Source of the DNA: Haladaptatus cibarius D43
Lineage (GTDB): Archaea; Halobacteriota; Halobacteria; Halobacteriales; Haladaptataceae
Direction: 5' to 3'
Assembly (NCBI RefSeq): GCF_000710615.1
Contig: NZ_JDTH01000002.1
Location: 1,232,082 to 1,296,081, forward strand
DNA length: 64,000 nucleotides
Made by a program: the position numbers and the translations under genes. Of this stretch, positions 1-64,000 are shown piece after piece; position 1 is the stretch's first letter, and every line of letters begins with the position of its first letter. The notes beneath the pieces are model-generated. The model was not told the DNA's origin and ran no database searches. It worked only from the letters and a program-made list of their open reading frames with translations.

Positions 1-981
1 CAGTTTCAGTGTCGAGTAGAACGCCCCCTCGGGCGGTTTTCGTGAAAACGCTTCCGCGTGCGAGAGCAGTTCTCGCGCCTCCGCTCGATGGTACTCGCCG
101 GTTCCGGGCGACAGCCACAGTTCTTCCGGGCCGAAGGACGCGATTCCGACCCGGTCACCGTTGTCGAGGAGGGCGCTGAACGCGTCGCCGACGGCGCGAA
201 CCGAATGTTCGACCGCACCGGGGTCGTCTGTGTCGTGTGTCAGATAGGCGTCTGCGCGAACGTCCACGAGCAGGACGACCGTCGCGGTTTGCTCCTCTCG
301 AAATTCGACCGTCGTCAGTTCGCCGGTTCGTGCCTTTCGCTTCCAGTCGATGCGCGAGAGGGGGTCACCGGGGCGATACTCCCGTGTCGAAAAGAACTCG
401 ACGCCGGTTCCGCCCTCGCGGGTCGCAATCCGGCCTGTATGCCGAATCGTCTGCTCGCGGAGGGGCACGTCCTCCGCCGTGGTTTCGAACTGTGGCGTAC
501 AGGTGACTGTCGTTTCATCCGCGAGGTCGAACTCGTGTTCGACCGCGCCGCTGAAGTCGCGGGCCAACACCTGCGCCGGGGCAAAGTCGTGTTCGCCGCG
601 AACCGATTCGACGGTGTAGGAAAACACGGCCTTCTTGCCGGGGCGAAGTGCGGTGCCGAGACGGGGCGACCCCGCAGTTACGCGCAGTCCTTCTGGCACG
701 CCGTCGATGACTCTGATGTCGGGGAGGATTTTCTCCCCCGTATTTTCGATTTCCACTTCGATTTGGATTTCGTCGCCGGGTTGCGGGTCGGTGTCGCTGA
801 CGGTTCGCGCCAAATTGAGAGTCGCCTCCGATGGCGTCGCGGTTCGGGCGTAGGCCGCGAACGCGACGCCGATGACGCCCGCGAGGAGCGTCTCCGGACT
901 GCCGAAAATCGTCCCGACCGCCGCGGCGAGCAGCGCGATTGCGCTCACGCCGTACCAGCGGTTCGTTTCTCGGAGCGTCAT
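1..981 (-). CDS. DUF58 domain-containing protein (3' end beyond left edge)
   Basis: A membrane-anchored protein of the DUF58 family, whose members occur with MoxR ATPases and transglutaminase or DUF4129 proteins. Two hydrophobic helices lie at about residues 10-45. A CARDB/DUF11-like beta domain follows at about 55-135. The DUF58 signature RIDWKRKAR lies near residue 212, followed by a vWA-like stretch (VVLLVDVRADAYL). The start is ATG at 979-981 and overlaps the stop of the upstream gene (ATGA), which implies translational coupling. No stop is reached before position 1, so the protein is C-terminally incomplete here. The family assignment is firm. The exact role, probably assembly or maturation of surface or membrane complexes, is inferred. 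Confidence 0.85.
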   Translation of the reverse strand, partial: MTLRETNRWYGVSAIALLAAAVGTIFGSPETLLAGVIGVAFAAYARTATPSEATLNLARTVSDTDPQPGDEIQIEVEIENTGEKILPDIRVIDGVPEGLRVTAGSPRLGTALRPGKKAVFSYTVESVRGEHDFAPAQVLARDFSGAVEHEFDLADETTVTCTPQFETTAEDVPLREQTIRHTGRIATREGGTGVEFFSTREYRPGDPLSRIDWKRKARTGELTTVEFREEQTATVVLLVDVRADAYLTHDTDDPGAVEHSVRAVGDAFSALLDNGDRVGIASFGPEELWLSPGTGEYHRAEARELLSHAEAFSRKPPEGAFYSTLKL

Positions 982-1547
982 CTGGTTTCCTCCACGTATT
1001 CGGTCACCGCGTCGGCGGTTCGACGCGCCCGCCGCTGGAACCTCGTTTGTCCGCCGAACGACTGGCGGAACCACTCGCGCCACGACCGGCGCGGTGCGGA
1101 TGGCCCGCCGAGGAAGGCCGCCGCCTCGGCGTCGTCCGTCCATTCCCCCGTTTCCAACTGCGTCCGCGCCTCGTCCTTCGAACAACCTTCACGCTGAACG
1201 ATTGCTTCGACGAGCGAGGTTTCGAGCGTGGCCCTGAGCTTTTTTCGCGCACGAAACCGCTCCTTTCGCGGCCCGGAATGAACTTGCAGGAGTCGCTCGT
1301 CGAACTCGGTTCCCGGGGTAGGAAGCGTCACGTTCGTCTCCGGGTCGTCGGTTTCAGCCTGTAAGAGGTCGTTATTTCGTCGTCCCTGGACGACGCGCAG
1401 TCCTTGGACGAGCGTCAGCACGCCCACGAGTTTCACGAAAATCGCACCCGTCGAAAGGAATCCTGCGAGTTCCGGAGCGAACACGACCGCGAGTCCGCCG
1501 CCGATTGCGAGGATGCCGACGACAGTTATCAGCGGTCGGTCTTTCAT
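978..1547 (-). CDS. Small membrane protein of the DUF58/DUF4129 cluster
   Basis: A 189-residue protein with two N-terminal hydrophobic segments (about residues 7-23 and 32-51) and then a charged, Arg/Glu-rich cytoplasmic part. I recognise no catalytic motif. Haloarchaeal DUF58 clusters often carry such a protein between the DUF4129 and DUF58 genes. It overlaps both neighbours by four bases (ATGA on each side), so it is clearly part of a coupled operon running 2473 to 1. Its function is unknown; a structural partner of the complex is a reasonable guess. Confidence 0.7.
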   Translation of the reverse strand: MKDRPLITVVGILAIGGGLAVVFAPELAGFLSTGAIFVKLVGVLTLVQGLRVVQGRRNNDLLQAETDDPETNVTLPTPGTEFDERLLQVHSGPRKERFRARKKLRATLETSLVEAIVQREGCSKDEARTQLETGEWTDDAEAAAFLGGPSAPRRSWREWFRQSFGGQTRFQRRARRTADAVTEYVEETR

Positions 1548-2473
1548 TCGTCGTCCTCCGCGTAGGTTCGCTCGATTCGGCGAAGAGCGGCCACGGCCCG
1601 CTCTTCGCGTTCGCCGGTCGCATCCTCGCCGCCGTACCGCACCTCCTCGAAGATGTTCGTCAGTTCGGTCACGTCCTCGCGGGCGATTCCGGCGGCCATC
1701 GCGGTCGCGGCGAACTCACCCGGCGTGCTCGATTTCGGGTCGGAAACGTCGAGGTGCGTCGTCATCTCGCGCCACGCCCGGTACACTTCGTTTTCGACGC
1801 TCGCGTCGGATTCGATTCTGTCCGCCGCGTCGCCCGCCGCGCGTCCGACCGCAGCGATGTCCTCTTCGTCGGGTACTTCTTCACTCGTTGAGGTTTCCGG
1901 TTCGGTTCCGCTCGAACTCTTCACGAGGAGGACAAGCGCGCCCACGAGAGCGATTCCGAGGATGACGAACAAGGCCACAGACGGTGTTAGCACGCTCGTC
2001 GCGCCGTCAGCCGACCCGAGGGAACCGCCGCCCGGCAGAGTGCTGTTTGAACTGTTCGGCAAAGCGGAACTGGGGCCGTCGAACGTCGGCGCCTCACACG
2101 AGGTCAGCAGGGCGTGGAGAAGCAACAACGGGATGCCGAGAGGGCCGATGACGGCGATAGCACCGAGTGTTCCCATTCGCCAGTAGCCGATTCCCACGGC
2201 GAGGAAAAAGAGTCCGAGAATAAGTGCTATCGCGGTCGGTGAGTTGAGAGTTGGATAGCACGGGAATTCGAACGGAGATGACAGTTCCCCTCGTTCTGCA
2301 CTCTCCCTACTTGAGCGGTCATCACCCTCATCAGAGCCAAAGCTCGAACCGGTTCCTGTACCGAGACCACCACCATCGTTCGTGACGGCGGTGTTCAGCG
2401 TCGCGGCGGCGAGAGTGATAGCGAGTACGCAGAGGAGGGCGATTACGAGAGTTCGGGCGGTGTCAGAGTCCAC
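1544..2473 (-). CDS. DUF4129 domain-containing membrane protein
   Basis: A 309-residue protein with an N-terminal hydrophobic helix (about 9-27), a low-complexity Gly/Ser/Asp stretch, two to three helices at about 78-125, another helix near 160-185, and a C-terminal cytoplasmic DUF4129 domain (about 205-295, with the typical YRAWREM and TPGEFA segments). The start is GTG at 2471-2473. It is the first gene of the coupled cluster within the window. DUF4129 proteins accompany transglutaminase-like and DUF58 proteins. The role is inferred from context only. Confidence 0.8.
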   Translation of the reverse strand: MDSDTARTLVIALLCVLAITLAAATLNTAVTNDGGGLGTGTGSSFGSDEGDDRSSRESAERGELSSPFEFPCYPTLNSPTAIALILGLFFLAVGIGYWRMGTLGAIAVIGPLGIPLLLLHALLTSCEAPTFDGPSSALPNSSNSTLPGGGSLGSADGATSVLTPSVALFVILGIALVGALVLLVKSSSGTEPETSTSEEVPDEEDIAAVGRAAGDAADRIESDASVENEVYRAWREMTTHLDVSDPKSSTPGEFAATAMAAGIAREDVTELTNIFEEVRYGGEDATGEREERAVAALRRIERTYAEDDE

Positions 2474-2531
2474 GGTAGCAAGTAGCGGGATTGAAAACTT
2501 AGGCTTTCTGTCTGCTTGTCGTTAGTGTCCG

Positions 2532-3356
2532 CTAGAGGTACGAGTCGTCGTACTCCTCGGTAGACCGTGATGCGTGGGTGTTACCACATTCGTTGCATTC
2601 GATTCGTTCGACGTTGTCCATCGAGACGTTTAGCGACCCACAGTTGCGACAGTAGTAGCCAAACTGCTCTTCGTGCGCTTCGTCTGTGTAGGCCGTGAAG
2701 AATGCGCCCTCGGTTCCGGAGTGCTCTGCGTCGAGGTCGAGATACACCCGCCCGTCGTCCGTTGGGACGGTCGTTTCACCGTCCACCGATTCCGTGTTCG
2801 GAAAGCCATCGTTTGCAGCAGCATCGGTGCCTTCGTCTCCTTCCTCCGAGTCCGCCGTCCGTTCGCCCGCCGACGATGATTCTTCGTACACGTACTCGAC
2901 GAGCGATTCGTCACCGACTTCCACTCGTCGGCGTTCCACTTCCTCGAAGCCGAATCGCTCGAAGAACTGGTGACCCTCGGTGTTGCTTTCGAGCGCCGTC
3001 GCTCGCAGTCGCTCTGCACCCTGCTCGCGCAGTGCTTCGGTGGCGGTTTCGAACAGCTTTCGACCGATTTCTCGTCCCCGATGTTCCGGGTCAACGAACA
3101 GCCACCGTACTTCGCCCGTTTCGCCCTCCTGTTCGGCGACGACGACGCCGACTATCGTGTCCCACTCCTCGCTGTCCGCGACTCGGATAACCGTCCCCGA
3201 ACTTTCGATTCGCTGTGTCAACTGCTCTTCGCCAAATTTCTCTTCGGCGAGTGTCTCTATTTGTTGTGGACTAAGCGCGTACGATGTCGTCATCGCGCTT
3301 TCGACTAGTTCTCGCACACGCCCCGTGTCAGTCGGGGTTAGTTCGCGGATGTTCAT
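2532..3356 (-). CDS. GNAT family N-acetyltransferase with C-terminal zinc ribbon
   Basis: A 274-residue fusion. Residues 1-155 form a GNAT acetyltransferase. The acetyl-CoA loop is near residues 90-98 (EHRGREIGR), followed by the family's typical FFERFGF segment. An acidic linker (about 160-195) leads to a second domain that ends in a four-cysteine zinc ribbon (CRNCGS near 236, CNECGN near 255). The substrate is unknown. The ribbon suggests binding of a protein, tRNA or nucleic acid, but this is inference. The ATG at 3354-3356 gives a normal GNAT N-terminus (MNIRELTP). Confidence 0.85.
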   Translation of the reverse strand: MNIRELTPTDTGRVRELVESAMTTSYALSPQQIETLAEEKFGEEQLTQRIESSGTVIRVADSEEWDTIVGVVVAEQEGETGEVRWLFVDPEHRGREIGRKLFETATEALREQGAERLRATALESNTEGHQFFERFGFEEVERRRVEVGDESLVEYVYEESSSAGERTADSEEGDEGTDAAANDGFPNTESVDGETTVPTDDGRVYLDLDAEHSGTEGAFFTAYTDEAHEEQFGYYCRNCGSLNVSMDNVERIECNECGNTHASRSTEEYDDSYL

Positions 3357-3504
3357 CGGTTGGGATTCGTCGTAGTCGCTGAAAAGCCCGTGGGCAAACG
3401 GTGTCCATCACCCGGAGCGTTCGTTCGGACAGCCACAAATACAACCGCAATGAGAGCGTGACACAACGGCCAACCGTTATGCTCCTTGCGTCCGTGTCGC
3501 AATT

Positions 3505-5025
3505 ATGCGAGATGTGGGGGCGGTTTGTGTCGTTTTGCTCGTATGTACCGCGCCAGTGTTCGCAGCCACTACTGTCGCTGGCGGCGTGAATGGGGATTCG
3601 GGTACGGAGTCGGTCGAGAAGAGCGGCGTTGTCGGTAGCAATAGCAACGGTGCGACCAGCGCCGACGCAAACGTCGAAAATCAAACCCAGCGACCCGACC
3701 CGCAAGAAGACGTTCTCGGATGGGAAAACGGCTACTGGCACAACGAGAGTATCGCGGTTAACCAAAGCGACGGCCTGAGCGAGGCAGAACGGGAAGCCTA
3801 CGTCAATCGGGCGATGGCGCGGGTCGAGTTTATCCGAAATCAGGAGTTCAAGCGCCCGGTAGAAGTTAATTCGCTCCGACGGGGGCAGTATCAAGAACTC
3901 ATCGGTTCGCAGATAGAAAGCCAGTACACGCAGAGTCAACGCGCGTGGGAGAACCAAATCTGGGAAGCGCTGTTCGCCGTGGGCGAACAGTCGGATGCGG
4001 CCCGTCAACAGACGCAACTGTATCAACAACGGGTTGCCGGGTTCTATCTTCCAGGTCGGGACAAGATTTACGTCATCGCCGACGACAGCCTCGTCATCGA
4101 CAACGCGACGTTAGTTCACGAACTCACGCACGCCCTGCAAGACCAGCAAGTCGGCTTGGCCTCGTCCCAGTTCGAAGCCGAGACGATGGACGGCCAACGG
4201 GCGAACGACGGCCTGACCGAGGGAGAGGCGTCCTACGTCGAGCAACGATACGTCCAGCGCTGTGGAGCGGAATGGGAATGCGTGGAGATGCCCGGCCCGC
4301 CACGCGAAGAGACGCCCTACGGCGGCGGTTCGCTTCCTGATTTCAACCTCGCGATGCAGGTTAGCCTGATTCAACCGTACTCCGACGGCCCAGCATACGT
4401 CGCGTCGAAGGTCGATTCGGATGGATGGCAGTCGGTTCAACAGGAGTACCGCAATCCGCCGAACGCCTCGGAGCAGATTATCGACCCCATCGAGCGAAAC
4501 GACGCTTCGACGCCGCTTCGCCTCGGGGAACAGGCGCAAAACGGGTGGAAACTCTACGGCCAAAAAGGGGAGAACGGCTCCGAAACCGTCGGCGAAACCG
4601 GTATCTACACGATGTTCTGGTATCAGGGGCGAGCCGACGACAACCCGATTATTCGGTGGCAAACGTTCGAAAACCCCGAGTTGGGTGAGTACGACACGTT
4701 CAACTACACCAGCGTTCCCTCGGATGGCTGGGCGAACGACCGACTCTGGCCGTACCGCAATGGCGACAAGCGCGGCTACGTCTGGCGAACCGCGTGGGAT
4801 ACGAATCGGGACGCGACCGAGTTCCAACGCGCCTATCGGGATTTGCTCCGAGGACAGAACGCGACTCGAACCGGATCCGGCGCGTGGGTCATCGAAAACG
4901 GGGAGTTCGCTGACGCCTTCCGAATCGTCCGCGACGGACGAACCGTGACTATCGTGAACGCGCCAACGGAGGGAGATTTGGCGGATATTCGCCCCGGAGT
5001 TACGAACACCTCAAGCGTGAGGTAG
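3505..5025 (+). CDS. Hvo_1808 family surface protein, metalloprotease-like
   Basis: A 506-residue secreted protein. It has an N-terminal Sec-type signal (hydrophobic residues 4-22, ending near a run of Ala), then an acidic low-complexity linker and a large globular domain. A HELTH motif near residue 205, inside an ALVHELTHALQDQ-like context, matches the zinc-binding helix of gluzincin-type peptidases. Further conserved-looking segments include LTEGEASYVEQRY. The match is to the haloarchaeal Hvo_1808 surface protein family, whose substrate is not known to me. A TATA-like TTATG about 28 bases upstream of the ATG fits a leaderless transcript. It is convergent with the tfb gene at 5040. Confidence 0.85.
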   Translation: MRDVGAVCVVLLVCTAPVFAATTVAGGVNGDSGTESVEKSGVVGSNSNGATSADANVENQTQRPDPQEDVLGWENGYWHNESIAVNQSDGLSEAEREAYVNRAMARVEFIRNQEFKRPVEVNSLRRGQYQELIGSQIESQYTQSQRAWENQIWEALFAVGEQSDAARQQTQLYQQRVAGFYLPGRDKIYVIADDSLVIDNATLVHELTHALQDQQVGLASSQFEAETMDGQRANDGLTEGEASYVEQRYVQRCGAEWECVEMPGPPREETPYGGGSLPDFNLAMQVSLIQPYSDGPAYVASKVDSDGWQSVQQEYRNPPNASEQIIDPIERNDASTPLRLGEQAQNGWKLYGQKGENGSETVGETGIYTMFWYQGRADDNPIIRWQTFENPELGEYDTFNYTSVPSDGWANDRLWPYRNGDKRGYVWRTAWDTNRDATEFQRAYRDLLRGQNATRTGSGAWVIENGEFADAFRIVRDGRTVTIVNAPTEGDLADIRPGVTNTSSVR

Positions 5026-5039
5026 ATTCAAATGCGTGA

Positions 5040-6062
5040 TTACGCCGACGCGCTTCCGGCCGTCACGCTGGTCGGAAGCACGTCGGTTTCGTCCGCCGCA
5101 GTCAGCAGGTCGTGGTAGCGGTTGCGAATCGTGACGGTACTCACGTCCGCGACTTCGGCAACAGCGTCCTGCGTCAACTGCTCCCCTTCGATGAGGGCGG
5201 CGGCGTACAGCGCCGCCGCCGCGAGCCCGACTGGTGATTTGCCGCTGGTGATGCCCGCATCCTTCGCCGTCTTGAGAAGGTCGTGGGCGCGGTGTTTCGT
5301 CACCGAATCGAGGTCGAACTCGCTCTCGAATCGGTTGAGATACTGTTCAGGGTCTGCCGGTCTGACTTCGAGACTGAGTTCGCGGACAATGTAGCGGTAC
5401 GTTCGCTTGAACTCCATTTCGTCGATTCGGCTGACCGTTGCGACTTCGTCCATGGTTCGGGGCACTCCGGCCTGCCGCGCCGCAGCGTAGACGCTCGCGG
5501 TCGCCACGCCCTCGATGGAACGACCCGGCAGGAGGTCTTCGTTTAGCGCGCGGCGGTAGATGACGCTCGCCATCTCGCGGACGTTTTTCGGCAGACCGAG
5601 GGCGCTCGCCATTCGGTCGATTTCGCCGAGCGCCTGTTTGAGGTTACGTTCCTTACTGTTTCGCGTGCGAAATCGCTCGTCCCACGTGCGGAGTCGCTGC
5701 ATCTTCTCGCGCTGGCGGGAACTCAACGTTCGTCCGTATGCGTCCCTGTCCTGCCACCCGATGTTGCTCGACAGTCCTTTGTCGTGCATCATCTTCGTCG
5801 TCGGCGCGCCGACGCGGGATTTCGAATCGCGTTCGCTCGCGTCGAAGGCGCGCCACTCCGGCCCGCGGTCGATTCCCCCGGTTTCTACGACGAGGCCACA
5901 GTCCGCACAGACCGTTTCCGCGTGTTCTTCGTCGGCGATGAGGGTGCCGCCACATTCGGGACAGATGTTTTCGTGCTCTTTGGTGTCTGCCCGCTCTCGC
6001 TCCGATTCTCGTTCGATTGTCGCTACGACCGACTGTTCGGTTGTTTTGTTGCTCGTACTCAT
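5040..6062 (-). CDS. tfb: Transcription initiation factor IIB (TFB)
   Basis: A 340-residue archaeal TFB, the general factor that binds TBP-DNA and recruits RNA polymerase. It has an N-terminal zinc ribbon (CPECGG near 34, CADCGL near 52) and then the B-finger/linker region with GPEWRAFD. Two cyclin-fold repeats lie at about 130-225 and 230-320. The repeats contain GRSIEGVATASVYAAAR and GKSPVGLAAAALYAAA, and the second ends in a recognition helix-turn-helix (DVSTVTIRNRY). Haloarchaea carry several TFBs; this one looks complete. A T-rich TATA-like box near 6140-6150 could be its promoter. Confidence 0.95.
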   Translation of the reverse strand: MSTSNKTTEQSVVATIERESERERADTKEHENICPECGGTLIADEEHAETVCADCGLVVETGGIDRGPEWRAFDASERDSKSRVGAPTTKMMHDKGLSSNIGWQDRDAYGRTLSSRQREKMQRLRTWDERFRTRNSKERNLKQALGEIDRMASALGLPKNVREMASVIYRRALNEDLLPGRSIEGVATASVYAAARQAGVPRTMDEVATVSRIDEMEFKRTYRYIVRELSLEVRPADPEQYLNRFESEFDLDSVTKHRAHDLLKTAKDAGITSGKSPVGLAAAALYAAALIEGEQLTQDAVAEVADVSTVTIRNRYHDLLTAADETDVLPTSVTAGSASA

Positions 6063-6284
6063 GATGGAATGAATTGGAACCGACGCCGGTAGAAATACGT
6101 GACCGACGCCGCACTCACTAACAATAGGTTAGTCCGACAAGCATAAAAATGCTTCGCTTGAAATAGAAAGCTATGGTATCACATCTCAAACTATAGCATC
6201 CAAATCTGTATTTCGTGGCAACAAATGGTGTTCAAATTAAATTGTACATAAGAATATGCCGGACGTTCTTTAGCGGAAGTAGAG

Positions 6285-7511
6285 ATGACTCGACAGACGC
6301 GACGAGCGTTCGTCGCCACCGTCGGTACTCTCGGCTTCGCGGGGTGTTCCTCGTTAGCCGAGAACGCACCGTTGCCGATAGATAGCGACGACGAACAGGG
6401 AACACGACGGGGAAATAAATCGAGCGCACCGAGGAAAATCGCGGACGATTTCGAAGACCTGAGCTACTGGCAGGCAGTCGAACGACAAGGAACTCTGTCG
6501 AAATCGACCGACGCCTACGAGGGGTCGCAGTGTGCACACGTCGTCGGTAGCAGGAAAACGAAAGAAGGCCACATCATCCGGTCGGTTTCCGGGGCCGACC
6601 TCCGGAGAACCAACTTCTCGATGGCGGTCAAAAGTCTGAATCACGATTTTTTCAAAATCGCCATCGAACTCCACGCACCCGACGGCGACCACACCGTTCA
6701 GCTGAAACGAACCCTTCTCGGGCCGAAAAACCGCTGGGTTCGGGTCAACTTCGGCGTCACGGGCGTGACAAAGGGCGTTGACCGCTCGTCGGTCGAAAAG
6801 CTTCACATCGTCGCCAGACCGGTCGATACCAACGCCGGGGAGCCAATCGAGTTCCTCGTGGACGACCTTCGAACCGTCTCCCGTCCGGAAACTGGGTCGG
6901 TCATGTTCACCTTCGACGACAGCCATTCCAGCCACTATCGCGCCTACGAACTAATGGGGAAGTACGGTTTTTCCGGCGTCGAGGGCGTCATTCCGAAAAG
7001 CATCGGGCGCGACGACAGAGTGACCGAAAACCAACTGACGACGATGGCCGACGACGGCTGGGACATTGCCGCCCATCCGAACGTCCAAGCCAACTACTTC
7101 TCGGACTACGCGCCGGACGAGCAGGAACGACTGATGACGAAGACGCGCGATTTCCTCCGCGACAGCGGCTTCGAGGACGGTGCGCGCCACCTCCTCGTTC
7201 CGAAAAACGTCCTCGGGCCGGAGACGTTCGACCTCGCGCACGAGCACTACGACACGGTGTTCAGTTTCGGGGGCGGGCCGAACGCGATGCCGCTTGCACA
7301 GGATGACACCATCGTCTCCCGGGTGAACGGGAAGAACGTCGAGGAGACGAAGCAGTTCATCGACTACGCGAACGACTACGGCCAACTCGTCGTACCGCTG
7401 TTTCACGAAGTCGGAAACGACATCAGCGAGCGTGATTTCGAGTCTCTGCTGAAATACGTCGAAACAAAGAACGTGAACGTCGTCACCGCTTCCGACCTGC
7501 TGGACGGGTAA
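6285..7511 (+). CDS. Polysaccharide deacetylase-like Tat lipoprotein
   Basis: A 408-residue exported lipoprotein. The N-terminus has a Tat-like RQTRRAF motif, a hydrophobic stretch and a lipobox (GFAGC, Cys near residue 21). Residues 50-200 form a beta-rich module beginning ADDFEDLSYW, like the carbohydrate-binding modules of halophile surface proteins. Residues 205-405 are a NodB-type deacetylase fold with the TFDD motif (MFTFDD). The expected second metal motif, His-x3-His, reads HPNVQA here, so one metal ligand seems absent and catalysis is uncertain. It stands alone, with a perfect hairpin downstream at 7551. Confidence 0.8.
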   Translation: MTRQTRRAFVATVGTLGFAGCSSLAENAPLPIDSDDEQGTRRGNKSSAPRKIADDFEDLSYWQAVERQGTLSKSTDAYEGSQCAHVVGSRKTKEGHIIRSVSGADLRRTNFSMAVKSLNHDFFKIAIELHAPDGDHTVQLKRTLLGPKNRWVRVNFGVTGVTKGVDRSSVEKLHIVARPVDTNAGEPIEFLVDDLRTVSRPETGSVMFTFDDSHSSHYRAYELMGKYGFSGVEGVIPKSIGRDDRVTENQLTTMADDGWDIAAHPNVQANYFSDYAPDEQERLMTKTRDFLRDSGFEDGARHLLVPKNVLGPETFDLAHEHYDTVFSFGGGPNAMPLAQDDTIVSRVNGKNVEETKQFIDYANDYGQLVVPLFHEVGNDISERDFESLLKYVETKNVNVVTASDLLDG

Positions 7512-7550
7512 GAATATCTGTTGAGCGAGTAGGGACGGCCAATGACTCGA

Positions 7551-7581
7551 TATGTCTGCTGGACAGCGTCCAGCAGACATA
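7551..7581. terminator. Perfect 14-bp inverted repeat with 3-base loop
   Basis: Positions 7551-7564 are exactly reverse-complementary to 7568-7581, around the loop AGC at 7565-7567. It sits 40 bases after the deacetylase stop and about 120 bases before msrA, both on the plus strand. A transcription-termination or RNA-processing hairpin is likely. No long T-run follows, so the mechanism is open. Confidence 0.5.
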
Positions 7582-7670
7582 ACCGTTCATTTCGTTCAAA
7601 TCGCAGGCAATCGCGTCGTGTCCCGTTTTGTCGTCGTCGAGAGGACACAAAACTGGCCGCCACCGGAGAG

Positions 7671-7679
7671 CCTTAACAT
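7671..7679 (+). promoter_or_regulatory. TATA-like box of msrA (leaderless)
   Basis: The sequence CCTTAACAT is centred about 27 bases before the msrA ATG at 7701. This is the spacing expected for an archaeal TATA box of a leaderless transcript. No Shine-Dalgarno sequence is visible. Confidence 0.45.
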
Positions 7680-7700
7680 CTCGGACGCCAAGGTATCAGC

Positions 7701-8234
7701 ATGACCGAAAAAGCGACACTCGCAGGCGGTTGCTTCTGGTGTACCGAGGCCGCATTCAAGGAACTTGACGGCGTGAAATCGGTCACGTCGGGGTACGCCG
7801 GGGGGTCGGTCGAAAACCCGACCTACGAGGCGGTTTGTTCGGGCGAGACGGGACACGCGGAAGTTATTCAGGTCGAATACGACCCCGAGACAATCGGCTA
7901 CGACGACCTGCTTGAAGTGTTTTTCACCATTCACAACCCGACGACGCTGAACGAGCAGGGACCGGACGTGGGAACGCAGTATCGCTCCGCCATCTACTAC
8001 CACGACGACGAGCAGAAAGAAATCGCGGAGACGTTCATCGACCAACTCGAATCCGTGGACGCCTACGACGACCCAATCGTGACGGAGGTCGAACCGCTGG
8101 AGACGTTCTACGAGGCGGAGGAGTACCATCAGGACTACTTCGGGAAGAATCCCAACGACGCCTACTGTACGATAAACGCCGGGCCGAAAATCGAGAAGGT
8201 TCGCGAGCAGTTCAGCGAGAAAGTGACGCAGTAG
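7701..8234 (+). CDS. msrA: Peptide-methionine (S)-S-oxide reductase MsrA
   Basis: A 177-residue MsrA that reduces methionine-S-sulfoxide in proteins and so repairs oxidative damage. It has the hallmark GGCFWC active-site motif near the N-terminus (catalytic Cys near residue 10), followed by typical GYAGG and GHAEVIQVEYDP segments. A C-terminal AYCTINAG segment could supply a resolving cysteine. The length is normal for the family. It is probably monocistronic, with a leaderless start at ATG 7701. Confidence 0.96.
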   Translation: MTEKATLAGGCFWCTEAAFKELDGVKSVTSGYAGGSVENPTYEAVCSGETGHAEVIQVEYDPETIGYDDLLEVFFTIHNPTTLNEQGPDVGTQYRSAIYYHDDEQKEIAETFIDQLESVDAYDDPIVTEVEPLETFYEAEEYHQDYFGKNPNDAYCTINAGPKIEKVREQFSEKVTQ

Positions 8235-8289
8235 TCGCGCACCTTCCCGACCCAAATCCTTTTCTTTTACAGCGTTGCGTAGCTTTTCG

Positions 8290-8487
8290 ATGCCAGTCCG
8301 ACCAGCCTACGTGAAGAAGGTGGGTGACATGCTGTTGGAACGCTATCCGGAGGCGTTCACCGACGATTTCGACCAGAACAAAAAGAGCGTCTCGGAACTC
8401 ACGAACATCACGTCGAAGGACGTTCGTAACCGCGTCGCGGGCTATATCGCACGAAACGAAGGGAAGAGAAAACAAGAAGAGGTGTAG
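8290..8487 (+). CDS. rps17e: 30S ribosomal protein eS17
   Basis: A 65-residue archaeal/eukaryotic-type small-subunit protein eS17. The sequence MPVRPAYVKKVGDMLLERYP, then NKKSVSELTNI and RNRVAGYIAR, matches the family throughout. The ATG at 8290 is preferred over an upstream start at 8275 because it gives the conserved N-terminus. A T-rich TATA-like segment lies about 25 bases upstream. The C-terminus is the usual basic tail. Confidence 0.95.
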   Translation: MPVRPAYVKKVGDMLLERYPEAFTDDFDQNKKSVSELTNITSKDVRNRVAGYIARNEGKRKQEEV

Positions 8488-8608
8488 AAATATAGTTTAA
8501 AACAACTCATACACGCGCATATTCGGTATAATATCGACGCCATTCATATTTTCGCATGATTAATTCTAAAAACAAAAAACATATACCATCGAGTGAGAAT
8601 CGTCAAAT

Positions 8609-9022
8609 ATGGTATCCCGAAAACATTTCGCCCTCTTTTTCGTCGGTTTACTCATCATGGTCGCCGGGGTCTATCCCTTTCTCGTCTTCGCCGACTACGA
8701 CTACCGCTACGAATCCATTGGACAGTCTAAGGAATCTCCGGACGAGCGAGCGTGGCAGAATTTCGCCGAACTGTCGCCGAGCAGCCAGAAAACCGTGCAG
8801 AACACGATAGAAGGGCAGGAGTACACGTTCGAATCGAAAGAACAACTCCCACCAGAAGTAGTCAAAAAAGGAGAAAACTACCACTACTTCGACGACACAC
8901 AAACGCTGGACTGGTCGAACCCGCAGACACCGGGGACGCTCCTCGTGTCCCTGCTGGGGCTGCTGGCAGTCCTCCAATCGATTCGTCTCGAACTCGGTGG
9001 TCGGAGTCCGGTGAATCGCTAA
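8609..9022 (+). CDS. Hypothetical membrane protein
   Basis: A 137-residue protein with one N-terminal transmembrane helix (about 7-27) and a second near residues 112-128. They flank a soluble, probably extracellular, domain of about 80 residues with several Tyr, Glu and Gln. I do not recognise the domain. The C-terminus is short and basic. It is preceded by an A+T-rich segment that could hold a promoter (8490-8600). Function unknown. Confidence 0.7.
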   Translation: MVSRKHFALFFVGLLIMVAGVYPFLVFADYDYRYESIGQSKESPDERAWQNFAELSPSSQKTVQNTIEGQEYTFESKEQLPPEVVKKGENYHYFDDTQTLDWSNPQTPGTLLVSLLGLLAVLQSIRLELGGRSPVNR

Positions 9023-9043
9023 CAGGAGCAGTAAGAGAGACGA

Positions 9044-9298
9044 TTATTCGACCGAGATTTCGCCATCGGACGGGACGACTATATCGAAACCACAGTAGGT
9101 GAACGAGACGGTGACGTTCGCGTCACCATGGGATGCGTCCCTGCGGAGTCGGTCGAGGATTTCGGGGTCCATAACGTCGTAGAGCGGCGGTTGGAGTTGG
9201 TACGGTTCGACATCCATTTTACGCGCAACCGCCTCGACAACGAGGATACTTCCCAATTTGGAACCGTTGGACGATTCTGAACGATCTGTTTTGGTCAT
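9044..9298 (-). CDS. HalOD1 output domain-containing protein
   Basis: An 84-residue stand-alone HalOD1 domain, a haloarchaeal putative signalling output module. Diagnostic segments are VVEAVARKMDVEPYQL, PPLYDVMDPEILDRL and a C-terminal beta hairpin (VTVSFTYCGFDIVV). The ATG at 9296-9298 is preferred to a TTG one codon earlier. The neighbouring bacterio-opsin-activator-type regulator (9387, same strand) suggests a small regulatory group, but no pathway can be read from the sequence. Confidence 0.85.
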   Translation of the reverse strand: MTKTDRSESSNGSKLGSILVVEAVARKMDVEPYQLQPPLYDVMDPEILDRLRRDASHGDANVTVSFTYCGFDIVVPSDGEISVE

Positions 9299-9386
9299 CA
9301 AGATACCAACCTCTTAGCGCAGTGACTACTTTGGCGTGCGTGTTTACTATGCAATGAAAGGATACCAAAGCGCCGTCACGCGCGAC

Positions 9387-10034
9387 TCATTCCTGCAGGA
9401 TGGTCTCGTCGAGAAGGTTGTCCAGTCCACGCCGGATTCGTCTGGCGAGTGCCTGCCGGGAAATATCCAACAACGGAGCGATGTCTTCGAGCGACGACTC
9501 ACGTGGCTCGCGGAAGTAACCGAGTTGGGACGCTAACACGAGTGCCTCGTATTGGGCTTCGGACAGCCCGAAATGGTCGGTAAACGCCGGGGCATTGACG
9601 CCATGAATCCGGACGAGTTTCGTCCGAACCTCTCGTTCCCGACAGTATTCGAGGAACTCCCGAGCGCGTTCGTGGGTTTCTGCTCGAAATTCGAACCGCC
9701 ATTCCGCATCCGACCCTCGGGCGGACAAAATGTTGAGATTCATATCCACGAGAGTTGCAAACGTGTTTTCGACCGACCGACTCCATTCGATACGGAACAG
9801 TAGTTGGTCGTCTCCCACCGTGTCTATCAGACGAATCGCACGAATGGCCTCGTGTATCTTTGCCGCTCGTTCGACCGATTCGGCGCTCGCGCCACGAATC
9901 CAAACGAACGGAACGACGACATCCGGCATCGGAATGATTCGCTCGAACTCGAACCTCACACCGGGGAGGTCGGCGAAGACGCGACCGATATCGAAATCCT
10001 CGGCCGGGATGACAAACTCGGCGATTGCGACCAT
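9387..10034 (-). CDS. Bacterio-opsin activator-type HTH regulator
   Basis: A 215-residue cytoplasmic transcription factor. The N-terminal 150 residues resemble the bacterio-opsin activator (Bat)-like sensory region. The C-terminus is an HTH_10 DNA-binding domain (LSEAQYEALVLASQLGYF, then the recognition part around LLDISRQALARRIRRGLDNLL). Such proteins are very numerous in haloarchaea and regulate unknown targets. The start is ATG 10032-10034. No inducer-binding motif is visible. Confidence 0.88.
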   Translation of the reverse strand: MVAIAEFVIPAEDFDIGRVFADLPGVRFEFERIIPMPDVVVPFVWIRGASAESVERAAKIHEAIRAIRLIDTVGDDQLLFRIEWSRSVENTFATLVDMNLNILSARGSDAEWRFEFRAETHERAREFLEYCREREVRTKLVRIHGVNAPAFTDHFGLSEAQYEALVLASQLGYFREPRESSLEDIAPLLDISRQALARRIRRGLDNLLDETILQE

Positions 10035-10145
10035 GGCTATATCGGTGGGCAGCCATCGGTGTAAAATTACTCACAATCATTCACGGAGAATGACGGTGAA
10101 ACGGCGTGGCCTAGATTCAGGCACCTCGGGCACGTGGTTGGATAC

Positions 10146-11120
10146 ATGCACCTGTACGCCGCGATGCGAGGCGGACTACTCGTCGCCGACGAGGACGGAA
10201 CCAGTGAAATTCGGTTGGAAGACCACGATTTGGAATGCGTCGCCGCGACGCCAGCCCACGTCTTCTGCGGAACGTTCGACTCCGGCCTGTTCCGGAGCGA
10301 CGACGGGGGCAAAACGTTTCACTCGGTCGGGAGCGAGACGATTCGAGAGTCGGTGATGTCGCTCGCCATCGACCCGACCGACTCCGAAACGGTGTGGGTC
10401 GGAACCGAACCGAGTCGAGTGTATCGAAGCGAGGACGGCGGCGAGTCGTGGGAGCGACGCGACGGCCTAACCGACCTTCCCTCCGAACCGAACTGGTCGT
10501 TTCCGCCACGTCCACACACCCACCACGTTCGCTGGATAGAACCCGACCCGAACGACCCACAGCATCTCTACGTCGGCATTGAGGCGGGCGCGCTCGTCCA
10601 GACCCACGACGCGGGCGAAACGTGGGAAGACCGCGTCCCGGATTCTCGCCGGGACAATCACTCGCTTGCGACTCACCCGGACGCACCGAACTGCGTCTGG
10701 TCTGCCGCGGGTGACGGCTACGCGGAATCGGTTGACGGCGGAGAAACGTGGGACTACCCGCAAGCGGGACTTGACCATCGCTACTGCTGGAGCGTCGCGG
10801 TTGCGCCGGACGACCCCGACACGGTTCTCGTTTCGAGCGCCACCGGGCCGCGAACCGCCCACAACGCCGATTCCGCGGATTCGTACATCTACCGCAAACG
10901 GGACGGCGAATCGTGGGAACGCCTCGACGAATTGCCGACCGGCGAGGGCGTCACTCGGGCCGTATTCGCTGTCGAAGAATCGGCGGGAGAACTTTACGCC
11001 GTCAGCAACCGCGGCATCTTCCGAACCGAAGACGACGGAACGACGTGGGAGGAACTGGTTCTGGAGTGGCCGACCGAGTTCGAGCGTCAGACGGCGCGGG
11101 GATTGGCGGTGCTTCCGTAG
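10146..11120 (+). CDS. WD40/YVTN/BNR-like repeat beta-propeller protein
   Basis: A 324-residue protein made of repeated BNR/Asp-box units (FRSDDGGKTFHS, YRSEDGGESWER, QTHDAGETWED, SVDGGETWDY, RTEDDGTTWEE), a signature of sialidase-type or photosynthesis-stability-type beta-propellers. There is no signal peptide, so it is probably cytoplasmic. No catalytic residues can be assigned, and the ligand is unknown. I chose ATG 10146 because the repeat-like sequence begins immediately after it; a GTG at 10134 is possible. Confidence 0.8.
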   Translation: MHLYAAMRGGLLVADEDGTSEIRLEDHDLECVAATPAHVFCGTFDSGLFRSDDGGKTFHSVGSETIRESVMSLAIDPTDSETVWVGTEPSRVYRSEDGGESWERRDGLTDLPSEPNWSFPPRPHTHHVRWIEPDPNDPQHLYVGIEAGALVQTHDAGETWEDRVPDSRRDNHSLATHPDAPNCVWSAAGDGYAESVDGGETWDYPQAGLDHRYCWSVAVAPDDPDTVLVSSATGPRTAHNADSADSYIYRKRDGESWERLDELPTGEGVTRAVFAVEESAGELYAVSNRGIFRTEDDGTTWEELVLEWPTEFERQTARGLAVLP

Positions 11121-11129
11121 TCCGACCGC

Positions 11130-12944
11130 TTACTCCACGGGAACCCGTCGGTTGAGGAAGTCATCTACGAGTTCGTACGAGCGAATCGTCTGTTCGATGT
11201 CGGTGCTTCCGTGGCCTTCCTCGCCGAGTTCTTCGTACTCGAAGTCGCCGTCTTCACCCTCTTTGAATCCGTCTTCTTCGAGCGCATCGCGGAACAGTCT
11301 GGCTTGCGAGACGGGTACCCGACGGTCGTTGACGCCGTGAACCATCAACAGCGGTGCGCTCAGGTTTTCGGTGTACTCGATTGGGCTTCGTTCCCGGTAC
11401 AGGTCGTAATTCTCCTCGGGGTCACCCATGTACTTCTCCATCAGTTCAGTTCGGAAGTGCGGCATCGTGGTTTCGTACATCTCGTGGAGGTCGGTAAGTC
11501 CGATTTTCGCAACGCCCGCGATGTACAGTTCCGGATACTGCACCATCTGCCAGTAGGCACTGTAGCCGCCATAGGAACCGCCATAAGCGACAATTCGCTC
11601 CTCGTCTATCCAATCCTTCTCGCCGAGCCAGCGAACTCCCTCGGCGATGTCGCCCTGTTCGGCACCGCCCCAGTCGCCGATGAGACTGTGTTTGAACTCG
11701 CGCCCGCGGCCAATCGAGCCACGGTAGTTTACTTGGAGAACTGAATATCCTCGGTTGGTAAAGAACTGTACGCGCCGGTCGAACTCACGATGGTCGTACC
11801 ATGCCGGGCCGCCGTGGATGTCCACGATAGCTGGAGACGGTCGCTCCCCTGAATCGTACAGCAAGCCGCCGATTTCCAAGCCATCGTGCGATTCGAACCT
11901 GACATACTCCGCATCGGTGAACAATTCGGAGTCGATGTTGCCATACTCCGGTTCGAGGAGCGTTTCCGTCGTGCTGGATTCAAGGTCGTGAACGAGCAGG
12001 GCAGGGCGCTGTGTCGGCGTCGTCTGCTCCACGAGCAGACGACCGTCGCCAAACAGGGCCGAGTCGCCATAGTCGGGGAAGGACGCGACCCCTTCGGGCA
12101 AGTTGAGTTCGGTCGCTTTCCTCGATTCGATATCATAGACGAGCGGGACGACCGCGGCGTCCCGCGTTCGAAGTGCGAGAAATCCGCTTCCGTCGGCGAG
12201 AAAAGCAACCGGATTTTCGACGTACTCGCTTCCGCCGAACCACTCAGTTTCGTCTGCTTCGAGGTCGTAGACGCCACACTGGGTTTTGTCCGCGGTGTTG
12301 TCGGAGAAGAGCAGTCTGGTTCCGTCAGGTGACCAGTCTACGAATCTGGTCTCGCTTCCATCGGTACCGAGTTCGAGGTTTCGCGCGTTCGACCCGTCCG
12401 TGTCGGCCACGTACACGTCGTCGTTACTGAGGTCGTTGGATTCATTCGTCGTGTACGCGATTCGGTTGCCGTCCGGGGAAAACGAACCGAGATGAACAGC
12501 GTAGTCGTAGTCGGTCAACTGCTCGCTCGCCTCCGTTCCGCGGTCGTAGCAGTACAGGTTCATTTGGCCATTCACACTGCTCGCATACAGCAGTTCATCC
12601 CCGTGAACGTCGGCGAGGACGCACTGGCCCGAATCCTCGACAACGGGCGAAACGTCCCCGTCGAGGTCGATTTGCCAGATGTCGTTCTGTTCGTCCCCGT
12701 CCTCATCGCGATGGAAGTAAATGCGCTCGCCGCCGGGAGCCCACATGAATGGATACCGTGCGTTTCGTGGCACGTTTCCGTCACTCACCTGCTCCATTTG
12801 GCCGGTTTCCACGTCGATGACGTAGAGTTCGTTTCTGCCGGTGCCGTCGTAGTAGAGTGCAACTCGTTCACCATCTGGAGAGGCCGCGGGGTGATTGAAC
12901 TCTGGAAGACGTGCGAGTTCTTCGAGCGAAAAATCGCCTGTCAT
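11130..12944 (-). CDS. S9 family peptidase (prolyl oligopeptidase type)
   Basis: A 604-residue cytoplasmic serine peptidase. Residues 1-340 form a beta-propeller with TolB-like WSPDGTRLLFS repeats. Residues 350-604 are the alpha/beta hydrolase domain with HGGPAWYD, the nucleophile elbow GGSYGGYSAYW (Ser near 455), an acid segment HGVNDRRVP and a GHGS histidine near the C-terminus. Members cleave short peptides or acyl-peptides. The start is ATG 12942-12944, giving MTGDFSLEELARLPEF. It is convergent with the propeller gene, nine bases apart. Confidence 0.93.
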   Translation of the reverse strand: MTGDFSLEELARLPEFNHPAASPDGERVALYYDGTGRNELYVIDVETGQMEQVSDGNVPRNARYPFMWAPGGERIYFHRDEDGDEQNDIWQIDLDGDVSPVVEDSGQCVLADVHGDELLYASSVNGQMNLYCYDRGTEASEQLTDYDYAVHLGSFSPDGNRIAYTTNESNDLSNDDVYVADTDGSNARNLELGTDGSETRFVDWSPDGTRLLFSDNTADKTQCGVYDLEADETEWFGGSEYVENPVAFLADGSGFLALRTRDAAVVPLVYDIESRKATELNLPEGVASFPDYGDSALFGDGRLLVEQTTPTQRPALLVHDLESSTTETLLEPEYGNIDSELFTDAEYVRFESHDGLEIGGLLYDSGERPSPAIVDIHGGPAWYDHREFDRRVQFFTNRGYSVLQVNYRGSIGRGREFKHSLIGDWGGAEQGDIAEGVRWLGEKDWIDEERIVAYGGSYGGYSAYWQMVQYPELYIAGVAKIGLTDLHEMYETTMPHFRTELMEKYMGDPEENYDLYRERSPIEYTENLSAPLLMVHGVNDRRVPVSQARLFRDALEEDGFKEGEDGDFEYEELGEEGHGSTDIEQTIRSYELVDDFLNRRVPVE

Positions 12945-13081
12945 TGCACGATATTCACACACAACCACACATTAAACTTCCTACAGTTAGAACGTCATCG
13001 AATCATCCACCCACCAGATTCCACGCTATCGAGTTGGGGGTACAAAACGTAAAACGCAGTTAAAGTCGGTCGCAGCCGAGA

Positions 13082-15273
<2,192 letters not shown>

Positions 15274-15418
15274 GTGACGGTTATGTTTCCCATATACTCC
15301 CATAACTTCCCCTATTGTGACTTTAGATTTCCAATACGGGAAATTATTCTTTCAAGATAGAAAATACTGTGCCTCTCTCGGCAAATATTGCGGTTCATTC
15401 GGACGAATCGCGGAGCGG

Positions 15419-15748
15419 TCAAGTGGCCTCTGTCGAGTGCGCGGATGATAGCCGGTGAGAATCGGTTTCGTGCTCTCCGTTAGTGACATCGTTCTCACTC
15501 CTCCGGTCGAGATTGAGCATGGTAACGAGACGCTGGAGGTCGGTGTCCGGGCCGTCGGCTTGGAGTAGTTCGATAGCTCGCTCGATGGCCTCGACTTGTC
15601 GCTTTCGTCTTTCGTATCGTGCCGTAACTTCCATTTTCGCTTCGTGAATCGCAGTTCGACCCTCTCCAATTGCCTCCTGCGATTCGCGGAGGACTGCCAT
15701 CGTCTCGCGTACCGTCCCAAGAGCCATATCCGAATCGACGTGGTTCAT
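15419..15748 (-). CDS. Hypothetical coiled-coil protein
   Basis: A 109-residue acidic protein. Residues 10-65 are predicted helical and rich in Glu, Arg and Ala, with an amphipathic pattern (AIGEGRTAIHEAKMEVTARY then RQVEAIERAIELL). This suggests a coiled coil. The tail is hydrophilic and probably disordered. I recognise no family. ATG 15746-15748 is chosen because the longer open frame upstream is Arg-rich and looks non-coding. It is divergent from the rhodanese gene. Confidence 0.5.
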   Translation of the reverse strand: MNHVDSDMALGTVRETMAVLRESQEAIGEGRTAIHEAKMEVTARYERRKRQVEAIERAIELLQADGPDTDLQRLVTMLNLDRRSENDVTNGEHETDSHRLSSAHSTEAT

Positions 15749-15849
15749 CGAAGTAATCGTATTGGCTGTGCGAGATAGAACCCGAACTCCCTTCGAACTG
15801 CGACGAACTGGCCGCGAACGTTTTGACTTTCCCGGTCGTCCATCCCTCG

Positions 15850-16737
15850 ATGCCAGACTACGCAAACGACGTACTCGTCTCGGCGGACTGGGTGGAAGAC
15901 CACGTAGAAGCGTTCCAAAGCGACGACCCTGACTACCGACTCGTAGAAGTGAACAGTCCAGAGTCGCCAGACAGCGACTTCCCGTCGCGCTACGACGAGG
16001 GCCACATTCCCGGCGCAATCGGGATGCAGTGGGACGAAGACCTCTCGGACGAAACGGAGCGCGATATTCTCAAAAAGGAGGATTTCGAGCAGGTGGTGGG
16101 CGATGCCGGAATCGGCGAGGATTCGACCGTCGTCTTCTACGGCGATGGCTGGATTCCCAACTGGTTCGCGCTGTTCGCCTACTGGGAGTTCAAATACTAT
16201 GGCCACGAAGACGCCCGCGTTCTCAACGGCGGGAAGGATTACTGGGTCGAAAACAGCCACGAACTGACCGACGAGGAACCGGACTTCCCCGAAGTCGAAT
16301 ACCACGCCCGCGGCCCCTTCGAGGGGATTCGAGCCTACAAGGACGACGTGGACAAGGCACTCGAATCCGGACTCCCCCTCGTTGACGTTCGCTCGCCCGA
16401 AGAGTTCACGGGCGAAATCATCGCCCCTGAAGGGTTGAACGAGACGGCCCAGCGCGCAGGCCACATCCCGGGTGCGAGCAACGTCCCGGTCGCGGAAGTC
16501 CTCGCGGACGACGGTCGATTCAAATCCGCCGAGGAACTCCGCGACCTCTACGCCGACCACGACGTTGACGGTGAAGAATCGGTTATCGCCTACTGTCGAG
16601 TCGGGGAACGTTCCTCAATCGAATGGTTCGCCCTGCACGAACTGCTCGGCTTCGACGACGTGCGGAACTACGACGGGTCGTGGACGGAGTGGGGTAATCT
16701 GGTTCGCGCACCCATTGAGACAGGGGAAGAGGAGTAG
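15850..16737 (+). CDS. Sulfurtransferase with two rhodanese domains
   Basis: A 295-residue thiosulfate/3-mercaptopyruvate sulfurtransferase-type protein. The first rhodanese domain (about 10-140) has GHIPGA and VVFYGDGW, where Gly replaces the catalytic Cys, as in the inactive N-terminal domain of the family. The second (about 165-290) has the active loop YCRVGERS with Cys249. The start is ATG 15850 (MPDYANDVLVSADW), the canonical N-terminus; an upstream start at 15823 adds only a short unlike extension. Substrate specificity cannot be read from the loop alone. Confidence 0.92.
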   Translation: MPDYANDVLVSADWVEDHVEAFQSDDPDYRLVEVNSPESPDSDFPSRYDEGHIPGAIGMQWDEDLSDETERDILKKEDFEQVVGDAGIGEDSTVVFYGDGWIPNWFALFAYWEFKYYGHEDARVLNGGKDYWVENSHELTDEEPDFPEVEYHARGPFEGIRAYKDDVDKALESGLPLVDVRSPEEFTGEIIAPEGLNETAQRAGHIPGASNVPVAEVLADDGRFKSAEELRDLYADHDVDGEESVIAYCRVGERSSIEWFALHELLGFDDVRNYDGSWTEWGNLVRAPIETGEEE

Positions 16738-16820
16738 CGAAAAGGAGTGAATAGCGACACATCGAAGGAAGTCGCCAACGAATCGCCACTATCACCGAGA
16801 TTCACCAACTCGTCGGCGAC

Positions 16821-17063
16821 TTGCATGGTCACCTCGAAGCGACTGCCTCCCTGCCGGTAGCAACTAGACCGAGTCAATATCTCGGAGAGGCGGAAGCAGT
16901 CGTCGGGGACGCAAGAGACGCGCCCGAATCCGTCGTGAAAAAGCGCGTCTCGCAGGCCGACGAACTGCTCTCGCACGTCGATGAAACAGGAAGCGAGGAA
17001 GCAGATGAACACGTAGAGCGGGCGCGAGAACTGACGAGGGAGATTTTATCAAAACTGGAGTAG
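16821..17063 (+). CDS. Hypothetical small helical protein, start uncertain
   Basis: An 80-residue acidic helical protein rich in Ala, Glu and Val (YLGEAEAVVGDARDAPE, then VSQADELLSHVDETG). Its frame stays open upstream to 16755 and reads plausible helical protein (TITEIHQLVGDLHGHLEA), but it contains no ATG or GTG. The only canonical start is TTG at 16821. The true N-terminus may therefore lie upstream with an unusual start, or the gene may have lost its beginning. No family recognised. It precedes ilvD on the same strand. Confidence 0.5.
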   Translation: MHGHLEATASLPVATRPSQYLGEAEAVVGDARDAPESVVKKRVSQADELLSHVDETGSEEADEHVERARELTREILSKLE

Positions 17064-17093
17064 CGATTCGACAGCAAGGTCTGTCGCTTGGCG

Positions 17094-17104
17094 AGTCTTT
17101 AACC
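17094..17104 (+). promoter_or_regulatory. TATA-like box of ilvD (leaderless)
   Basis: A CTTTAA element at about 17097-17102 lies 28-33 bases before the ilvD ATG at 17130. No Shine-Dalgarno is visible between them. This is the arrangement of a leaderless archaeal gene. Confidence 0.45.
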
Positions 17105-17129
17105 CCCCGCGCCACCCTTACCCACAGTT

Positions 17130-18845
17130 ATGAGCAATAGCGGCGAAAAGGACGAGAGCTTACGAAGCCGTGAAGTGACGGAAGGGCCGGAGCGCGCCCC
17201 CCATCGCGCCATGTTTCGGGCGATGGGGTTCGACGACGACGACCTTTCCTCCCCGATGGTCGGGGTGGCGAACCCCGCCGCGGACATCACGCCCTGTAAC
17301 GTCCATCTGGACGACGTGGCCGATTCCGCTATCGACAGCGTTGATTCCGCGGGCGGGATGCCCATCGAGTTCGGCACCATCACCATCTCCGACGCGATTT
17401 CGATGGGCACGGAAGGGATGAAAGCCAGCCTCATCTCGCGCGAGGTCATCGCCGACAGCGTGGAACTCGTCGCGTTCGGCGAGCGAATGGACGCCCTCGT
17501 GACGGTAGCAGGATGCGACAAAAACCTCCCCGGGATGATGATGGCGGCGGTTCGAACCGACCTGCCGACCGTCTTTTTGTATGGAGGTTCAATCCTTCCC
17601 GGCGAACACGAGGGGCGAGAAGTCACGGTGCAAAACGTCTTCGAGGGCGTCGGCGCGGTGGCTCACGGCGACATGACCGAAGAGGAGTTAGTCGAACTGG
17701 AACACGACGCTTGTCCCGGCGCGGGGTCGTGCGGCGGAATGTTCACCGCGAACACAATGGCATCCATCAGCGAAACCATCGGACTGGCTCCACTGGGTTC
17801 CGCCAGTCCGCCCGCCGAGTCGGACGAACGATACGACGTCGCGGAGAATGCGGGCGAACTCGTTTTGGACGCGGTGGAAAACGACAGAAAGCCATCCGAC
17901 ATCCTCTCCCGAAAGTCGTTCGAGAATGCAATCGCGGTGCAGGTTGCCATGGGCGGTTCGACCAATGCGGTGTTACACCTGCTCGCGCTCGCGGCGGAAG
18001 CCGGAATCGACCTCGAAATCGATGACTTCGACGAGATTTCGCGGCGGACGCCGAAAATCGTCAACCTCCAACCCGGCGGGTCGCGGGTGATGCAAGACTT
18101 ACACGAAATCGGCGGCGTGCCGACCGTTCTGCGCCGACTGCTCGATTCGGGCCATCTCCACGGCGATGCCATGACAGTGACGAGCCGAACCATCGAAGAG
18201 GAACTCGACCATCTGGGCGTCACGGGAGCGGTGGACGAGGACGCCGACTTCATCCGACCCGCAGACGACCCGTTCCACGAGGAAGGGGCAATCAAGATTC
18301 TGACCGGAAATCTCGCGCCGGACGGTGCAGTGCTGAAGGTAACCGGCGACGACGCCTTCCACCACACCGGCCCGGCCCGGGTCTTCGAGAATGAAGAAGA
18401 CGCGATGCAGTACGTCCAAGAGGGCCACATCGAATCGGGCGACGTGCTCGCCATCCGCAACGAAGGCCCCCGCGGCGGCCCCGGAATGCGCGAAATGCTC
18501 GGCGTCACTGCGGCAGTGGTCGGACAGGGTCACGAGGACGACGTGGCGCTTCTGACCGACGGACGGTTTTCGGGTGCAACCCGCGGCCCGATGGTCGGCC
18601 ACGTCGCGCCGGAGGCCCGCGACGGCGGACCAATCGCAGTGCTGGAAGACGGCGACGAGGTGACGGTTGACATTCCGAACCGACGACTGGAAGTTGCGCT
18701 CTCGGACGAGGAACTTGCCGAGCGATTGGACGACTGGGAACCCGGAGAAGCGCCGTACTCTTCGGGGGTTCTCGCCAAATACGGTGCCTCGTTCGGGTCG
18801 GCAGCGAACGGCGCCGTGACGAACCCGAGCGCGAAGCGGGAGTGA
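17130..18845 (+). CDS. ilvD: Dihydroxy-acid dehydratase IlvD
   Basis: A 571-residue iron-sulfur enzyme that converts 2,3-dihydroxy-isovalerate and 2,3-dihydroxy-3-methylvalerate to the 2-keto acids of valine and isoleucine. Cluster ligands appear in [21 protein letters not shown] and [14 protein letters not shown]. Further family motifs are [22 protein letters not shown] and [12 protein letters not shown]. The length is normal. It supplies the step missing from the leu/ilv operon at 25.9-34.5 kb but is transcribed separately, followed by a hairpin at 18851. Confidence 0.97.
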
Positions 18846-18850
18846 GTACG

Positions 18851-18871
18851 CCCGACTGCGGAACAGTCGGG
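18851..18871. terminator. Hairpin after ilvD
   Basis: Positions 18851-18858 (CCCGACTG) pair exactly with 18864-18871, around a five-base loop. The hairpin begins six bases past the ilvD stop, so a terminator or mRNA 3'-end structure is plausible. No T-run follows. Confidence 0.4.
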
Positions 18872-19312
18872 GCGAGAAACTCCAAGAGTGAGGAACGGCA
18901 GGCGCGGGGTGATGACCGACGAGCACGGCGAGTCGTTCCGAGCGACGGTCAGGAGGTGACGACGGTTTTTGATTCGGATTTTGCCACCAAAAGAACATGC
19001 TTTACGAACCCAACTCGTCACGCCTGCGCCCGAGATGTTCCGGAAATTTACACAACACCTATTTATAAATAAAATGGTTCGGAACAGTCATGTTTTGAAC
19101 CGGTATAAAACAGTCTAAAAGTATGGATTCTGAATCGAAATTTCTATTTCGATGGTACTGAGCGGTCGAAATCACCGGGAGGAGTTCGGTATTCGTATAT
19201 TCATCCACCACACATAAAATAGCAAACTTAAATTCCAACACATAGGTTCCTTAACCCATTTTATGAGGAACCGAAACTGTTTTTGGGAAGTTTCGATGTA
19301 CATTGGTAGAGT
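18872..19312. other. A+T-rich intergenic region without a gene
   Basis: No credible coding frame is visible. From about 19040 the composition turns strongly A+T-rich (TATTTATAAATAAAA). A small 7-bp hairpin (TCGAAAT/ATTTCGA) lies at 19135-19152. The stretch just before the symporter start (TTAACCCATTTTATG near 19250-19264) may hold its promoter. Nothing else is recognisable. Confidence 0.6.
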
Positions 19313-20647
19313 ATGACGAATAGTACTGTACACTGGGCGTGGCAACGCTATCGGTCGGTGCCCATCATCTACCGAATCGCAACCGCGTTCATCCTCGGCT
19401 CCATCGTGGGACTCGTCGTCGGCGAACCGGCGACGAACCTCCAGCCGCTCGGCGACCTGTTCGTCCGACTGCTGAAGATGGTCATTATCCCTATCGTCGT
19501 CTTTACACTCATCATGGCCGCCCGGAACCTCTCACCGCAAAACCTCGGAAAGGTCGGTGGCCAAGTCATCCTGTTGTATCTCTTCACGACGATGATTGCC
19601 ATCGGCATCGGGCTCGTCGTGAGCAACGTCATCGACCCCGGCGTCGGTCTTCTGCTCGAAGATGCGATGGAAAAGACCGCCGTGGAAACGAAGGAGTCAC
19701 CGGGCCTCGGACAGGTCTTCCTCAACATCGTTCCCGAAAATCCGTTCGGTGCGATGGCCGAGGGACAAATTTTGAGCGTCATCTTCTTCGCGCTAGCGTT
19801 CGGTATCGGCCTAACGTTCGTCCGTGACGAAGCGGAGGTCGGGTCGAGCGTCTACAACGGCGTCGAGACGATTTTTGACGCCGTCGAGGCGGGTGCCGAA
19901 GTGACGTTCAAAATCGTCTGGGGTGTCATGGAGTACGGCGTCATCGGCGTGTTCGCACTGATGGCGGCACTGTTCGCCCAAACCGGCACGGAAGCCATCT
20001 TCTCGCTGTTCAAACTCTTTGCGACGCTCGGCATCGCAATCGGCCTTCAGATTTCGGTCGTCTACCTGCTCATCATCGTCAGCGGACTCGTTGGCCAGTC
20101 CCCGATTGCGTTCCTCCGCGGTGGCAAGGACGCAATGATGACGGCCCTGAGCATTCGCTCGTCCAGCGGGACACTCCCCGTGACGATGTCCAACGCGGAC
20201 GAGAACCTCAAAATCGACCAAGAGGTGTACAGTTTCTCGCTCCCGCTCGGTGCGACAATCAACATGGACGGAACGGCGATGTACCTCGGTATCGCCGCCA
20301 TCTTCACCGCGAACGTCGTCGGCAGGTCGCTGACCATAGCGGAGCAGTTGAGCGTCCTCGTTACTGCACTCATCGCAAGCATCGGAACCGCGGGCGTCCC
20401 CGGCGCGAGCATCGTCATGATGACGGTCGTGTTCACGCAGGTCGGCCTCCCGATTCAGGCGATTGCCCTCGTTATCGGTATCGACCCCCTACTCGACCGT
20501 ATGCGGACGATGAACAACATCACGGGCGACCTCGCCGTGACCACTCTCGTGGCGAAGTGGAACGACGCCATCGACTTCTCGACCGGCGTTTGGGCCGGAA
20601 AGGGTGCTGACACGGGGAGCGTCGGAACACCAGCGACTGACGACTAG
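19313..20647 (+). CDS. Dicarboxylate/amino acid:cation symporter
   Basis: A 444-residue membrane transporter of the DAACS (glutamate/aspartate/C4-dicarboxylate) family. About eight transmembrane segments and two re-entrant loops are expected. The diagnostic parts are the serine-rich HP1 loop (SIRSSSGTLPVTM), the NMDGTAMYLGIA motif in helix 7, and the HP2 region around SIGTAGVPGASIVMM. The fold and motifs indicate Na+- or H+-coupled uptake. The next gene, a class III aminotransferase, starts 28 bases after its stop, so the two are probably co-transcribed. Confidence 0.93.
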   Translation: MTNSTVHWAWQRYRSVPIIYRIATAFILGSIVGLVVGEPATNLQPLGDLFVRLLKMVIIPIVVFTLIMAARNLSPQNLGKVGGQVILLYLFTTMIAIGIGLVVSNVIDPGVGLLLEDAMEKTAVETKESPGLGQVFLNIVPENPFGAMAEGQILSVIFFALAFGIGLTFVRDEAEVGSSVYNGVETIFDAVEAGAEVTFKIVWGVMEYGVIGVFALMAALFAQTGTEAIFSLFKLFATLGIAIGLQISVVYLLIIVSGLVGQSPIAFLRGGKDAMMTALSIRSSSGTLPVTMSNADENLKIDQEVYSFSLPLGATINMDGTAMYLGIAAIFTANVVGRSLTIAEQLSVLVTALIASIGTAGVPGASIVMMTVVFTQVGLPIQAIALVIGIDPLLDRMRTMNNITGDLAVTTLVAKWNDAIDFSTGVWAGKGADTGSVGTPATDD

Positions 20648-20675
20648 CGAACAACAATTCGATTTCCTTTCAGTT

Positions 20676-21992
20676 ATGACGCAAGAATCCACGAGCGATG
20701 CGACGGAAAGCGGACGAATCGTAAAACGCGCGAAAACGGTCATTCCCGGCGGTGCACAAACCGGCCTCCGCGCACAAGCCTACGACACGGGTGACGTTGC
20801 CTTCGAGCGCGCCGAAGACGCGACGCTCACGACGGTCGATGGCGACGACTACACGGATTACCACCTCGGATTCGGCCCAATCATCCTCGGCCACGCTCAC
20901 GATTCGGTGGACGACGCCGCCCGGAGAGCCATCGACGGCGGCGTCCTCTACGGCGCGGGAACAACCACACTCGAAGTCGAAGTGGCCGAGCGATTGGTCG
21001 AAACCATTCCGAGCGTCGAACAGGTCAACTTCTGCAACAGCGGGAGTGAGGCGACATACCACGCGATTCGACTCGCCCGAGCGAAAACGGGCAACGAGAA
21101 AATTCTCAAATTCGAGGGCTGTTACCACGGCTGGCACGATTACGTGGACGTGAGCGTCTACCCGCCGGAAGACAGCCTCGGTGAGCAGTATCCCGAATCC
21201 GAGGGAATGCTCTCCTCGGCGGTAGAAAACACGCTGGTCGTTCCATTCAACGATTCGGAAGCAGTCGAGGAAGTTTTCCGCGAACACGGCGACGATCTCG
21301 CGGGCGTCATCCTCGAACCGGTTCCGCACTCGGTCGGCTGTATTCTGCCCCGACAGGAATTTTTGGACACCCTCCGCGAACTGACCGAAGAGACCAACGT
21401 ACCGCTCATCTTCGACGAGGTGATTTCCGGATTCAGACACTCGCCACACGGCGCGCAGGGCGAGTTCGGCGTCACCCCGGATTTGACCTGCGTGGCGAAA
21501 GCGCTCGGAAACGGCTACCCAGTCGCGGCGGTCGGCGGGCGCGAAGACCTGCTGTCGCAGGCGGGCGGCGACAACAAATCCGGCGTCGTCATCAGCGGTA
21601 CATACTCCGGGAATCTCCCCGGACTGGCCGCGGCGCGCGAGACGATTGACACCATCGTTGAAGAAGACGTACAGAGCCACGTCACCGACCTCGGCGAGAA
21701 ATACCGCGACGGACTTCGTGACCTGCTTGCCGACCACTGTATTTCGGGCCGCGTCGTCGGCCATCGGAGCATCTTCAGCCTCCAGTTCGGGGTGACGGAC
21801 AAGCCGGAAACGTACGAGGACATCTTCGGTCTGGACGAAGCAACGTTCCGCGACTTTGCCGCTGGAATGCGCGAACGCGGGCACTTCTTTACGCCGAATC
21901 CGTACAAGCGCCACCACCTCTCGTTTGCCCACGACGAGAGACATCTGAAATCGTACCTGGATGACGCGGACGACGTGCTTGCGAACCTCTGA
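20676..21992 (+). CDS. Class III aminotransferase, glutamate-1-semialdehyde aminomutase-like
   Basis: A 438-residue PLP enzyme. Features are GGAQTGLRA near the N-terminus, the cofactor-phosphate region NSGSEATYHAIRLAR, the YHGWHDY segment, the aspartate motif LIFDEVISGFR and the Schiff-base lysine in CVAKALGNGYP (Lys275). The sequence resembles HemL, but it lies beside an amino-acid/dicarboxylate symporter rather than heme genes. It may act on an imported amino acid instead of glutamate semialdehyde. ATG 20676 fits the usual start; upstream codons overlap the transporter end. Confidence 0.82.
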   Translation: MTQESTSDATESGRIVKRAKTVIPGGAQTGLRAQAYDTGDVAFERAEDATLTTVDGDDYTDYHLGFGPIILGHAHDSVDDAARRAIDGGVLYGAGTTTLEVEVAERLVETIPSVEQVNFCNSGSEATYHAIRLARAKTGNEKILKFEGCYHGWHDYVDVSVYPPEDSLGEQYPESEGMLSSAVENTLVVPFNDSEAVEEVFREHGDDLAGVILEPVPHSVGCILPRQEFLDTLRELTEETNVPLIFDEVISGFRHSPHGAQGEFGVTPDLTCVAKALGNGYPVAAVGGREDLLSQAGGDNKSGVVISGTYSGNLPGLAAARETIDTIVEEDVQSHVTDLGEKYRDGLRDLLADHCISGRVVGHRSIFSLQFGVTDKPETYEDIFGLDEATFRDFAAGMRERGHFFTPNPYKRHHLSFAHDERHLKSYLDDADDVLANL

Positions 21993-22003
21993 CCCGGTTC
22001 AGC

Positions 22004-22013
22004 AGGCTTAACC
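22004..22013 (+). promoter_or_regulatory. TATA-like box of the ABC-2 exporter operon
   Basis: GGCTTAACC at about 22005-22013 lies roughly 30 bases before the ATG at 22039 and 12-20 bases past the aminotransferase stop. This fits a separate leaderless promoter for the ABC pair. Confidence 0.4.
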
Positions 22014-22038
22014 CTGCCCGTCTGCTACCAAATTCTCA

Positions 22039-23031
22039 ATGGATTCTGCGATACGTATCAGGGACTTAGAGAAACAGTACGGCGACGTGCGGGCGCTGAA
22101 GGGGGTTTCGCTCGACATTCCGAAAGGGTCGTTTTTCGGCCTGCTCGGCCCGAACGGCGCGGGCAAGACGACCTTCATCAACATCCTCGTCGGACTGGTG
22201 AAAAACTCCGGCGGGACAGCGGCGGTGTTCGGTGCGGACGTGGAAGACGACTACCGCGAGGCACGCAACCGAATCGGCCTCGCGCCACAGGAGTTCAACG
22301 TTGACCGATTCTTCCCGATTCGGGAAGTGTTAGAACACAAGGCGGGGTATCACGGAATCCCGAAATCCGAGGCGAAAGAAAAAGCTGACGAGGTGCTGAA
22401 ACGGGTCGGCATCTACGACAAACGCGATACGCGATTCGACTGGCTTTCCGGCGGGATGAAGCGCCGATTCATGCTCGCTCGGGCGCTCATCACCGACCCC
22501 GACTTGCTCATTCTAGACGAACCGACAGCGGGCGTGGACGTGCAAATCCGCCACGAACTGTGGGAGACGATTATCGAACTCAACGAGTCGGGAACCACGG
22601 TGTTGCTCACGACCCACTACATCGAGGAGGCCGAACGACTCTGTGACGAAGTGGCGATTCTCGATTCGGGTCGAATCGTGGAAGTGGCGAGTCCCGACGA
22701 GTTGATGAACCAAGGCCCGGACAAAATCACGGTCACGCTCCGCAATCCGCCGGAGGAGGAACCGTACCTCTCCACGGGGCGAGATAAAATTCAGTCGGTC
22801 GAACTCGATGGCGACGACCTAATCATCACGGCACAGGAAGCCGGACTACTCGCGCCGGAACTCGTCCGCGAACTCGACCGGAAAGGGTTCGACATCGATT
22901 ATTTCGACATCTCCAGAACCTCGCTCGAAGAGGTGTTCGTGTCGATGACGCGAACCGAGGAAGGAAAAACGGCCGCAGAAGAAGCAGAAGAAGAGACGGT
23001 TTCTGCAGTCGTTGACGGGGGACAGCAATGA
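22039..23031 (+). CDS. ABC-2 type exporter, ATP-binding protein
   Basis: A 330-residue DrrA-like ATPase. The Walker A GPNGAGKTT lies near residue 40, followed by the Q-loop APQEFNV, the signature LSGGMKRR, Walker B LLILDEPTAG and the switch-His LLTTHYIEEAE. The C-terminal extension ends with TSLEEVFVSMT and a Glu/Ala-rich tail, typical of the drug or lipid exporter subgroup. Its stop overlaps the permease start by four bases, so the two are coupled and form one transporter. The substrate is unknown. Confidence 0.94.
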   Translation: MDSAIRIRDLEKQYGDVRALKGVSLDIPKGSFFGLLGPNGAGKTTFINILVGLVKNSGGTAAVFGADVEDDYREARNRIGLAPQEFNVDRFFPIREVLEHKAGYHGIPKSEAKEKADEVLKRVGIYDKRDTRFDWLSGGMKRRFMLARALITDPDLLILDEPTAGVDVQIRHELWETIIELNESGTTVLLTTHYIEEAERLCDEVAILDSGRIVEVASPDELMNQGPDKITVTLRNPPEEEPYLSTGRDKIQSVELDGDDLIITAQEAGLLAPELVRELDRKGFDIDYFDISRTSLEEVFVSMTRTEEGKTAAEEAEEETVSAVVDGGQQ

Positions 23032-23813
23032 GCAACGTCGGTTTGACTGGGTTCGTGACACTCACGCGACGGGAAATCCTGCGATTTCTGCGAAGACCCA
23101 GAAACACGTTCGTTCCGCCGTTCGTCACGAACGTGCTGTACTTCGCCGTGTTCGGCGTCGTCCTCGGCGAGCGCGTCGGAACCATGCAGTTCGACGGCCT
23201 GACCGTGGAGTACATCACGTTCATTCTCCCTGGACTCGTGGTTCTCGGCGCGATTTCGAACGCCTTCGAGAACTCGTCGTTCTCTATCTTCCACGGGCGC
23301 TGGAACCGCTACATCGAGGAAGCGCTCACGTCGCCGATGTCCTACTCGCGGATGGTCGCGGCCTACATCGTCTCCGGCGCGGTTCGCGGCCTGCTCGTCG
23401 GGGCGCTCATCGCAGTTATCGGTACGTTCTTCACCAGCGTCGGCGTCGCAAAACCGTTCTATCTCCTCGCCTTCGCGCTGGTTATCACGCTCCTGTTTTC
23501 CAGCATCGGCGTGGTCGGCGGCCTCTGGGCCGAAGACTGGGACAATCTAACGATGATGAACCAGTTCCTCGTCCGCCCGCTCGTCTTCTTCGGCGGGGTC
23601 TTCTACACCGTCAACAGCCTCCCTGAGGGAATTTTCCGCGACATCACCCTGCTCAATCCGATGGTGTACATGGTCAACGGGATTCGCTACGGATTCCTCG
23701 GGGCGTCAGAGGTCAACCCGAATCTCTCGCTGGCGGTGCTGTCGGGACTGACTGTGGCGTTCATGCTGGTCGATGCGTATCTGTTCCGGCGCGGATATGG
23801 ATTGACTGACTGA
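23028..23813 (+). CDS. ABC-2 type exporter, permease
   Basis: A 261-residue membrane subunit with about six transmembrane helices (first near 30-50, last near 235-255) and a typical ABC-2 core (EYITFILPGLVVLG and the later NQFLVRPLVFFGGVFY). It partners the ATPase encoded at 22039-23031. The exported compound cannot be inferred. The family includes daunorubicin-type and polysaccharide exporters. Confidence 0.93.
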   Translation: MSNVGLTGFVTLTRREILRFLRRPRNTFVPPFVTNVLYFAVFGVVLGERVGTMQFDGLTVEYITFILPGLVVLGAISNAFENSSFSIFHGRWNRYIEEALTSPMSYSRMVAAYIVSGAVRGLLVGALIAVIGTFFTSVGVAKPFYLLAFALVITLLFSSIGVVGGLWAEDWDNLTMMNQFLVRPLVFFGGVFYTVNSLPEGIFRDITLLNPMVYMVNGIRYGFLGASEVNPNLSLAVLSGLTVAFMLVDAYLFRRGYGLTD

Positions 23814-23888
23814 GTTTTAGGCGTGGACGGTTGGTTCCGTCAGCAAATCGAACGTTTATTGACCGATTGACCGACAGTATTCGGCTAG

Positions 23889-24299
23889 ATGGTCTCCGAA
23901 ATCATCTCATCGTGGATTCCAAACCGCCCACCAACGTGGCGGGAGATTGTGTCTACGAGTCTGATTTCCATGGTAGTTCTAACGGATATCTATCCGTTCG
24001 ACTCGATTTCGTGGGAGTTGGTCGCTCCGGGATTCGGTCTGTTCGTGATTGCGATAGGGCCAGCCAGCCACAGTTCTTTCGGGAAGCGAGTCGGCAGTTG
24101 GTTTCGTGGAATCGGCGTTTCCGGACGCATTCTGGTGATTTGTCTCTACGCCATCGGAGTTTTTTGGGCGTTGTTCACCTTCGACCTACCCATGGCACAG
24201 ATAACCAGCTTTGGAGCAGGAGTATGGCTCGCCATCGTTCTGTTCCAACTCGCACACGTCGCGGACGCTGGAGAAATCGACGGCTGGAAGCCGACGTAA
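23889..24299 (+). CDS. Hypothetical four-helix membrane protein
   Basis: A 136-residue hydrophobic protein with about four transmembrane helices (roughly 20-35, 42-60, 78-96 and 102-124) and short loops. I recognise no motif or family. It is transcribed in the same direction as the ABC pair after a 75-base gap that contains a TTTATT element near 23855, so it may have its own promoter. Confidence 0.65.
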   Translation: MVSEIISSWIPNRPPTWREIVSTSLISMVVLTDIYPFDSISWELVAPGFGLFVIAIGPASHSSFGKRVGSWFRGIGVSGRILVICLYAIGVFWALFTFDLPMAQITSFGAGVWLAIVLFQLAHVADAGEIDGWKPT

Positions 24300-24314
24300 A
24301 ATTGGAGAGCGTCG

Positions 24315-24761
24315 TCAGTTCTGTCGCTCGTGCCACTCGCTCAGGGGCATCGGTTTCCCATCCGAGTCAGGGTCGTCCGACAAATCAGCCAACAGTTCCA
24401 GCGAGTTACCATCCGGGTCGGAAAAGTACGCCGTCGCGCTCGGCATCCACGGGTGGACGATTGGCTCGTCGGGTTCGACGCCGAACGCGGCGCGGGGTTC
24501 GATGTCGCGTTTTTCGAGGAAGGGAAGCATCTCGTCTACCCGATTTTCCGCAACTCGAAACGCGAAATGCCCCGGCTCCGGGTCGTCTTCCTCCCACACC
24601 CCGAGCATCGAACGCGGCGTGCCGGTGAAGTAGAAGGTGATTCCGCGTTCTTCTTCGTGGCGACCGAGTTCGAGTCCGAGCGTATCGCCGTAAAATTTCA
24701 TCGCTCGGTCGAGGTCTGTCACTTCTATGTGTGTTTCGTAGACGCCGTCGAGGAGGGTCAT
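24315..24761 (-). CDS. VOC family protein (glyoxalase/dioxygenase fold)
   Basis: A 148-residue vicinal-oxygen-chelate protein with two beta-alpha-beta-beta-beta modules. Likely metal ligands are the His in YETHIEV near residue 11, the His in GHFAFRV, and the Glu in GNSLELLA near the C-terminus. Family members include lactoylglutathione lyases, extradiol dioxygenases and resistance proteins; the substrate here is undetermined. The segment DLDRAMKFYGDTLGLEL is the classic opening. It is convergent with the gene at 23889. Confidence 0.88.
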   Translation of the reverse strand: MTLLDGVYETHIEVTDLDRAMKFYGDTLGLELGRHEEERGITFYFTGTPRSMLGVWEEDDPEPGHFAFRVAENRVDEMLPFLEKRDIEPRAAFGVEPDEPIVHPWMPSATAYFSDPDGNSLELLADLSDDPDSDGKPMPLSEWHERQN

Positions 24762-24798
24762 ACCATTCGTACTCGGAAGTCGGCAGTAGCCGTTTCGG

Positions 24799-25380
24799 TT
24801 ACCCCGTCGTCGTTTCCGCCTGCGACGTTTCTCCGGATTCGGTTTGATGTCCGATGGAACCGTTCATTTCGCCGTCGTGGGAAACAACGAGTTCGGTTCC
24901 GGCTAGGTTCGGCAGAAGAACGGTCGCTTCGTAACCTGCCTCAGCGAGGCAACTCCGCCCGACTGTTCCATTCTCCGCGGCGTGCGTCTCGATATTCAGT
25001 CGGTACGTCGTCGGCCCGGTTTTCTCCAGTTCGGGTTGTTCCACTACGATGCCAGTGTCATTCACGCGAACGCGCCCCTGCACCGAGATGGAAATGGTGT
25101 CGGTCGTGGTGGATTTCCTGAACTTGAGCGTTGTCGGATTCCGGTCGCAGTCGATTCCAGTCCGCGCAAACGAATCGAGTTCTGCGTCCCGAATGCCGAC
25201 CCGACTGTTCGTTTGCTGTGTCGTGGTGGTCGATTCGGTCATCTCAGTCGTCGTCGGTTCGACTGTCTCCGGCGTTCCTGTCGTCGTATTCGACTCGTCT
25301 TGCGTGAAAAACCCAGCACACCCCGCGAGGAGAACCAGCGTTGCTACTGCAACAGGCAGAGAGATCGACTTGTATTTCAT
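24799..25380 (-). CDS. Hypothetical lipoprotein
   Basis: A 193-residue secreted protein. ATG 25378-25380 gives a clean lipoprotein signal (MKYKSISLPVAVATLVLLAGC, Cys21), then a Thr/Glu-rich linker typical of haloarchaeal surface lipoproteins. The mature domain is beta-rich, contains three or four Cys, and is not recognised. The longer open frame upstream (to 25611) would bury the signal and is unlikely. The role at the cell surface is unknown. Confidence 0.75.
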   Translation of the reverse strand: MKYKSISLPVAVATLVLLAGCAGFFTQDESNTTTGTPETVEPTTTEMTESTTTTQQTNSRVGIRDAELDSFARTGIDCDRNPTTLKFRKSTTTDTISISVQGRVRVNDTGIVVEQPELEKTGPTTYRLNIETHAAENGTVGRSCLAEAGYEATVLLPNLAGTELVVSHDGEMNGSIGHQTESGETSQAETTTG

Positions 25381-25609
25381 CAGTAGATTGATGAATGGTT
25401 TTCGAAATGAGTGTTTCGTTAGCGTGTCGTGACGTGGTATGGAATCCGAGAATTCGTCGTTCAGTCTTTCGACAATGATGGTTTCCGTGGCGTGAATGTC
25501 AATAGGTGGTGAAACCGAATGAATACGACAACAGTTCGCCAGAGACGACGAAAGGCTGTTTTCTTCCCGAAGTAACAGGAAATATATGTTTTGAAACGAA
25601 ATCTCAATC

Positions 25610-25840
25610 ATGGCAGATTTCGAGAAATTACTCCTCGGCCTCGCGTGCCTCGGCGTCGGCGCGCTCGGCTATCGCTATTCGTACCACCCCTCCCGATTCA
25701 GCGAGCGGTTGGATTCCATCGGAAGCACGACCGCGTGGGACGAGGTCGAACCCGCGGTTTGGAAGGAACTGATGATGCGAATCGCGTTCGTTTTCCTCGG
25801 CATCTTCGGCCTGTTTTGGGTACTCTCCGGTCTATTCTAA
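25610..25840 (+). CDS. Small membrane protein
   Basis: A 76-residue protein with two hydrophobic segments (about 7-22 and 57-76) separated by a polar loop with Arg and Trp. Compact two-helix proteins of this type are common in haloarchaea. I recognise no family or motif. It is transcribed from the strand opposite to leuB and ends 31 bases from the leuB stop. Confidence 0.6.
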   Translation: MADFEKLLLGLACLGVGALGYRYSYHPSRFSERLDSIGSTTAWDEVEPAVWKELMMRIAFVFLGIFGLFWVLSGLF

Positions 25841-25871
25841 CTTCCGACAGTCGAACAAGCAAAACGAGTCG

Positions 25872-26855
25872 TTACGGTAGTCGCGTCAGCACTGCCTCGG
25901 TGACCTCGGCAGTGCCAGCAGAGCCACCCAAATCGGGCGTTCGCGGGCCGTTTTCTAACACGGATTCGACAGCACCGCGAACCGCCTGGCCCTCCTCGTC
26001 GTAGCCCAGATGCTCCAATAGCATCGCGGCGGAGAACATCGTCGCGCATGGGTTCGCCACGCCCTCGCCCGCGATGTCCGGGGCGGTGCCGTGAACCGGT
26101 TCGAACAGGGCGTTTTCCGGGCCGATGTTGGCCGAGGGGAGCAGGCCTAACCCGCCGACCAGTCCGGCGGCGAGGTCGGAGAGCACGTCACCAGCGAGGT
26201 TCGGACAGACGACCACGCCGTATGCTTCCGGGTTCAGGCAGAGGTGGGTCGCCATCGCGTCCATCAGGACTTCATCGTGGGGAATACCGCGAACGTCGGC
26301 CACTCGGTCAACCGTCTCCCGGAAGAGGCCGTCGGTTTCGCGCATCACGTTGGCCTTGTGCGCGATGGTGAAGCCGTCCTCGTCGCGCTCTTCGACGTAC
26401 TCGCAGGCGAACTCCGCGAGTCGCTCCGAAGCGGATTCGGTGACGACCCGGGTCAGGGTCGCAACGTCGTTCGTCAGTCTGGATTCGTGTCCTGCATAGA
26501 CGCCTTCCGTGTTTTCGCGGAGGAACACGAGGTCGGTTTCGGGGCGCAAAGCGTCCGTTCCGGGATAGGCCCGCGCGGGCCGGACGTTGACGAACGAATC
26601 GACTGTTTGGCGAAGTGGGAGAATAACGTCCGCCGCCGTCTCGCCCGCCGCGCCGAACAGGGTCGCATCCGATTCGGCCACGAGTTCGCGGGTTTCGTCG
26701 GGAAGCGCGGTTCCGGTTTCTTCTTTTACGGCATCGCCCGCGTCGGCTTCCACGAACTCGAAGTCCGGGCCGACTGTTTCCAAAATCCGCTGGGTTGCCG
26801 GGACGACTTCCTGTCCGATTCCGTCGCCGGGAACGACCGCGATTTGCTTGGTCAT
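25872..26855 (-). CDS. leuB: 3-isopropylmalate dehydrogenase LeuB
   Basis: A 327-residue NAD-dependent beta-decarboxylating dehydrogenase of leucine synthesis. Motifs are [14 protein letters not shown] at the N-terminus, the substrate Arg pattern VRPARAYPG, the [10 protein letters not shown] segment, catalytic Lys (AHKANVM), metal Asp (DAMATHLCL and [21 protein letters not shown]) and [12 protein letters not shown]. The start is ATG 26853-26855, which overlaps the leuD stop by four bases. Last gene of the eight- to nine-gene leu/ilv operon. Confidence 0.96.
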
Positions 26856-27466
26856 GGTTCGACGTAGAGCAGGCTTTCCGCGGTCTTTGCGATTGCGTTT
26901 TCGTTCGATTTCATCAGTGCGGTGGTGTCCCAAATACCCTCTACAAGGGCTTTCTTCTGGGCATCATCTACGTTCGCCTCGACTTTCTGCCCGCCGTAGC
27001 GAACCGTTTCGCTCGCCACGTCAACCTCGATTTCGGCGTCGGGATTCGATTCGACGAAATCTTGTAGTTCGCTTGCCGTCTCGGAATCCACCGTCACGGT
27101 CGGAATCCCGAGCGCGAGGCAGTTGCCCGCGAAAATTTCGGCGAAACTCTCGCCGACGATGGCGTCGATTCCCCAGCGAGCGAGCGCCTGCGGCGCGTGC
27201 TCGCGGGAGGAGCCACAGCCGAAATTCGCGTTGACGACCAGCACCGAGGCGTCTCGGTGCTGGTCGTGATTGAAGGGGTGGGGCTGTGGATTGTCCGCGG
27301 AATCGAATCGCTGGTCGAAGAAGGAAAACTGACCCAATCCGTCGAAGGTGACCACTTTCATGAATCGCGCCGGAATTATCTGGTCGGTGTCGATGTCGTT
27401 GCCGCGAACCGCGACGCCGGTTCCGGATTCCGTCTCTATTTCTTCGGTTACGCTTTCATCGTTCAT
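26852..27466 (-). CDS. leuD: 3-isopropylmalate dehydratase small subunit LeuD
   Basis: A 204-residue swivel-domain subunit that works with LeuC in isomerising 2- to 3-isopropylmalate. It has the family motifs [29 protein letters not shown] and [10 protein letters not shown]. The ATG at 27464-27466 overlaps the leuC stop (ATGA), and the frame upstream of it is a shadow of leuC. The short acidic N-terminal extension (about 18 residues) is usual for halophiles. Confidence 0.96.
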
Positions 27467-28884
27467 GCTTTCGCCACCTCCTGCATCTTCCGAACGTCGG
27501 TCACTTCGCCGTGAACCGCGGCGGCGGCGACCATTGCCGGACTCATCAGCACGGTTCTCCCGTCCGGACTGCCCTGCCGCCCGACGAAGTTCCGGTTCGA
27601 GGACGAGGCACAAACCTCGTCGCCGTCCAACTGGTCGTCGTTCATGCCGAGGCACATCGAACACCCGGCGTTTCGCCAGTCGAAACCGGCCTCGCGGAAG
27701 ATTTCGTCTAAGCCTTCTTCCTCCGCGGCCGCCTTCACGCGTTGACTTCCGGGGACGACCATGGCGCGAACGTCGCCGTGGACTTCGCGTCCTTCCACGA
27801 GTTCCGCGGCCTGTCGCAAATCCGGCAGTCGGGCGTTCGTACAGGAACCGAGGAACGCTACGTCGATGTCGTACCCTGCCATCGTCTCGCCGGGTTCGAC
27901 TCGCATGTGTTCTTGTGCCTGTCGGGCCGTCTCGCGCTTCGCTTCCGGCAGGTCGTCGGGTTCCGGAATCGGTTCCGTGATGCCGACGCCCTGTCCGGGC
28001 GTCGTCCCCCACGTCACCGTCGGTTCCAGTTCGTCGCCGTCGATTTCGACCACGTCGTCGTATTTCGCGTTCTCGTCCGACCGAATCGACTCCCAGTAGG
28101 GTTTCAGTCGCTCGAATTTGTCGCGGTCGTCGCAGAAGGCGTCCGTCTCGCGCAGGTACTCGAACGTCGTCTCGTCGGGGTTGACGTACCCGGCGCGAGC
28201 GCCGCCTTCGATGGACATGTTGCAGATGCTCATCCGGCCTTCCATACCCATGTTGTCGATGGCTTCGCCCGCGTACTCGTAGACGTAGCCGACGCCGCCG
28301 TCGGTGCCGAGTCGGCGGATGATTTCCAAAATTACGTCCTTCGCGGAGACGCCCGCCCCGAGTTCGCCGGTGACGCGAATCTGGCGCACGTCCTGTTTTT
28401 CCATCGCCACGGTTCCCGTCGCCAGCACGTCCCGAATCTGGCTGGTTCCGATACCGAACGCTAACGCGCCGAATGCGCCGTGCGTGGCGGTGTGGCTGTC
28501 GCCGCAAACGATTGTCATCCCGGGTTGCGTGAGGCCCTGCTCCGGGCCGATGACGTGGACGATGCCTTGGTCGCCCGAGTCGGGGTGCGAGAAGTCGATG
28601 CCCGCCTCTCGGACGTTTTCCTCCAGTTCGGCCATCATCTCCTCGGCGGAGTCGTCGCTGTAGGGCCGCGACTGGTCTGCGGTCGGAACGATGTGGTCAA
28701 CCGTTGCGTGCGTTCGGTCGGGGTAGGCGACCTCCAGATCGCGCTCCTGCAACATCCCGAAGGCTTGCGGACTCGTCACCTCGTGGATGAGGTGCAGGCC
28801 GACGAACAATTGGGTCTGCCCGGTCGGCAGGTCGGTGACGCGGTGTCTGTCCCAGACCGAATCGTACAGCGTTCCCTTGCTCAT
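27463..28884 (-). CDS. leuC: 3-isopropylmalate dehydratase large subunit LeuC
   Basis: A 473-residue aconitase-family subunit carrying a 4Fe-4S cluster. The cluster cysteines are in [14 protein letters not shown] and [10 protein letters not shown]. Other motifs are [37 protein letters not shown] and [16 protein letters not shown]. The start ATG (28882-28884) overlaps the stop of the small upstream ORF by four bases. It is the partner of LeuD. Confidence 0.97.
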
Positions 28885-29220
28885 GTATTCCCTACCCGAT
28901 GTTCGTACCCGCGTTCGAAGACTTCGGACGAGTCACCTGCCCCTTCCGGCGGGGTGTGCGATATTTCGTCCATCGTCCGTGGTTCCTCTGCGGTCGTCTT
29001 CGAATCGTCTGCTGTCCGTTCCTCGTCACCCGCGGTTCCGCCGTCCGTCGTAACCGGCCCGCGGTTGAACACCCGCGTCATCGCGCCTTGGTCGGCGTAG
29101 GGGTGTACGTGGCTCACGTTGGCCATTTTTTGATTTTCGTTACTCGCGGCTCGCTGTTGCGAGGCACCTTCGGAGCCTCGTGCCGCTCTCCGCTCGTTTC
29201 GATATTTCTTCGAAATATCG

Positions 29221-29228
<8 letters not shown>
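28881..29228 (-). CDS. Small hypothetical protein between ilvC and leuC
   Basis: A predicted 115-residue hydrophilic protein from ATG 29226-29228, overlapping the ilvC stop by eight bases and the leuC start by four. It is rich in Glu, Thr, Ser and Arg and low in hydrophobic residues, so probably disordered. The segment [20 protein letters not shown] is the most structured-looking part and could also be the real start (29126). As I recall, other haloarchaeal leu/ilv operons also have a small gene at this place. No function known. Confidence 0.5.
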
Positions 29229-30267
<1,039 letters not shown>

Positions 30268-30278
30268 TGTTGAAATCC

Positions 30279-31010
30279 TCAAGTATCGTCGTCGCTGTCG
30301 GTTTCCGTCGTTTCGGGGTACTGTTCGTCGGTCGGTTCGGTGGAGTGTCCCGGTTCTTCCCCGGGTGTCGTCGGCGTGTCGCCGCGTGCCAGCGCGGTCT
30401 GTCCAGTCCGCGCGATTTCGATGATGCCGAACTGTCGGAAAGCGTCGATTGCGTCGTCAATTTTCCGCTGGTCGCCGGTAATCTGCACCGTGATGGTTCG
30501 CGGCCCGGCGTCCAGCGTCTGGCCCTCGTACATCTCCGTGATGGCGTGGACTTTGTCCGGTTCATCGCCCCGAACTTTCAACAGGACGAGTTCGGCCCGA
30601 ACCGCGTTGTCGTCCAGTTCGCCGACCTGAATCACGGTCGGCAGTTTGGCCAACTGCTTTCGCGCCTGTTCGATGCCGTGGTCAGTTTCCTCTACGACCA
30701 GTGTGATTCGGGCATGACCATCGACCGTCGTTCTGCCAACGGTCAGGCTCTCGATGTTGAACTGCCGCCGGGAGAACAGACCCGACACCTGCGAGAGGAC
30801 GCCGGGTTCGTGTTCGACCAGCGCGGAAACCACCGCGGTTCGGCGGTCAGGTTCCGCCTCCGCGTCGGGGTCGATTCGGACACCCTGCGCGTTCCGTCGG
30901 CCTTCCGGATGCGGTCGTTCGTCCGGCGCAGGGCCGGGCATTCCCGCCGAGGGAATCGAAGCGGATTGTCCGTTCGCTGTCTCTTCGTCGGTCGAATCTT
31001 CGCCGCTCAT
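30279..31010 (-). CDS. ilvN: Acetolactate synthase small (regulatory) subunit IlvN
   Basis: A 243-residue ACT-domain protein that regulates IlvB, normally through valine feedback. The ACT domain (about residues 55-135) contains [29 protein letters not shown] and [10 protein letters not shown]. The second half is the small-subunit C-terminal domain. Both ends are extended and acidic (first 50 and last 35 residues), longer than bacterial IlvH. The start ATG overlaps the ilvB stop by four bases. Confidence 0.95.
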
Positions 31011-32842
31011 AGTTGCTCCTCCGACAGGGCGAATTTCCCGTTGGCTCCGCCGCTTTTGACCATCGGATAGACGTTCTCGCCGGGGTCGATGTGGAAGTCG
31101 ATGACGGACGGGCCGTCGTACTCCAGCGCGGCCGCCACGGTTTCAGCGACTTCGTCCGGGTGGGAGACGGTGAATCCCTGCGCCCCGAAGGCTTCGGCGA
31201 GGGTGCCGAAGTCGGGACACCAGTCGTACTCCGAGGCGACCCGGTTGCCGTCGAAAAAGGCGTCCTGCCACTGGCGAACCATGCCGATGTAGCGGTTGTT
31301 CAGGACGGCCACGGTCATGTCCATGTTTTCGCGGACTGCCACCGACAGTTCCTGCACAGTCATCAGGAAGGAGCCGTCGCCCTCGAAGCAGACGACCTGC
31401 TGGTCGTCCTCGGCGGCCATTCGTGCGCCGATTGCGGCGGGCAGGCCGTAGCCCATCGTTCCGAGGCCATGCGAGGACACCCACGTCCGCGGTTCGGTGA
31501 ACGTCCAGAACTGAACTGCCCACATCTGGTGCTGGCCGACCCCGGTGGTAACGATGGTGTCGTCCGCGGTCACAGCATCGAACGCCTCAACGACGAACTG
31601 GGGTTTGACCGGCCCGTCTTCGGGCGCGTGGTAGGTCATCGGATATTCGTCCTGCCAGTCGGCGACCTGCTCGCGCCACTGATTTGCATCGGGAGGCGAT
31701 TCCATCTCCGCGCCGATTTCCGAAAGCGCGGTTCCGGCGTCTCCGACGACCGGAACCTCGGCGTAGACATTCTTCGAAATCTCCGCCGGGTCGATGTCGA
31801 TGTGGACGACGGTTGCCTCCGGCGCGAACGAATCGACGCCCCCGGTCAGTCGGTCGTCGAAACGACACCCAACTGCGAGGAGGGTGTCGCAGTGCGTGAC
31901 GGCCATGTTCGCGGGGCCGGTTCCGTGCATGCCGACCATCCCAACAGATCGGTCGTGGTCTTCCGGAAATGCGCCCACGGCGGGCATCGACGTTGCCACC
32001 GGGATGTCGTGTTCGGTGGCGAACGCCCGCAGTTCCGGGCTTGCATCGCCCTTGATGACGCCGCCACCGGCCAGAATCAGCGGTCGGTCTGCGGCCTCCA
32101 GCGTCCGGGCCGCCTCCGCGACCGCGTCGGCGTCCGGTTTTTCCTGCGGGTTGTAATGTTCCGGCGTTTCGGACGTGGACTCTTGTGCATCTGTTTCGGC
32201 CAGCGTCACGTCCTTCGGCAAGTCCACGAGGGTCGGCCCCGGCCGACCCTCGCTGGCGAGCGCGAACGCTTCGCCGACCGTGTCGCCGACGGTTTCCGTC
32301 TCGCCCGCGAAGTAGTTCGCCTTCGTGACGGGGGCCGTGACGCCCGTGGTGTCCGTCTCCTGAAATGCGTCGTTGCCGACGAAGTTCGTCGGCACCTGCC
32401 CCGTCAGGGCGACGACCGGGTCGGAGTCCATGTCCGCGTCGGCCAGTCCCGTGACGAGGTTCGTTGCACCCGGCCCGGACGTGGCCAGACAGACGCCGGG
32501 CGTTCCGGCGACGATGCCGTAGGCGTCGGCGGCGTGGGCCGCGGCCTGCTCGTGGGCCATCGTGACGTGACGCAACTCGGATTTGCCGAGCGCGTCGTAC
32601 ACTGGCATAATCGCGCCGCCCTGAACCCCAAACAGGGTTTCCACGCCTGCGGATTCCAGCGCGTTGACGACTGCGCTCGCGCCCGTCTGTGGTTCGGTAG
32701 CGTCGGCGGGGTCGGCCGATTCGGTCGAATCGGCCGACCGCTGGCTCGTCTCGGATTCTTCTGCGTTCGGTTCTGGCTTCCGAGTCGGTTCGTCGTTCGA
32801 TTCCTCGGATTCGGAGACGGTGCGAACCGCATTTTCGCTCAC
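31007..32842 (-). CDS. ilvB: Acetolactate synthase large (catalytic) subunit IlvB
   Basis: A 611-residue thiamine-diphosphate enzyme that condenses pyruvate to acetolactate. The catalytic Glu lies in VTMAHEQAAAHAADAYG, the FAD region in GMHGTGPANMAVTHCD, and the ThDP/Mg motif GDGSFLMTVQEL precedes LNNRYIGMVRQWQ. The first 55 residues are a very acidic, probably disordered, extension. The start is GTG 32840-32842, set by a perfect Shine-Dalgarno, GAGGTGAT (32849-32856), six bases away. The GTG overlaps the stop of a short upstream ORF. Confidence 0.96.
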   Translation of the reverse strand: MSENAVRTVSESEESNDEPTRKPEPNAEESETSQRSADSTESADPADATEPQTGASAVVNALESAGVETLFGVQGGAIMPVYDALGKSELRHVTMAHEQAAAHAADAYGIVAGTPGVCLATSGPGATNLVTGLADADMDSDPVVALTGQVPTNFVGNDAFQETDTTGVTAPVTKANYFAGETETVGDTVGEAFALASEGRPGPTLVDLPKDVTLAETDAQESTSETPEHYNPQEKPDADAVAEAARTLEAADRPLILAGGGVIKGDASPELRAFATEHDIPVATSMPAVGAFPEDHDRSVGMVGMHGTGPANMAVTHCDTLLAVGCRFDDRLTGGVDSFAPEATVVHIDIDPAEISKNVYAEVPVVGDAGTALSEIGAEMESPPDANQWREQVADWQDEYPMTYHAPEDGPVKPQFVVEAFDAVTADDTIVTTGVGQHQMWAVQFWTFTEPRTWVSSHGLGTMGYGLPAAIGARMAAEDDQQVVCFEGDGSFLMTVQELSVAVRENMDMTVAVLNNRYIGMVRQWQDAFFDGNRVASEYDWCPDFGTLAEAFGAQGFTVSHPDEVAETVAAALEYDGPSVIDFHIDPGENVYPMVKSGGANGKFALSEEQL

Positions 32843-32976
32843 GAATCCATCACCTCGGTTCGCGTGTCGATGTTCGGTCGATACCGGTCGGTTGGCGGTT
32901 GCTGTTCATCGGTCGGTCGTCGGTGCGAGTCGAACTTCGGTCGATACCGTTTGGCTGTCGGTCGTGTTTCTGACAT
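32839..32976 (-). CDS. Short ORF upstream of and overlapping ilvB
   Basis: A 45-codon frame from ATG 32974-32976 whose TGA overlaps the ilvB GTG (GTGA). The product would be Arg/Pro-rich with two similar units (KRYRPKFDSHRRPTDE and DRYRPNIDTRTEV), encoded by an imperfect direct repeat that contains the exact 14-mer CGGTATCGACCGAA twice. It might be a leader peptide for translational coupling, or just leader RNA. Codon quality alone does not decide. No Trp/Leu/Val codon runs of a classical attenuator are present. Confidence 0.3.
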   Translation of the reverse strand: MSETRPTAKRYRPKFDSHRRPTDEQQPPTDRYRPNIDTRTEVMDS

Positions 32977-33266
32977 TGGTTTACGCGTACACTCGGGGCT
33001 GTTGGATGGCGATTCAGGGGTCGGAGGAGAGAATAGTGTAGGGGTAACTAGACCCCTACAATACCGAGTACGCGCTCGACAGCCGCGACGCTCGACTCCG
33101 CCGAATCGAGGGTCGTGTGTGACTGTCGCATCTGTGTTTGCATTCTTCTTCCGGCCATGGAAATAGCCCTTACGCGTCGGGCAACTTTTGCCCCTTGGCA
33201 TTGTCACGCACGATTTTTCGAATCGCCGTCGCTGAACGATGGTAGAACGAACGCGAGAAGGCATGG

Positions 33267-34482
33267 TTACGCTCTCGCCTCCTCACGAGAATCGACGCCC
33301 AGTTCGCGGGCGAACTGTTGTACGTCACTCACCGTGACGCGCTCCTTTTCCGCGCCTCGGTCTTTCACCCGGCGGGTGATTCGCCGGACTTCGGTTTCGG
33401 TCGGCGTGAATCCGGACTGTTTGAGGTGTTTCCGTACCGCGTGCGTCCCGGTGTGCTTGCCGAGGACGAACTCGCGGCGAGCGCCGACCATCTCCGGTTT
33501 CATCACGCCGGTTTCGAACGTGTCGCTGTTCTCGATGACGCCCGCGGCGTGAATCCCGCTTTCGTGGGCGAAGGCGTTCGCGCCCACGACGGGTTTGTTG
33601 ACGGGTACCGGTACTTCGCTGTACTCTGCGACCATTTCGGAAATTTCGGCAATTTCGGTCGTGTCGATGCCGGTATCGACGCCGTAGACGCCTTCGGCGG
33701 CCATCACGACCTCCTCGAAGGCGGCGTTTCCGGCGCGCTCGCCGATGCCGTTGACGCTGACCTGCACTTGGTCTGCGCCCGCTTCCAACCCGGCCATCGC
33801 GTTCGCGGTGGCCATGCCGAAATCGTCGTGGGTGTGCACGTCGATTCTGGCGTCGGTGTGCTCGCGGATTCGCGCCACGAGGTCGGCGAATCGGGCGGGC
33901 GTCCCCACGCCGCAGGTGTCGGGGACGTTAATCCATTCGACGCCCGCGTCGGTGACTGCTTCCACGATTTCGTCCATGTACTCCGGGTCGGTTCGCGTCG
34001 CGTCCATCGGCGAGAACATCGGACTCGCACCCGCCTCGGCGACGCGTTTCACGGCTTTCACGGCGCGCTCTTTCACCTCTTCCCGCGTGGCGTGCATCGA
34101 ATCCTCGATTTGCACGTCGCTGGTCGAAGCGAAGATGTGAACCATGTCCGCGCCGGTATCGATTGCAGTTTCCACGTCGCCGTCCACGATTCTGGCCAGC
34201 GCGCAGGTCGTCGCTTGCGTCGATTCCGCGATGTCGCGGACGGCCTCGAACTCGGCGTCCCCGTTGGCCGGGAATCCCGCCTCGATGACGTGGGTTCCCA
34301 TTTCGTCCAGCGCGGCCGCGATTTCGCGCTTCTCGTCCGGCGTGAACGAGGTGCGTGGCGTCTGCTCGCCGTCGCGGAGCGTCGTGTCGAAAATTCGAAC
34401 GTTTTCAATCTCGTCGGTGTGGGCTAACGTGCCCTCGAAGAACTCGACCCCCCCTCTCGGAGGTGCTGTCGTTTTCAGACAT
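33267..34482 (-). CDS. leuA: 2-isopropylmalate synthase LeuA-type, frameshifted near the 5' end
   Basis: A HMGL/DRE-TIM metallolyase-type enzyme that condenses acetyl-CoA with 2-oxoisovalerate; citramalate synthase is a close alternative. From 34448 downward the frame encodes VEFFEGTLAHT, the catalytic RIFDTTLRDGEQTPR motif, EMGTHVIEAGFP, HTHDDFGMATANA and GERAGNAAFEEV. The natural start ATG 34480-34482 (MSENDSTSER) is one base out of frame, because a run of seven G (minus strand, 34448-34454) separates it from the body. Six G would give 404 residues. The internal ATG at 34301 would lose the catalytic motif. First gene of the operon. Confidence 0.85.
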
Positions 34483-34505
34483 TGTACTCGATTGGAGTGG
34501 CGACC

Positions 34506-34517
34506 TCATATTTAAGC
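34506..34517 (-). promoter_or_regulatory. TATA box of the leuA-leuB operon
   Basis: On the minus strand GCTTAAATATGAG spans about 34517-34505. Its centre is 28-30 bases before the ATG at 34482, the spacing of a leaderless archaeal promoter. This supports 34482 as the real leuA start and makes the frameshift between it and the gene body meaningful. Confidence 0.5.
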
Positions 34518-34841
34518 ATTGCCGTCAGACAGGTCGTTTCAGACGGAAACAGTATGTACTAGAACAGTACTATGACGGAATCGCAACCCATCGACACAGT
34601 GGTGTGTGATTATACTCATTAAGGAGTCGAACGGTTTTCGTCCAATAGCGGGCGGAGCGTTCCGGCTCTGGAAAATTAGTAATTTAGGGCAGATTCTCAG
34701 CCAATAACTGAATTACTGTAGCATATTAACTTTTTTGTAGTAACCTAGGCAATAATTATTAGTTAGATAATCACCAACTTATACTGCCGTACATGTTTGC
34801 ATCAACTGTGCAAATATTGTACGAGACTAGGAAAAGACAAC
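34518..34841. other. A+T-rich divergent intergenic region
   Basis: No coding frame is credible. The strand-neutral composition is A+T-rich, with elements such as TTAGTAATTTAGG and AATAATTATTAGTTAG near 34676-34767 and a small inverted repeat TTTGCA/TGCAAA at 34796-34814. The region must contain the promoter of the subtilase gene (plus strand) and the upstream part of the leuA promoter (minus strand). Confidence 0.6.
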
Positions 34842-37800
34842 ATGACGAACGAAAGAAGAAAATATATTGACGCGATTTTTCTGTCGCTTCTGATGATACT
34901 GTCGGTGATCGGTACCGGCGCTGTCGGGTTCGCAGGAGCCACGGCGGAACAGAACGCGACATCGGTCGGAGGTATAGCAGAACAGACAAAACAAAACGTC
35001 CCCGACGCGACAATCGACCCCGCGTTGGAGGGAGCGGAGGGAACCGTACAGGTTCTCGTGCTTTTCGAACAAACGTCAGTCGCTTCTGAGATGGACGACG
35101 AGACGGCGATACGACACCTCAAAGAGCACGCCGCCGAGACGAGAGAACAACCTGTCTCGCAACTCGAATCCCGAGAGGCTGTCGAAGTACAGAACAAATT
35201 TTGGTTGGTGAACGCCGTCTCGGTGACCATCAACACCGAAGCAGTTGACATCAACGAACTGGCCACAATCGACGGCGTGAAATCCATCGTCAAAAGTCGG
35301 GAGTACACGGTTCCCGAACCCCAATCGTCCGCCGACGGGGACGTGACCCCCGACGACCCGACGTACGGATTAGACCAGATTCGCGCACCGCAAGTCTGGG
35401 ACGAACTCGGAACCAGAGGCGAGGGTGCAAAAATCGCCGTCCTCGATACCGGCGTCGATATTGAACACCCGGATATAGAACTGTACACCGAAGACCCGTC
35501 CGACCCGACGTATCCCGGTGGATGGGCGGAGTTCGATGACAGCGGGAACATCGTTCCCGGCTCAGAGCCACGGGACAGTCACTACCACGGAACGCACACC
35601 AGCGCGACCGCGATGGGCGGTGCCAGCAGTGGCACTGCCATCGGCGTCGCACCCGAAGCGGACTTGATTCACGGAATGGTCATCCCCGGCGGTAGCGGTT
35701 CGACCGAGGGCGTCATCGGCGGCGTCCAGTGGGCCGTCGAGGAAAACGCCGATGTGGCGAGTCTCAGCCTCGGCGCTGGCTGTGGCCTGTTCGGTCCTGT
35801 TTACAACGACGCGTGGATTCCAGTAATCGAAAACTCCCGGTCGCTCGGAACGACGTTCGTCAGTTCCTCGGGCAACTCCGGGGAAGGCTGTGTCGGGTCG
35901 CCCGGCAACGACTTCAACTCGCTGTCCATCGGTGCGTCCGACAGCAACCGGGACATCGCGGATTTCTCCAGCGGACAGGAAATCGACAAAAGCAACTGGG
36001 AAAACCCACCGGAAGACTGGCCGGACACGTTCGTCAAACCTGACGTTTCGGCACCCGGCGTTGACGTGCTGAGCGCCGAACCGGGCGGGAGCTATCAGGA
36101 ACTGTCGGGAACGTCGATGGCCGCCCCACACGTCGCGGGAACGGTCGCCCTGATGCGGTCGGCTAACCCTGACGCCAGTGTCGAAGAAATCGAAACCGCG
36201 CTCGAAGCCTCGGCTGAAAAGCCCGATGATTGGGACGCACCCGAGGACGAAAAGGACACTCGATATGGGAAAGGTATCATCGACGCCTACGCGGCGGTCG
36301 ATGAGATGATATTCATCCCCGAATCCGAGTTGGGCGACGTGAACGAGAACGGCGCGGTCACCGTGCAGGACGTGCAACTCACCCAGCAGTACCTCGCGGG
36401 GCACGACCCGGCGAACTTCAACCCGAACCTCGCGGATATGAACCGCGACGGCGAAGTCACGTACACGGACTTGAACCTGCTACAGCAGAAAGTGCAGGGA
36501 ACGCTCGAAGACGGTGAAATCGACGTTTCGAACCTCAGTTCACCCGACGAAGCCGAGCAGGGTGAGACGATCAACATCACCGCCGACCTCGAAAACCTCG
36601 GTGAGGAAGGCGCACTCGAAGAAATCGAACTCCACATCGCGCAGAACGAAAGCGACCTCGGGGACGGCGAACCGGCCGCGACGACGCCGGTCGATATGGC
36701 CCCCGAAGGCATCGACGACCCGGTTGACCGACCGCACGAATCGACGGTGACGTTCCAAGTCGATACGTCGGAACTGCCGGGTGGAACCGTTCACTACGGC
36801 GTGTTCTCGGAGTCCGACTCGGAAACCGGTCAGATGACCATTCTCGGGTCGTCCTTCGACGTTTCGAACCTGAACGCATCGGACGAAGTCGAGCAAGGTG
36901 AAACGCTCTCCGTGAGCGCAGACGTGACGAACACGGGCAATCAGCAAGACACTCAAACCGTCGAATACCGCATCAATGACCTCGAAACCCCGGTATTGTC
37001 GGAGAACGTGACGCTCGGTGCCGGTGAATCCACTACGGTGGAGTTCGACGCGAACACAAGTGACATCGGCAACGGAACCTACGAACACGGTGTCTTCACC
37101 GAAGACGATTCGGAAACCGCGGACGTCACCGTGTTCGAAGCGTTCTTCGACGTCACCATCACCGACGCGCCTGCCGAGGCCAGCGCCGGTGAAACGGTCA
37201 ACGTCACTGCGGAAGTCGAAAATACGGGTAATGCGACTGACGAGCAGACCGTCGAGTACGACACGATGCCGCGCAACGTTGACGTGGCCGTGGTTGACGT
37301 GTCGGACAACGAACACGGCGACAACATCGCCAGCACGCTCGAAGAACACCTCGACACCGACATCTACAACGTCGATGTCGTGACAGCAGACGAGCTACCG
37401 GGCGCGATGGACGACTACGACACGTTCGTCGTTCAACGATTCGGTAGCGACCAAGTCGCCGCTGACTTCCTCGACGAACTGGACGCCGACCAAAGTGCTG
37501 TCTACCTCGATTCGTACCAAGGAGCCTCGTCGTACGCATACGCCGACGGCGTGTATCGACTCCACAACGTCCGCGGCGACCCTGTCGAACGGGACGCCAG
37601 CAGCGATTCGTCGCCTCCAGTGACCATCGACATTCAGGAGAACCACCCCGTCTTCACCGGTGTCGGTGAAGTCGGCGACTCCGTCGAGGTGTTCACCGGG
37701 AGCACCATCTGGGGTAGCTGGTTCGACGATTACAGCGGAACCATCTTGGCCGACGCCGACTACGGTTCGAGCAGTGCAGGCCCTGCCGTGGCCGTCAACG

Positions 37801-39944
37801 ACGATAAAAACGAAGTGCTCCTGTCGGCCGTCGGGCGCGACTACTTCACCGAGGAGGACGAGTTCACTGAAGATGGTGACCTGCTCCTCGCCAACTCGGT
37901 TGCCTACCTCAGCGGTTTCGGCTCTGCCGCCGACGGCACGGCGCGCGCACAGGACGAGACGACCGCGAACGTCACGCTCGCACCGGGCGAGAGCGAAACC
38001 GTCGAGTTCACCCACACCCTCGACGACGAGATAGACCCCTCGATAGACTGGCTCCACGTCGTGTCGAGCGAGGACGACAGCGACCAATCGCCCCTCGACA
38101 TCACCATCGACCGCGGCAACCTGACCGGAACTGTCACTGACACCGCCACCGGCGACCCCGTCGAAGGCGCAACCGTCTCGATCGACGTGGCAGTCGATGA
38201 CGGAAACTACACCGCCGTGACCGACGAGAACGGCGAGTACCGAATCGACGGCGTTCCGTCGGGAACGCACGAGGTTTCGATGTCGGCTGACGGCTACGAC
38301 GACGTGACCGAGAACGTCACGATTCCGGTAGACGACACCGCGACGTTGAACGTCGAACTCGACCCCACGCCGGGAACCATCAGCGGAACGGTCACCGCAT
38401 CGGACACGGGTGAAGGCGTCGCAAACGTCACCGTCGCCGCCGAAGACGACGACGGGAACATCCACGAAACGACGACCGACGAGAACGGAAGCTACTCGCT
38501 CACCGTCACGGCAGGCACGTACGTCGTGAACGTTGCTGAAACGCCGGGCGACTACCGCCCGGACGAAATTGTCACGGTCGCCCCCGGAGAGACGGTGGAC
38601 GGCGTTGACTTCACCGTCGAACCTGTTGAGGGCGTCATCGAAGGCTACGTCACCAACGCAGCAGGAATCCCCGTCGAAGGTGCGAACGTCATCGACGCCG
38701 ACCAAGGCGCGTTCAACGTGACGACCGACGAAAACGGCTACTACCGCATCGAGAACCTCGACCGCGGTACCTACGCGCTCCGAACCACGCACGACCGCTA
38801 CCCGGACTCGGACATCACGTTCGCCGAAGTCGCGGCGAACGGAACGACGACGCAGAACTTGACGCTCGGAACGTTCTTCGAAGTTTCGAACGTGAGCGCA
38901 CCGAGCGAAGCCGAACAGGGCGAAGAAATCACCGTCTCCGCGACGGTCACGAACGTCGGCGAACAGGAGGACACTCGAACGGTGTTTTACTTCCCGCCGG
39001 GCACCGACTTCGGTAGTTCGGTGTTGCTCGAATCGCAATCGGAACTCAGCGAGCAGGTGACGCTCGACGGCGGCGAGAGCGCGACCGTCGAATTTAGCTA
39101 CGCCATCGGTTCGAACATGGCGGTCGGCGACTACCAGCACGGCGTCTCCGCCGACGAAGTCGCCTCGACGAGCATCACCGTCACCGAAAACGAGTCATCC
39201 GACGAATCGAACTTCGAAGTGACGGAACTCGACGCACCGTCTGAGGCTGACGCTGGCGAGCAAGTGACCGTCAGCGCAACCGTCGAAAATACCGGCACCG
39301 CCGCCGGAACGCAGTCCATCGACTACCTGTTCGACGGCGCGGTCGAGAACGCGTCGGAACGGACGCTCGACCCCGGCGCGAACGCGACGGTCGAGTTCAC
39401 GGCGACGATGCCGAGTGAAGTCGGTTCGTACCAACACGGAGTGACGACGGACGACGACCAGCGGCTGGCGGACATCTCCGTCGTCGAGAGCGAACCCGAC
39501 CCGGCGTACTTCCAAGTGTCGGACGTGAACGGCCCCCAAGAAGCAGAACAGGGCGATGAGATAACGGTGTCCGCCACGCTGACCAACACGGGCGACGAAA
39601 CCGCGACGCAGACGATTTGGCTCTTCTTCATGGCCGCTTCGGACACCGTCGAACCGGATTACGGCGCGCTCGGCGCACCGGCAATGATGGAACAGTACGC
39701 TCCACAAAGCTCCCGGCAGGTGACCCTCGACGGTGGCGAGAGCACGACGGTCGAGTTCAGCTACGCCATCGACGAATCGACGGAACCCGGCGAGTACGAG
39801 TTCGCCGTTTCCAGCCTCCAGGAAACCAAAGCGGGGTCGATTACCGTCCTCACGGCAGGCAATCAGACCGTCTCGCATCCGGACGTTCCAGTCGAAATGC
39901 CTGCCTTGACGGGCGAACACAGTCAGTTCGAGGTGGTCGCATAA
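34842..39944 (+). CDS. Giant secreted S8 serine protease (subtilase) with dockerin, CARDB and regulatory-like domains
   Basis: A 1700-residue secreted protein. ATG 34842 gives a signal peptide (hydrophobic residues 12-31, cleavage near AGA-TAE). A propeptide-like I9 domain is followed by the subtilase domain with Asp202 (VLDTGVD), His249 (HGTHTSATA) and Ser425 (GTSMAAPHVAGT). Next comes a dockerin-like pair of Ca loops (about 497-553: GDVNENGAVTVQDV, ADMNRDGEVTYTDLN), then CARDB repeats. A globular insert lies at about 808-1030, three carboxypeptidase-regulatory-like domains at about 1090-1345, and further CARDB repeats follow to the end. There is no PGF-type sorting tail or C-terminal helix, so the protein is probably released. 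Confidence 0.9.
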   Translation: MTNERRKYIDAIFLSLLMILSVIGTGAVGFAGATAEQNATSVGGIAEQTKQNVPDATIDPALEGAEGTVQVLVLFEQTSVASEMDDETAIRHLKEHAAETREQPVSQLESREAVEVQNKFWLVNAVSVTINTEAVDINELATIDGVKSIVKSREYTVPEPQSSADGDVTPDDPTYGLDQIRAPQVWDELGTRGEGAKIAVLDTGVDIEHPDIELYTEDPSDPTYPGGWAEFDDSGNIVPGSEPRDSHYHGTHTSATAMGGASSGTAIGVAPEADLIHGMVIPGGSGSTEGVIGGVQWAVEENADVASLSLGAGCGLFGPVYNDAWIPVIENSRSLGTTFVSSSGNSGEGCVGSPGNDFNSLSIGASDSNRDIADFSSGQEIDKSNWENPPEDWPDTFVKPDVSAPGVDVLSAEPGGSYQELSGTSMAAPHVAGTVALMRSANPDASVEEIETALEASAEKPDDWDAPEDEKDTRYGKGIIDAYAAVDEMIFIPESELGDVNENGAVTVQDVQLTQQYLAGHDPANFNPNLADMNRDGEVTYTDLNLLQQKVQGTLEDGEIDVSNLSSPDEAEQGETINITADLENLGEEGALEEIELHIAQNESDLGDGEPAATTPVDMAPEGIDDPVDRPHESTVTFQVDTSELPGGTVHYGVFSESDSETGQMTILGSSFDVSNLNASDEVEQGETLSVSADVTNTGNQQDTQTVEYRINDLETPVLSENVTLGAGESTTVEFDANTSDIGNGTYEHGVFTEDDSETADVTVFEAFFDVTITDAPAEASAGETVNVTAEVENTGNATDEQTVEYDTMPRNVDVAVVDVSDNEHGDNIASTLEEHLDTDIYNVDVVTADELPGAMDDYDTFVVQRFGSDQVAADFLDELDADQSAVYLDSYQGASSYAYADGVYRLHNVRGDPVERDASSDSSPPVTIDIQENHPVFTGVGEVGDSVEVFTGSTIWGSWFDDYSGTILADADYGSSSAGPAVAVNDDKNEVLLSAVGRDYFTEEDEFTEDGDLLLANSVAYLSGFGSAADGTARAQDETTANVTLAPGESETVEFTHTLDDEIDPSIDWLHVVSSEDDSDQSPLDITIDRGNLTGTVTDTATGDPVEGATVSIDVAVDDGNYTAVTDENGEYRIDGVPSGTHEVSMSADGYDDVTENVTIPVDDTATLNVELDPTPGTISGTVTASDTGEGVANVTVAAEDDDGNIHETTTDENGSYSLTVTAGTYVVNVAETPGDYRPDEIVTVAPGETVDGVDFTVEPVEGVIEGYVTNAAGIPVEGANVIDADQGAFNVTTDENGYYRIENLDRGTYALRTTHDRYPDSDITFAEVAANGTTTQNLTLGTFFEVSNVSAPSEAEQGEEITVSATVTNVGEQEDTRTVFYFPPGTDFGSSVLLESQSELSEQVTLDGGESATVEFSYAIGSNMAVGDYQHGVSADEVASTSITVTENESSDESNFEVTELDAPSEADAGEQVTVSATVENTGTAAGTQSIDYLFDGAVENASERTLDPGANATVEFTATMPSEVGSYQHGVTTDDDQRLADISVVESEPDPAYFQVSDVNGPQEAEQGDEITVSATLTNTGDETATQTIWLFFMAASDTVEPDYGALGAPAMMEQYAPQSSRQVTLDGGESTTVEFSYAIDESTEPGEYEFAVSSLQETKAGSITVLTAGNQTVSHPDVPVEMPALTGEHSQFEVVA

Positions 39945-40120
39945 GGCGGCTACCGACTCCGAACTGATTCGAGACGAAACTAATCTCGTAGACGGAACCA
40001 ATACAAACGAACAACTCGGCGCGGTTTCGCCGGGTGATATTTTGCCGCTCGAAACGAAGGCCGACGAGCGACAGGGAGGGTTTACGAGCGCGGCTAGGAC
40101 CTCCGAGCGACAGGTTTGGA

Positions 40121-41482
40121 TTATTCGTCATCCGAGCGCTCGGTAGTGAACTCGCGCTCTCGACGCTCCGCGGGTTCTATCGTGACCTGCGAAATTCGTC
40201 TGTGTTCGACGTCATCGACTCGGAACACGTAGCCATCTAATATCACGCTATCATCGACTTCCGGGGCGCGCCCCAGTTCGCTCAACACCAGTCCGCCAAT
40301 CGTCTCGAAATCCTCGCTCTCGAAGTCGGCATCGAGCGTTTCGTTGACTTCATGAATAGGGACGTGTCCATCGACGGTGTAGGTTCCATCACCGAGTTCG
40401 GCTATCGAGGGTTCCAGTTCGGCGATGTCGAACTCGTCCCGAATCTCGCCGACGATTTCTTCTAAAATGTCCTCGATGGTGACGATACCCTCGAACTCTC
40501 CCCACTCGTCGATGACGACGGCCATCTGGCTCTCGCGCTGGCGGAATGCGGTCAGGATGTCGTCGATGCGCCTGTCTTCGGGAACGAAAATTGCGTTTCG
40601 AGAGAGGTCACGAGCAGTCAGCGTCGTTGCTTCGATACGCTTGTCCTCGATGGCCCGCAGAATGTCCTTGACGTGGACGAAACCGATGGGTTGATCGCCC
40701 TGCTCCTCGTCCAAAACGAGATAGCGCGTGAAGTTGCCCTCGGCGGCGACCGACCGGAGTTCATCGAGCGCTATTCCCGCAGAAACGGTTGCGGTGTCGG
40801 GGCGCGGAACCATGATTTCGCGGGCGACGGTGTCGCCGAGTTCGAAGACGCCTTCGATCATCTCTACTTCGTCCAAGTCGATGTGGCCCTGTTCTTCGGA
40901 CTGGGCGAGCACCATCATCAGTTCGTCTTCCGTATGCGCCTCCTCGGATTCCGAGGCTGGTGAGACCCCCGCCAGTCGCGTGAAGAAGTTCGCCGTACCG
41001 TTGAACACGAAGATTCCGGGGAGGAAAATATAGTAGAACAGTTTCATCGGCGGCGCGACGAGCAGTGAAATCTGTTCCGCCTCCTGAATGGCGAACGTCT
41101 TCGGCGCAAGTTCGCCGAACACGACGTGGAGGAACGTGATGAAGCCGAATCCGAGCCCGAAGGCGACGAAGTGAATCGTTCCCTCGGGAACGAACGACCC
41201 CAGCACGGGTTCGATGAGCGCCGCAACCGCAGGCTCGCCTATCCATCCCAATCCCAGCGAGGAGAGCGTGATTCCGAGTTGGCAGACCGCCAGATAGTCG
41301 TCCAGATTATCGACCGCTTCCTTCACCAGATTCGCGCCGGGTTTCCCCGCCTCGACCATTTCGTTCACTCGCGTCCGGCGTATCTTGACGAACGCGAACT
41401 CAGTCGCCACGAACAGGCCGTTCATGAACACCAAGAAGAACGCGACGAGCAGGCGAAACGCGGAGAGGGCAACGTCTACCAT
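40121..41482 (-). CDS. CNNM/CorC-type membrane protein (DUF21, two CBS, CorC_HlyC)
   Basis: A 453-residue protein often annotated hemolysin-family. The N-terminal DUF21 domain has three to four helices (FRLLVAFFLVFMNGLFVATEFAFV onward to residue 190). Two CBS domains follow (about 215-335, with VPRPDTATVSAG and PEDRRIDDILTAFRQRES), and then the C-terminal CorC_HlyC domain (about 350-435). Homologues are linked to Mg2+ or Co2+ export or homeostasis. ATG 41480-41482 begins MVDVALSAFRLL; the extended frame upstream is basic and unlikely. Confidence 0.92.
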   Translation of the reverse strand: MVDVALSAFRLLVAFFLVFMNGLFVATEFAFVKIRRTRVNEMVEAGKPGANLVKEAVDNLDDYLAVCQLGITLSSLGLGWIGEPAVAALIEPVLGSFVPEGTIHFVAFGLGFGFITFLHVVFGELAPKTFAIQEAEQISLLVAPPMKLFYYIFLPGIFVFNGTANFFTRLAGVSPASESEEAHTEDELMMVLAQSEEQGHIDLDEVEMIEGVFELGDTVAREIMVPRPDTATVSAGIALDELRSVAAEGNFTRYLVLDEEQGDQPIGFVHVKDILRAIEDKRIEATTLTARDLSRNAIFVPEDRRIDDILTAFRQRESQMAVVIDEWGEFEGIVTIEDILEEIVGEIRDEFDIAELEPSIAELGDGTYTVDGHVPIHEVNETLDADFESEDFETIGGLVLSELGRAPEVDDSVILDGYVFRVDDVEHRRISQVTIEPAERREREFTTERSDDE

Positions 41483-41680
41483 TGGATACCTCCTTCGTCG
41501 CTCGGAGACGATTCGGTCGGACAGAAGAAATCGGGAGAGTAGTGAAGGGAGCGAACCATACACGATATAGTCGCCGAAATCGCAAAACGGTAGCGCCGGT
41601 TACGGGACGAGTGAAGTTCCACCGCCACAGCCTATCTACCACCACAACGTATCTTTCTCCTTCCATCCTTCGTTCAAACG

Positions 41681-42145
41681 ATGTCCGACCTCAATTCACT
41701 CGATCACGAAAAATACGTCCAACGTGCAATCGCGCTCGCCCGCGAAGCAGGCGAGCGCGGGGACGGCCCGTATGGCTCGATTCTCGTCCGAAACGGCGAA
41801 ATCATCATGGAAGAGACGAACCGCGAGAACACTGACGACGACCTCGCGCTCCATCCGGAACTCACGCTGGCGCGCAAGGCGGCACGAGAACTGTCGCCCG
41901 ACGTTCGCAAAGAAACGGTGATGTACACCAGTACGGAACCGTGTCCGATGTGCGCGGGCGGAATCGCCATCGCTTCCCTCGGAGCAGTCGTCTACAGTGT
42001 CTCGGGCAAGCGCGCCGCCGAGGAGTTCGGCGGCGCGCCCGGCGTTCCGTGTGACGAGATTTTCGAGCGAAGAGCATGTGACATCGACGTGGTCGGTGAC
42101 ATCCTCGAAGACGACGGACTCGCGCTTCACCGCGAATTCAGGTAA
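41681..42145 (+). CDS. Nucleoside deaminase (CDA superfamily)
   Basis: A 154-residue zinc deaminase of the guanine/cytosine/tRNA-adenosine deaminase group. The zinc site is formed by the His in LHPELTLARK (HPE instead of the commoner HAE) and the pair in STEPCPMCAGGIA. The Glu of HPE is the proton shuttle. The length and the C-terminal helix fit guanine- or cytosine-deaminase-like members acting on free bases or nucleosides. The substrate is not determined. A perfect hairpin follows the stop. Confidence 0.88.
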   Translation: MSDLNSLDHEKYVQRAIALAREAGERGDGPYGSILVRNGEIIMEETNRENTDDDLALHPELTLARKAARELSPDVRKETVMYTSTEPCPMCAGGIAIASLGAVVYSVSGKRAAEEFGGAPGVPCDEIFERRACDIDVVGDILEDDGLALHREFR

Positions 42146-42152
42146 AATCGCG

Positions 42153-42187
42153 TGCGAAACCGGAAACTGCCGGTTTCCGGTTTCGCA
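42153..42187. terminator. Perfect 15-bp inverted repeat
   Basis: Positions 42153-42167 (TGCGAAACCGGAAAC) are the exact reverse complement of 42173-42187; the loop is TGCCG. It begins seven bases after the deaminase stop and lies about 90 bases before the next gene on the same strand. A terminator or RNA-stability hairpin is likely. A repetitive extragenic palindrome is possible. Confidence 0.5.
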
Positions 42188-42274
42188 TTCGCGTTTGACG
42201 ACCCGCTTTTCCGGAGCTCTTCCTCGATTTTCCAACACCTTGCGCTTATCCCCCGTGAGTTCGTAAATTCGACC

Positions 42275-42736
42275 ATGACGAGGCCAGACGACCCCAGCGC
42301 TGCCGAAGTCGCCGACGACCTCGACGATCCGGTTCTCCTCTTCGACGGCGTCTGCAACTTCTGTAACGCAGCCGTCCGATTTGTCGTTCGGTTCGATGAA
42401 TCCGGAACCTTCCGCTTCGCGCCACTTCAGTCCGACATCGGGCAAGAACTCCTCTCCCGATTCGACCTTCCGACCGACGATTTCGACTCGTTCGTTCTCG
42501 TTGAGGGTGACGACTACTACACTCGCTCCACCGCGGTTCTGCGAGTCTGTCGCCGACTGGACGGCCCGTGGCCACTTTTTCATCCGCTCATCTATCTTCC
42601 CGAACGACTGCGCGACCCGGCGTATACTTTTCTCGCGGAACATCGCTATCGGTTGTTTGGCAAGAAAGACGAATGTCCGATTCCCGAACCCGAAATCCGC
42701 GAACGGTTCGCAGAGCGCGCGCTCGATACGTCGTAG
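42275..42736 (+). CDS. DCC family thiol-disulfide oxidoreductase (DUF393)
   Basis: A 153-residue protein with the family's DxxCxxC motif, LLFDGVCNFCNAAVRF near residues 22-37, then FAPLQSD and YTRSTAVLRV segments. It is proposed to be a thioredoxin-like oxidoreductase, but the partner is unknown. ATG 42275 is chosen because the preceding sequence includes the hairpin at 42153 and is not protein-like. The length is typical. Confidence 0.9.
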   Translation: MTRPDDPSAAEVADDLDDPVLLFDGVCNFCNAAVRFVVRFDESGTFRFAPLQSDIGQELLSRFDLPTDDFDSFVLVEGDDYYTRSTAVLRVCRRLDGPWPLFHPLIYLPERLRDPAYTFLAEHRYRLFGKKDECPIPEPEIRERFAERALDTS

Positions 42737-43499
42737 CCGCCTCATTTCGGTAAGGGTTCGTCTATAACACGTTTCTCACTTTGGGTATCAATGATGCACT
42801 GCGGCCATTTTGCGACGGAAGCGCCAGCAGGGAGTTCTGACGTGGAGTCAATCCAGAAACCGCCTCGTGAAGTGTGTTCGGCGAAGAAAAGTACACGGCT
42901 GCAGTGCTAGATGGATTCGCGGATCCGTACTGATCGAGCGCTATCGAGCCTAACTGTCCGCGACACTCCGAAAAAAGATGCTAAATACGGCCGCTATTTT
43001 GCCATACTAAAAACAGATATTTGAAAACGGTGTGGTTAGAGGACGACCCACTGAAGATAGGAGTGGAAACGACACTGGCACCAGAGTTGCCCGTATCGAA
43101 TTGGTACTCATCGAGAGTACTGTCTTCGAAATCGTCGACGATCGTCCCGAAAGGTCGTCCCCGCAGCCGCGGGCAAGGTGAAACGGCCAGCATAGACGAT
43201 TTCGCGTTCGATTATCGGGAGTCTCTTCCTCACGAGCTTATTCTACATGACGGCTGCCGTTGTACTTTCCTCACGATGATTATCGTGAGGGCGTCTCGAC
43301 CGACTTATTCTGAATAAAGCCGGTGAGGTAAAGTTATACTGCAGATATATTAATATAAAGTTCAAAAAATAGTACTAAGTGGAGTTCGAAAGACTCGGAA
43401 CGTATCGGCCCTCCTGCGAGTGACGACCACACCATCGTGGCAGCTCCGATTGCTCCATCGGAGGAAGCAACGCGACGCACGCATACGTATAATACACAT
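42737..43499. other. Gene-poor region with a probable gene relic
   Basis: No intact gene is visible. On the minus strand at about 43139-43020 a short frame reads VDDFEDSTLDEYQFDTGNSG, like the opening of carbohydrate-binding modules in halophile surface proteins, without a gene around it. A 9-bp hairpin (CCTCACGAT/ATCGTGAGG) lies at 43269-43290. From about 43310 the DNA becomes A+T-rich (TATATTAATATAAAG), probably the promoter region of the following surface-protein gene. Confidence 0.5.
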
Positions 43500-45290
43500 A
43501 TGTCAGATAAAAATCAGTCAGAAAATAAGCATCGACGCGAAACCGACACCGACGCTTCCGCTCACGCGAGCGACACGAATCGTCTCCTCGACCGGCGCGA
43601 CTACCTCAAGTTGACGGGAACGACCGCCGCTGCCGCCGCTGCTGGTTTCGGTGGGGCTGGGACTGCTGCTGCCGAGAGCTACGATACCGTGACGGTTGGG
43701 AAAAACGAAACGAAAAAATACAATCTCGGTGATAATGATACTCTCGAAAACATCCTTTTCGACATCACCGCTCCTGGTGCCCGAGTGAAAATTCGCCCTG
43801 TCGGGAGTGGTTGGGTCGTTCGCAACATCGGGTTCAAGGGCCGTTTGGATCTCAACAGTTCCGGACCGAAATGGTACATGATTGGACCGGAAGTGTCCAA
43901 GGGTGGCACCGGCCTCATCGAAAACGTCTATCTCGGTGACGGAGCCACGAACGATGGTGGAACCGGCATCTTTGTCCCCCTCAACCACGCCGGGACGCTA
44001 ACCATTCGGCGGTGTTATTTCCAACACTGGGCGGACAACGGTGTCTACGGCAGCGCCCCGGGCCGCGACCCGCGCAACCCCGGCTACGGCACCGTCCAAA
44101 TCGAGCAGTGTTACGCGCGCAACAACAACCTCTCGAACTTTCGGGTTGGCACCGACGGCTCGTACGTGCGTGATTCGGTGATTCACGTCGATGACGACGT
44201 CCCCTATGCGTACGGCGATCCCGGCGCGGTGAATTCGAGGGGAATCTGGGCGAAAGAAGGCGGAAACATCACGGTTGACAACTGCGATATTCTGCTCGAG
44301 CACCCAGACGGCAGCGCCTGCGTCTGGGAGGGCGATAACGACCGAACGGGTCTTGCAAAAGTACGCAACTCTCAGATCGACGCGCGGGGGAGCAGTGTCC
44401 AACGGTTCACCGGAAATGTCGATGTTGGTCCGAACGTCGGTCAAAACCCCGACGTAGGGGTGCCAGCTGGCGTTCCCCAAAGCGCCAAACAGGCAGCACA
44501 AGGCAGTGGTGGCAGCCATTTGCTTGAAATAACCGGGAGTGGGACGCATACTGACTACAGCTTCACGGTGGACAGCAATCTCAAGGGAGCTGGAAGTCTC
44601 GAAAACACCGACAATATCGTCAATAACAATCAGAGTGCGTCGGGCGCGGTCGGTGGCGGCACCGACGCATACACGTTCGACGGAAACCTCCGCGCGTTCA
44701 ACTTCAACGGCGGTCAGGTGAATGTCCTCCTTGACGGGAAACCAGCGCACGTCGGCCAGCGTCCCGACCACTTCCTCCAGATCGAAGGGCAAGGAACTCC
44801 CACCCCCTACAGCTTCAACGTGAGCAACAACCTCGAAGGGGCCGGGAACCTCCAAGACAACGACAATATCGTCAACCATGGTTGGAGCGCGTCGGGTGAA
44901 GTTGGCGGCGGTACCGACTCTTACACGTTTGACGGCGACCTTGTCTCGTTCGATTTCGACGGGGAAGTGAACGTCCTGCTCGACGGCCAGCCGGCTCAGG
45001 TCGGTCAGCGTCCCGACCATCTCCTGCAAATAGAAGGGACAGGAAACTCCGTCGACTACGACTTCACGGTGAGTAGCAACCTCGAGAAAACCACGGCAGG
45101 AGGTGGCTCGATCAATTCGTCGGACAACATCACCAATCAGGGGCAGAGCGCATCCGGAGGAGTCAGCGGCGGCACCGACGCCTACACGTTCGACGGCGAC
45201 CTCCGCGCGTTCGATTTCAATGGCGGCGAAATAAACGTGCTGCTCGACGGCGGACCAGCGCACGTCGGCCAACTTCCTGACAAGGTCTGA
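43500..45290 (+). CDS. Tat-exported beta-helix surface protein with three C-terminal repeats
   Basis: A 596-residue exported protein. After a polar N-region comes a Tat signal (DRRDYLKLTGTTAAAAAAGF, ending near AAAES). Residues 60-335 are a right-handed parallel beta-helix (NIGFKGRLD, IENVYLGDG, IRRCYFQHW and VRDSVIHVDDD turns), as in pectate-lyase-like surface proteins. The C-terminal 255 residues are three tandem copies of an 83-90-residue beta unit (LLEITGSG then YSFTV, SASGAV, TDAYTFDG, NVLLDG). Homologous units end the next gene. Catalytic residues are not evident. ATG 43500 is used because the upstream codons do not look like protein. Confidence 0.8.
   Translation: MSDKNQSENKHRRETDTDASAHASDTNRLLDRRDYLKLTGTTAAAAAAGFGGAGTAAAESYDTVTVGKNETKKYNLGDNDTLENILFDITAPGARVKIRPVGSGWVVRNIGFKGRLDLNSSGPKWYMIGPEVSKGGTGLIENVYLGDGATNDGGTGIFVPLNHAGTLTIRRCYFQHWADNGVYGSAPGRDPRNPGYGTVQIEQCYARNNNLSNFRVGTDGSYVRDSVIHVDDDVPYAYGDPGAVNSRGIWAKEGGNITVDNCDILLEHPDGSACVWEGDNDRTGLAKVRNSQIDARGSSVQRFTGNVDVGPNVGQNPDVGVPAGVPQSAKQAAQGSGGSHLLEITGSGTHTDYSFTVDSNLKGAGSLENTDNIVNNNQSASGAVGGGTDAYTFDGNLRAFNFNGGQVNVLLDGKPAHVGQRPDHFLQIEGQGTPTPYSFNVSNNLEGAGNLQDNDNIVNHGWSASGEVGGGTDSYTFDGDLVSFDFDGEVNVLLDGQPAQVGQRPDHLLQIEGTGNSVDYDFTVSSNLEKTTAGGGSINSSDNITNQGQSASGGVSGGTDAYTFDGDLRAFDFNGGEINVLLDGGPAHVGQLPDKV
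44517..45287 (+). repeat. Three tandem coding repeats (about 250 bases each)
   Basis: The copies begin at 44517, 44769 and 45018 and encode units of 84, 83 and 90 residues, each opening with HxLxIxGxG and ending VGQRPD or VGQLPD. Nucleotide identity is high in the TACACGTTCGACGG and CACGTCGGCCAGCGTCCC segments. Two further copies lie at 46633-47145. Confidence 0.85.
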
Positions 45291-45387
45291 GAGGGTGATA
45301 CATAGAGTATCTCCATCTCTTTCGGCCATCAAGGACTAATTCACGCCAACAGAAATTAATATTTTAATAAAATACTAAATAATAAAA

Positions 45388-47148
45388 ATGAACTCAAATA
45401 ACGACAAACAGGCTCCGGAAATGCAGCGACGCAGGTATCTCGCCGCTATTGGTGGCGGGCTAACGATCGGACCCGTTAATCGACTAACTGGCGACGACAC
45501 TACAAGGAGCAGTATCGGCACTGATAGAGAAGACGGTAATGGCGGTGACATGGAAAGCCAGAGCAGCGGGCGCTGGGAACAGTTGGCGGATATGCCGACC
45601 GGGGTCTCAGCCACGGGTCGCACGGGAGCAGTTCTCAACGGAAAAATGTATAGCTTCGGTGGAATCCTCACCGACGTCAACAAGCCGGAGAGTCAGGACC
45701 GAGAGCAAGTCGACACCGTATGGATCTTCGACCCGTCCGCCAGCGAGAGCGGTTCGTGGAAGAAAGGGTCGCCGATGCCACAGAAGCTTGCAGGCGCTGC
45801 CGCGGCCGCCGCGAAAGGGAAGATATACCTCTTCGGTGGTGCCAAACCCGGTGGCGGGCCGTGGAACGGGCAAGATACACTCGCCAACAAGATTTACCGG
45901 TTCGATCCAAACGGCTCGCCAGAATGGAAGGATGTAACGCCGCCAGATGGTCTTCCTCAGGGTGGACTGTACGCAGCGTCAGCGGTGTATAGCCAGCAAA
46001 CCGACCGTATTTACGTCGTGGCGGGTGGAATGGGCGATCCAAAACCGCCAAACTCGCAACGAATCTGGACGTTCAAGCCCGAAGAAAACGAAATCGCAAA
46101 TCCGAACTGGGCGACGCTGCCCGCAGATCTGGCGGCGCGATGGGGGTCTGCCGCCATTCTTTCGACGGGTGGAAGCAAATACTTGCACGCATTCGGTGGT
46201 ATCCATTACTCACCCGGCGGCACCCTCGAAAAACACGTTCGGTACGAACTTTCAGTCGGTGAATCGTCGGAAGAGGTCATGTCGCCGCTTCCACATTCCG
46301 GTGGAAAACTGGCGTCAGCAGTGATCAACGACAGACTCTACGTGACTCTCGGTCTCTATGATGAATCCGGTGACTGGTCTATAAGCGACTTCAAAAATCA
46401 CATGATGATGTACACCCCCGCTCTAGACTCGTGGAGCACGGATCTGCCGGAGATTAGTGAAGGCCGCGTCCGTGACCCCGGCGCAACAGGTGTTATCGAT
46501 GGCAGCATGTACATTGCCGGCGGTCATCTGAAGGAATACGAAGGCGATAGTAGAGACTTCCCCAACGCGCCAGCAGGCGACCATATCGTAAAACCGTGGA
46601 CTGATGGCTTTCACGCCGGTCGCCGCCCCGACAACGTGCTTGAGATAACCGGAAGTGGGACACGCACCGACTACAGCTTCACGGTAGACAGCAATCTCAC
46701 CGGGGCTGGAAGCTTCGACAGTGGCCAAGACGAGATCGTCAATCAGGGTCAAAGTGCGTCGGGGACAGTCGTCAGTGGAACCGACGCCTACACGTTCGAC
46801 GGTGACCTCCGCGCGTTCACCTTCGATGGTGGAGGAATAAACGTCCTGCTCAACGGGCAGCCGGCACACGTCGGCCAGCGTCCCGACCACTTACTTGAGA
46901 TAAACGGAACTGGAACGTACACTACCTACAGCTTCACGGTGGACAACAATCTTGAGGGGGCTGGAACCCTCGATAGTGGTCAGGATGAAATCACCAATCA
47001 CAACCAGAGTGCGTCGGGGGCAGTTAGCGGTGGAACGGATGCGTACACGTTCGATGGCGACCTCCTCGCGTTCGACTTCGACGGGAAAGTGAACGTGCTG
47101 CTTGATGGTGAGTCAGCGCATGTCGGGCAACTTCCCGACCACGTCTGA
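45388..47148 (+). CDS. Kelch-repeat surface protein with two C-terminal repeats
   Basis: A 586-residue protein with a short N-terminal RRRYLAAIGGG Tat-like signal. Residues 55-400 are a Kelch-type beta-propeller (GRTGAVLNGKMYSFGG, AAAAKGKIYLFGG, VYVVAGG-like and GSMYIAGG blades), as in galactose-oxidase-like or sugar-binding proteins. The last 170 residues are two copies of the repeat also found at the end of the preceding gene. This implies shared sorting, adhesion or S-layer attachment. It starts 97 bases after that gene; the gap is A+T-rich and may contain its own promoter. Confidence 0.8.
   Translation: MNSNNDKQAPEMQRRRYLAAIGGGLTIGPVNRLTGDDTTRSSIGTDREDGNGGDMESQSSGRWEQLADMPTGVSATGRTGAVLNGKMYSFGGILTDVNKPESQDREQVDTVWIFDPSASESGSWKKGSPMPQKLAGAAAAAAKGKIYLFGGAKPGGGPWNGQDTLANKIYRFDPNGSPEWKDVTPPDGLPQGGLYAASAVYSQQTDRIYVVAGGMGDPKPPNSQRIWTFKPEENEIANPNWATLPADLAARWGSAAILSTGGSKYLHAFGGIHYSPGGTLEKHVRYELSVGESSEEVMSPLPHSGGKLASAVINDRLYVTLGLYDESGDWSISDFKNHMMMYTPALDSWSTDLPEISEGRVRDPGATGVIDGSMYIAGGHLKEYEGDSRDFPNAPAGDHIVKPWTDGFHAGRRPDNVLEITGSGTRTDYSFTVDSNLTGAGSFDSGQDEIVNQGQSASGTVVSGTDAYTFDGDLRAFTFDGGGINVLLNGQPAHVGQRPDHLLEINGTGTYTTYSFTVDNNLEGAGTLDSGQDEITNHNQSASGAVSGGTDAYTFDGDLLAFDFDGKVNVLLDGESAHVGQLPDHV
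46633..47145 (+). repeat. Two tandem coding repeats, homologous to those at 44517-45287
   Basis: The copies start at 46633 and 46888 and encode 85 and 86 residues with the same key segments (LEITGSG, SFTVDSNL, TDAYTFDGDL, NVLL, AHVGQ). The similarity to the first gene's 3' end continues for about 48 bases past both stop codons without gaps (for example GGYCATCRAGGA), so a segment including downstream DNA seems to have been duplicated. Confidence 0.8.
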
Positions 47149-47979
47149 AAAGGAGGCATGTCGAATAATCTCGCCGCTGTTGGTCATCGAGGATAGACGT
47201 ACGACGGCAAATATTTTTGCAGAACCCGACGTGAGGTTGGTCGTAACCTATGGATAGCTCATTTCCGTGTTCACCTCGAAATAGACAACTCGGTCAATGA
47301 TGTTTTCGCCAGTACGCAGTGAGTGTGTAGGCTGGCGTGATTGGTGTGGTCACGGCAGTGTTTATGCTTGTGTTGCCAGCCTTTCAGAATCGTGAGGATG
47401 ACAAAGTAAACACAGAAACCGACCGAGTCGCTCGGCACAGACTAACCAGATACCTCGACGCCCACTTCCGAGTGCGAGTATCGCGGTCGTGGCAATACCA
47501 CTGCTGTCGGTCAGAAACCATATACTCAGACCATCCACAGTGACGGGACGCCAGAGAAACCTCCAGAGCCCCGCGATTTGAGGCTCGGGAAGATGTCATT
47601 CATTCGGCTGTGGAATCCATACCACTATTATATTCCTCTGTTTAGATGAGATTATAATGTGTGAGAGTTGGATAGTGAACCAAGCGGTATTTCAGTTATT
47701 GGAGATTTCAAACATCGCTATTCGAATTGGCGCTAGCAGACATTCATTCACTGCTAGTGCATGCGCACACGATGGGGATGAACAGTCATTGTCTAGTGTG
47801 AATGAAGGAATTGTTAGCAGTGAGGCACCGGTTGTCGATACTACCATCTCTAAACTGGTGATGGAGAGTCAAGACCAACCGTTGCAATCACATAGGGTAC
47901 CTCAGATCAGCCCCTCGTCAACGACGCGTTGTGATGGTATTCTGAGAGATGTCCACCACTGGGTACGAACGAAATAGAT
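47149..47979. other. Gene-poor region before the HTH-STAND-TPR gene
   Basis: No confident gene. A short plus-strand frame near 47331-47543 begins with a single hydrophobic helix (IGVVTAVFMLVLPAF) and loses protein-like character, perhaps a membrane-gene relic. Another frame, 47657-47977, ends just before the next start but has no recognisable features. The first 50 bases belong to the duplicated flank of the repeat genes. A+T content rises towards 47640 (TATTATATTCC), where a promoter may lie. Confidence 0.5.
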
Positions 47980-50900
47980 ATGTCTGACGATTCAACAGCG
48001 GAGGAACTATTTGAATTTCTAGCGCAGCGCCGCGCCTTTATAAAATGTATAGTAGAAAATGATGGGCCGACCAGCAAACAAACGCTCATTGAAGAGACGG
48101 GGACTTCTCAGCCGACGGTAGATAAAGCGCGAAAAGAGCTAGATAGATGGAATTTGATTGAGGAAGAATCCGGCGTCATTACTTCGACGCTTTTCGCAAG
48201 ATTGGTCTGGGAAGCATATCACACACTACAGCAACATATTGCGACAATCATACCACCTGACAGCGAGAGTCCACTGTGGCCGACGGAAGCAGACCAACGA
48301 GAGGTAATGAGGCTGGTTGCCAATCGACTCGAAGTCATCGAAAGCGTAGAGCCTAAACCACGGGAAAAACGCGATATTGTTGATTGTCTAGATGTGTCAT
48401 CATCGACGGTGAATCGAGCAATTCGTAATCTTGAATCGCTTGGACTTGTCAGTAGGGAATCGTCGGGATACACTATTACATCGAGTGGACAGCAGGCTAT
48501 AGATCAATACCGATTCACGATTAAGACAATCAAGGACATCCTCAAGGTACAAACTGTGCTACAGACACTCCCAGCGACCAGCCAAATTCAGCCGTCGGCA
48601 CTAGTTGATTCTGAAGTAGAGAAGACTGCTAATGCTCCACCGTATCACTTCCCTACAGGGTTGCGGGAACGGATTGAAAACGCCACGCACACACGCTTAC
48701 TTCTGCCTGTCCTCGCTTCTCCCCAGTTACTCGATTGCTGTCTCCAAGAAATCGCGCAGGCCGATATGGCGCTCGAACTGCTCACTACTTCGGCATTATT
48801 TGACACACTCACAACGGATTTTCCTGGCCCACTTGCAACGATGGCGACTATCGGGCGCGACTCCTTCACTGCGTCTGTGATTGAAGCGACATCGACGACT
48901 GTTCCGACATTCGGACTAGTACTCACTGAGACAGATACAGCGACTGCTGCCTCGATCATTGTGTACAGCAATCAAGATACAATTCAGGGTGTCATCCACG
49001 CTAGCAACGATGCTGCAATCAATTGGGCGACGAAACAGTACGCACGTGCTCGTAATAACGTAACTGATGTGACCGACGACTTGCGTGATTTGGCGCCTGA
49101 TGGAGCGGCTTTATCGAGTGGTAGGATGTCAACGGTGGGTGATCAGAGCCGCGTTGCGCGGGAAGCAGAGGGGTTTGTTCAGTTATCACCGGACTATTTC
49201 ACCCAGCGAACACCGTCCTCTCCGGCCACTGCAGTACGTTCGGGCATCGATTTGGTTGATGTTCACGCCGGGTATGCCATTGATCGTGAGGGAAAACGTG
49301 ATGAGTCTCGGTATAACTTCACCTCTGATATTATCAAGAATATTCGTACAAATACCAATCAGGTGGTCATTGGTCCACCTGGCTCGGGAAAGAGTACGGT
49401 CTGTAAAGCGGTTGCTTGTCAGTGGTATGAGCAGGGCATTGGCCCTGTGTTTTATCGTTCTGACAGTACCGGGACAATGTTTAATACACCAGCTGAAATT
49501 CGTGAGCAGTTGCGTGAGTCTGTTACTGACGGGCACGTACTCGTGGTTGTTGAGGAGGCAGTTCGGCCAGAGGCGAATGCGATCTTTCGTGTGATGAAAT
49601 CGTTCAGGGGAAATAGTAACATAACATTTTTGCTCGATTCACGGACTAAAGAGTGGAAAGGCTCCGTCACATCACCAACTGATGCGAAACTTGAGGCCTA
49701 TCGCAAGGAAGCTATCGAAGAGGTACCCGTTCCCGGTCTTGACAAAACGGAACGCGGTCGGTTTATTCAGCAGATCGAACAAATCACTAATCACACTTTC
49801 AGTAGGGCAATCTCTCGCCAGTTCCGTGAAAATCCGAATAAAAAAGAGAATACGGATACCCCGTCAGATAGTCGAAAGCAATCATCGACAGCTGCCGAAC
49901 CCAGCGATCTACTCGTGTTCTTACATCGACTAGTAATGCATGTCGACCCACTTGCAGTGTATGAGTCAGCAACGCCGACAACACTGGTTGAGGACGTCCA
50001 GCGTACATACGAAGATCTTCAATCAAGAGGGGATCTTGCTCTCAACGTCGGTCTCGTAGTAAATATGCTAAATACAGCCGGTATTGGAGTTTTTCCGACA
50101 CTTGTTTGCGCGCTAGCAGGGGGCGAGGATGAGTCTGAAATCGAGACAGTGCGGGAGATACTCTCATCGCTTGAGGGGCGTCTCGTCTTCACAAATAAAA
50201 ATAATCTCACATCTGAAGATGCACCGTATCGAGCAGTTCATGAAGCTTGGTCAGCACTCTTTCTCAACCATTTCATATCGACTACGACCAATCATGCAGC
50301 GAGCAAACGAATTGGCCACTGTATCACGGCACTTCTTCGGCTTGCAGATTCGGAAACACTGCGCAATCGAATTATGGAAGCGTTTCTGGGTGACACACCG
50401 GTGATAGAGGGTATTGCAGCTGCACCTAGGGAATGGGCTGATAATACGGTTGAGCAACTCTTCCAGTTCGGAATGCGACGACCAAGTCTTTCTCCATTGT
50501 ATGGACAGACTAAAAATACGTTCATAAAATTGCCAAAAGTTTGTTCGTTGAAAACAACCGTCAACTGTACTCTTTGGCGAGCGGGAATCGCACGACAGAC
50601 AGGAAAATGGGACAGAGCAGAGGAAGAGTACGAAGCTTTATCGACATTTGTGTCAGAAGTTGAGACACAAGACACTGAATGGGCCGCAACACTACGCGGG
50701 CAACAGTGCCAAGGGCTTGGAATCGTTGCATGGTATCGAGGCGAGTTTAATTCTGCAAAGGCCTACTATGTACGCGCACTCAATCATTATTCTGAAGACG
50801 AAGATAAACGTCGATGTGCCCAAACACGAATGAATCTCGGACTAGTTTCGATGGCTCGTGGCGATATGGAATTGGCCGAGGACGCTCTTACTCGAAGTTA

Positions 50901-51759
50901 CGATCTCCATCAGGAGTTGAAGGATACACAGGGCGCTGCCCTATCATTATCCAATCTCGCAGGAATTACAGTAGTAACTGAAGGAGTAACGCCAGCCATC
51001 GACCAGTACCGCCGAGCGTTAGACCTCACGGACGAAGCCAACGATACTCAAATGAGGAGTAACTGTCTACAAGGACTAGGACGTGCTCTCGCAATGCAGG
51101 GAGACCTCGATGCAGCGACGTCCTATTGTATGCAAGCGCTTGAACTCTGCCGTGAAATGGGCATTCGCGACATCGAAGCGTATAGCCTCGCTCAACTAGG
51201 GTTAATCAATCGACTTCGTGGAAACTTTAGTACAGCCGAGGATTATCACAAAAAGTCTCTCGCTATTCGCCAAGAAATTAGTGACCAAAGAGGTGAAGCA
51301 GGAAGCCTCGCCTCACTGGGGCTGCTTGCGTGCAAGAATGGTGCTTTGGACACCGCTGAAAAACGGTGTCTGAAGAGTATCAATATCTGTCAGGACATCG
51401 GTGATCACGTTGTCGAAGCAAAGTCCCTCGCTACACTCGGGTTAGTGGCCCGCAATCAAGGTACACTCCAAACTGCTGAAAAGCATCTCTATGAGAGTCT
51501 CTCGAAGTATGAAGACGCTGGCCACAGGCTGGGCAAAGCCACGGTTCAACGCCGGCTTGGAAGTGTTGCCTGCGATGGTGAACAATACCGCTCTGCAGAA
51601 ACTAACTACATGGGGGCAGTACGTGATTTCTACGCCTTGGGGTGCCGTATCGAGGTGAAACGAACAATAAACGGTCTTCGATTAATGGAGTATAGAGAAA
51701 GTAACTCGGAGAAAGGAGCGAAACGACTTGAAGAGGCCATGAAATTATATCGGCACTAA
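47980..51759 (+). CDS. HTH-HTH-FilR1-P-loop (STAND-like)-TPR protein
   Basis: A 1259-residue multidomain protein. Residues 8-75 and 105-170 are winged-helix DNA-binding domains (QPTVDKARKELDRWNLI and SSTVNRAIRNLESLGLV recognition helices). Residues 225-375 match the FilR1 middle domain of haloarchaeal regulators (TRLLLPVLASPQLL, PTFGLVL, AINWATKQYAR). A P-loop NTPase follows with Walker A GPPGSGKST (about 465-473) and Walker B HVLVVVEEA (about 518-526), then a helical region. Residues 870-1235 are about nine TPR units (NLGLVSMARGDMELAEDAL, AQLGLINRLRGNFSTAEDY). No transmembrane segment. Probably a STAND-type signal-responsive regulator. Codon use is more A+T-rich than elsewhere, suggesting transfer. 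Confidence 0.82.
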   Translation: MSDDSTAEELFEFLAQRRAFIKCIVENDGPTSKQTLIEETGTSQPTVDKARKELDRWNLIEEESGVITSTLFARLVWEAYHTLQQHIATIIPPDSESPLWPTEADQREVMRLVANRLEVIESVEPKPREKRDIVDCLDVSSSTVNRAIRNLESLGLVSRESSGYTITSSGQQAIDQYRFTIKTIKDILKVQTVLQTLPATSQIQPSALVDSEVEKTANAPPYHFPTGLRERIENATHTRLLLPVLASPQLLDCCLQEIAQADMALELLTTSALFDTLTTDFPGPLATMATIGRDSFTASVIEATSTTVPTFGLVLTETDTATAASIIVYSNQDTIQGVIHASNDAAINWATKQYARARNNVTDVTDDLRDLAPDGAALSSGRMSTVGDQSRVAREAEGFVQLSPDYFTQRTPSSPATAVRSGIDLVDVHAGYAIDREGKRDESRYNFTSDIIKNIRTNTNQVVIGPPGSGKSTVCKAVACQWYEQGIGPVFYRSDSTGTMFNTPAEIREQLRESVTDGHVLVVVEEAVRPEANAIFRVMKSFRGNSNITFLLDSRTKEWKGSVTSPTDAKLEAYRKEAIEEVPVPGLDKTERGRFIQQIEQITNHTFSRAISRQFRENPNKKENTDTPSDSRKQSSTAAEPSDLLVFLHRLVMHVDPLAVYESATPTTLVEDVQRTYEDLQSRGDLALNVGLVVNMLNTAGIGVFPTLVCALAGGEDESEIETVREILSSLEGRLVFTNKNNLTSEDAPYRAVHEAWSALFLNHFISTTTNHAASKRIGHCITALLRLADSETLRNRIMEAFLGDTPVIEGIAAAPREWADNTVEQLFQFGMRRPSLSPLYGQTKNTFIKLPKVCSLKTTVNCTLWRAGIARQTGKWDRAEEEYEALSTFVSEVETQDTEWAATLRGQQCQGLGIVAWYRGEFNSAKAYYVRALNHYSEDEDKRRCAQTRMNLGLVSMARGDMELAEDALTRSYDLHQELKDTQGAALSLSNLAGITVVTEGVTPAIDQYRRALDLTDEANDTQMRSNCLQGLGRALAMQGDLDAATSYCMQALELCREMGIRDIEAYSLAQLGLINRLRGNFSTAEDYHKKSLAIRQEISDQRGEAGSLASLGLLACKNGALDTAEKRCLKSINICQDIGDHVVEAKSLATLGLVARNQGTLQTAEKHLYESLSKYEDAGHRLGKATVQRRLGSVACDGEQYRSAETNYMGAVRDFYALGCRIEVKRTINGLRLMEYRESNSEKGAKRLEEAMKLYRH

Positions 51760-51890
51760 CTCCACTGCCAGCAGTGGAAACACCCGAAGTATATCCAGTT
51801 CTTCCTGCCGGGAATCCTCATGCAGCTAATCGTCTTCATCACCGACTACATGGGAGTCAGACTGAACTCGGATATCGACAACCGGTACCA
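51760..51890 (+). pseudogene. Possible membrane-protein gene relic
   Basis: Directly after the previous stop, an open frame without an upstream start codon reads WKHPKYIQFFLPGILMQLIV then FITDYMGVRL. This looks like one membrane helix of a real protein. The FFLPGIL part recalls ABC-2 permeases, but I am not sure. It runs into the 3' end of the convergent gene at 51892. It may equally be chance. Confidence 0.25.
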
Positions 51891-51891
51891 T

Positions 51892-53094
51892 CTACAACTG
51901 TCGAACCAACTCGGGCATTTTTCCCACGTCCTTCAGCCGAAACGGGTACAGTTTCGCTAATTCGAACAAGCTGAGGTCGTATCGTCGCAGTCGTTCCGCC
52001 TTGGTCGTAGAGAGGTTCCCAACTCGCTTTACGAACGAATCCTGCTGACTTCCGCTGAAATCGTAGAGCAGGTCGCTCAGGAGTCGTTGAAGTCGCCACT
52101 TTCTGCCTCTCGTTTCGTTCCATCGGCGTTCGTACGTCCGTAATCGTTCGGCGGAAACGTCGTCTGCTGACAGCGCGTTTCGGGCAACGGTGGCGGCCAT
52201 CTTCGCCGAGGCCAGTCCCGGTCGAATGCCTTCGCCAAACAGGGGATTGATGCTAGACGCGGCATCCCCGATAGCCATGAAACCGTCGGTGGCCCGTTGG
52301 TTTGTCGAATCGTTCCAGACGCCCTCGCCCGCGTGTTTCGCCCTGATTTCCTCGACGTGCCAGCGCGGGTCGTCGTATACCCATCGCTCGGCGTACTCGT
52401 GAATCGAATCCCCCGTTTTGCGGGTAGCGTGGTATTCGTCCACCCAGCAGACGCCCGCCTTGCACACGTCTTCGCCCGCCGGAAACGTCCACGCGTAGCC
52501 CCCCGGCGCGAGTTGATGGTCGAATGCGAACAACATCGTGTCGTCGGTTTCGTACTCCCCCTCGATTTCGTATTCGAGGCCGATTCCGCGCCGTGCGGCG
52601 TCCGTATCGAAAAATCCCAACTCGGACGTGATGATTGCACTCGGCCCACTCGCATCGACAGTTATCCTTCCGCGGAGTTCACCGTCACCGTCGGAATTTC
52701 GGTACCGGACGCCGCGAATCGCTCCACCTTCGGCAATCGGTTCCGTGACGGTCGTTCCGGTGTAGATGTCGGCCCCGCGGGATTTTGCGTCGGCTCCCAA
52801 AAATTCCAGTAAGCCGGGAAAATCGAGGACGTAGCCCCCGATGTCGAAGCGACTGCACTCGGTCGGCCCTTCGAAGGTGATAGTGTCGGGTTCGCCCATG
52901 ATGACTTCGTGGGGAATGTCGTACTCATCGATGACTTCCTCGAACGTCCCGCCCGTGGATTTGTCGTTGTCGCGGAGGTCGCCGTTTCGTTCCAGAACGG
53001 CGACCGAGAAGCTCGAATCGGAAACGATTTCGCGCGCAAATTGGAGTCCCGCTGGCCCCCCGCCGACGACGATACAATCGTAATCGCACTGCAT
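51892..53094 (-). CDS. Geranylgeranyl reductase family FAD-dependent oxidoreductase
   Basis: A 400-residue flavoprotein. It has an N-terminal dinucleotide fold (CIVVGGGPAGLQFAREI), the middle VDASGPSA motif and the second FAD motif GDAASSINPLFGEGI. Relatives saturate isoprenoid chains of archaeal lipids or menaquinone; other members act on halogenated or hydroxylated substrates. ATG 53092-53094 begins MQCDYDCIVVGGG; the frame upstream is Arg/Ser-rich and not protein-like. The substrate cannot be read directly. Confidence 0.88.
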   Translation of the reverse strand: MQCDYDCIVVGGGPAGLQFAREIVSDSSFSVAVLERNGDLRDNDKSTGGTFEEVIDEYDIPHEVIMGEPDTITFEGPTECSRFDIGGYVLDFPGLLEFLGADAKSRGADIYTGTTVTEPIAEGGAIRGVRYRNSDGDGELRGRITVDASGPSAIITSELGFFDTDAARRGIGLEYEIEGEYETDDTMLFAFDHQLAPGGYAWTFPAGEDVCKAGVCWVDEYHATRKTGDSIHEYAERWVYDDPRWHVEEIRAKHAGEGVWNDSTNQRATDGFMAIGDAASSINPLFGEGIRPGLASAKMAATVARNALSADDVSAERLRTYERRWNETRGRKWRLQRLLSDLLYDFSGSQQDSFVKRVGNLSTTKAERLRRYDLSLFELAKLYPFRLKDVGKMPELVRQL

Positions 53095-53140
53095 AGCAAA
53101 GCGTCCACGACCACGTGAATAAAGGTTGACCGAGCGACAG

Positions 53141-53770
53141 CTACTCGGCCAACTCGACTGCGATTTCGTTTCGACGCATAAACGGCGGCGTCCACGGGGC
53201 GTCGTAGCGGAGCAAGAACGGTTCACCCTCCGGCGTCAAGTCGTGAGCGGCGAGGGTGTCGAACAGTCGCCGCTGATTTCGTTCGACTCGACCTTCGGTC
53301 GCAAACCACGAAAACGGTCGGACTGCTAGCGTCCGCGCGCCGATGTGGTCTATCGTCACCTCGTCGGTTTCCGGTTTCGGCGCGCCCTCGGCGGTGTATT
53401 CGCCGGGCAGGAAAAACGCCATCTCAACGCCGTCAACAGACTGCTCCGATGCGACCGGTGCAGTCATGGCAATTTTCTCCGGTTCGGTGGTAACCGGCGC
53501 AGTCATCGAGATTTCTTCGTTCAACTGGTTTCCACCGTCGATGTACGCAAACAGTCGTCGGAACGCTTCGTCCTCGTTTTCGGCGGTGGTTCGGGCAACG
53601 ACCGTATCCGGATACCGCCGAATTTCGACGCCATTCAGAGTGAGTGCAGTCGTGTACGGAACCCGCTCGGTCGTCCGTTTGCTGTACGCACCCCATCCGA
53701 CCCACGCGATTCCGAGCGCGGCGAGAGCACCGACTGCGAGTTTGGTTGGCGTACTGGCAGTACGTGGCAT
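53141..53770 (-). CDS. SOUL family heme-binding protein
   Basis: A 209-residue protein with an N-terminal transmembrane anchor (about 10-27) and a SOUL domain (about 40-205). Characteristic parts are VEIRRYPDTVVARTT, the twin MTAPV segments and the FFLPGEY stretch. Members bind heme or related tetrapyrroles in eukaryotes and some prokaryotes. ATG 53768-53770 (MPRTAST) is preferred; an earlier frame start adds nine unlikely residues. It lies 46 bases before the geranylgeranyl-reductase-like gene on the same strand, possibly co-transcribed. Confidence 0.9.
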   Translation of the reverse strand: MPRTASTPTKLAVGALAALGIAWVGWGAYSKRTTERVPYTTALTLNGVEIRRYPDTVVARTTAENEDEAFRRLFAYIDGGNQLNEEISMTAPVTTEPEKIAMTAPVASEQSVDGVEMAFFLPGEYTAEGAPKPETDEVTIDHIGARTLAVRPFSWFATEGRVERNQRRLFDTLAAHDLTPEGEPFLLRYDAPWTPPFMRRNEIAVELAE

Positions 53771-53917
53771 GAGATTCCATACGTCAGGAAAGAGCAAGTA
53801 GCTACTCCCTCTCCGGTTGGATAGCGGCTATTTCAGCAATCGGTAACAGTTCTCTTTATATTTCGAGCCAACTGCGGAGATATGGAGTGGGAACCCGACA
53901 GAGGATTGTAGGCACGG

Positions 53918-54100
53918 ATGGTGCTGACGGTGTTGCTCGTCGCCGGATTCGCGGTTGCCCTCCCTGTGAGGGTGTGGCTTCTCGCCACGCAAACCGCGCG
54001 TCTCGTCGCGTGGGCGACGGGAACGACGATTGGTTCTGTGGAACCCGCCGTCTTGACGCGGATTCTACGCCGACGCTCGAAATGCGTGTTCGGGCGGTAA
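53918..54100 (+). CDS. Possible small membrane protein
   Basis: A 60-residue frame from ATG 53918 with one long hydrophobic stretch ([20 protein letters not shown]) and a basic tail. It sits in a gap of nearly 400 bases between the SOUL gene and the tungstate-binding protein, on the latter's strand. Composition and hydrophobicity suggest a real small membrane protein, but no family is recognised. Confidence 0.35.
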
Positions 54101-54158
54101 CCACCAACAGTTACCCCGTGACGAAATCCTTATGAAACATTCACACTACGTTGTTTCC

Positions 54159-55175
54159 ATGCCGATACAACGACGCAGATTCATTCAAGCGGCGGGCGTA
54201 GGTACTGTCGCCGGACTTGCTGGCTGTACCGGTTCATTGGGGAACCAAGACGGGAATCAAAACGGGAGTCAAAATCAAGGGTCGTCCGGAAACGCCGACA
54301 ACGGCGAACTCGTCCTCGCCACGACGACCAGCACCTACGACACCGGCCTGTTGGACGAACTCCATCCACCATTTGAGGACGCCTTCGGCGTCACCATCAA
54401 AACGCTCTCGAAGGGAACCGGCGCGAGCATCCGAACCGCGGAGGATGGAGACGCTGACGTGATTCTCGTCCACGCGCGGGGAGCGGAGGACGAATTCTTG
54501 CAGGCGGGCCACGGCGTCAATCGCCGGGACGTGATGTTCAACGACTTCGTCATCGTCGGGCCGGAAAACGACCCGGCGGGAATCAACGGTATGTCGAGCG
54601 CGACGGAGGCATTTTCGACCATCGCAAACCAACAAGCGACGTTCCTTTCGCGCGGCGACGATTCGGGCACGAACAAGAAGGAACTCGCCATCTGGGAGCA
54701 GGCCAGTGCGCAACCGAACGGAAAATGGTACCGGGAAGTCGGAAAAGGCATGGGGGATACGCTCACGCAGGCGAATCAATCGAGCGCCTACACGCTCGCA
54801 GACCGCGGGACGTTCCTCTCGATGAAAAACGACATCAATCTCGTGATTCACGTACAGGGGCCGCTCAAGGACGGGCCAGTCATTCTGAAAAATCCCTACG
54901 GCGTAATTCCGGTTAATCCCGCGAAACACGACAACACGAACTATCAGGCCGCGATGGCCTACGCCGGGTATCTGACCAGTCCGAAGGCACAGAATCTCAT
55001 CGACAACTACACGGCAAACGGGTCGCAACTGTTCTTCCCGAACGCGCTGTCGGAGCAACCGAACTTCGGTCAGTACGTCCCGCAGGGCTACTCCGCCCAA
55101 CAGGCCCAATCCCTCTCGCGCGAGGACAAAAAATATCTCTCGTGGGTCGAACAGAACGTTCCCGCGGACTACTGA
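54159..55175 (+). CDS. tupA: Tungstate-type ABC transporter substrate-binding protein
   Basis: A 338-residue Tat-exported lipoprotein. RRRFIQAAG is followed by a hydrophobic stretch and the lipobox GLAGC (Cys24), then an Asn/Gly/Gln-rich linker. The mature part starts with [20 protein letters not shown], the hallmark oxyanion-binding motif of TupA-type tungstate/molybdate receptors. [14 protein letters not shown] and [10 protein letters not shown] segments also match. ATG 54159 yields the best Tat signal; an ATG nine codons upstream is possible. First gene of a four-gene operon. Confidence 0.9.
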
Positions 55176-55212
55176 ATCCGGCAGATAGCGAATTCATCTC
55201 GTTTCAGTCGTC

Positions 55213-55917
55213 ATGCTCGCACAACTCATCCCCGGCGCGGACTGGCAGTATTTCACGAGCATCGCGGTCGTCTCGCTGTACGTGAGCGTAACGGCCGTGG
55301 CGATTTCGACGCTGGTCAGCCTGCCAATCGCGCTGGCCGTCGGCTTTTCGGATTTTCCGGGCAAGCGCATCGTCACCGCGGTTATCAACACCGGGATGGG
55401 GTTTCCGAGCGTCGTGGTCGGCCTGCTCGTCCTGCTGACGCTCTCGAATCGGGGGCCGCTGGGCGAGTTGGGACTGGTTTTCACACCGACCGCGATGATA
55501 GCCTCGCAGTTCGTGCTGGCGACACCCGTCATCACGAGCATCAGCCTTTCCGCCATCGAATCGGTCGGACAGGACGTGCGAGACGCGGCGTTCACGCTCG
55601 GCGGCACCGACACGGACATCGGCGTCCTCGTCGTCAAAGAAGCGCGCTACGGCATCGTCACCGCGGTGCTCGCCGGATTTGGGCGGGCCGTCAGCGAAGT
55701 CGGGTCGATTCTCATCGTCGGTGGCAACATCGTCTTCAGCGACGGAACCTCCTACACTAGAACGCTCACGACGGCGATTACGGTCGAAGCGCGACAGGGA
55801 CATTACGAGACGGGATTAGTCCTCGGCGCGATGTTGCTCGTCCTCGTCCTCTGCGTGAACGTCCTCGGGTCGTGGGTTCGCAGTCGAAGCAGGGGCAGGG
55901 GTGAGATTCAGCGATGA
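55213..55917 (+). CDS. tupB: Tungstate-type ABC transporter permease
   Basis: A 234-residue inner-membrane subunit with about five to six helices. The cytoplasmic EAA loop ([24 protein letters not shown]) contacts the ATPase, and the segment [19 protein letters not shown] is typical of TupB. It lies 37 bases downstream of the binding protein and overlaps the ATPase gene by four bases. Confidence 0.92.
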
Positions 55918-56693
55918 CCCTTTCCGCAATCGACCTCTCGCACGGATTCGACGGCGAACCGGTTCTTTCGGACGTGTCGCTCTCGGTGGAACCCGGCGAC
56001 GTCGTCACGATAGTCGGGCCGTCGGGAACGGGCAAGACGACGCTTTTGCGCCTCCTCGGAATGTTTCGTCCGCCCGAATCAGGAAGCATCGAGTGGCGAA
56101 ACGAGGACGTGTGGCGACTGTCGGAGGACGACCGGTTGGGAATCCGACGACGGGTCAGCATGGTGTTTCAGGAACCGTCGCTGTTCAACGCGCCGGTAGC
56201 GCAAAACGTAACCTACGGCCGCCGAGTTCGACAATCGTGGTCGAAACGGGTTCGGTCGAGTCTCGCCCGAACCCTCGGCAGTCGAACCGCGATGGACGGA
56301 ACCGCCCCGAGCGTGACGAATGCACTCGAAACCGTCGGGTTGGTGGACAAAATCGACCAAAACGCGCTGTCGCTTTCGGGCGGGGAAGCCCAACGAGTCG
56401 CCTTCGCGCGGGCACTCGCAACCGACCCCGAGATTCTGTTGTTGGACGAACCGTCTTCGAATCTCGACCCGCGAAACACGGCGGTCATCGAGGAGGCAAT
56501 CGCCGACGCAAGACGGCGCGGACTCGGCGTCGTCGTAGCGACCCACGATATGCACCAAGCCGAGCGAATTTCCGACCGCGTCGGCGTCCTACTCGACGGA
56601 ACGGTAATCGAAACCGGGCCGCCAGAACAGGTGTTCGACAGTCCGGACGACGACCGAACGCGGAAGTTCGTCGCCGGAGAACTGATGTACTGA
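55914..56693 (+). CDS. tupC: Tungstate-type ABC transporter ATP-binding protein
   Basis: A 259-residue ATPase with Walker [13 protein letters not shown] (near 36-45), Q-loop MVFQEPSLF, signature [15 protein letters not shown], Walker [13 protein letters not shown] and switch-His [11 protein letters not shown]. There is no C-terminal TOBE domain; that role may be taken by the regulator encoded next. It is translationally coupled to tupB through a four-base overlap. Confidence 0.92.
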
Positions 56694-56718
56694 CGGGTGA
56701 AATCGGAAAACGACACGG

Positions 56719-57426
56719 ATGACGAACGACGCACCACGGCCGACGTTCGACGCGCAACTCGTCGCGGGAGATGTTGCTTTTGATGCGCGTGACGCGCAAC
56801 TGCTCCGAGCAATCGACGACGAGGGGTCGCTGAACGCCGCCGCGAACGAACTCGGGCGCTCCTACGCGCACGCACAGCGACGAATCGTGGAACTGGAAGA
56901 AGAGTTCGGCTCGCTGGTTCGTCGCGAACGCGGCGGGTCGCGCGGCGGCGGAAGCACCGTGACGGATGACGCCCACGGCCTGCTCCAGCAGTTCCGCCGG
57001 GTAACCGCCGAATCCTCGGGTTTGGCGGAGGTGGACGAAACGGTGCTCGCGGGAATCGTCAACGAGCGCGATGGCGAGTTCGGAGTCGTGGAAACCGACG
57101 CTGGCGTCGTTCGGGCGTTGGTTCCGCCAGACACCGAGAACGTCGAGGTCGCAATTCGCTCGGACGTGATAACGCTCCACAGTCCGACTTCGGCCCCGGA
57201 GGGTGACGAAACGAGTGCGAGAAATCAGTTCGAGGGACGAGTTCGGGCGGTCGAAACGGGTGAACGAATCGCTCGCATCACGGTCGATGTCGGCGGAGGA
57301 ACCCCGTTTCTCGCGCTGGTCACGACGACGAGCGTGGAGCGACTGGCGTTGGAACCCGACAAGGACGTCGTAGTGTCGTTCAAGGCGACGGCGACGCGGG
57401 CGGTGCCGCGTTCGTTACTGCGGTGA
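56719..57426 (+). CDS. ModE-like regulator (LysR-type HTH plus TOBE domains)
   Basis: A 235-residue cytoplasmic transcription factor. Residues 18-95 are a ModE-type winged helix (DAQLLRAIDDEGSLNAAANEL, then SYAHAQRRIVELEEEF). Residues 115-235 contain TOBE-like beta modules (VRAVETGERIARITVDVGGG and VVVSFKATATRAVPRSL) that bind molybdate or tungstate in ModE and MopI proteins. Its position 25 bases after tupC indicates an oxyanion-sensing repressor or activator of this operon. Confidence 0.88.
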   Translation: MTNDAPRPTFDAQLVAGDVAFDARDAQLLRAIDDEGSLNAAANELGRSYAHAQRRIVELEEEFGSLVRRERGGSRGGGSTVTDDAHGLLQQFRRVTAESSGLAEVDETVLAGIVNERDGEFGVVETDAGVVRALVPPDTENVEVAIRSDVITLHSPTSAPEGDETSARNQFEGRVRAVETGERIARITVDVGGGTPFLALVTTTSVERLALEPDKDVVVSFKATATRAVPRSLLR

Positions 57427-58683
57427 CTATCGAGAATCGTCAATGAGTTCGAGACAGACGAGCACTATCTGTATCCCGGCCATCTCCCACGAATAGCGTT
57501 CCGCGGTTTCCCGCCCCCTTGCTTCGAGTCGTGCCATGAGTTCGGAAGATGAGCGAAGAGCGGAAATCGCGTCCGCGATTTCCGCCGGGGATTCCGGCGG
57601 AACGAGCAGAGCGGTTTCCCGGTCGCTGGCGTACTCCGCGATACCGTCCAGATTCGTCGTCACGACGGGGGTGCCACAGGCCATCGCCTCGACGTTGACC
57701 ATGCCGAAACTCTCGTAATGCGAGGGGAGACAGAACACGTCCGCGGCGGCGTAATAGCCGGGGAGTTCGTCGTGGGGAACCGCCCCCTCGATGGTGATTT
57801 GCGAATCGAGTCCGCGGGCTTCGATTCGTCGTTTCAGCCCGTCGGTGTCGCCACGTCCGACGAGATGGAGATGCACGTCGTCCGGAAGTTCGGCGACTGC
57901 CTCCACGAGGTCGAATACTCCCTTCGCTTCCACGAACCGACCGACGAACAGCATGGTAAACTCGTCACGTCCGAATGCCGGTTCCGCATCCGGATGAAAC
58001 CGGTTGATATCGACGCCGGGGTAGACGATACCGTCCGGTTCGTATCCGAGATGGTCGATGAACTCCCGTCTCGTCTGCTCCGAATTCACTACCGAGTGTC
58101 CAGACGACAGCAGTTCGCGAAGTCGCATCCCGATTCCCGCGCGTTCGAAGCCGTGAAAGACGCGAATCACCGGAATATCGAGGAGGTTCGAGAGGACGAG
58201 ATCGTCGAGAAAGTCATGAGTTACGAGCACGTCGAGAGTCTCATTCATGTGGCGAATCGTGCCGTCACGGAGTGCACCGAGCAAGGGAAGTAGTTTTTCG
58301 TCCCCTACCGACAACAGGGCAGAATCGGCGGTCGGAAGGCTCCGAAAGAAGCTTCCGACCGTTTCGGGTTCCCCGTCCATCTGGACGATTTCCGCCTCCG
58401 TATCCCGCATTTTCGGCGTCAGTTCGCCAGATTCGGTGTAGAGGTACGACGGGTTGTGCTCTGCGACTGCATCGACCAGTTCTTGGACGTACATCACGAC
58501 GCCGCCAGCGTCCCGCGTTCCGGCCTTTTTGAAATACATCCCGATGGTCAACTGTTCCGCTCGATTGTCCCCTGTTCGTTCGTCTCCGCTGTCTGTAGAA
58601 TCACCGCGTACTCCAACACACTCAGTTCCCTCAACCCGTTGCGTTTCCCGGCGAGGAATCCGCAACCAACTTCCGTTGCTCAT
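57427..58683 (-). CDS. Glycosyltransferase family 4 (GT-B)
   Basis: A 418-residue retaining GT-B glycosyltransferase, probably cytoplasmic. The C-terminal half has the nucleotide-sugar site: MLFVGRFVEAKGVFDLVEAV, HLVGRGDTDGLKRRI and the EX7E motif in CLPSHYESFGMVNVEAMACG. The N-terminal 45 residues are a non-conserved acidic/basic extension; a later start is possible, since the domain begins near LTIGMYFKKAG. The acceptor is unknown. It belongs to the same surface-glycan-looking neighbourhood as the flippase at 60432. Confidence 0.92.
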   Translation of the reverse strand: MSNGSWLRIPRRETQRVEGTECVGVRGDSTDSGDERTGDNRAEQLTIGMYFKKAGTRDAGGVVMYVQELVDAVAEHNPSYLYTESGELTPKMRDTEAEIVQMDGEPETVGSFFRSLPTADSALLSVGDEKLLPLLGALRDGTIRHMNETLDVLVTHDFLDDLVLSNLLDIPVIRVFHGFERAGIGMRLRELLSSGHSVVNSEQTRREFIDHLGYEPDGIVYPGVDINRFHPDAEPAFGRDEFTMLFVGRFVEAKGVFDLVEAVAELPDDVHLHLVGRGDTDGLKRRIEARGLDSQITIEGAVPHDELPGYYAAADVFCLPSHYESFGMVNVEAMACGTPVVTTNLDGIAEYASDRETALLVPPESPAEIADAISALRSSSELMARLEARGRETAERYSWEMAGIQIVLVCLELIDDSR

Positions 58684-58825
58684 TCTCTGATTCGACTGGT
58701 TAATTCCACTTTGTTATGAGTCAGCAATAACGCGACCCTCGGTCGGTATGGAAACCCTACTGGACATGCCCGATCAAAAAAGAAAAACAGCGTTGGCAGG
58801 AAATCTATTGATAGACTTTGCCCGC

Positions 58826-60070
58826 TTAGATGCCCGATAACAGTGTAGAGACGTTACTGAAGTCGAAACAGTAGTTTCGTCCCTTGTAGCTGAAACAGAA
58901 CCGACCCGACGGACTAGACGCCGAAATCCGTTGCTCGTCCACCGAATCGTCCGCCGAGGGTGCGGTTTCCGCGGCGTTGCCGGAGTCGGAACCGGTAGAG
59001 GAGTTGCCCGAATTTCCACCGTTTCCGGAACTGCCGGAGTTCCCACTGTTTCCGGAACCGCCGGAGTTACCGCCGTTTCCCGAATTTCCGCCATTTGCCG
59101 CCGACCCGCTCGCGGCCTGTTCGGCGGTCGTGGGCACGCCTTTCGGCGGTTCGTGCGATGGGTTCTCGCCGACGTTCGTCGTCTCGACGTTGCCGATGAG
59201 TTGGCCCTTAATCTGCGAATCCGTGACGCGGAACGTCGTCTTCGTAGCAGCCAGCGCGGATGCTCCGCCGTTCGTGTTCGCGTCCGTGCAGTCGATGTGG
59301 CAGTTCTCGAACTCGATGACATTGCTCGTCGTCCCGTAGCCGTCGTACACGCCGCGGGAGTTCACGACGCCGCCGTTGATGGGGTGAACCGGAACGTCCT
59401 CCGTGTTGTAGATAACCGTGTTTTTGACGGTCGTCCCGTCGTTTGCGATGCGGAGGTGGCTGATGTTGTTGTTCTTCAGGAGACAGCGGTCGAACGCGAG
59501 CGTCCCGTTGCCGCCGCCGGAGTTAGCCGACCCGGCCGCGTAAATCGCGTTGCCCGTCCAGCCGTTCATCGTGACTTCGTTCAGGTCGATGTGGCCCGAA
59601 TGGGAACTGGAGACGCCGATTGCGCCCTTTCGAACCATGTCGCCGGAAACGCCGTCGCCGAGGTAGACGTGTTCGATGGTGCCGGTTCCGGAGGCGGCGA
59701 TGAGGTTCGGATGGCCACCCAAATTCTCACCGGGCGAGTGCGGGCCGCTCATGTCCGCGGCACCTTTGAACCCGACGTTGCGAATCGTCCAGCCGGAACC
59801 GCTCGCCACGATTCGGGCGTCGGCTTTGTCGGCGCTGATGTCGATGAGTTTGTTCTCGAACGTTTCGCCGCTTCCGACTTGGAACTGCTTTTGGCTTCCC
59901 GCCGGAACGGTGATGGTTTCGTACTCCGCCGCCGCTGCCCCGTTCGAAAGTAACCCCGCTCCCGCAACCGTGAGCGCGGTCGAACCGGTCAGCTTCAGAT
60001 ACGAGCGTCTATTCAGTGAACTGTCTGAGATTTCTCTCTCGCGTACCGTCGTACTGCAATCGCGTGCCAT
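58826..60070 (-). CDS. Tat-exported beta-helix protein with Gly/Asn/Ser-rich linker
   Basis: A 414-residue exported protein and paralogue of the one at 43500. It has a Tat signal (NRRSYLKLTGSTALTVAGAG, cleaved near AAAAE), then SGWTIRNVGFKGAAD and IEHVYLGDGVSG, both shared with the paralogue, and a right-handed beta-helix to about residue 320. Instead of the tandem repeats it carries a low-complexity linker of Gly, Asn and Ser (about 325-370), then a short C-terminal module with two Cys (RFCFSYKGRNYCFDF). Start is ATG 60068-60070. The role is unknown, probably glycan binding or surface structure. Confidence 0.8.
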   Translation of the reverse strand: MARDCSTTVREREISDSSLNRRSYLKLTGSTALTVAGAGLLSNGAAAAEYETITVPAGSQKQFQVGSGETFENKLIDISADKADARIVASGSGWTIRNVGFKGAADMSGPHSPGENLGGHPNLIAASGTGTIEHVYLGDGVSGDMVRKGAIGVSSSHSGHIDLNEVTMNGWTGNAIYAAGSANSGGGNGTLAFDRCLLKNNNISHLRIANDGTTVKNTVIYNTEDVPVHPINGGVVNSRGVYDGYGTTSNVIEFENCHIDCTDANTNGGASALAATKTTFRVTDSQIKGQLIGNVETTNVGENPSHEPPKGVPTTAEQAASGSAANGGNSGNGGNSGGSGNSGNSGSSGNGGNSGNSSTGSDSGNAAETAPSADDSVDEQRISASSPSGRFCFSYKGRNYCFDFSNVSTLLSGI

Positions 60071-60431
60071 GCAGGCTTCAATGCAAAGCCATCTTTTAAT
60101 ATTCTTGCGGTATGCATCCCATTCTCTCAAATCCACAAGGGGATTGTGTGAAACGGTGTCTCGCTCCTCGTTGTATCGTTCGAATCGGTGTTAGAACCGA
60201 TGATTCCGAAAAATAAGTTAGTAATCGAACTATTTTGAGGCGGTAATCGAACGAGTTTTCGTAGAAATCGAATCGGTTGGCGGTGATTACGCTACGGTAC
60301 GTGAATCATAACAAAGCCTGAACGACGGTTTGATACACCTATCGTGAGTCAGAGAAGGAACCAAGGACGCGAGCAGAGGGTACGCTGTAAACACTCTTTT
60401 TCGCCGATAAACCGAGACACGGTGTTCAGCC
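60071..60431. other. Divergent intergenic region
   Basis: No credible gene. The stretch is moderately A+T-rich and contains TTTTAATATTC near 60089-60100 and AAATAAGTTAGTAATCG near 60208-60230, which could be promoter elements of the minus-strand beta-helix gene. The plus-strand flippase promoter may lie near 60395. Confidence 0.5.
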
Positions 60432-61964
60432 ATGGCGGACAGTAACCACCTTTCTGACCTCCTATCGAGTTCGGTTCTCATCGTTCTCGGCGTCGTCGTC
60501 GCCTCTGTCGGACGGTTGGTCGAACGAATCGTCATCGCCCAACAGTTTTCGCCCAAATTGTACGGAGAGGTTTCCATCGCGTTCGCCATCATGACCGTCG
60601 GAACCACAGTGTCGCTCGTCGGACTGAACGACGGAATCCCGCGGTTCGTCTCGCGGTACGAGGACGAACGCGACGTTCGCGGCGTCTGGGTGCTCGGCTT
60701 GGTCGTCTCCCTCGCCGTCAGCATCCTCGTTTCCGTGCTGTTGTTGCTGAACGTGGACAGAATCACGGACGCGCTGTTCGAAACCGCAGTGTCTCGTGAA
60801 CTGGTGCGACTGTTCATCCTGACGATTCCCGTCAGCGTCGGTTTGACCGTCGGCGTCAGCGCCCTTCGCGGATTGGAAAACACGCGGTATAAACTGTACA
60901 CCAAAGACCTGCTTCACCCTTGCCTACGAATCGGCCTGCTGATATTTCTGCTCGGAACCGGGTTCGACCTGCTCGCGGTGGGCTACGCCTACTTCGTCGC
61001 AACGCTCGGAACGCTGGTCGTCGTCTACTTCCTCTCGAACAAACTCGTTCGACTCGTCGGGCCGGTACGAACCCACGTCCGGGAACTGTTGGCCTACTCC
61101 GCCCCTCTCATCGTGACGATGGTACTGTCGATTCTGCTCACCCGGATGGACACCCTGATGCTCGCCGACATGCGAACCTCCGCCGAAGTCGGCGTGTACA
61201 ACGCCGCCTACCCACTCGCCAACAGTTTGCTGATGGTCATCTCCTCGTTCGGCTATCTGTACTTGCCACTCACTTCCCGCCTCGACGCGGACGGCGAACA
61301 CGAGGAAATCACCGACATCTATCGTATCACGACGAAGTGGATATTCGTCTTTACCTTCCCCGCGTTTCTCGTGTTCACCGTCTTTCCGGGCGACGTGCTC
61401 TCGATTTTCTTCGGCCAGCAGTACGTCGGCGGCGGCATCGCGCTCGCCATCCTCTCGGTCGGATTTTTCACCAGCGCGGCGGCAGGTCGGAATCGGACGA
61501 CGCTGGCCGCGCTCGGCCACACAAAATCCATCCTCTGGGTGGACGTGCTGACGCTCGCGCTCAACTTCGTCCTCAATATACTCCTGATTCCAAGCCACGG
61601 ATTCGTCGGTGCCGCGATCGCGTCCGCCGGAGCCTACGTCCTCCGCAATATCGCGTTCAACGTGGTTCTCCAGTTGAAATCGGGTATCAACCCACTTTCC
61701 GCGCAGACGACACGAACCTATCTCGTCCTCCCCGTCGTGCTGTTTCCAGTTGCCGTCTTCGCCTCGAACTGGGTCACGCTGACCGCCGTCACCCTCCCGA
61801 TATTTCTGGTCTGTTCGGGACTGTTGGGCCTCGTTGCCGTCGCTTTCGCAGGCAGTCTCCAACCCGAAGATGGCGTGTTCATCGAGTTCATCGAGAGTGC
61901 AGTCGGGACGGAATTTCCGGCGATTCAGCGGCTTCAGCGGTATTTACGCGCCCAAGGCGAATGA
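60432..61964 (+). CDS. Polysaccharide biosynthesis flippase (Wzx/MOP superfamily)
   Basis: A 510-residue membrane protein with about 12-14 transmembrane helices. The opening (LIVLGVVVASVGRLVERIVIAQ, then YGEVSIAFAIMTVG and GIPRFVSRYED) is typical of MOP-family oligosaccharide flippases. They move lipid-linked glycans across the membrane for protein glycosylation or exopolysaccharide. Conserved mid-protein features include SAPLIVTMVLSILLTRMDTLML. It is near a GT-B glycosyltransferase and surface proteins, which fits a glycan pathway. Confidence 0.93.
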   Translation: MADSNHLSDLLSSSVLIVLGVVVASVGRLVERIVIAQQFSPKLYGEVSIAFAIMTVGTTVSLVGLNDGIPRFVSRYEDERDVRGVWVLGLVVSLAVSILVSVLLLLNVDRITDALFETAVSRELVRLFILTIPVSVGLTVGVSALRGLENTRYKLYTKDLLHPCLRIGLLIFLLGTGFDLLAVGYAYFVATLGTLVVVYFLSNKLVRLVGPVRTHVRELLAYSAPLIVTMVLSILLTRMDTLMLADMRTSAEVGVYNAAYPLANSLLMVISSFGYLYLPLTSRLDADGEHEEITDIYRITTKWIFVFTFPAFLVFTVFPGDVLSIFFGQQYVGGGIALAILSVGFFTSAAAGRNRTTLAALGHTKSILWVDVLTLALNFVLNILLIPSHGFVGAAIASAGAYVLRNIAFNVVLQLKSGINPLSAQTTRTYLVLPVVLFPVAVFASNWVTLTAVTLPIFLVCSGLLGLVAVAFAGSLQPEDGVFIEFIESAVGTEFPAIQRLQRYLRAQGE

Positions 61965-62099
61965 GATGGCAGCACTCTCCGTAACCGTAACTGCAACCGC
62001 AAACCACGACCGCGAACCGCACCGAAACCACGAACTTCCCGTCGTAGATTGTCACGACCGATACAACCGAGTCGGTGGCGGCACAACCACGACTGACCC

Positions 62100-63230
62100 A
62101 TGTACGACGCCATCGTCGTCGGCGGCGGCATCGTCGGCGCGTCCGTCGCGTATCACCTCGCGCGGGAGGACGCCGACACGCTCCTCATCGACCGACACGA
62201 CGAAGGACGCGCGACAGATGCGGGCGCGGGAATCATCTCGCCAGCGACGAGCAGTCGAACCGCTTCGTCCGTCTGGTTCGAGTTCGCGCTCAACGCCGCG
62301 GCCTACTACCCGACGCTGAACGACCGACTGACCGACGAACAAGAAGGAGACACCGGCTATTCTTCCTGCGAACTCCTCTCGGTCGCCGTGGACGAAGACG
62401 AGGTTGTGGACTTCGACGCCGCCACCGAACGCATCGAGAACCGGCAGGAAAAGTACGGGGAACCGAAACCCGGAACGACGACCGAACTGTCCGCAGACGA
62501 GGCCCAAGAGAAATTCCCCGCGCTCGCCGAAACCGAGCGATGTCGCGCCTACAGCGACGCGGCACGGGTGGACGCCCAAACGTTCACCGCGGCACTGCTC
62601 CGAGCCGGGGAACAGCACGGACTCACCGTCGCAGAACAGGACGTGACTAAAGTTCGTCACGAAAACGGAAGCGTTTCCGGCGTCGAAACCGCGAATGGCG
62701 ACAGCTACGAGGCAAGCAACGTCGTCGTTGCTGGCGGCGCGTGGTCACCGCGGTTCGAGGAGTCGCTCGGCGTTTCGATTCCGGTCGAACCACAGCGCGG
62801 CCAAATCATCCATCTGGACTGCCACGACACGGATACCAACGATTGGCCCATCGTCGGCGCGTTTCGCGGCCACTACATGGTCCCGTGGGTGGACAACCGA
62901 ATCGCCGTGGGTGCAACCCGAGAAGTCGATTCGGGATTCGAACCGCGAACCACGGTGGGTGGCGTCAACGAGGTGCTAACGGAGGCTCTTCGCGTCGCAC
63001 CCGGACTCGAAGACGCGGAAATCGAGGACGTTCGAATCGGACTCAGACCACGCTCTGCCGACCAACTGCCGGTGTTGGGGCCGATTCCGACCGTCGAAGG
63101 CGTTCATCTGGCGACCGGCCACGGCGCGACGGGGCTTCAGCTCGGGCCGTACAGCGGGAAGTTGGTTGCAGATACTGTTCTCGGCGAACCAATGGAAAAA
63201 GAGCAGTTCAACGTGAATCGGTTCGAATAG
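62100..63230 (+). CDS. DadA/glycine-oxidase-type FAD-dependent oxidoreductase
   Basis: A 376-residue DAO-family flavoprotein. The N-terminal FAD fold (AIVVGGGIVGASVAYHL), VDAQTFTAALLRAG, VVVAGGAWSPRF, EPQRGQIIHL and the C-terminal GLRPRSADQLPVLGPIP and TGHGATGLQLGPYSGKL stretches are all family features. Members oxidise D-amino acids, sarcosine, glycine or related amines; the substrate is not specified. Start ATG 62100 gives MYDAIVVGGG directly. It is convergent with the LanM-like gene. Confidence 0.92.
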   Translation: MYDAIVVGGGIVGASVAYHLAREDADTLLIDRHDEGRATDAGAGIISPATSSRTASSVWFEFALNAAAYYPTLNDRLTDEQEGDTGYSSCELLSVAVDEDEVVDFDAATERIENRQEKYGEPKPGTTTELSADEAQEKFPALAETERCRAYSDAARVDAQTFTAALLRAGEQHGLTVAEQDVTKVRHENGSVSGVETANGDSYEASNVVVAGGAWSPRFEESLGVSIPVEPQRGQIIHLDCHDTDTNDWPIVGAFRGHYMVPWVDNRIAVGATREVDSGFEPRTTVGGVNEVLTEALRVAPGLEDAEIEDVRIGLRPRSADQLPVLGPIPTVEGVHLATGHGATGLQLGPYSGKLVADTVLGEPMEKEQFNVNRFE

Positions 63231-63267
63231 TGTCGGTTGGGGGCATGTCGATGAAGCGGGCTGATGC

Positions 63268-64000
63268 TCACTCCCACAGCATGACACACGGCAGTTCCGG
63301 GTTGTCAAGTCGAAGCAACGAATAGCCGATGCCGGACTCGCCGAGGAAAAACGTTGGGTTGTACCAGTCTTCGGTCTGCCACGGAACCGTGTACTGGCCT
63401 ATCGTTTCCGCACGCTGGACGGCCGACCCGGCCAACGCTCTGGCCGATTCCCGATATTGCTCTTCATCCAGCGTTCTTCCGGCCCGTAACAGGAACTCCA
63501 CGCGACCGAAATTGCCACAGCATACATGGTCACGGTCAACGAGCGTGGTTGGGTCGGTTCCGCGAAGCGCGTGTTCGACCTCCTGCCGAAACCCGCTATC
63601 GGGTTCTGCGTTGGGTTCGATTTCGAACATGCCGAGGCGTGCTAACCCGATTCCGGCCCGCCCGGAACACCATCCGGTCACGAAGTCCGTGTCGGTCAGC
63701 AGTCGGCGGTCGGGCCAGTTGTTCCGCTCCGGCGAGAACGATTCTCGCTCGAATCGAATGCCTTCGACCGCGGCATCCCGAAACCGAGAGTGGCCACTCG
63801 CATCGGCGAGTTTGAACAGAGAATACGCGATACCGGCGATTCCGTGGGAAAAACCGGTGAGCGCCTGCACGTTGTTGATGGTGTGCCAAACGAGAACCCC
63901 GTCCTCCTCGATGCGGTTCGAACAGAGATGGTCTCCGGCGATAGTGGCTCGCTCCAACACCGCCTCGTCACCGGTTTCCTCGTACAGCGCCAGTAGTCCC
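63268..64000 (-). CDS. lanM: Lanthipeptide synthetase, LanM-type cyclase domain (5' part beyond right edge)
   Basis: At least 243 residues of a LanC-like cyclase domain; the frame is open up to 64000, so the N-terminal part lies outside. The sequence LTGFSHGIAGIAYSLFKLAD, then FERESFSPERNNWPDRR, is characteristic of the cyclase half of class II (LanM) enzymes. The zinc site is visible as GWCSGRAGIGLARLG and VCCGNFGRVEFLL, followed by FFLGESGIGYSLLRL. The second zinc motif is Cys-Cys-Gly, not the usual Cys-His-Gly. LanM enzymes dehydrate Ser/Thr and form thioether rings in a precursor peptide. Whether a dehydratase domain is fused cannot be seen here. Confidence 0.85.
   Translation of the reverse strand, partial: GLLALYEETGDEAVLERATIAGDHLCSNRIEEDGVLVWHTINNVQALTGFSHGIAGIAYSLFKLADASGHSRFRDAAVEGIRFERESFSPERNNWPDRRLLTDTDFVTGWCSGRAGIGLARLGMFEIEPNAEPDSGFRQEVEHALRGTDPTTLVDRDHVCCGNFGRVEFLLRAGRTLDEEQYRESARALAGSAVQRAETIGQYTVPWQTEDWYNPTFFLGESGIGYSLLRLDNPELPCVMLWE

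Follow-up and report, generated by a model that had tools for sequence, protein, structure and literature searches.

Haladaptatus cibarius D43 encodes a large protein that probably works as a transcription regulator under the control of a STAND-type switch, in the manner of AfsR or MalT. Its gene lies in the window, which is the whole stretch of 64,000 nucleotides that was analysed, and forms one open frame of 1,259 aa with an ATG start and no internal stop. Pfam matches, with the main families above curated cut-offs, and structure models show, from the N-terminus on, two winged helices, then a FilR1_middle domain and a P-loop NTPase, and at the C-terminus ten TPR-like helix pairs (Table 1). 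The closest homologues align nearly full-length at 40-51% identity. A preliminary description of this DNA had read DNA-binding, FilR1, NTPase and TPR parts as fused in one polypeptide, and the single frame, the Pfam matches and the models bear this out. Its count of about nine TPRs was close to the ten helix pairs of the models.

Table 1. Positions of the features in the window, with the evidence for each.
Feature	Position	Strand	Basis
HTH-HTH-FilR1-STAND-TPR protein, 1,259 aa	47980..51759	+	single ORF; Pfam; closest homologues
First winged helix, residues 1-100	47980..48279	+	second HVO_A0261_N stretch; helices and wing in model
Second winged helix, residues 105-190	48292..48549	+	PF25213, E 2.9e-20; conserved residues
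FilR1_middle domain, about residues 201-369, TrmB-like / PLD-like fold	48580..49086	+	PF08350; VIA-align
P-loop NTPase domain, residues 391-605	49150..49794	+	PF25199; invariant motifs; Avs5 best structural match
Lid/winged-helix and arm, residues 640-869	49897..50586	+	model; conservation; Avs5 alignment
TPR superhelix, ten helix pairs, residues 857-1259	50548..51756	+	TPR_12, TPR_MalT; model
9.1 kb insertion	42764..51882		missing from three genomes of the genus
Candidate operator, perfect 9-4-9 palindrome CCTCACGAT-GATT-ATCGTGAGG	43269..43290		upstream of beta-helix gene; post hoc
Tat-type right-handed beta-helix protein	43437..45290	+	weak PF13229 match below cut-off; Tat motif RRDYLK
Kelch-repeat protein, Tat-like N-terminus	45388..47148	+	Kelch families over cut-off; RRRYLA motif
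Half-site ATCGTGAGGA	47389..47398	+	upstream of STAND gene; post hoc

The protein was modelled in two overlapping parts, residues 1-885 (mean pLDDT 87.3, pTM 0.56) and residues 380-1259 (mean pLDDT 87.8, pTM 0.83); at a pTM of 0.56 the relative placing of the domains in the N-terminal model is poorly determined. The models show winged helices at about residues 2-69 and 103-166 and an alpha/beta domain at 205-369, then an NTPase-lid-WHD(-arm) module and the helix pairs at about 857-1258. Foldseek matches of these models were re-assessed with VIA-align.

The Pfam family HVO_A0261_N matches the N-terminus in two stretches, the better of which covers residues 108-184. Most homologues have one winged helix, and the first winged helix is restricted to a six-member subclade and a few others. 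The recognition region of the second winged helix (HTH2) has the conserved pattern S-S/R-S-T-V-x-R-A, in which 48 homologues keep S140, S142, T143, V144, R146 and A147 without exception or nearly so, and the winged-helix recognition residues rank among the most conserved N-terminal positions of this set. The conservation of the recognition residues suggests putative sequence-specific DNA binding. FilR1_middle matches residues 221-359 (E 1.4e-13), and structure prediction agrees with the FilR1 reading, as this region folds as a TrmB-like domain. Taken alone, it aligns with FAM83B (Z 14.6, rmsd 3.2, 148 residues), which we take to have a PLD-like fold. HTH2 and FilR1 together match TrmBL2 (Z 14.1) and TrmB (Z 13.7), where the high rmsd of 14-19 means that the likeness is domain by domain and not in the relative placing. 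A PF25213 winged helix is thus followed by a PF08350 domain, both over cut-off, which is the layout of a FilR1/HVO_A0261-type regulator.

The NTPase domain matches nSTAND_NTPase5 at residues 457-562 (E 1.3e-11, 44.9 bits against a cut-off of 34). The Walker A and B motifs, earlier called clear, are invariant or nearly so in the 48 homologues: in Walker A (G465-T473), G465, G468, G470, K471, S472 and T473 are invariant, and in Walker B (521-526) E525 is invariant, while the D526 column and R555 are nearly so. The arm/lid region has a nearly invariant H754 and an invariant W757. EfAvs5 is the best structural match of the NTPase-to-arm region (Z 17.5, rmsd 5.6, 375 residues), and the alignment covers residues 389-877; it is followed by an AVAST5 filament (Z 14.8), archaeal AAA+ proteins (14.2 and 13.8) and many AAA+ proteins at 13-14. 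PDB sequence searches with NTPase profiles gave matches of P-loop size only, so the relation to STAND proteins is based on fold comparison and Pfam. The hhGRExE and GxP motifs are signatures in the classical STAND definition; neither stands out in the conserved columns, and they may be missing from divergent STAND families. A literature search on the hhGRExE/GxP motif returned nothing. The models, the Avs5 alignment and the TPRs show the organisation of a STAND protein, namely an NTPase, a lid/winged-helix and arm, and then superstructure-forming repeats.

The C-terminal superhelix matches TPR_12 (E 1.5e-29) and also TPR_MalT. MalT domain III is among its top structural matches (Z 31.2, 356 residues), Rap/NprR proteins match at Z of about 22-30, and further TPR proteins also match. 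Since repeats easily reach high scores, the MalT match backs the type of superhelix and not a common function. Pfam, the conserved motifs, the models and the fold comparison together support the STAND reading and the MalT-like logic proposed at the outset.

Comparison with described proteins places the architecture between several of them. Like MalT of Escherichia coli, the protein combines a STAND ATPase regulator with a TPR sensor. MalT has its NTPase first and binds DNA by a C-terminal LuxR-type domain, whereas the haloarchaeal protein has its DNA-binding domains at the N-terminus and ends in TPRs. It has a winged helix and then a TrmB-like effector domain in common with TrmB, TrmBL2 and stand-alone FilR1-type regulators, which are without the NTPase and TPRs; the other FilR1_middle proteins of the same genome are about 260-340 aa long. 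FilR1 of Methanosaeta harundinacea likewise has a wHTH and a PF08350 domain (wHTH-DUF1724-REC; PMC5847659), and unlike the haloarchaeal protein it ends in a receiver domain and is a member of a two-component system. The closest precedent for the order is AfsR of Streptomyces, a large SARP regulator with the DNA-binding domain first, the STAND NOD in the centre and the TPRs at the C-terminus, in which the NOD and TPR domains inhibit transcription activation and ATP binding releases it (PMC10936776). The preliminary description knew of no system with this order, and in view of AfsR that claim is not supported. In contrast to the haloarchaeal protein with its archaeal winged helix and TrmB-like FilR1 domain, AfsR has an OmpR-type DNA-binding domain and a BTA domain, and the sequence likeness is limited to the TPRs (59.5 bits with the AfsR model against a cut-off of 1430). 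Avs5 (AVAST type 5) shares the NTPase and arm fold, Walker A, the acidic Walker B and the conserved arginine, the residues that are required for immunity in Avs5 (PMC12931631). The effector of Avs5, on the other hand, is Sir2 and its family match is nSTAND3, whereas the haloarchaeal protein has a DNA-binding regulator as its putative output and matches nSTAND_NTPase5; a Sir2 domain is absent from the domain matches of the 1,259-aa protein. As their defining domains are missing, the haloarchaeal protein belongs to none of the AfsR, MalT and Avs5 families. By analogy, the haloarchaeal family appears to follow the logic of AfsR with an engine whose fold is nearest to Avs5 and an output module related to FilR1. 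The architecture is new in parts and not in logic, the AfsR order being already known. A literature search found no description of an HTH-FilR1-STAND-TPR fusion, though one may exist elsewhere.

The reading as a STAND-switch regulator follows from the domain order, the invariant motifs, the fold matches to Avs5, TrmB and MalT, and the conserved recognition residues; AfsR, with the same order, inhibition by NOD/TPR and release by ATP binding (PMC10936776), argues for a switch. We infer that the protein binds an inducer, forms oligomers and binds DNA, and likewise in which direction it regulates. In the proposed mechanism, the TPR superhelix would bind an inducer, which may be a protein, a peptide or a small molecule, and the empty superhelix would help to keep the NTPase closed with ADP. 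Inducer binding would open the protein, and ADP would be exchanged for ATP. The ATP-bound NTPase modules would then assemble and gather the N-terminal winged-helix/FilR1 units, which would bind DNA and alter transcription. The FilR1 domain, with its TrmB effector-like fold, may offer a dimerisation surface and possibly a second ligand input.

The genomic setting bears on what such a switch may control. The gene is part of an insertion whose flanks are contiguous in three genomes of the genus (L230, L231 and L232), where the matching stretches lie 30-70 bp apart, and no direct repeat of 10 bp or more flanks its edges. The A+T-rich codons noted earlier are real: the frame has a GC of 0.49 and a GC3 of 0.44, compared to a GC3 of 0.62-0.81 in seven nearby genes (0.62-0.67 in the other two island genes, 0.67-0.81 in the flanking genes). 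A mobile or horizontal origin, as first proposed, is supported by the lack of the insertion in three relatives, and its direction, gain here versus loss in the three, is inferred from composition. The gene was also described as lying alone, which is not the case, since genes for a Tat-type beta-helix protein and a kelch protein, both exported, share the same 9.1 kb. These two proteins have a common C-terminal module (64-71% identical), which seems to have spread from one exported protein to a neighbouring one. The conserved part of the window holds a further beta-helix-like protein at 58826-60133, a paralogue that is 36% identical to the protein of 43437-45290 and has no Pfam match at E 0.01. 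No RNA family was found in 42000-52500 and no tRNA gene within the window.

With such genes beside it, the protein may, in a narrower form of the switch reading that we put forward tentatively, be a MalT-like, cluster-situated activator of the linked beta-helix and kelch exported proteins that senses their substrate or product. A copy of the beta-helix gene (L073), 59-65% identical, adjoins the closest STAND homologue in another Haladaptatus genome at a locus that is non-syntenic with the window; however, this copy is apparently frameshifted, and the pairing occurs at these two loci only. Upstream of the beta-helix gene lies the candidate operator, which is the sole exact copy of its palindrome in the genome, and the half-site upstream of the regulator has 2 matches in the window versus 0.22 expected, counted post hoc. 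Upstream of their genes, the two beta-helix loci have no more than short matches in common (best E 0.025), and a sigma-70 promoter scan is uninformative for archaea. Genes with a Tat-like signal are over-represented beside HTH-FilR1 members, at 22/152 immediate neighbours versus 24/415 control-position genes of the same genomes (odds ratio 2.76, p 0.0015, test devised post hoc). After related neighbours are collapsed, the excess is modest and likewise post hoc (17/147 versus 24/415, p 0.026). Another comparison set, six loci around another gene together with the window, gave 15/126 with many syntenic copies. Beside members with a different N-terminus no clear excess is seen (3/43). Against an activator of this kind, no neighbour is conserved family-wide: a universally conserved neighbour was not found in 60 loci, and recurring ones, such as a copper-ATPase-like protein, come from sets of related genomes. 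The Tat-neighbour excess, the palindrome and the half-site are leads to possible regulation, and the neighbouring exported-protein genes are named most tentatively as candidate targets.

The protein is no one-off fusion and belongs to a widespread, previously unnamed haloarchaeal family. Of 392 sampled genomes of the order, 75, spread over 32 of 95 genera, have a homologue at E 1e-30 or better. Among 295 sampled genomes of the phylum, the core profile matches 10 at E 1e-15, all of the same order, and no homologue was found in the about 240 sampled genomes from other orders. An alignment-based scan of GTDB contigs gave 74 loci, haloarchaeal by title except for a short partial match in a Polyangia bacterium; a single-sequence scan of genome contigs gave no relative. 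Within Haladaptatus, two of nine genomes have a full-length homologue, and the two are 51% identical. Plasmid homologues are annotated merely as 'tetratricopeptide repeat protein' or 'hypothetical protein'. The homologues keep the NTPase motifs and their neighbours vary, which is unlike an ordinary operon regulator.

The N-terminus differs among the homologues. HTH-FilR1 is present in 95 of 123 distinct core homologues, and a protein kinase takes its place in L083 and L155 (Pkinase E 9.8e-29 and 4.7e-26). These two (L083:7025-11008 and L155:4906-9267) carry HLDLKP and DWG motifs on the NTPase-TPR chassis and thus have the form of a kinase-output STAND protein. Most of the remaining homologues have helical-looking N-terminal domains, five of which were scanned without a Pfam match. 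A helical-looking N-terminus of about 200 aa marks a clade with L120, L125, L132, L172, L182, L190, L191, L216, L225 and others. A truncated NTPase-core relative with a helical-looking N-terminus is found in the same genome on an 84 kb contig (G000:C8; L229:7090-8457, minus strand). In a tree of 119 NTPase cores, which has a weak root, HTH-FilR1 occupies 94 rows and changes rarely. The two kinase members (support 98) are nested in a 28-row group (support 96) whose other rows are HTH-FilR1, and 22 of the 23 helical or other members cluster together, subject to the weak root. The kinase swap among HTH-FilR1 members and the separate helical clade mark the N-terminal module as exchangeable and as a putative output, and a nested kinase clade is expected if the N-terminus of the switch is its output. 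Among HTH-FilR1 members, the mean pairwise identity is 0.45 in the NTPase, 0.41 in the pre-P-loop region, 0.38 in HTH2, 0.37 in the lid/WHD and 0.35 in the arm, and, a linker apart, it reaches its lowest values of 0.26 in FilR1 and in the first HTH and 0.28 in the TPRs. Of the folded parts, the putative input domains thus rank with the most variable. Such variation would fit diversifying inputs and does not in itself point to defence.

It is conceivable, though doubtful, that the family is a haloarchaeal radiation of NLR-like receptors, with an Avs5-like NTPase-TPR chassis and interchangeable outputs (transcription regulator, kinase or helical adaptor), in which the HTH-FilR1 branch, on recognising a cue that is foreign or extracellular, directly changes transcription. 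An antiviral Avs5-like STAND sensor, whose TPRs would recognise a viral protein and whose opened transcription factor would start a defence or dormancy programme, is improbable. With its Avs5-like NTPase the protein may possibly have a defence role; Avs5 is the best structural match of this module, the distribution within the genus is patchy, the island is missing from relatives, and the TPR sensor is less conserved than the NTPase. Metabolic regulators, however, would show sensor divergence equally, the island genes are exported proteins and not nucleases or toxins, and no homologue was found in phage records. The defence function earlier drawn from the context also fails to emerge from the neighbours. 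PADLOC models were run on 118 immediate neighbours and 120 control genes and matched 60 and 135 families, respectively; the commonest families have similar counts in both, and one restriction gene yields many of the control families. PADLOC families are thus no commoner beside the family than in controls, and nothing in the context speaks for a defence role. The protein might also be a helical-repeat scaffold that uses ATP binding to control its contacts with other proteins, with winged helices that have lost DNA binding. This reading would suit the relatives with a kinase or helical domain in place of HTH-FilR1 and is very improbable, as the HTH2 recognition region is strongly conserved in HTH-FilR1 members, which is unexpected for a relic.

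STAND switches that directly control transcription are known mainly from bacteria, as in MalT, GutR and AfsR. If the switch reading is true, this haloarchaeal family would show STAND switch logic acting on the archaeal transcription machinery. Moreover, the natural output swap to a protein kinase, together with the Avs5-like NTPase, would make the family tractable for work on what receptors of this kind sense.
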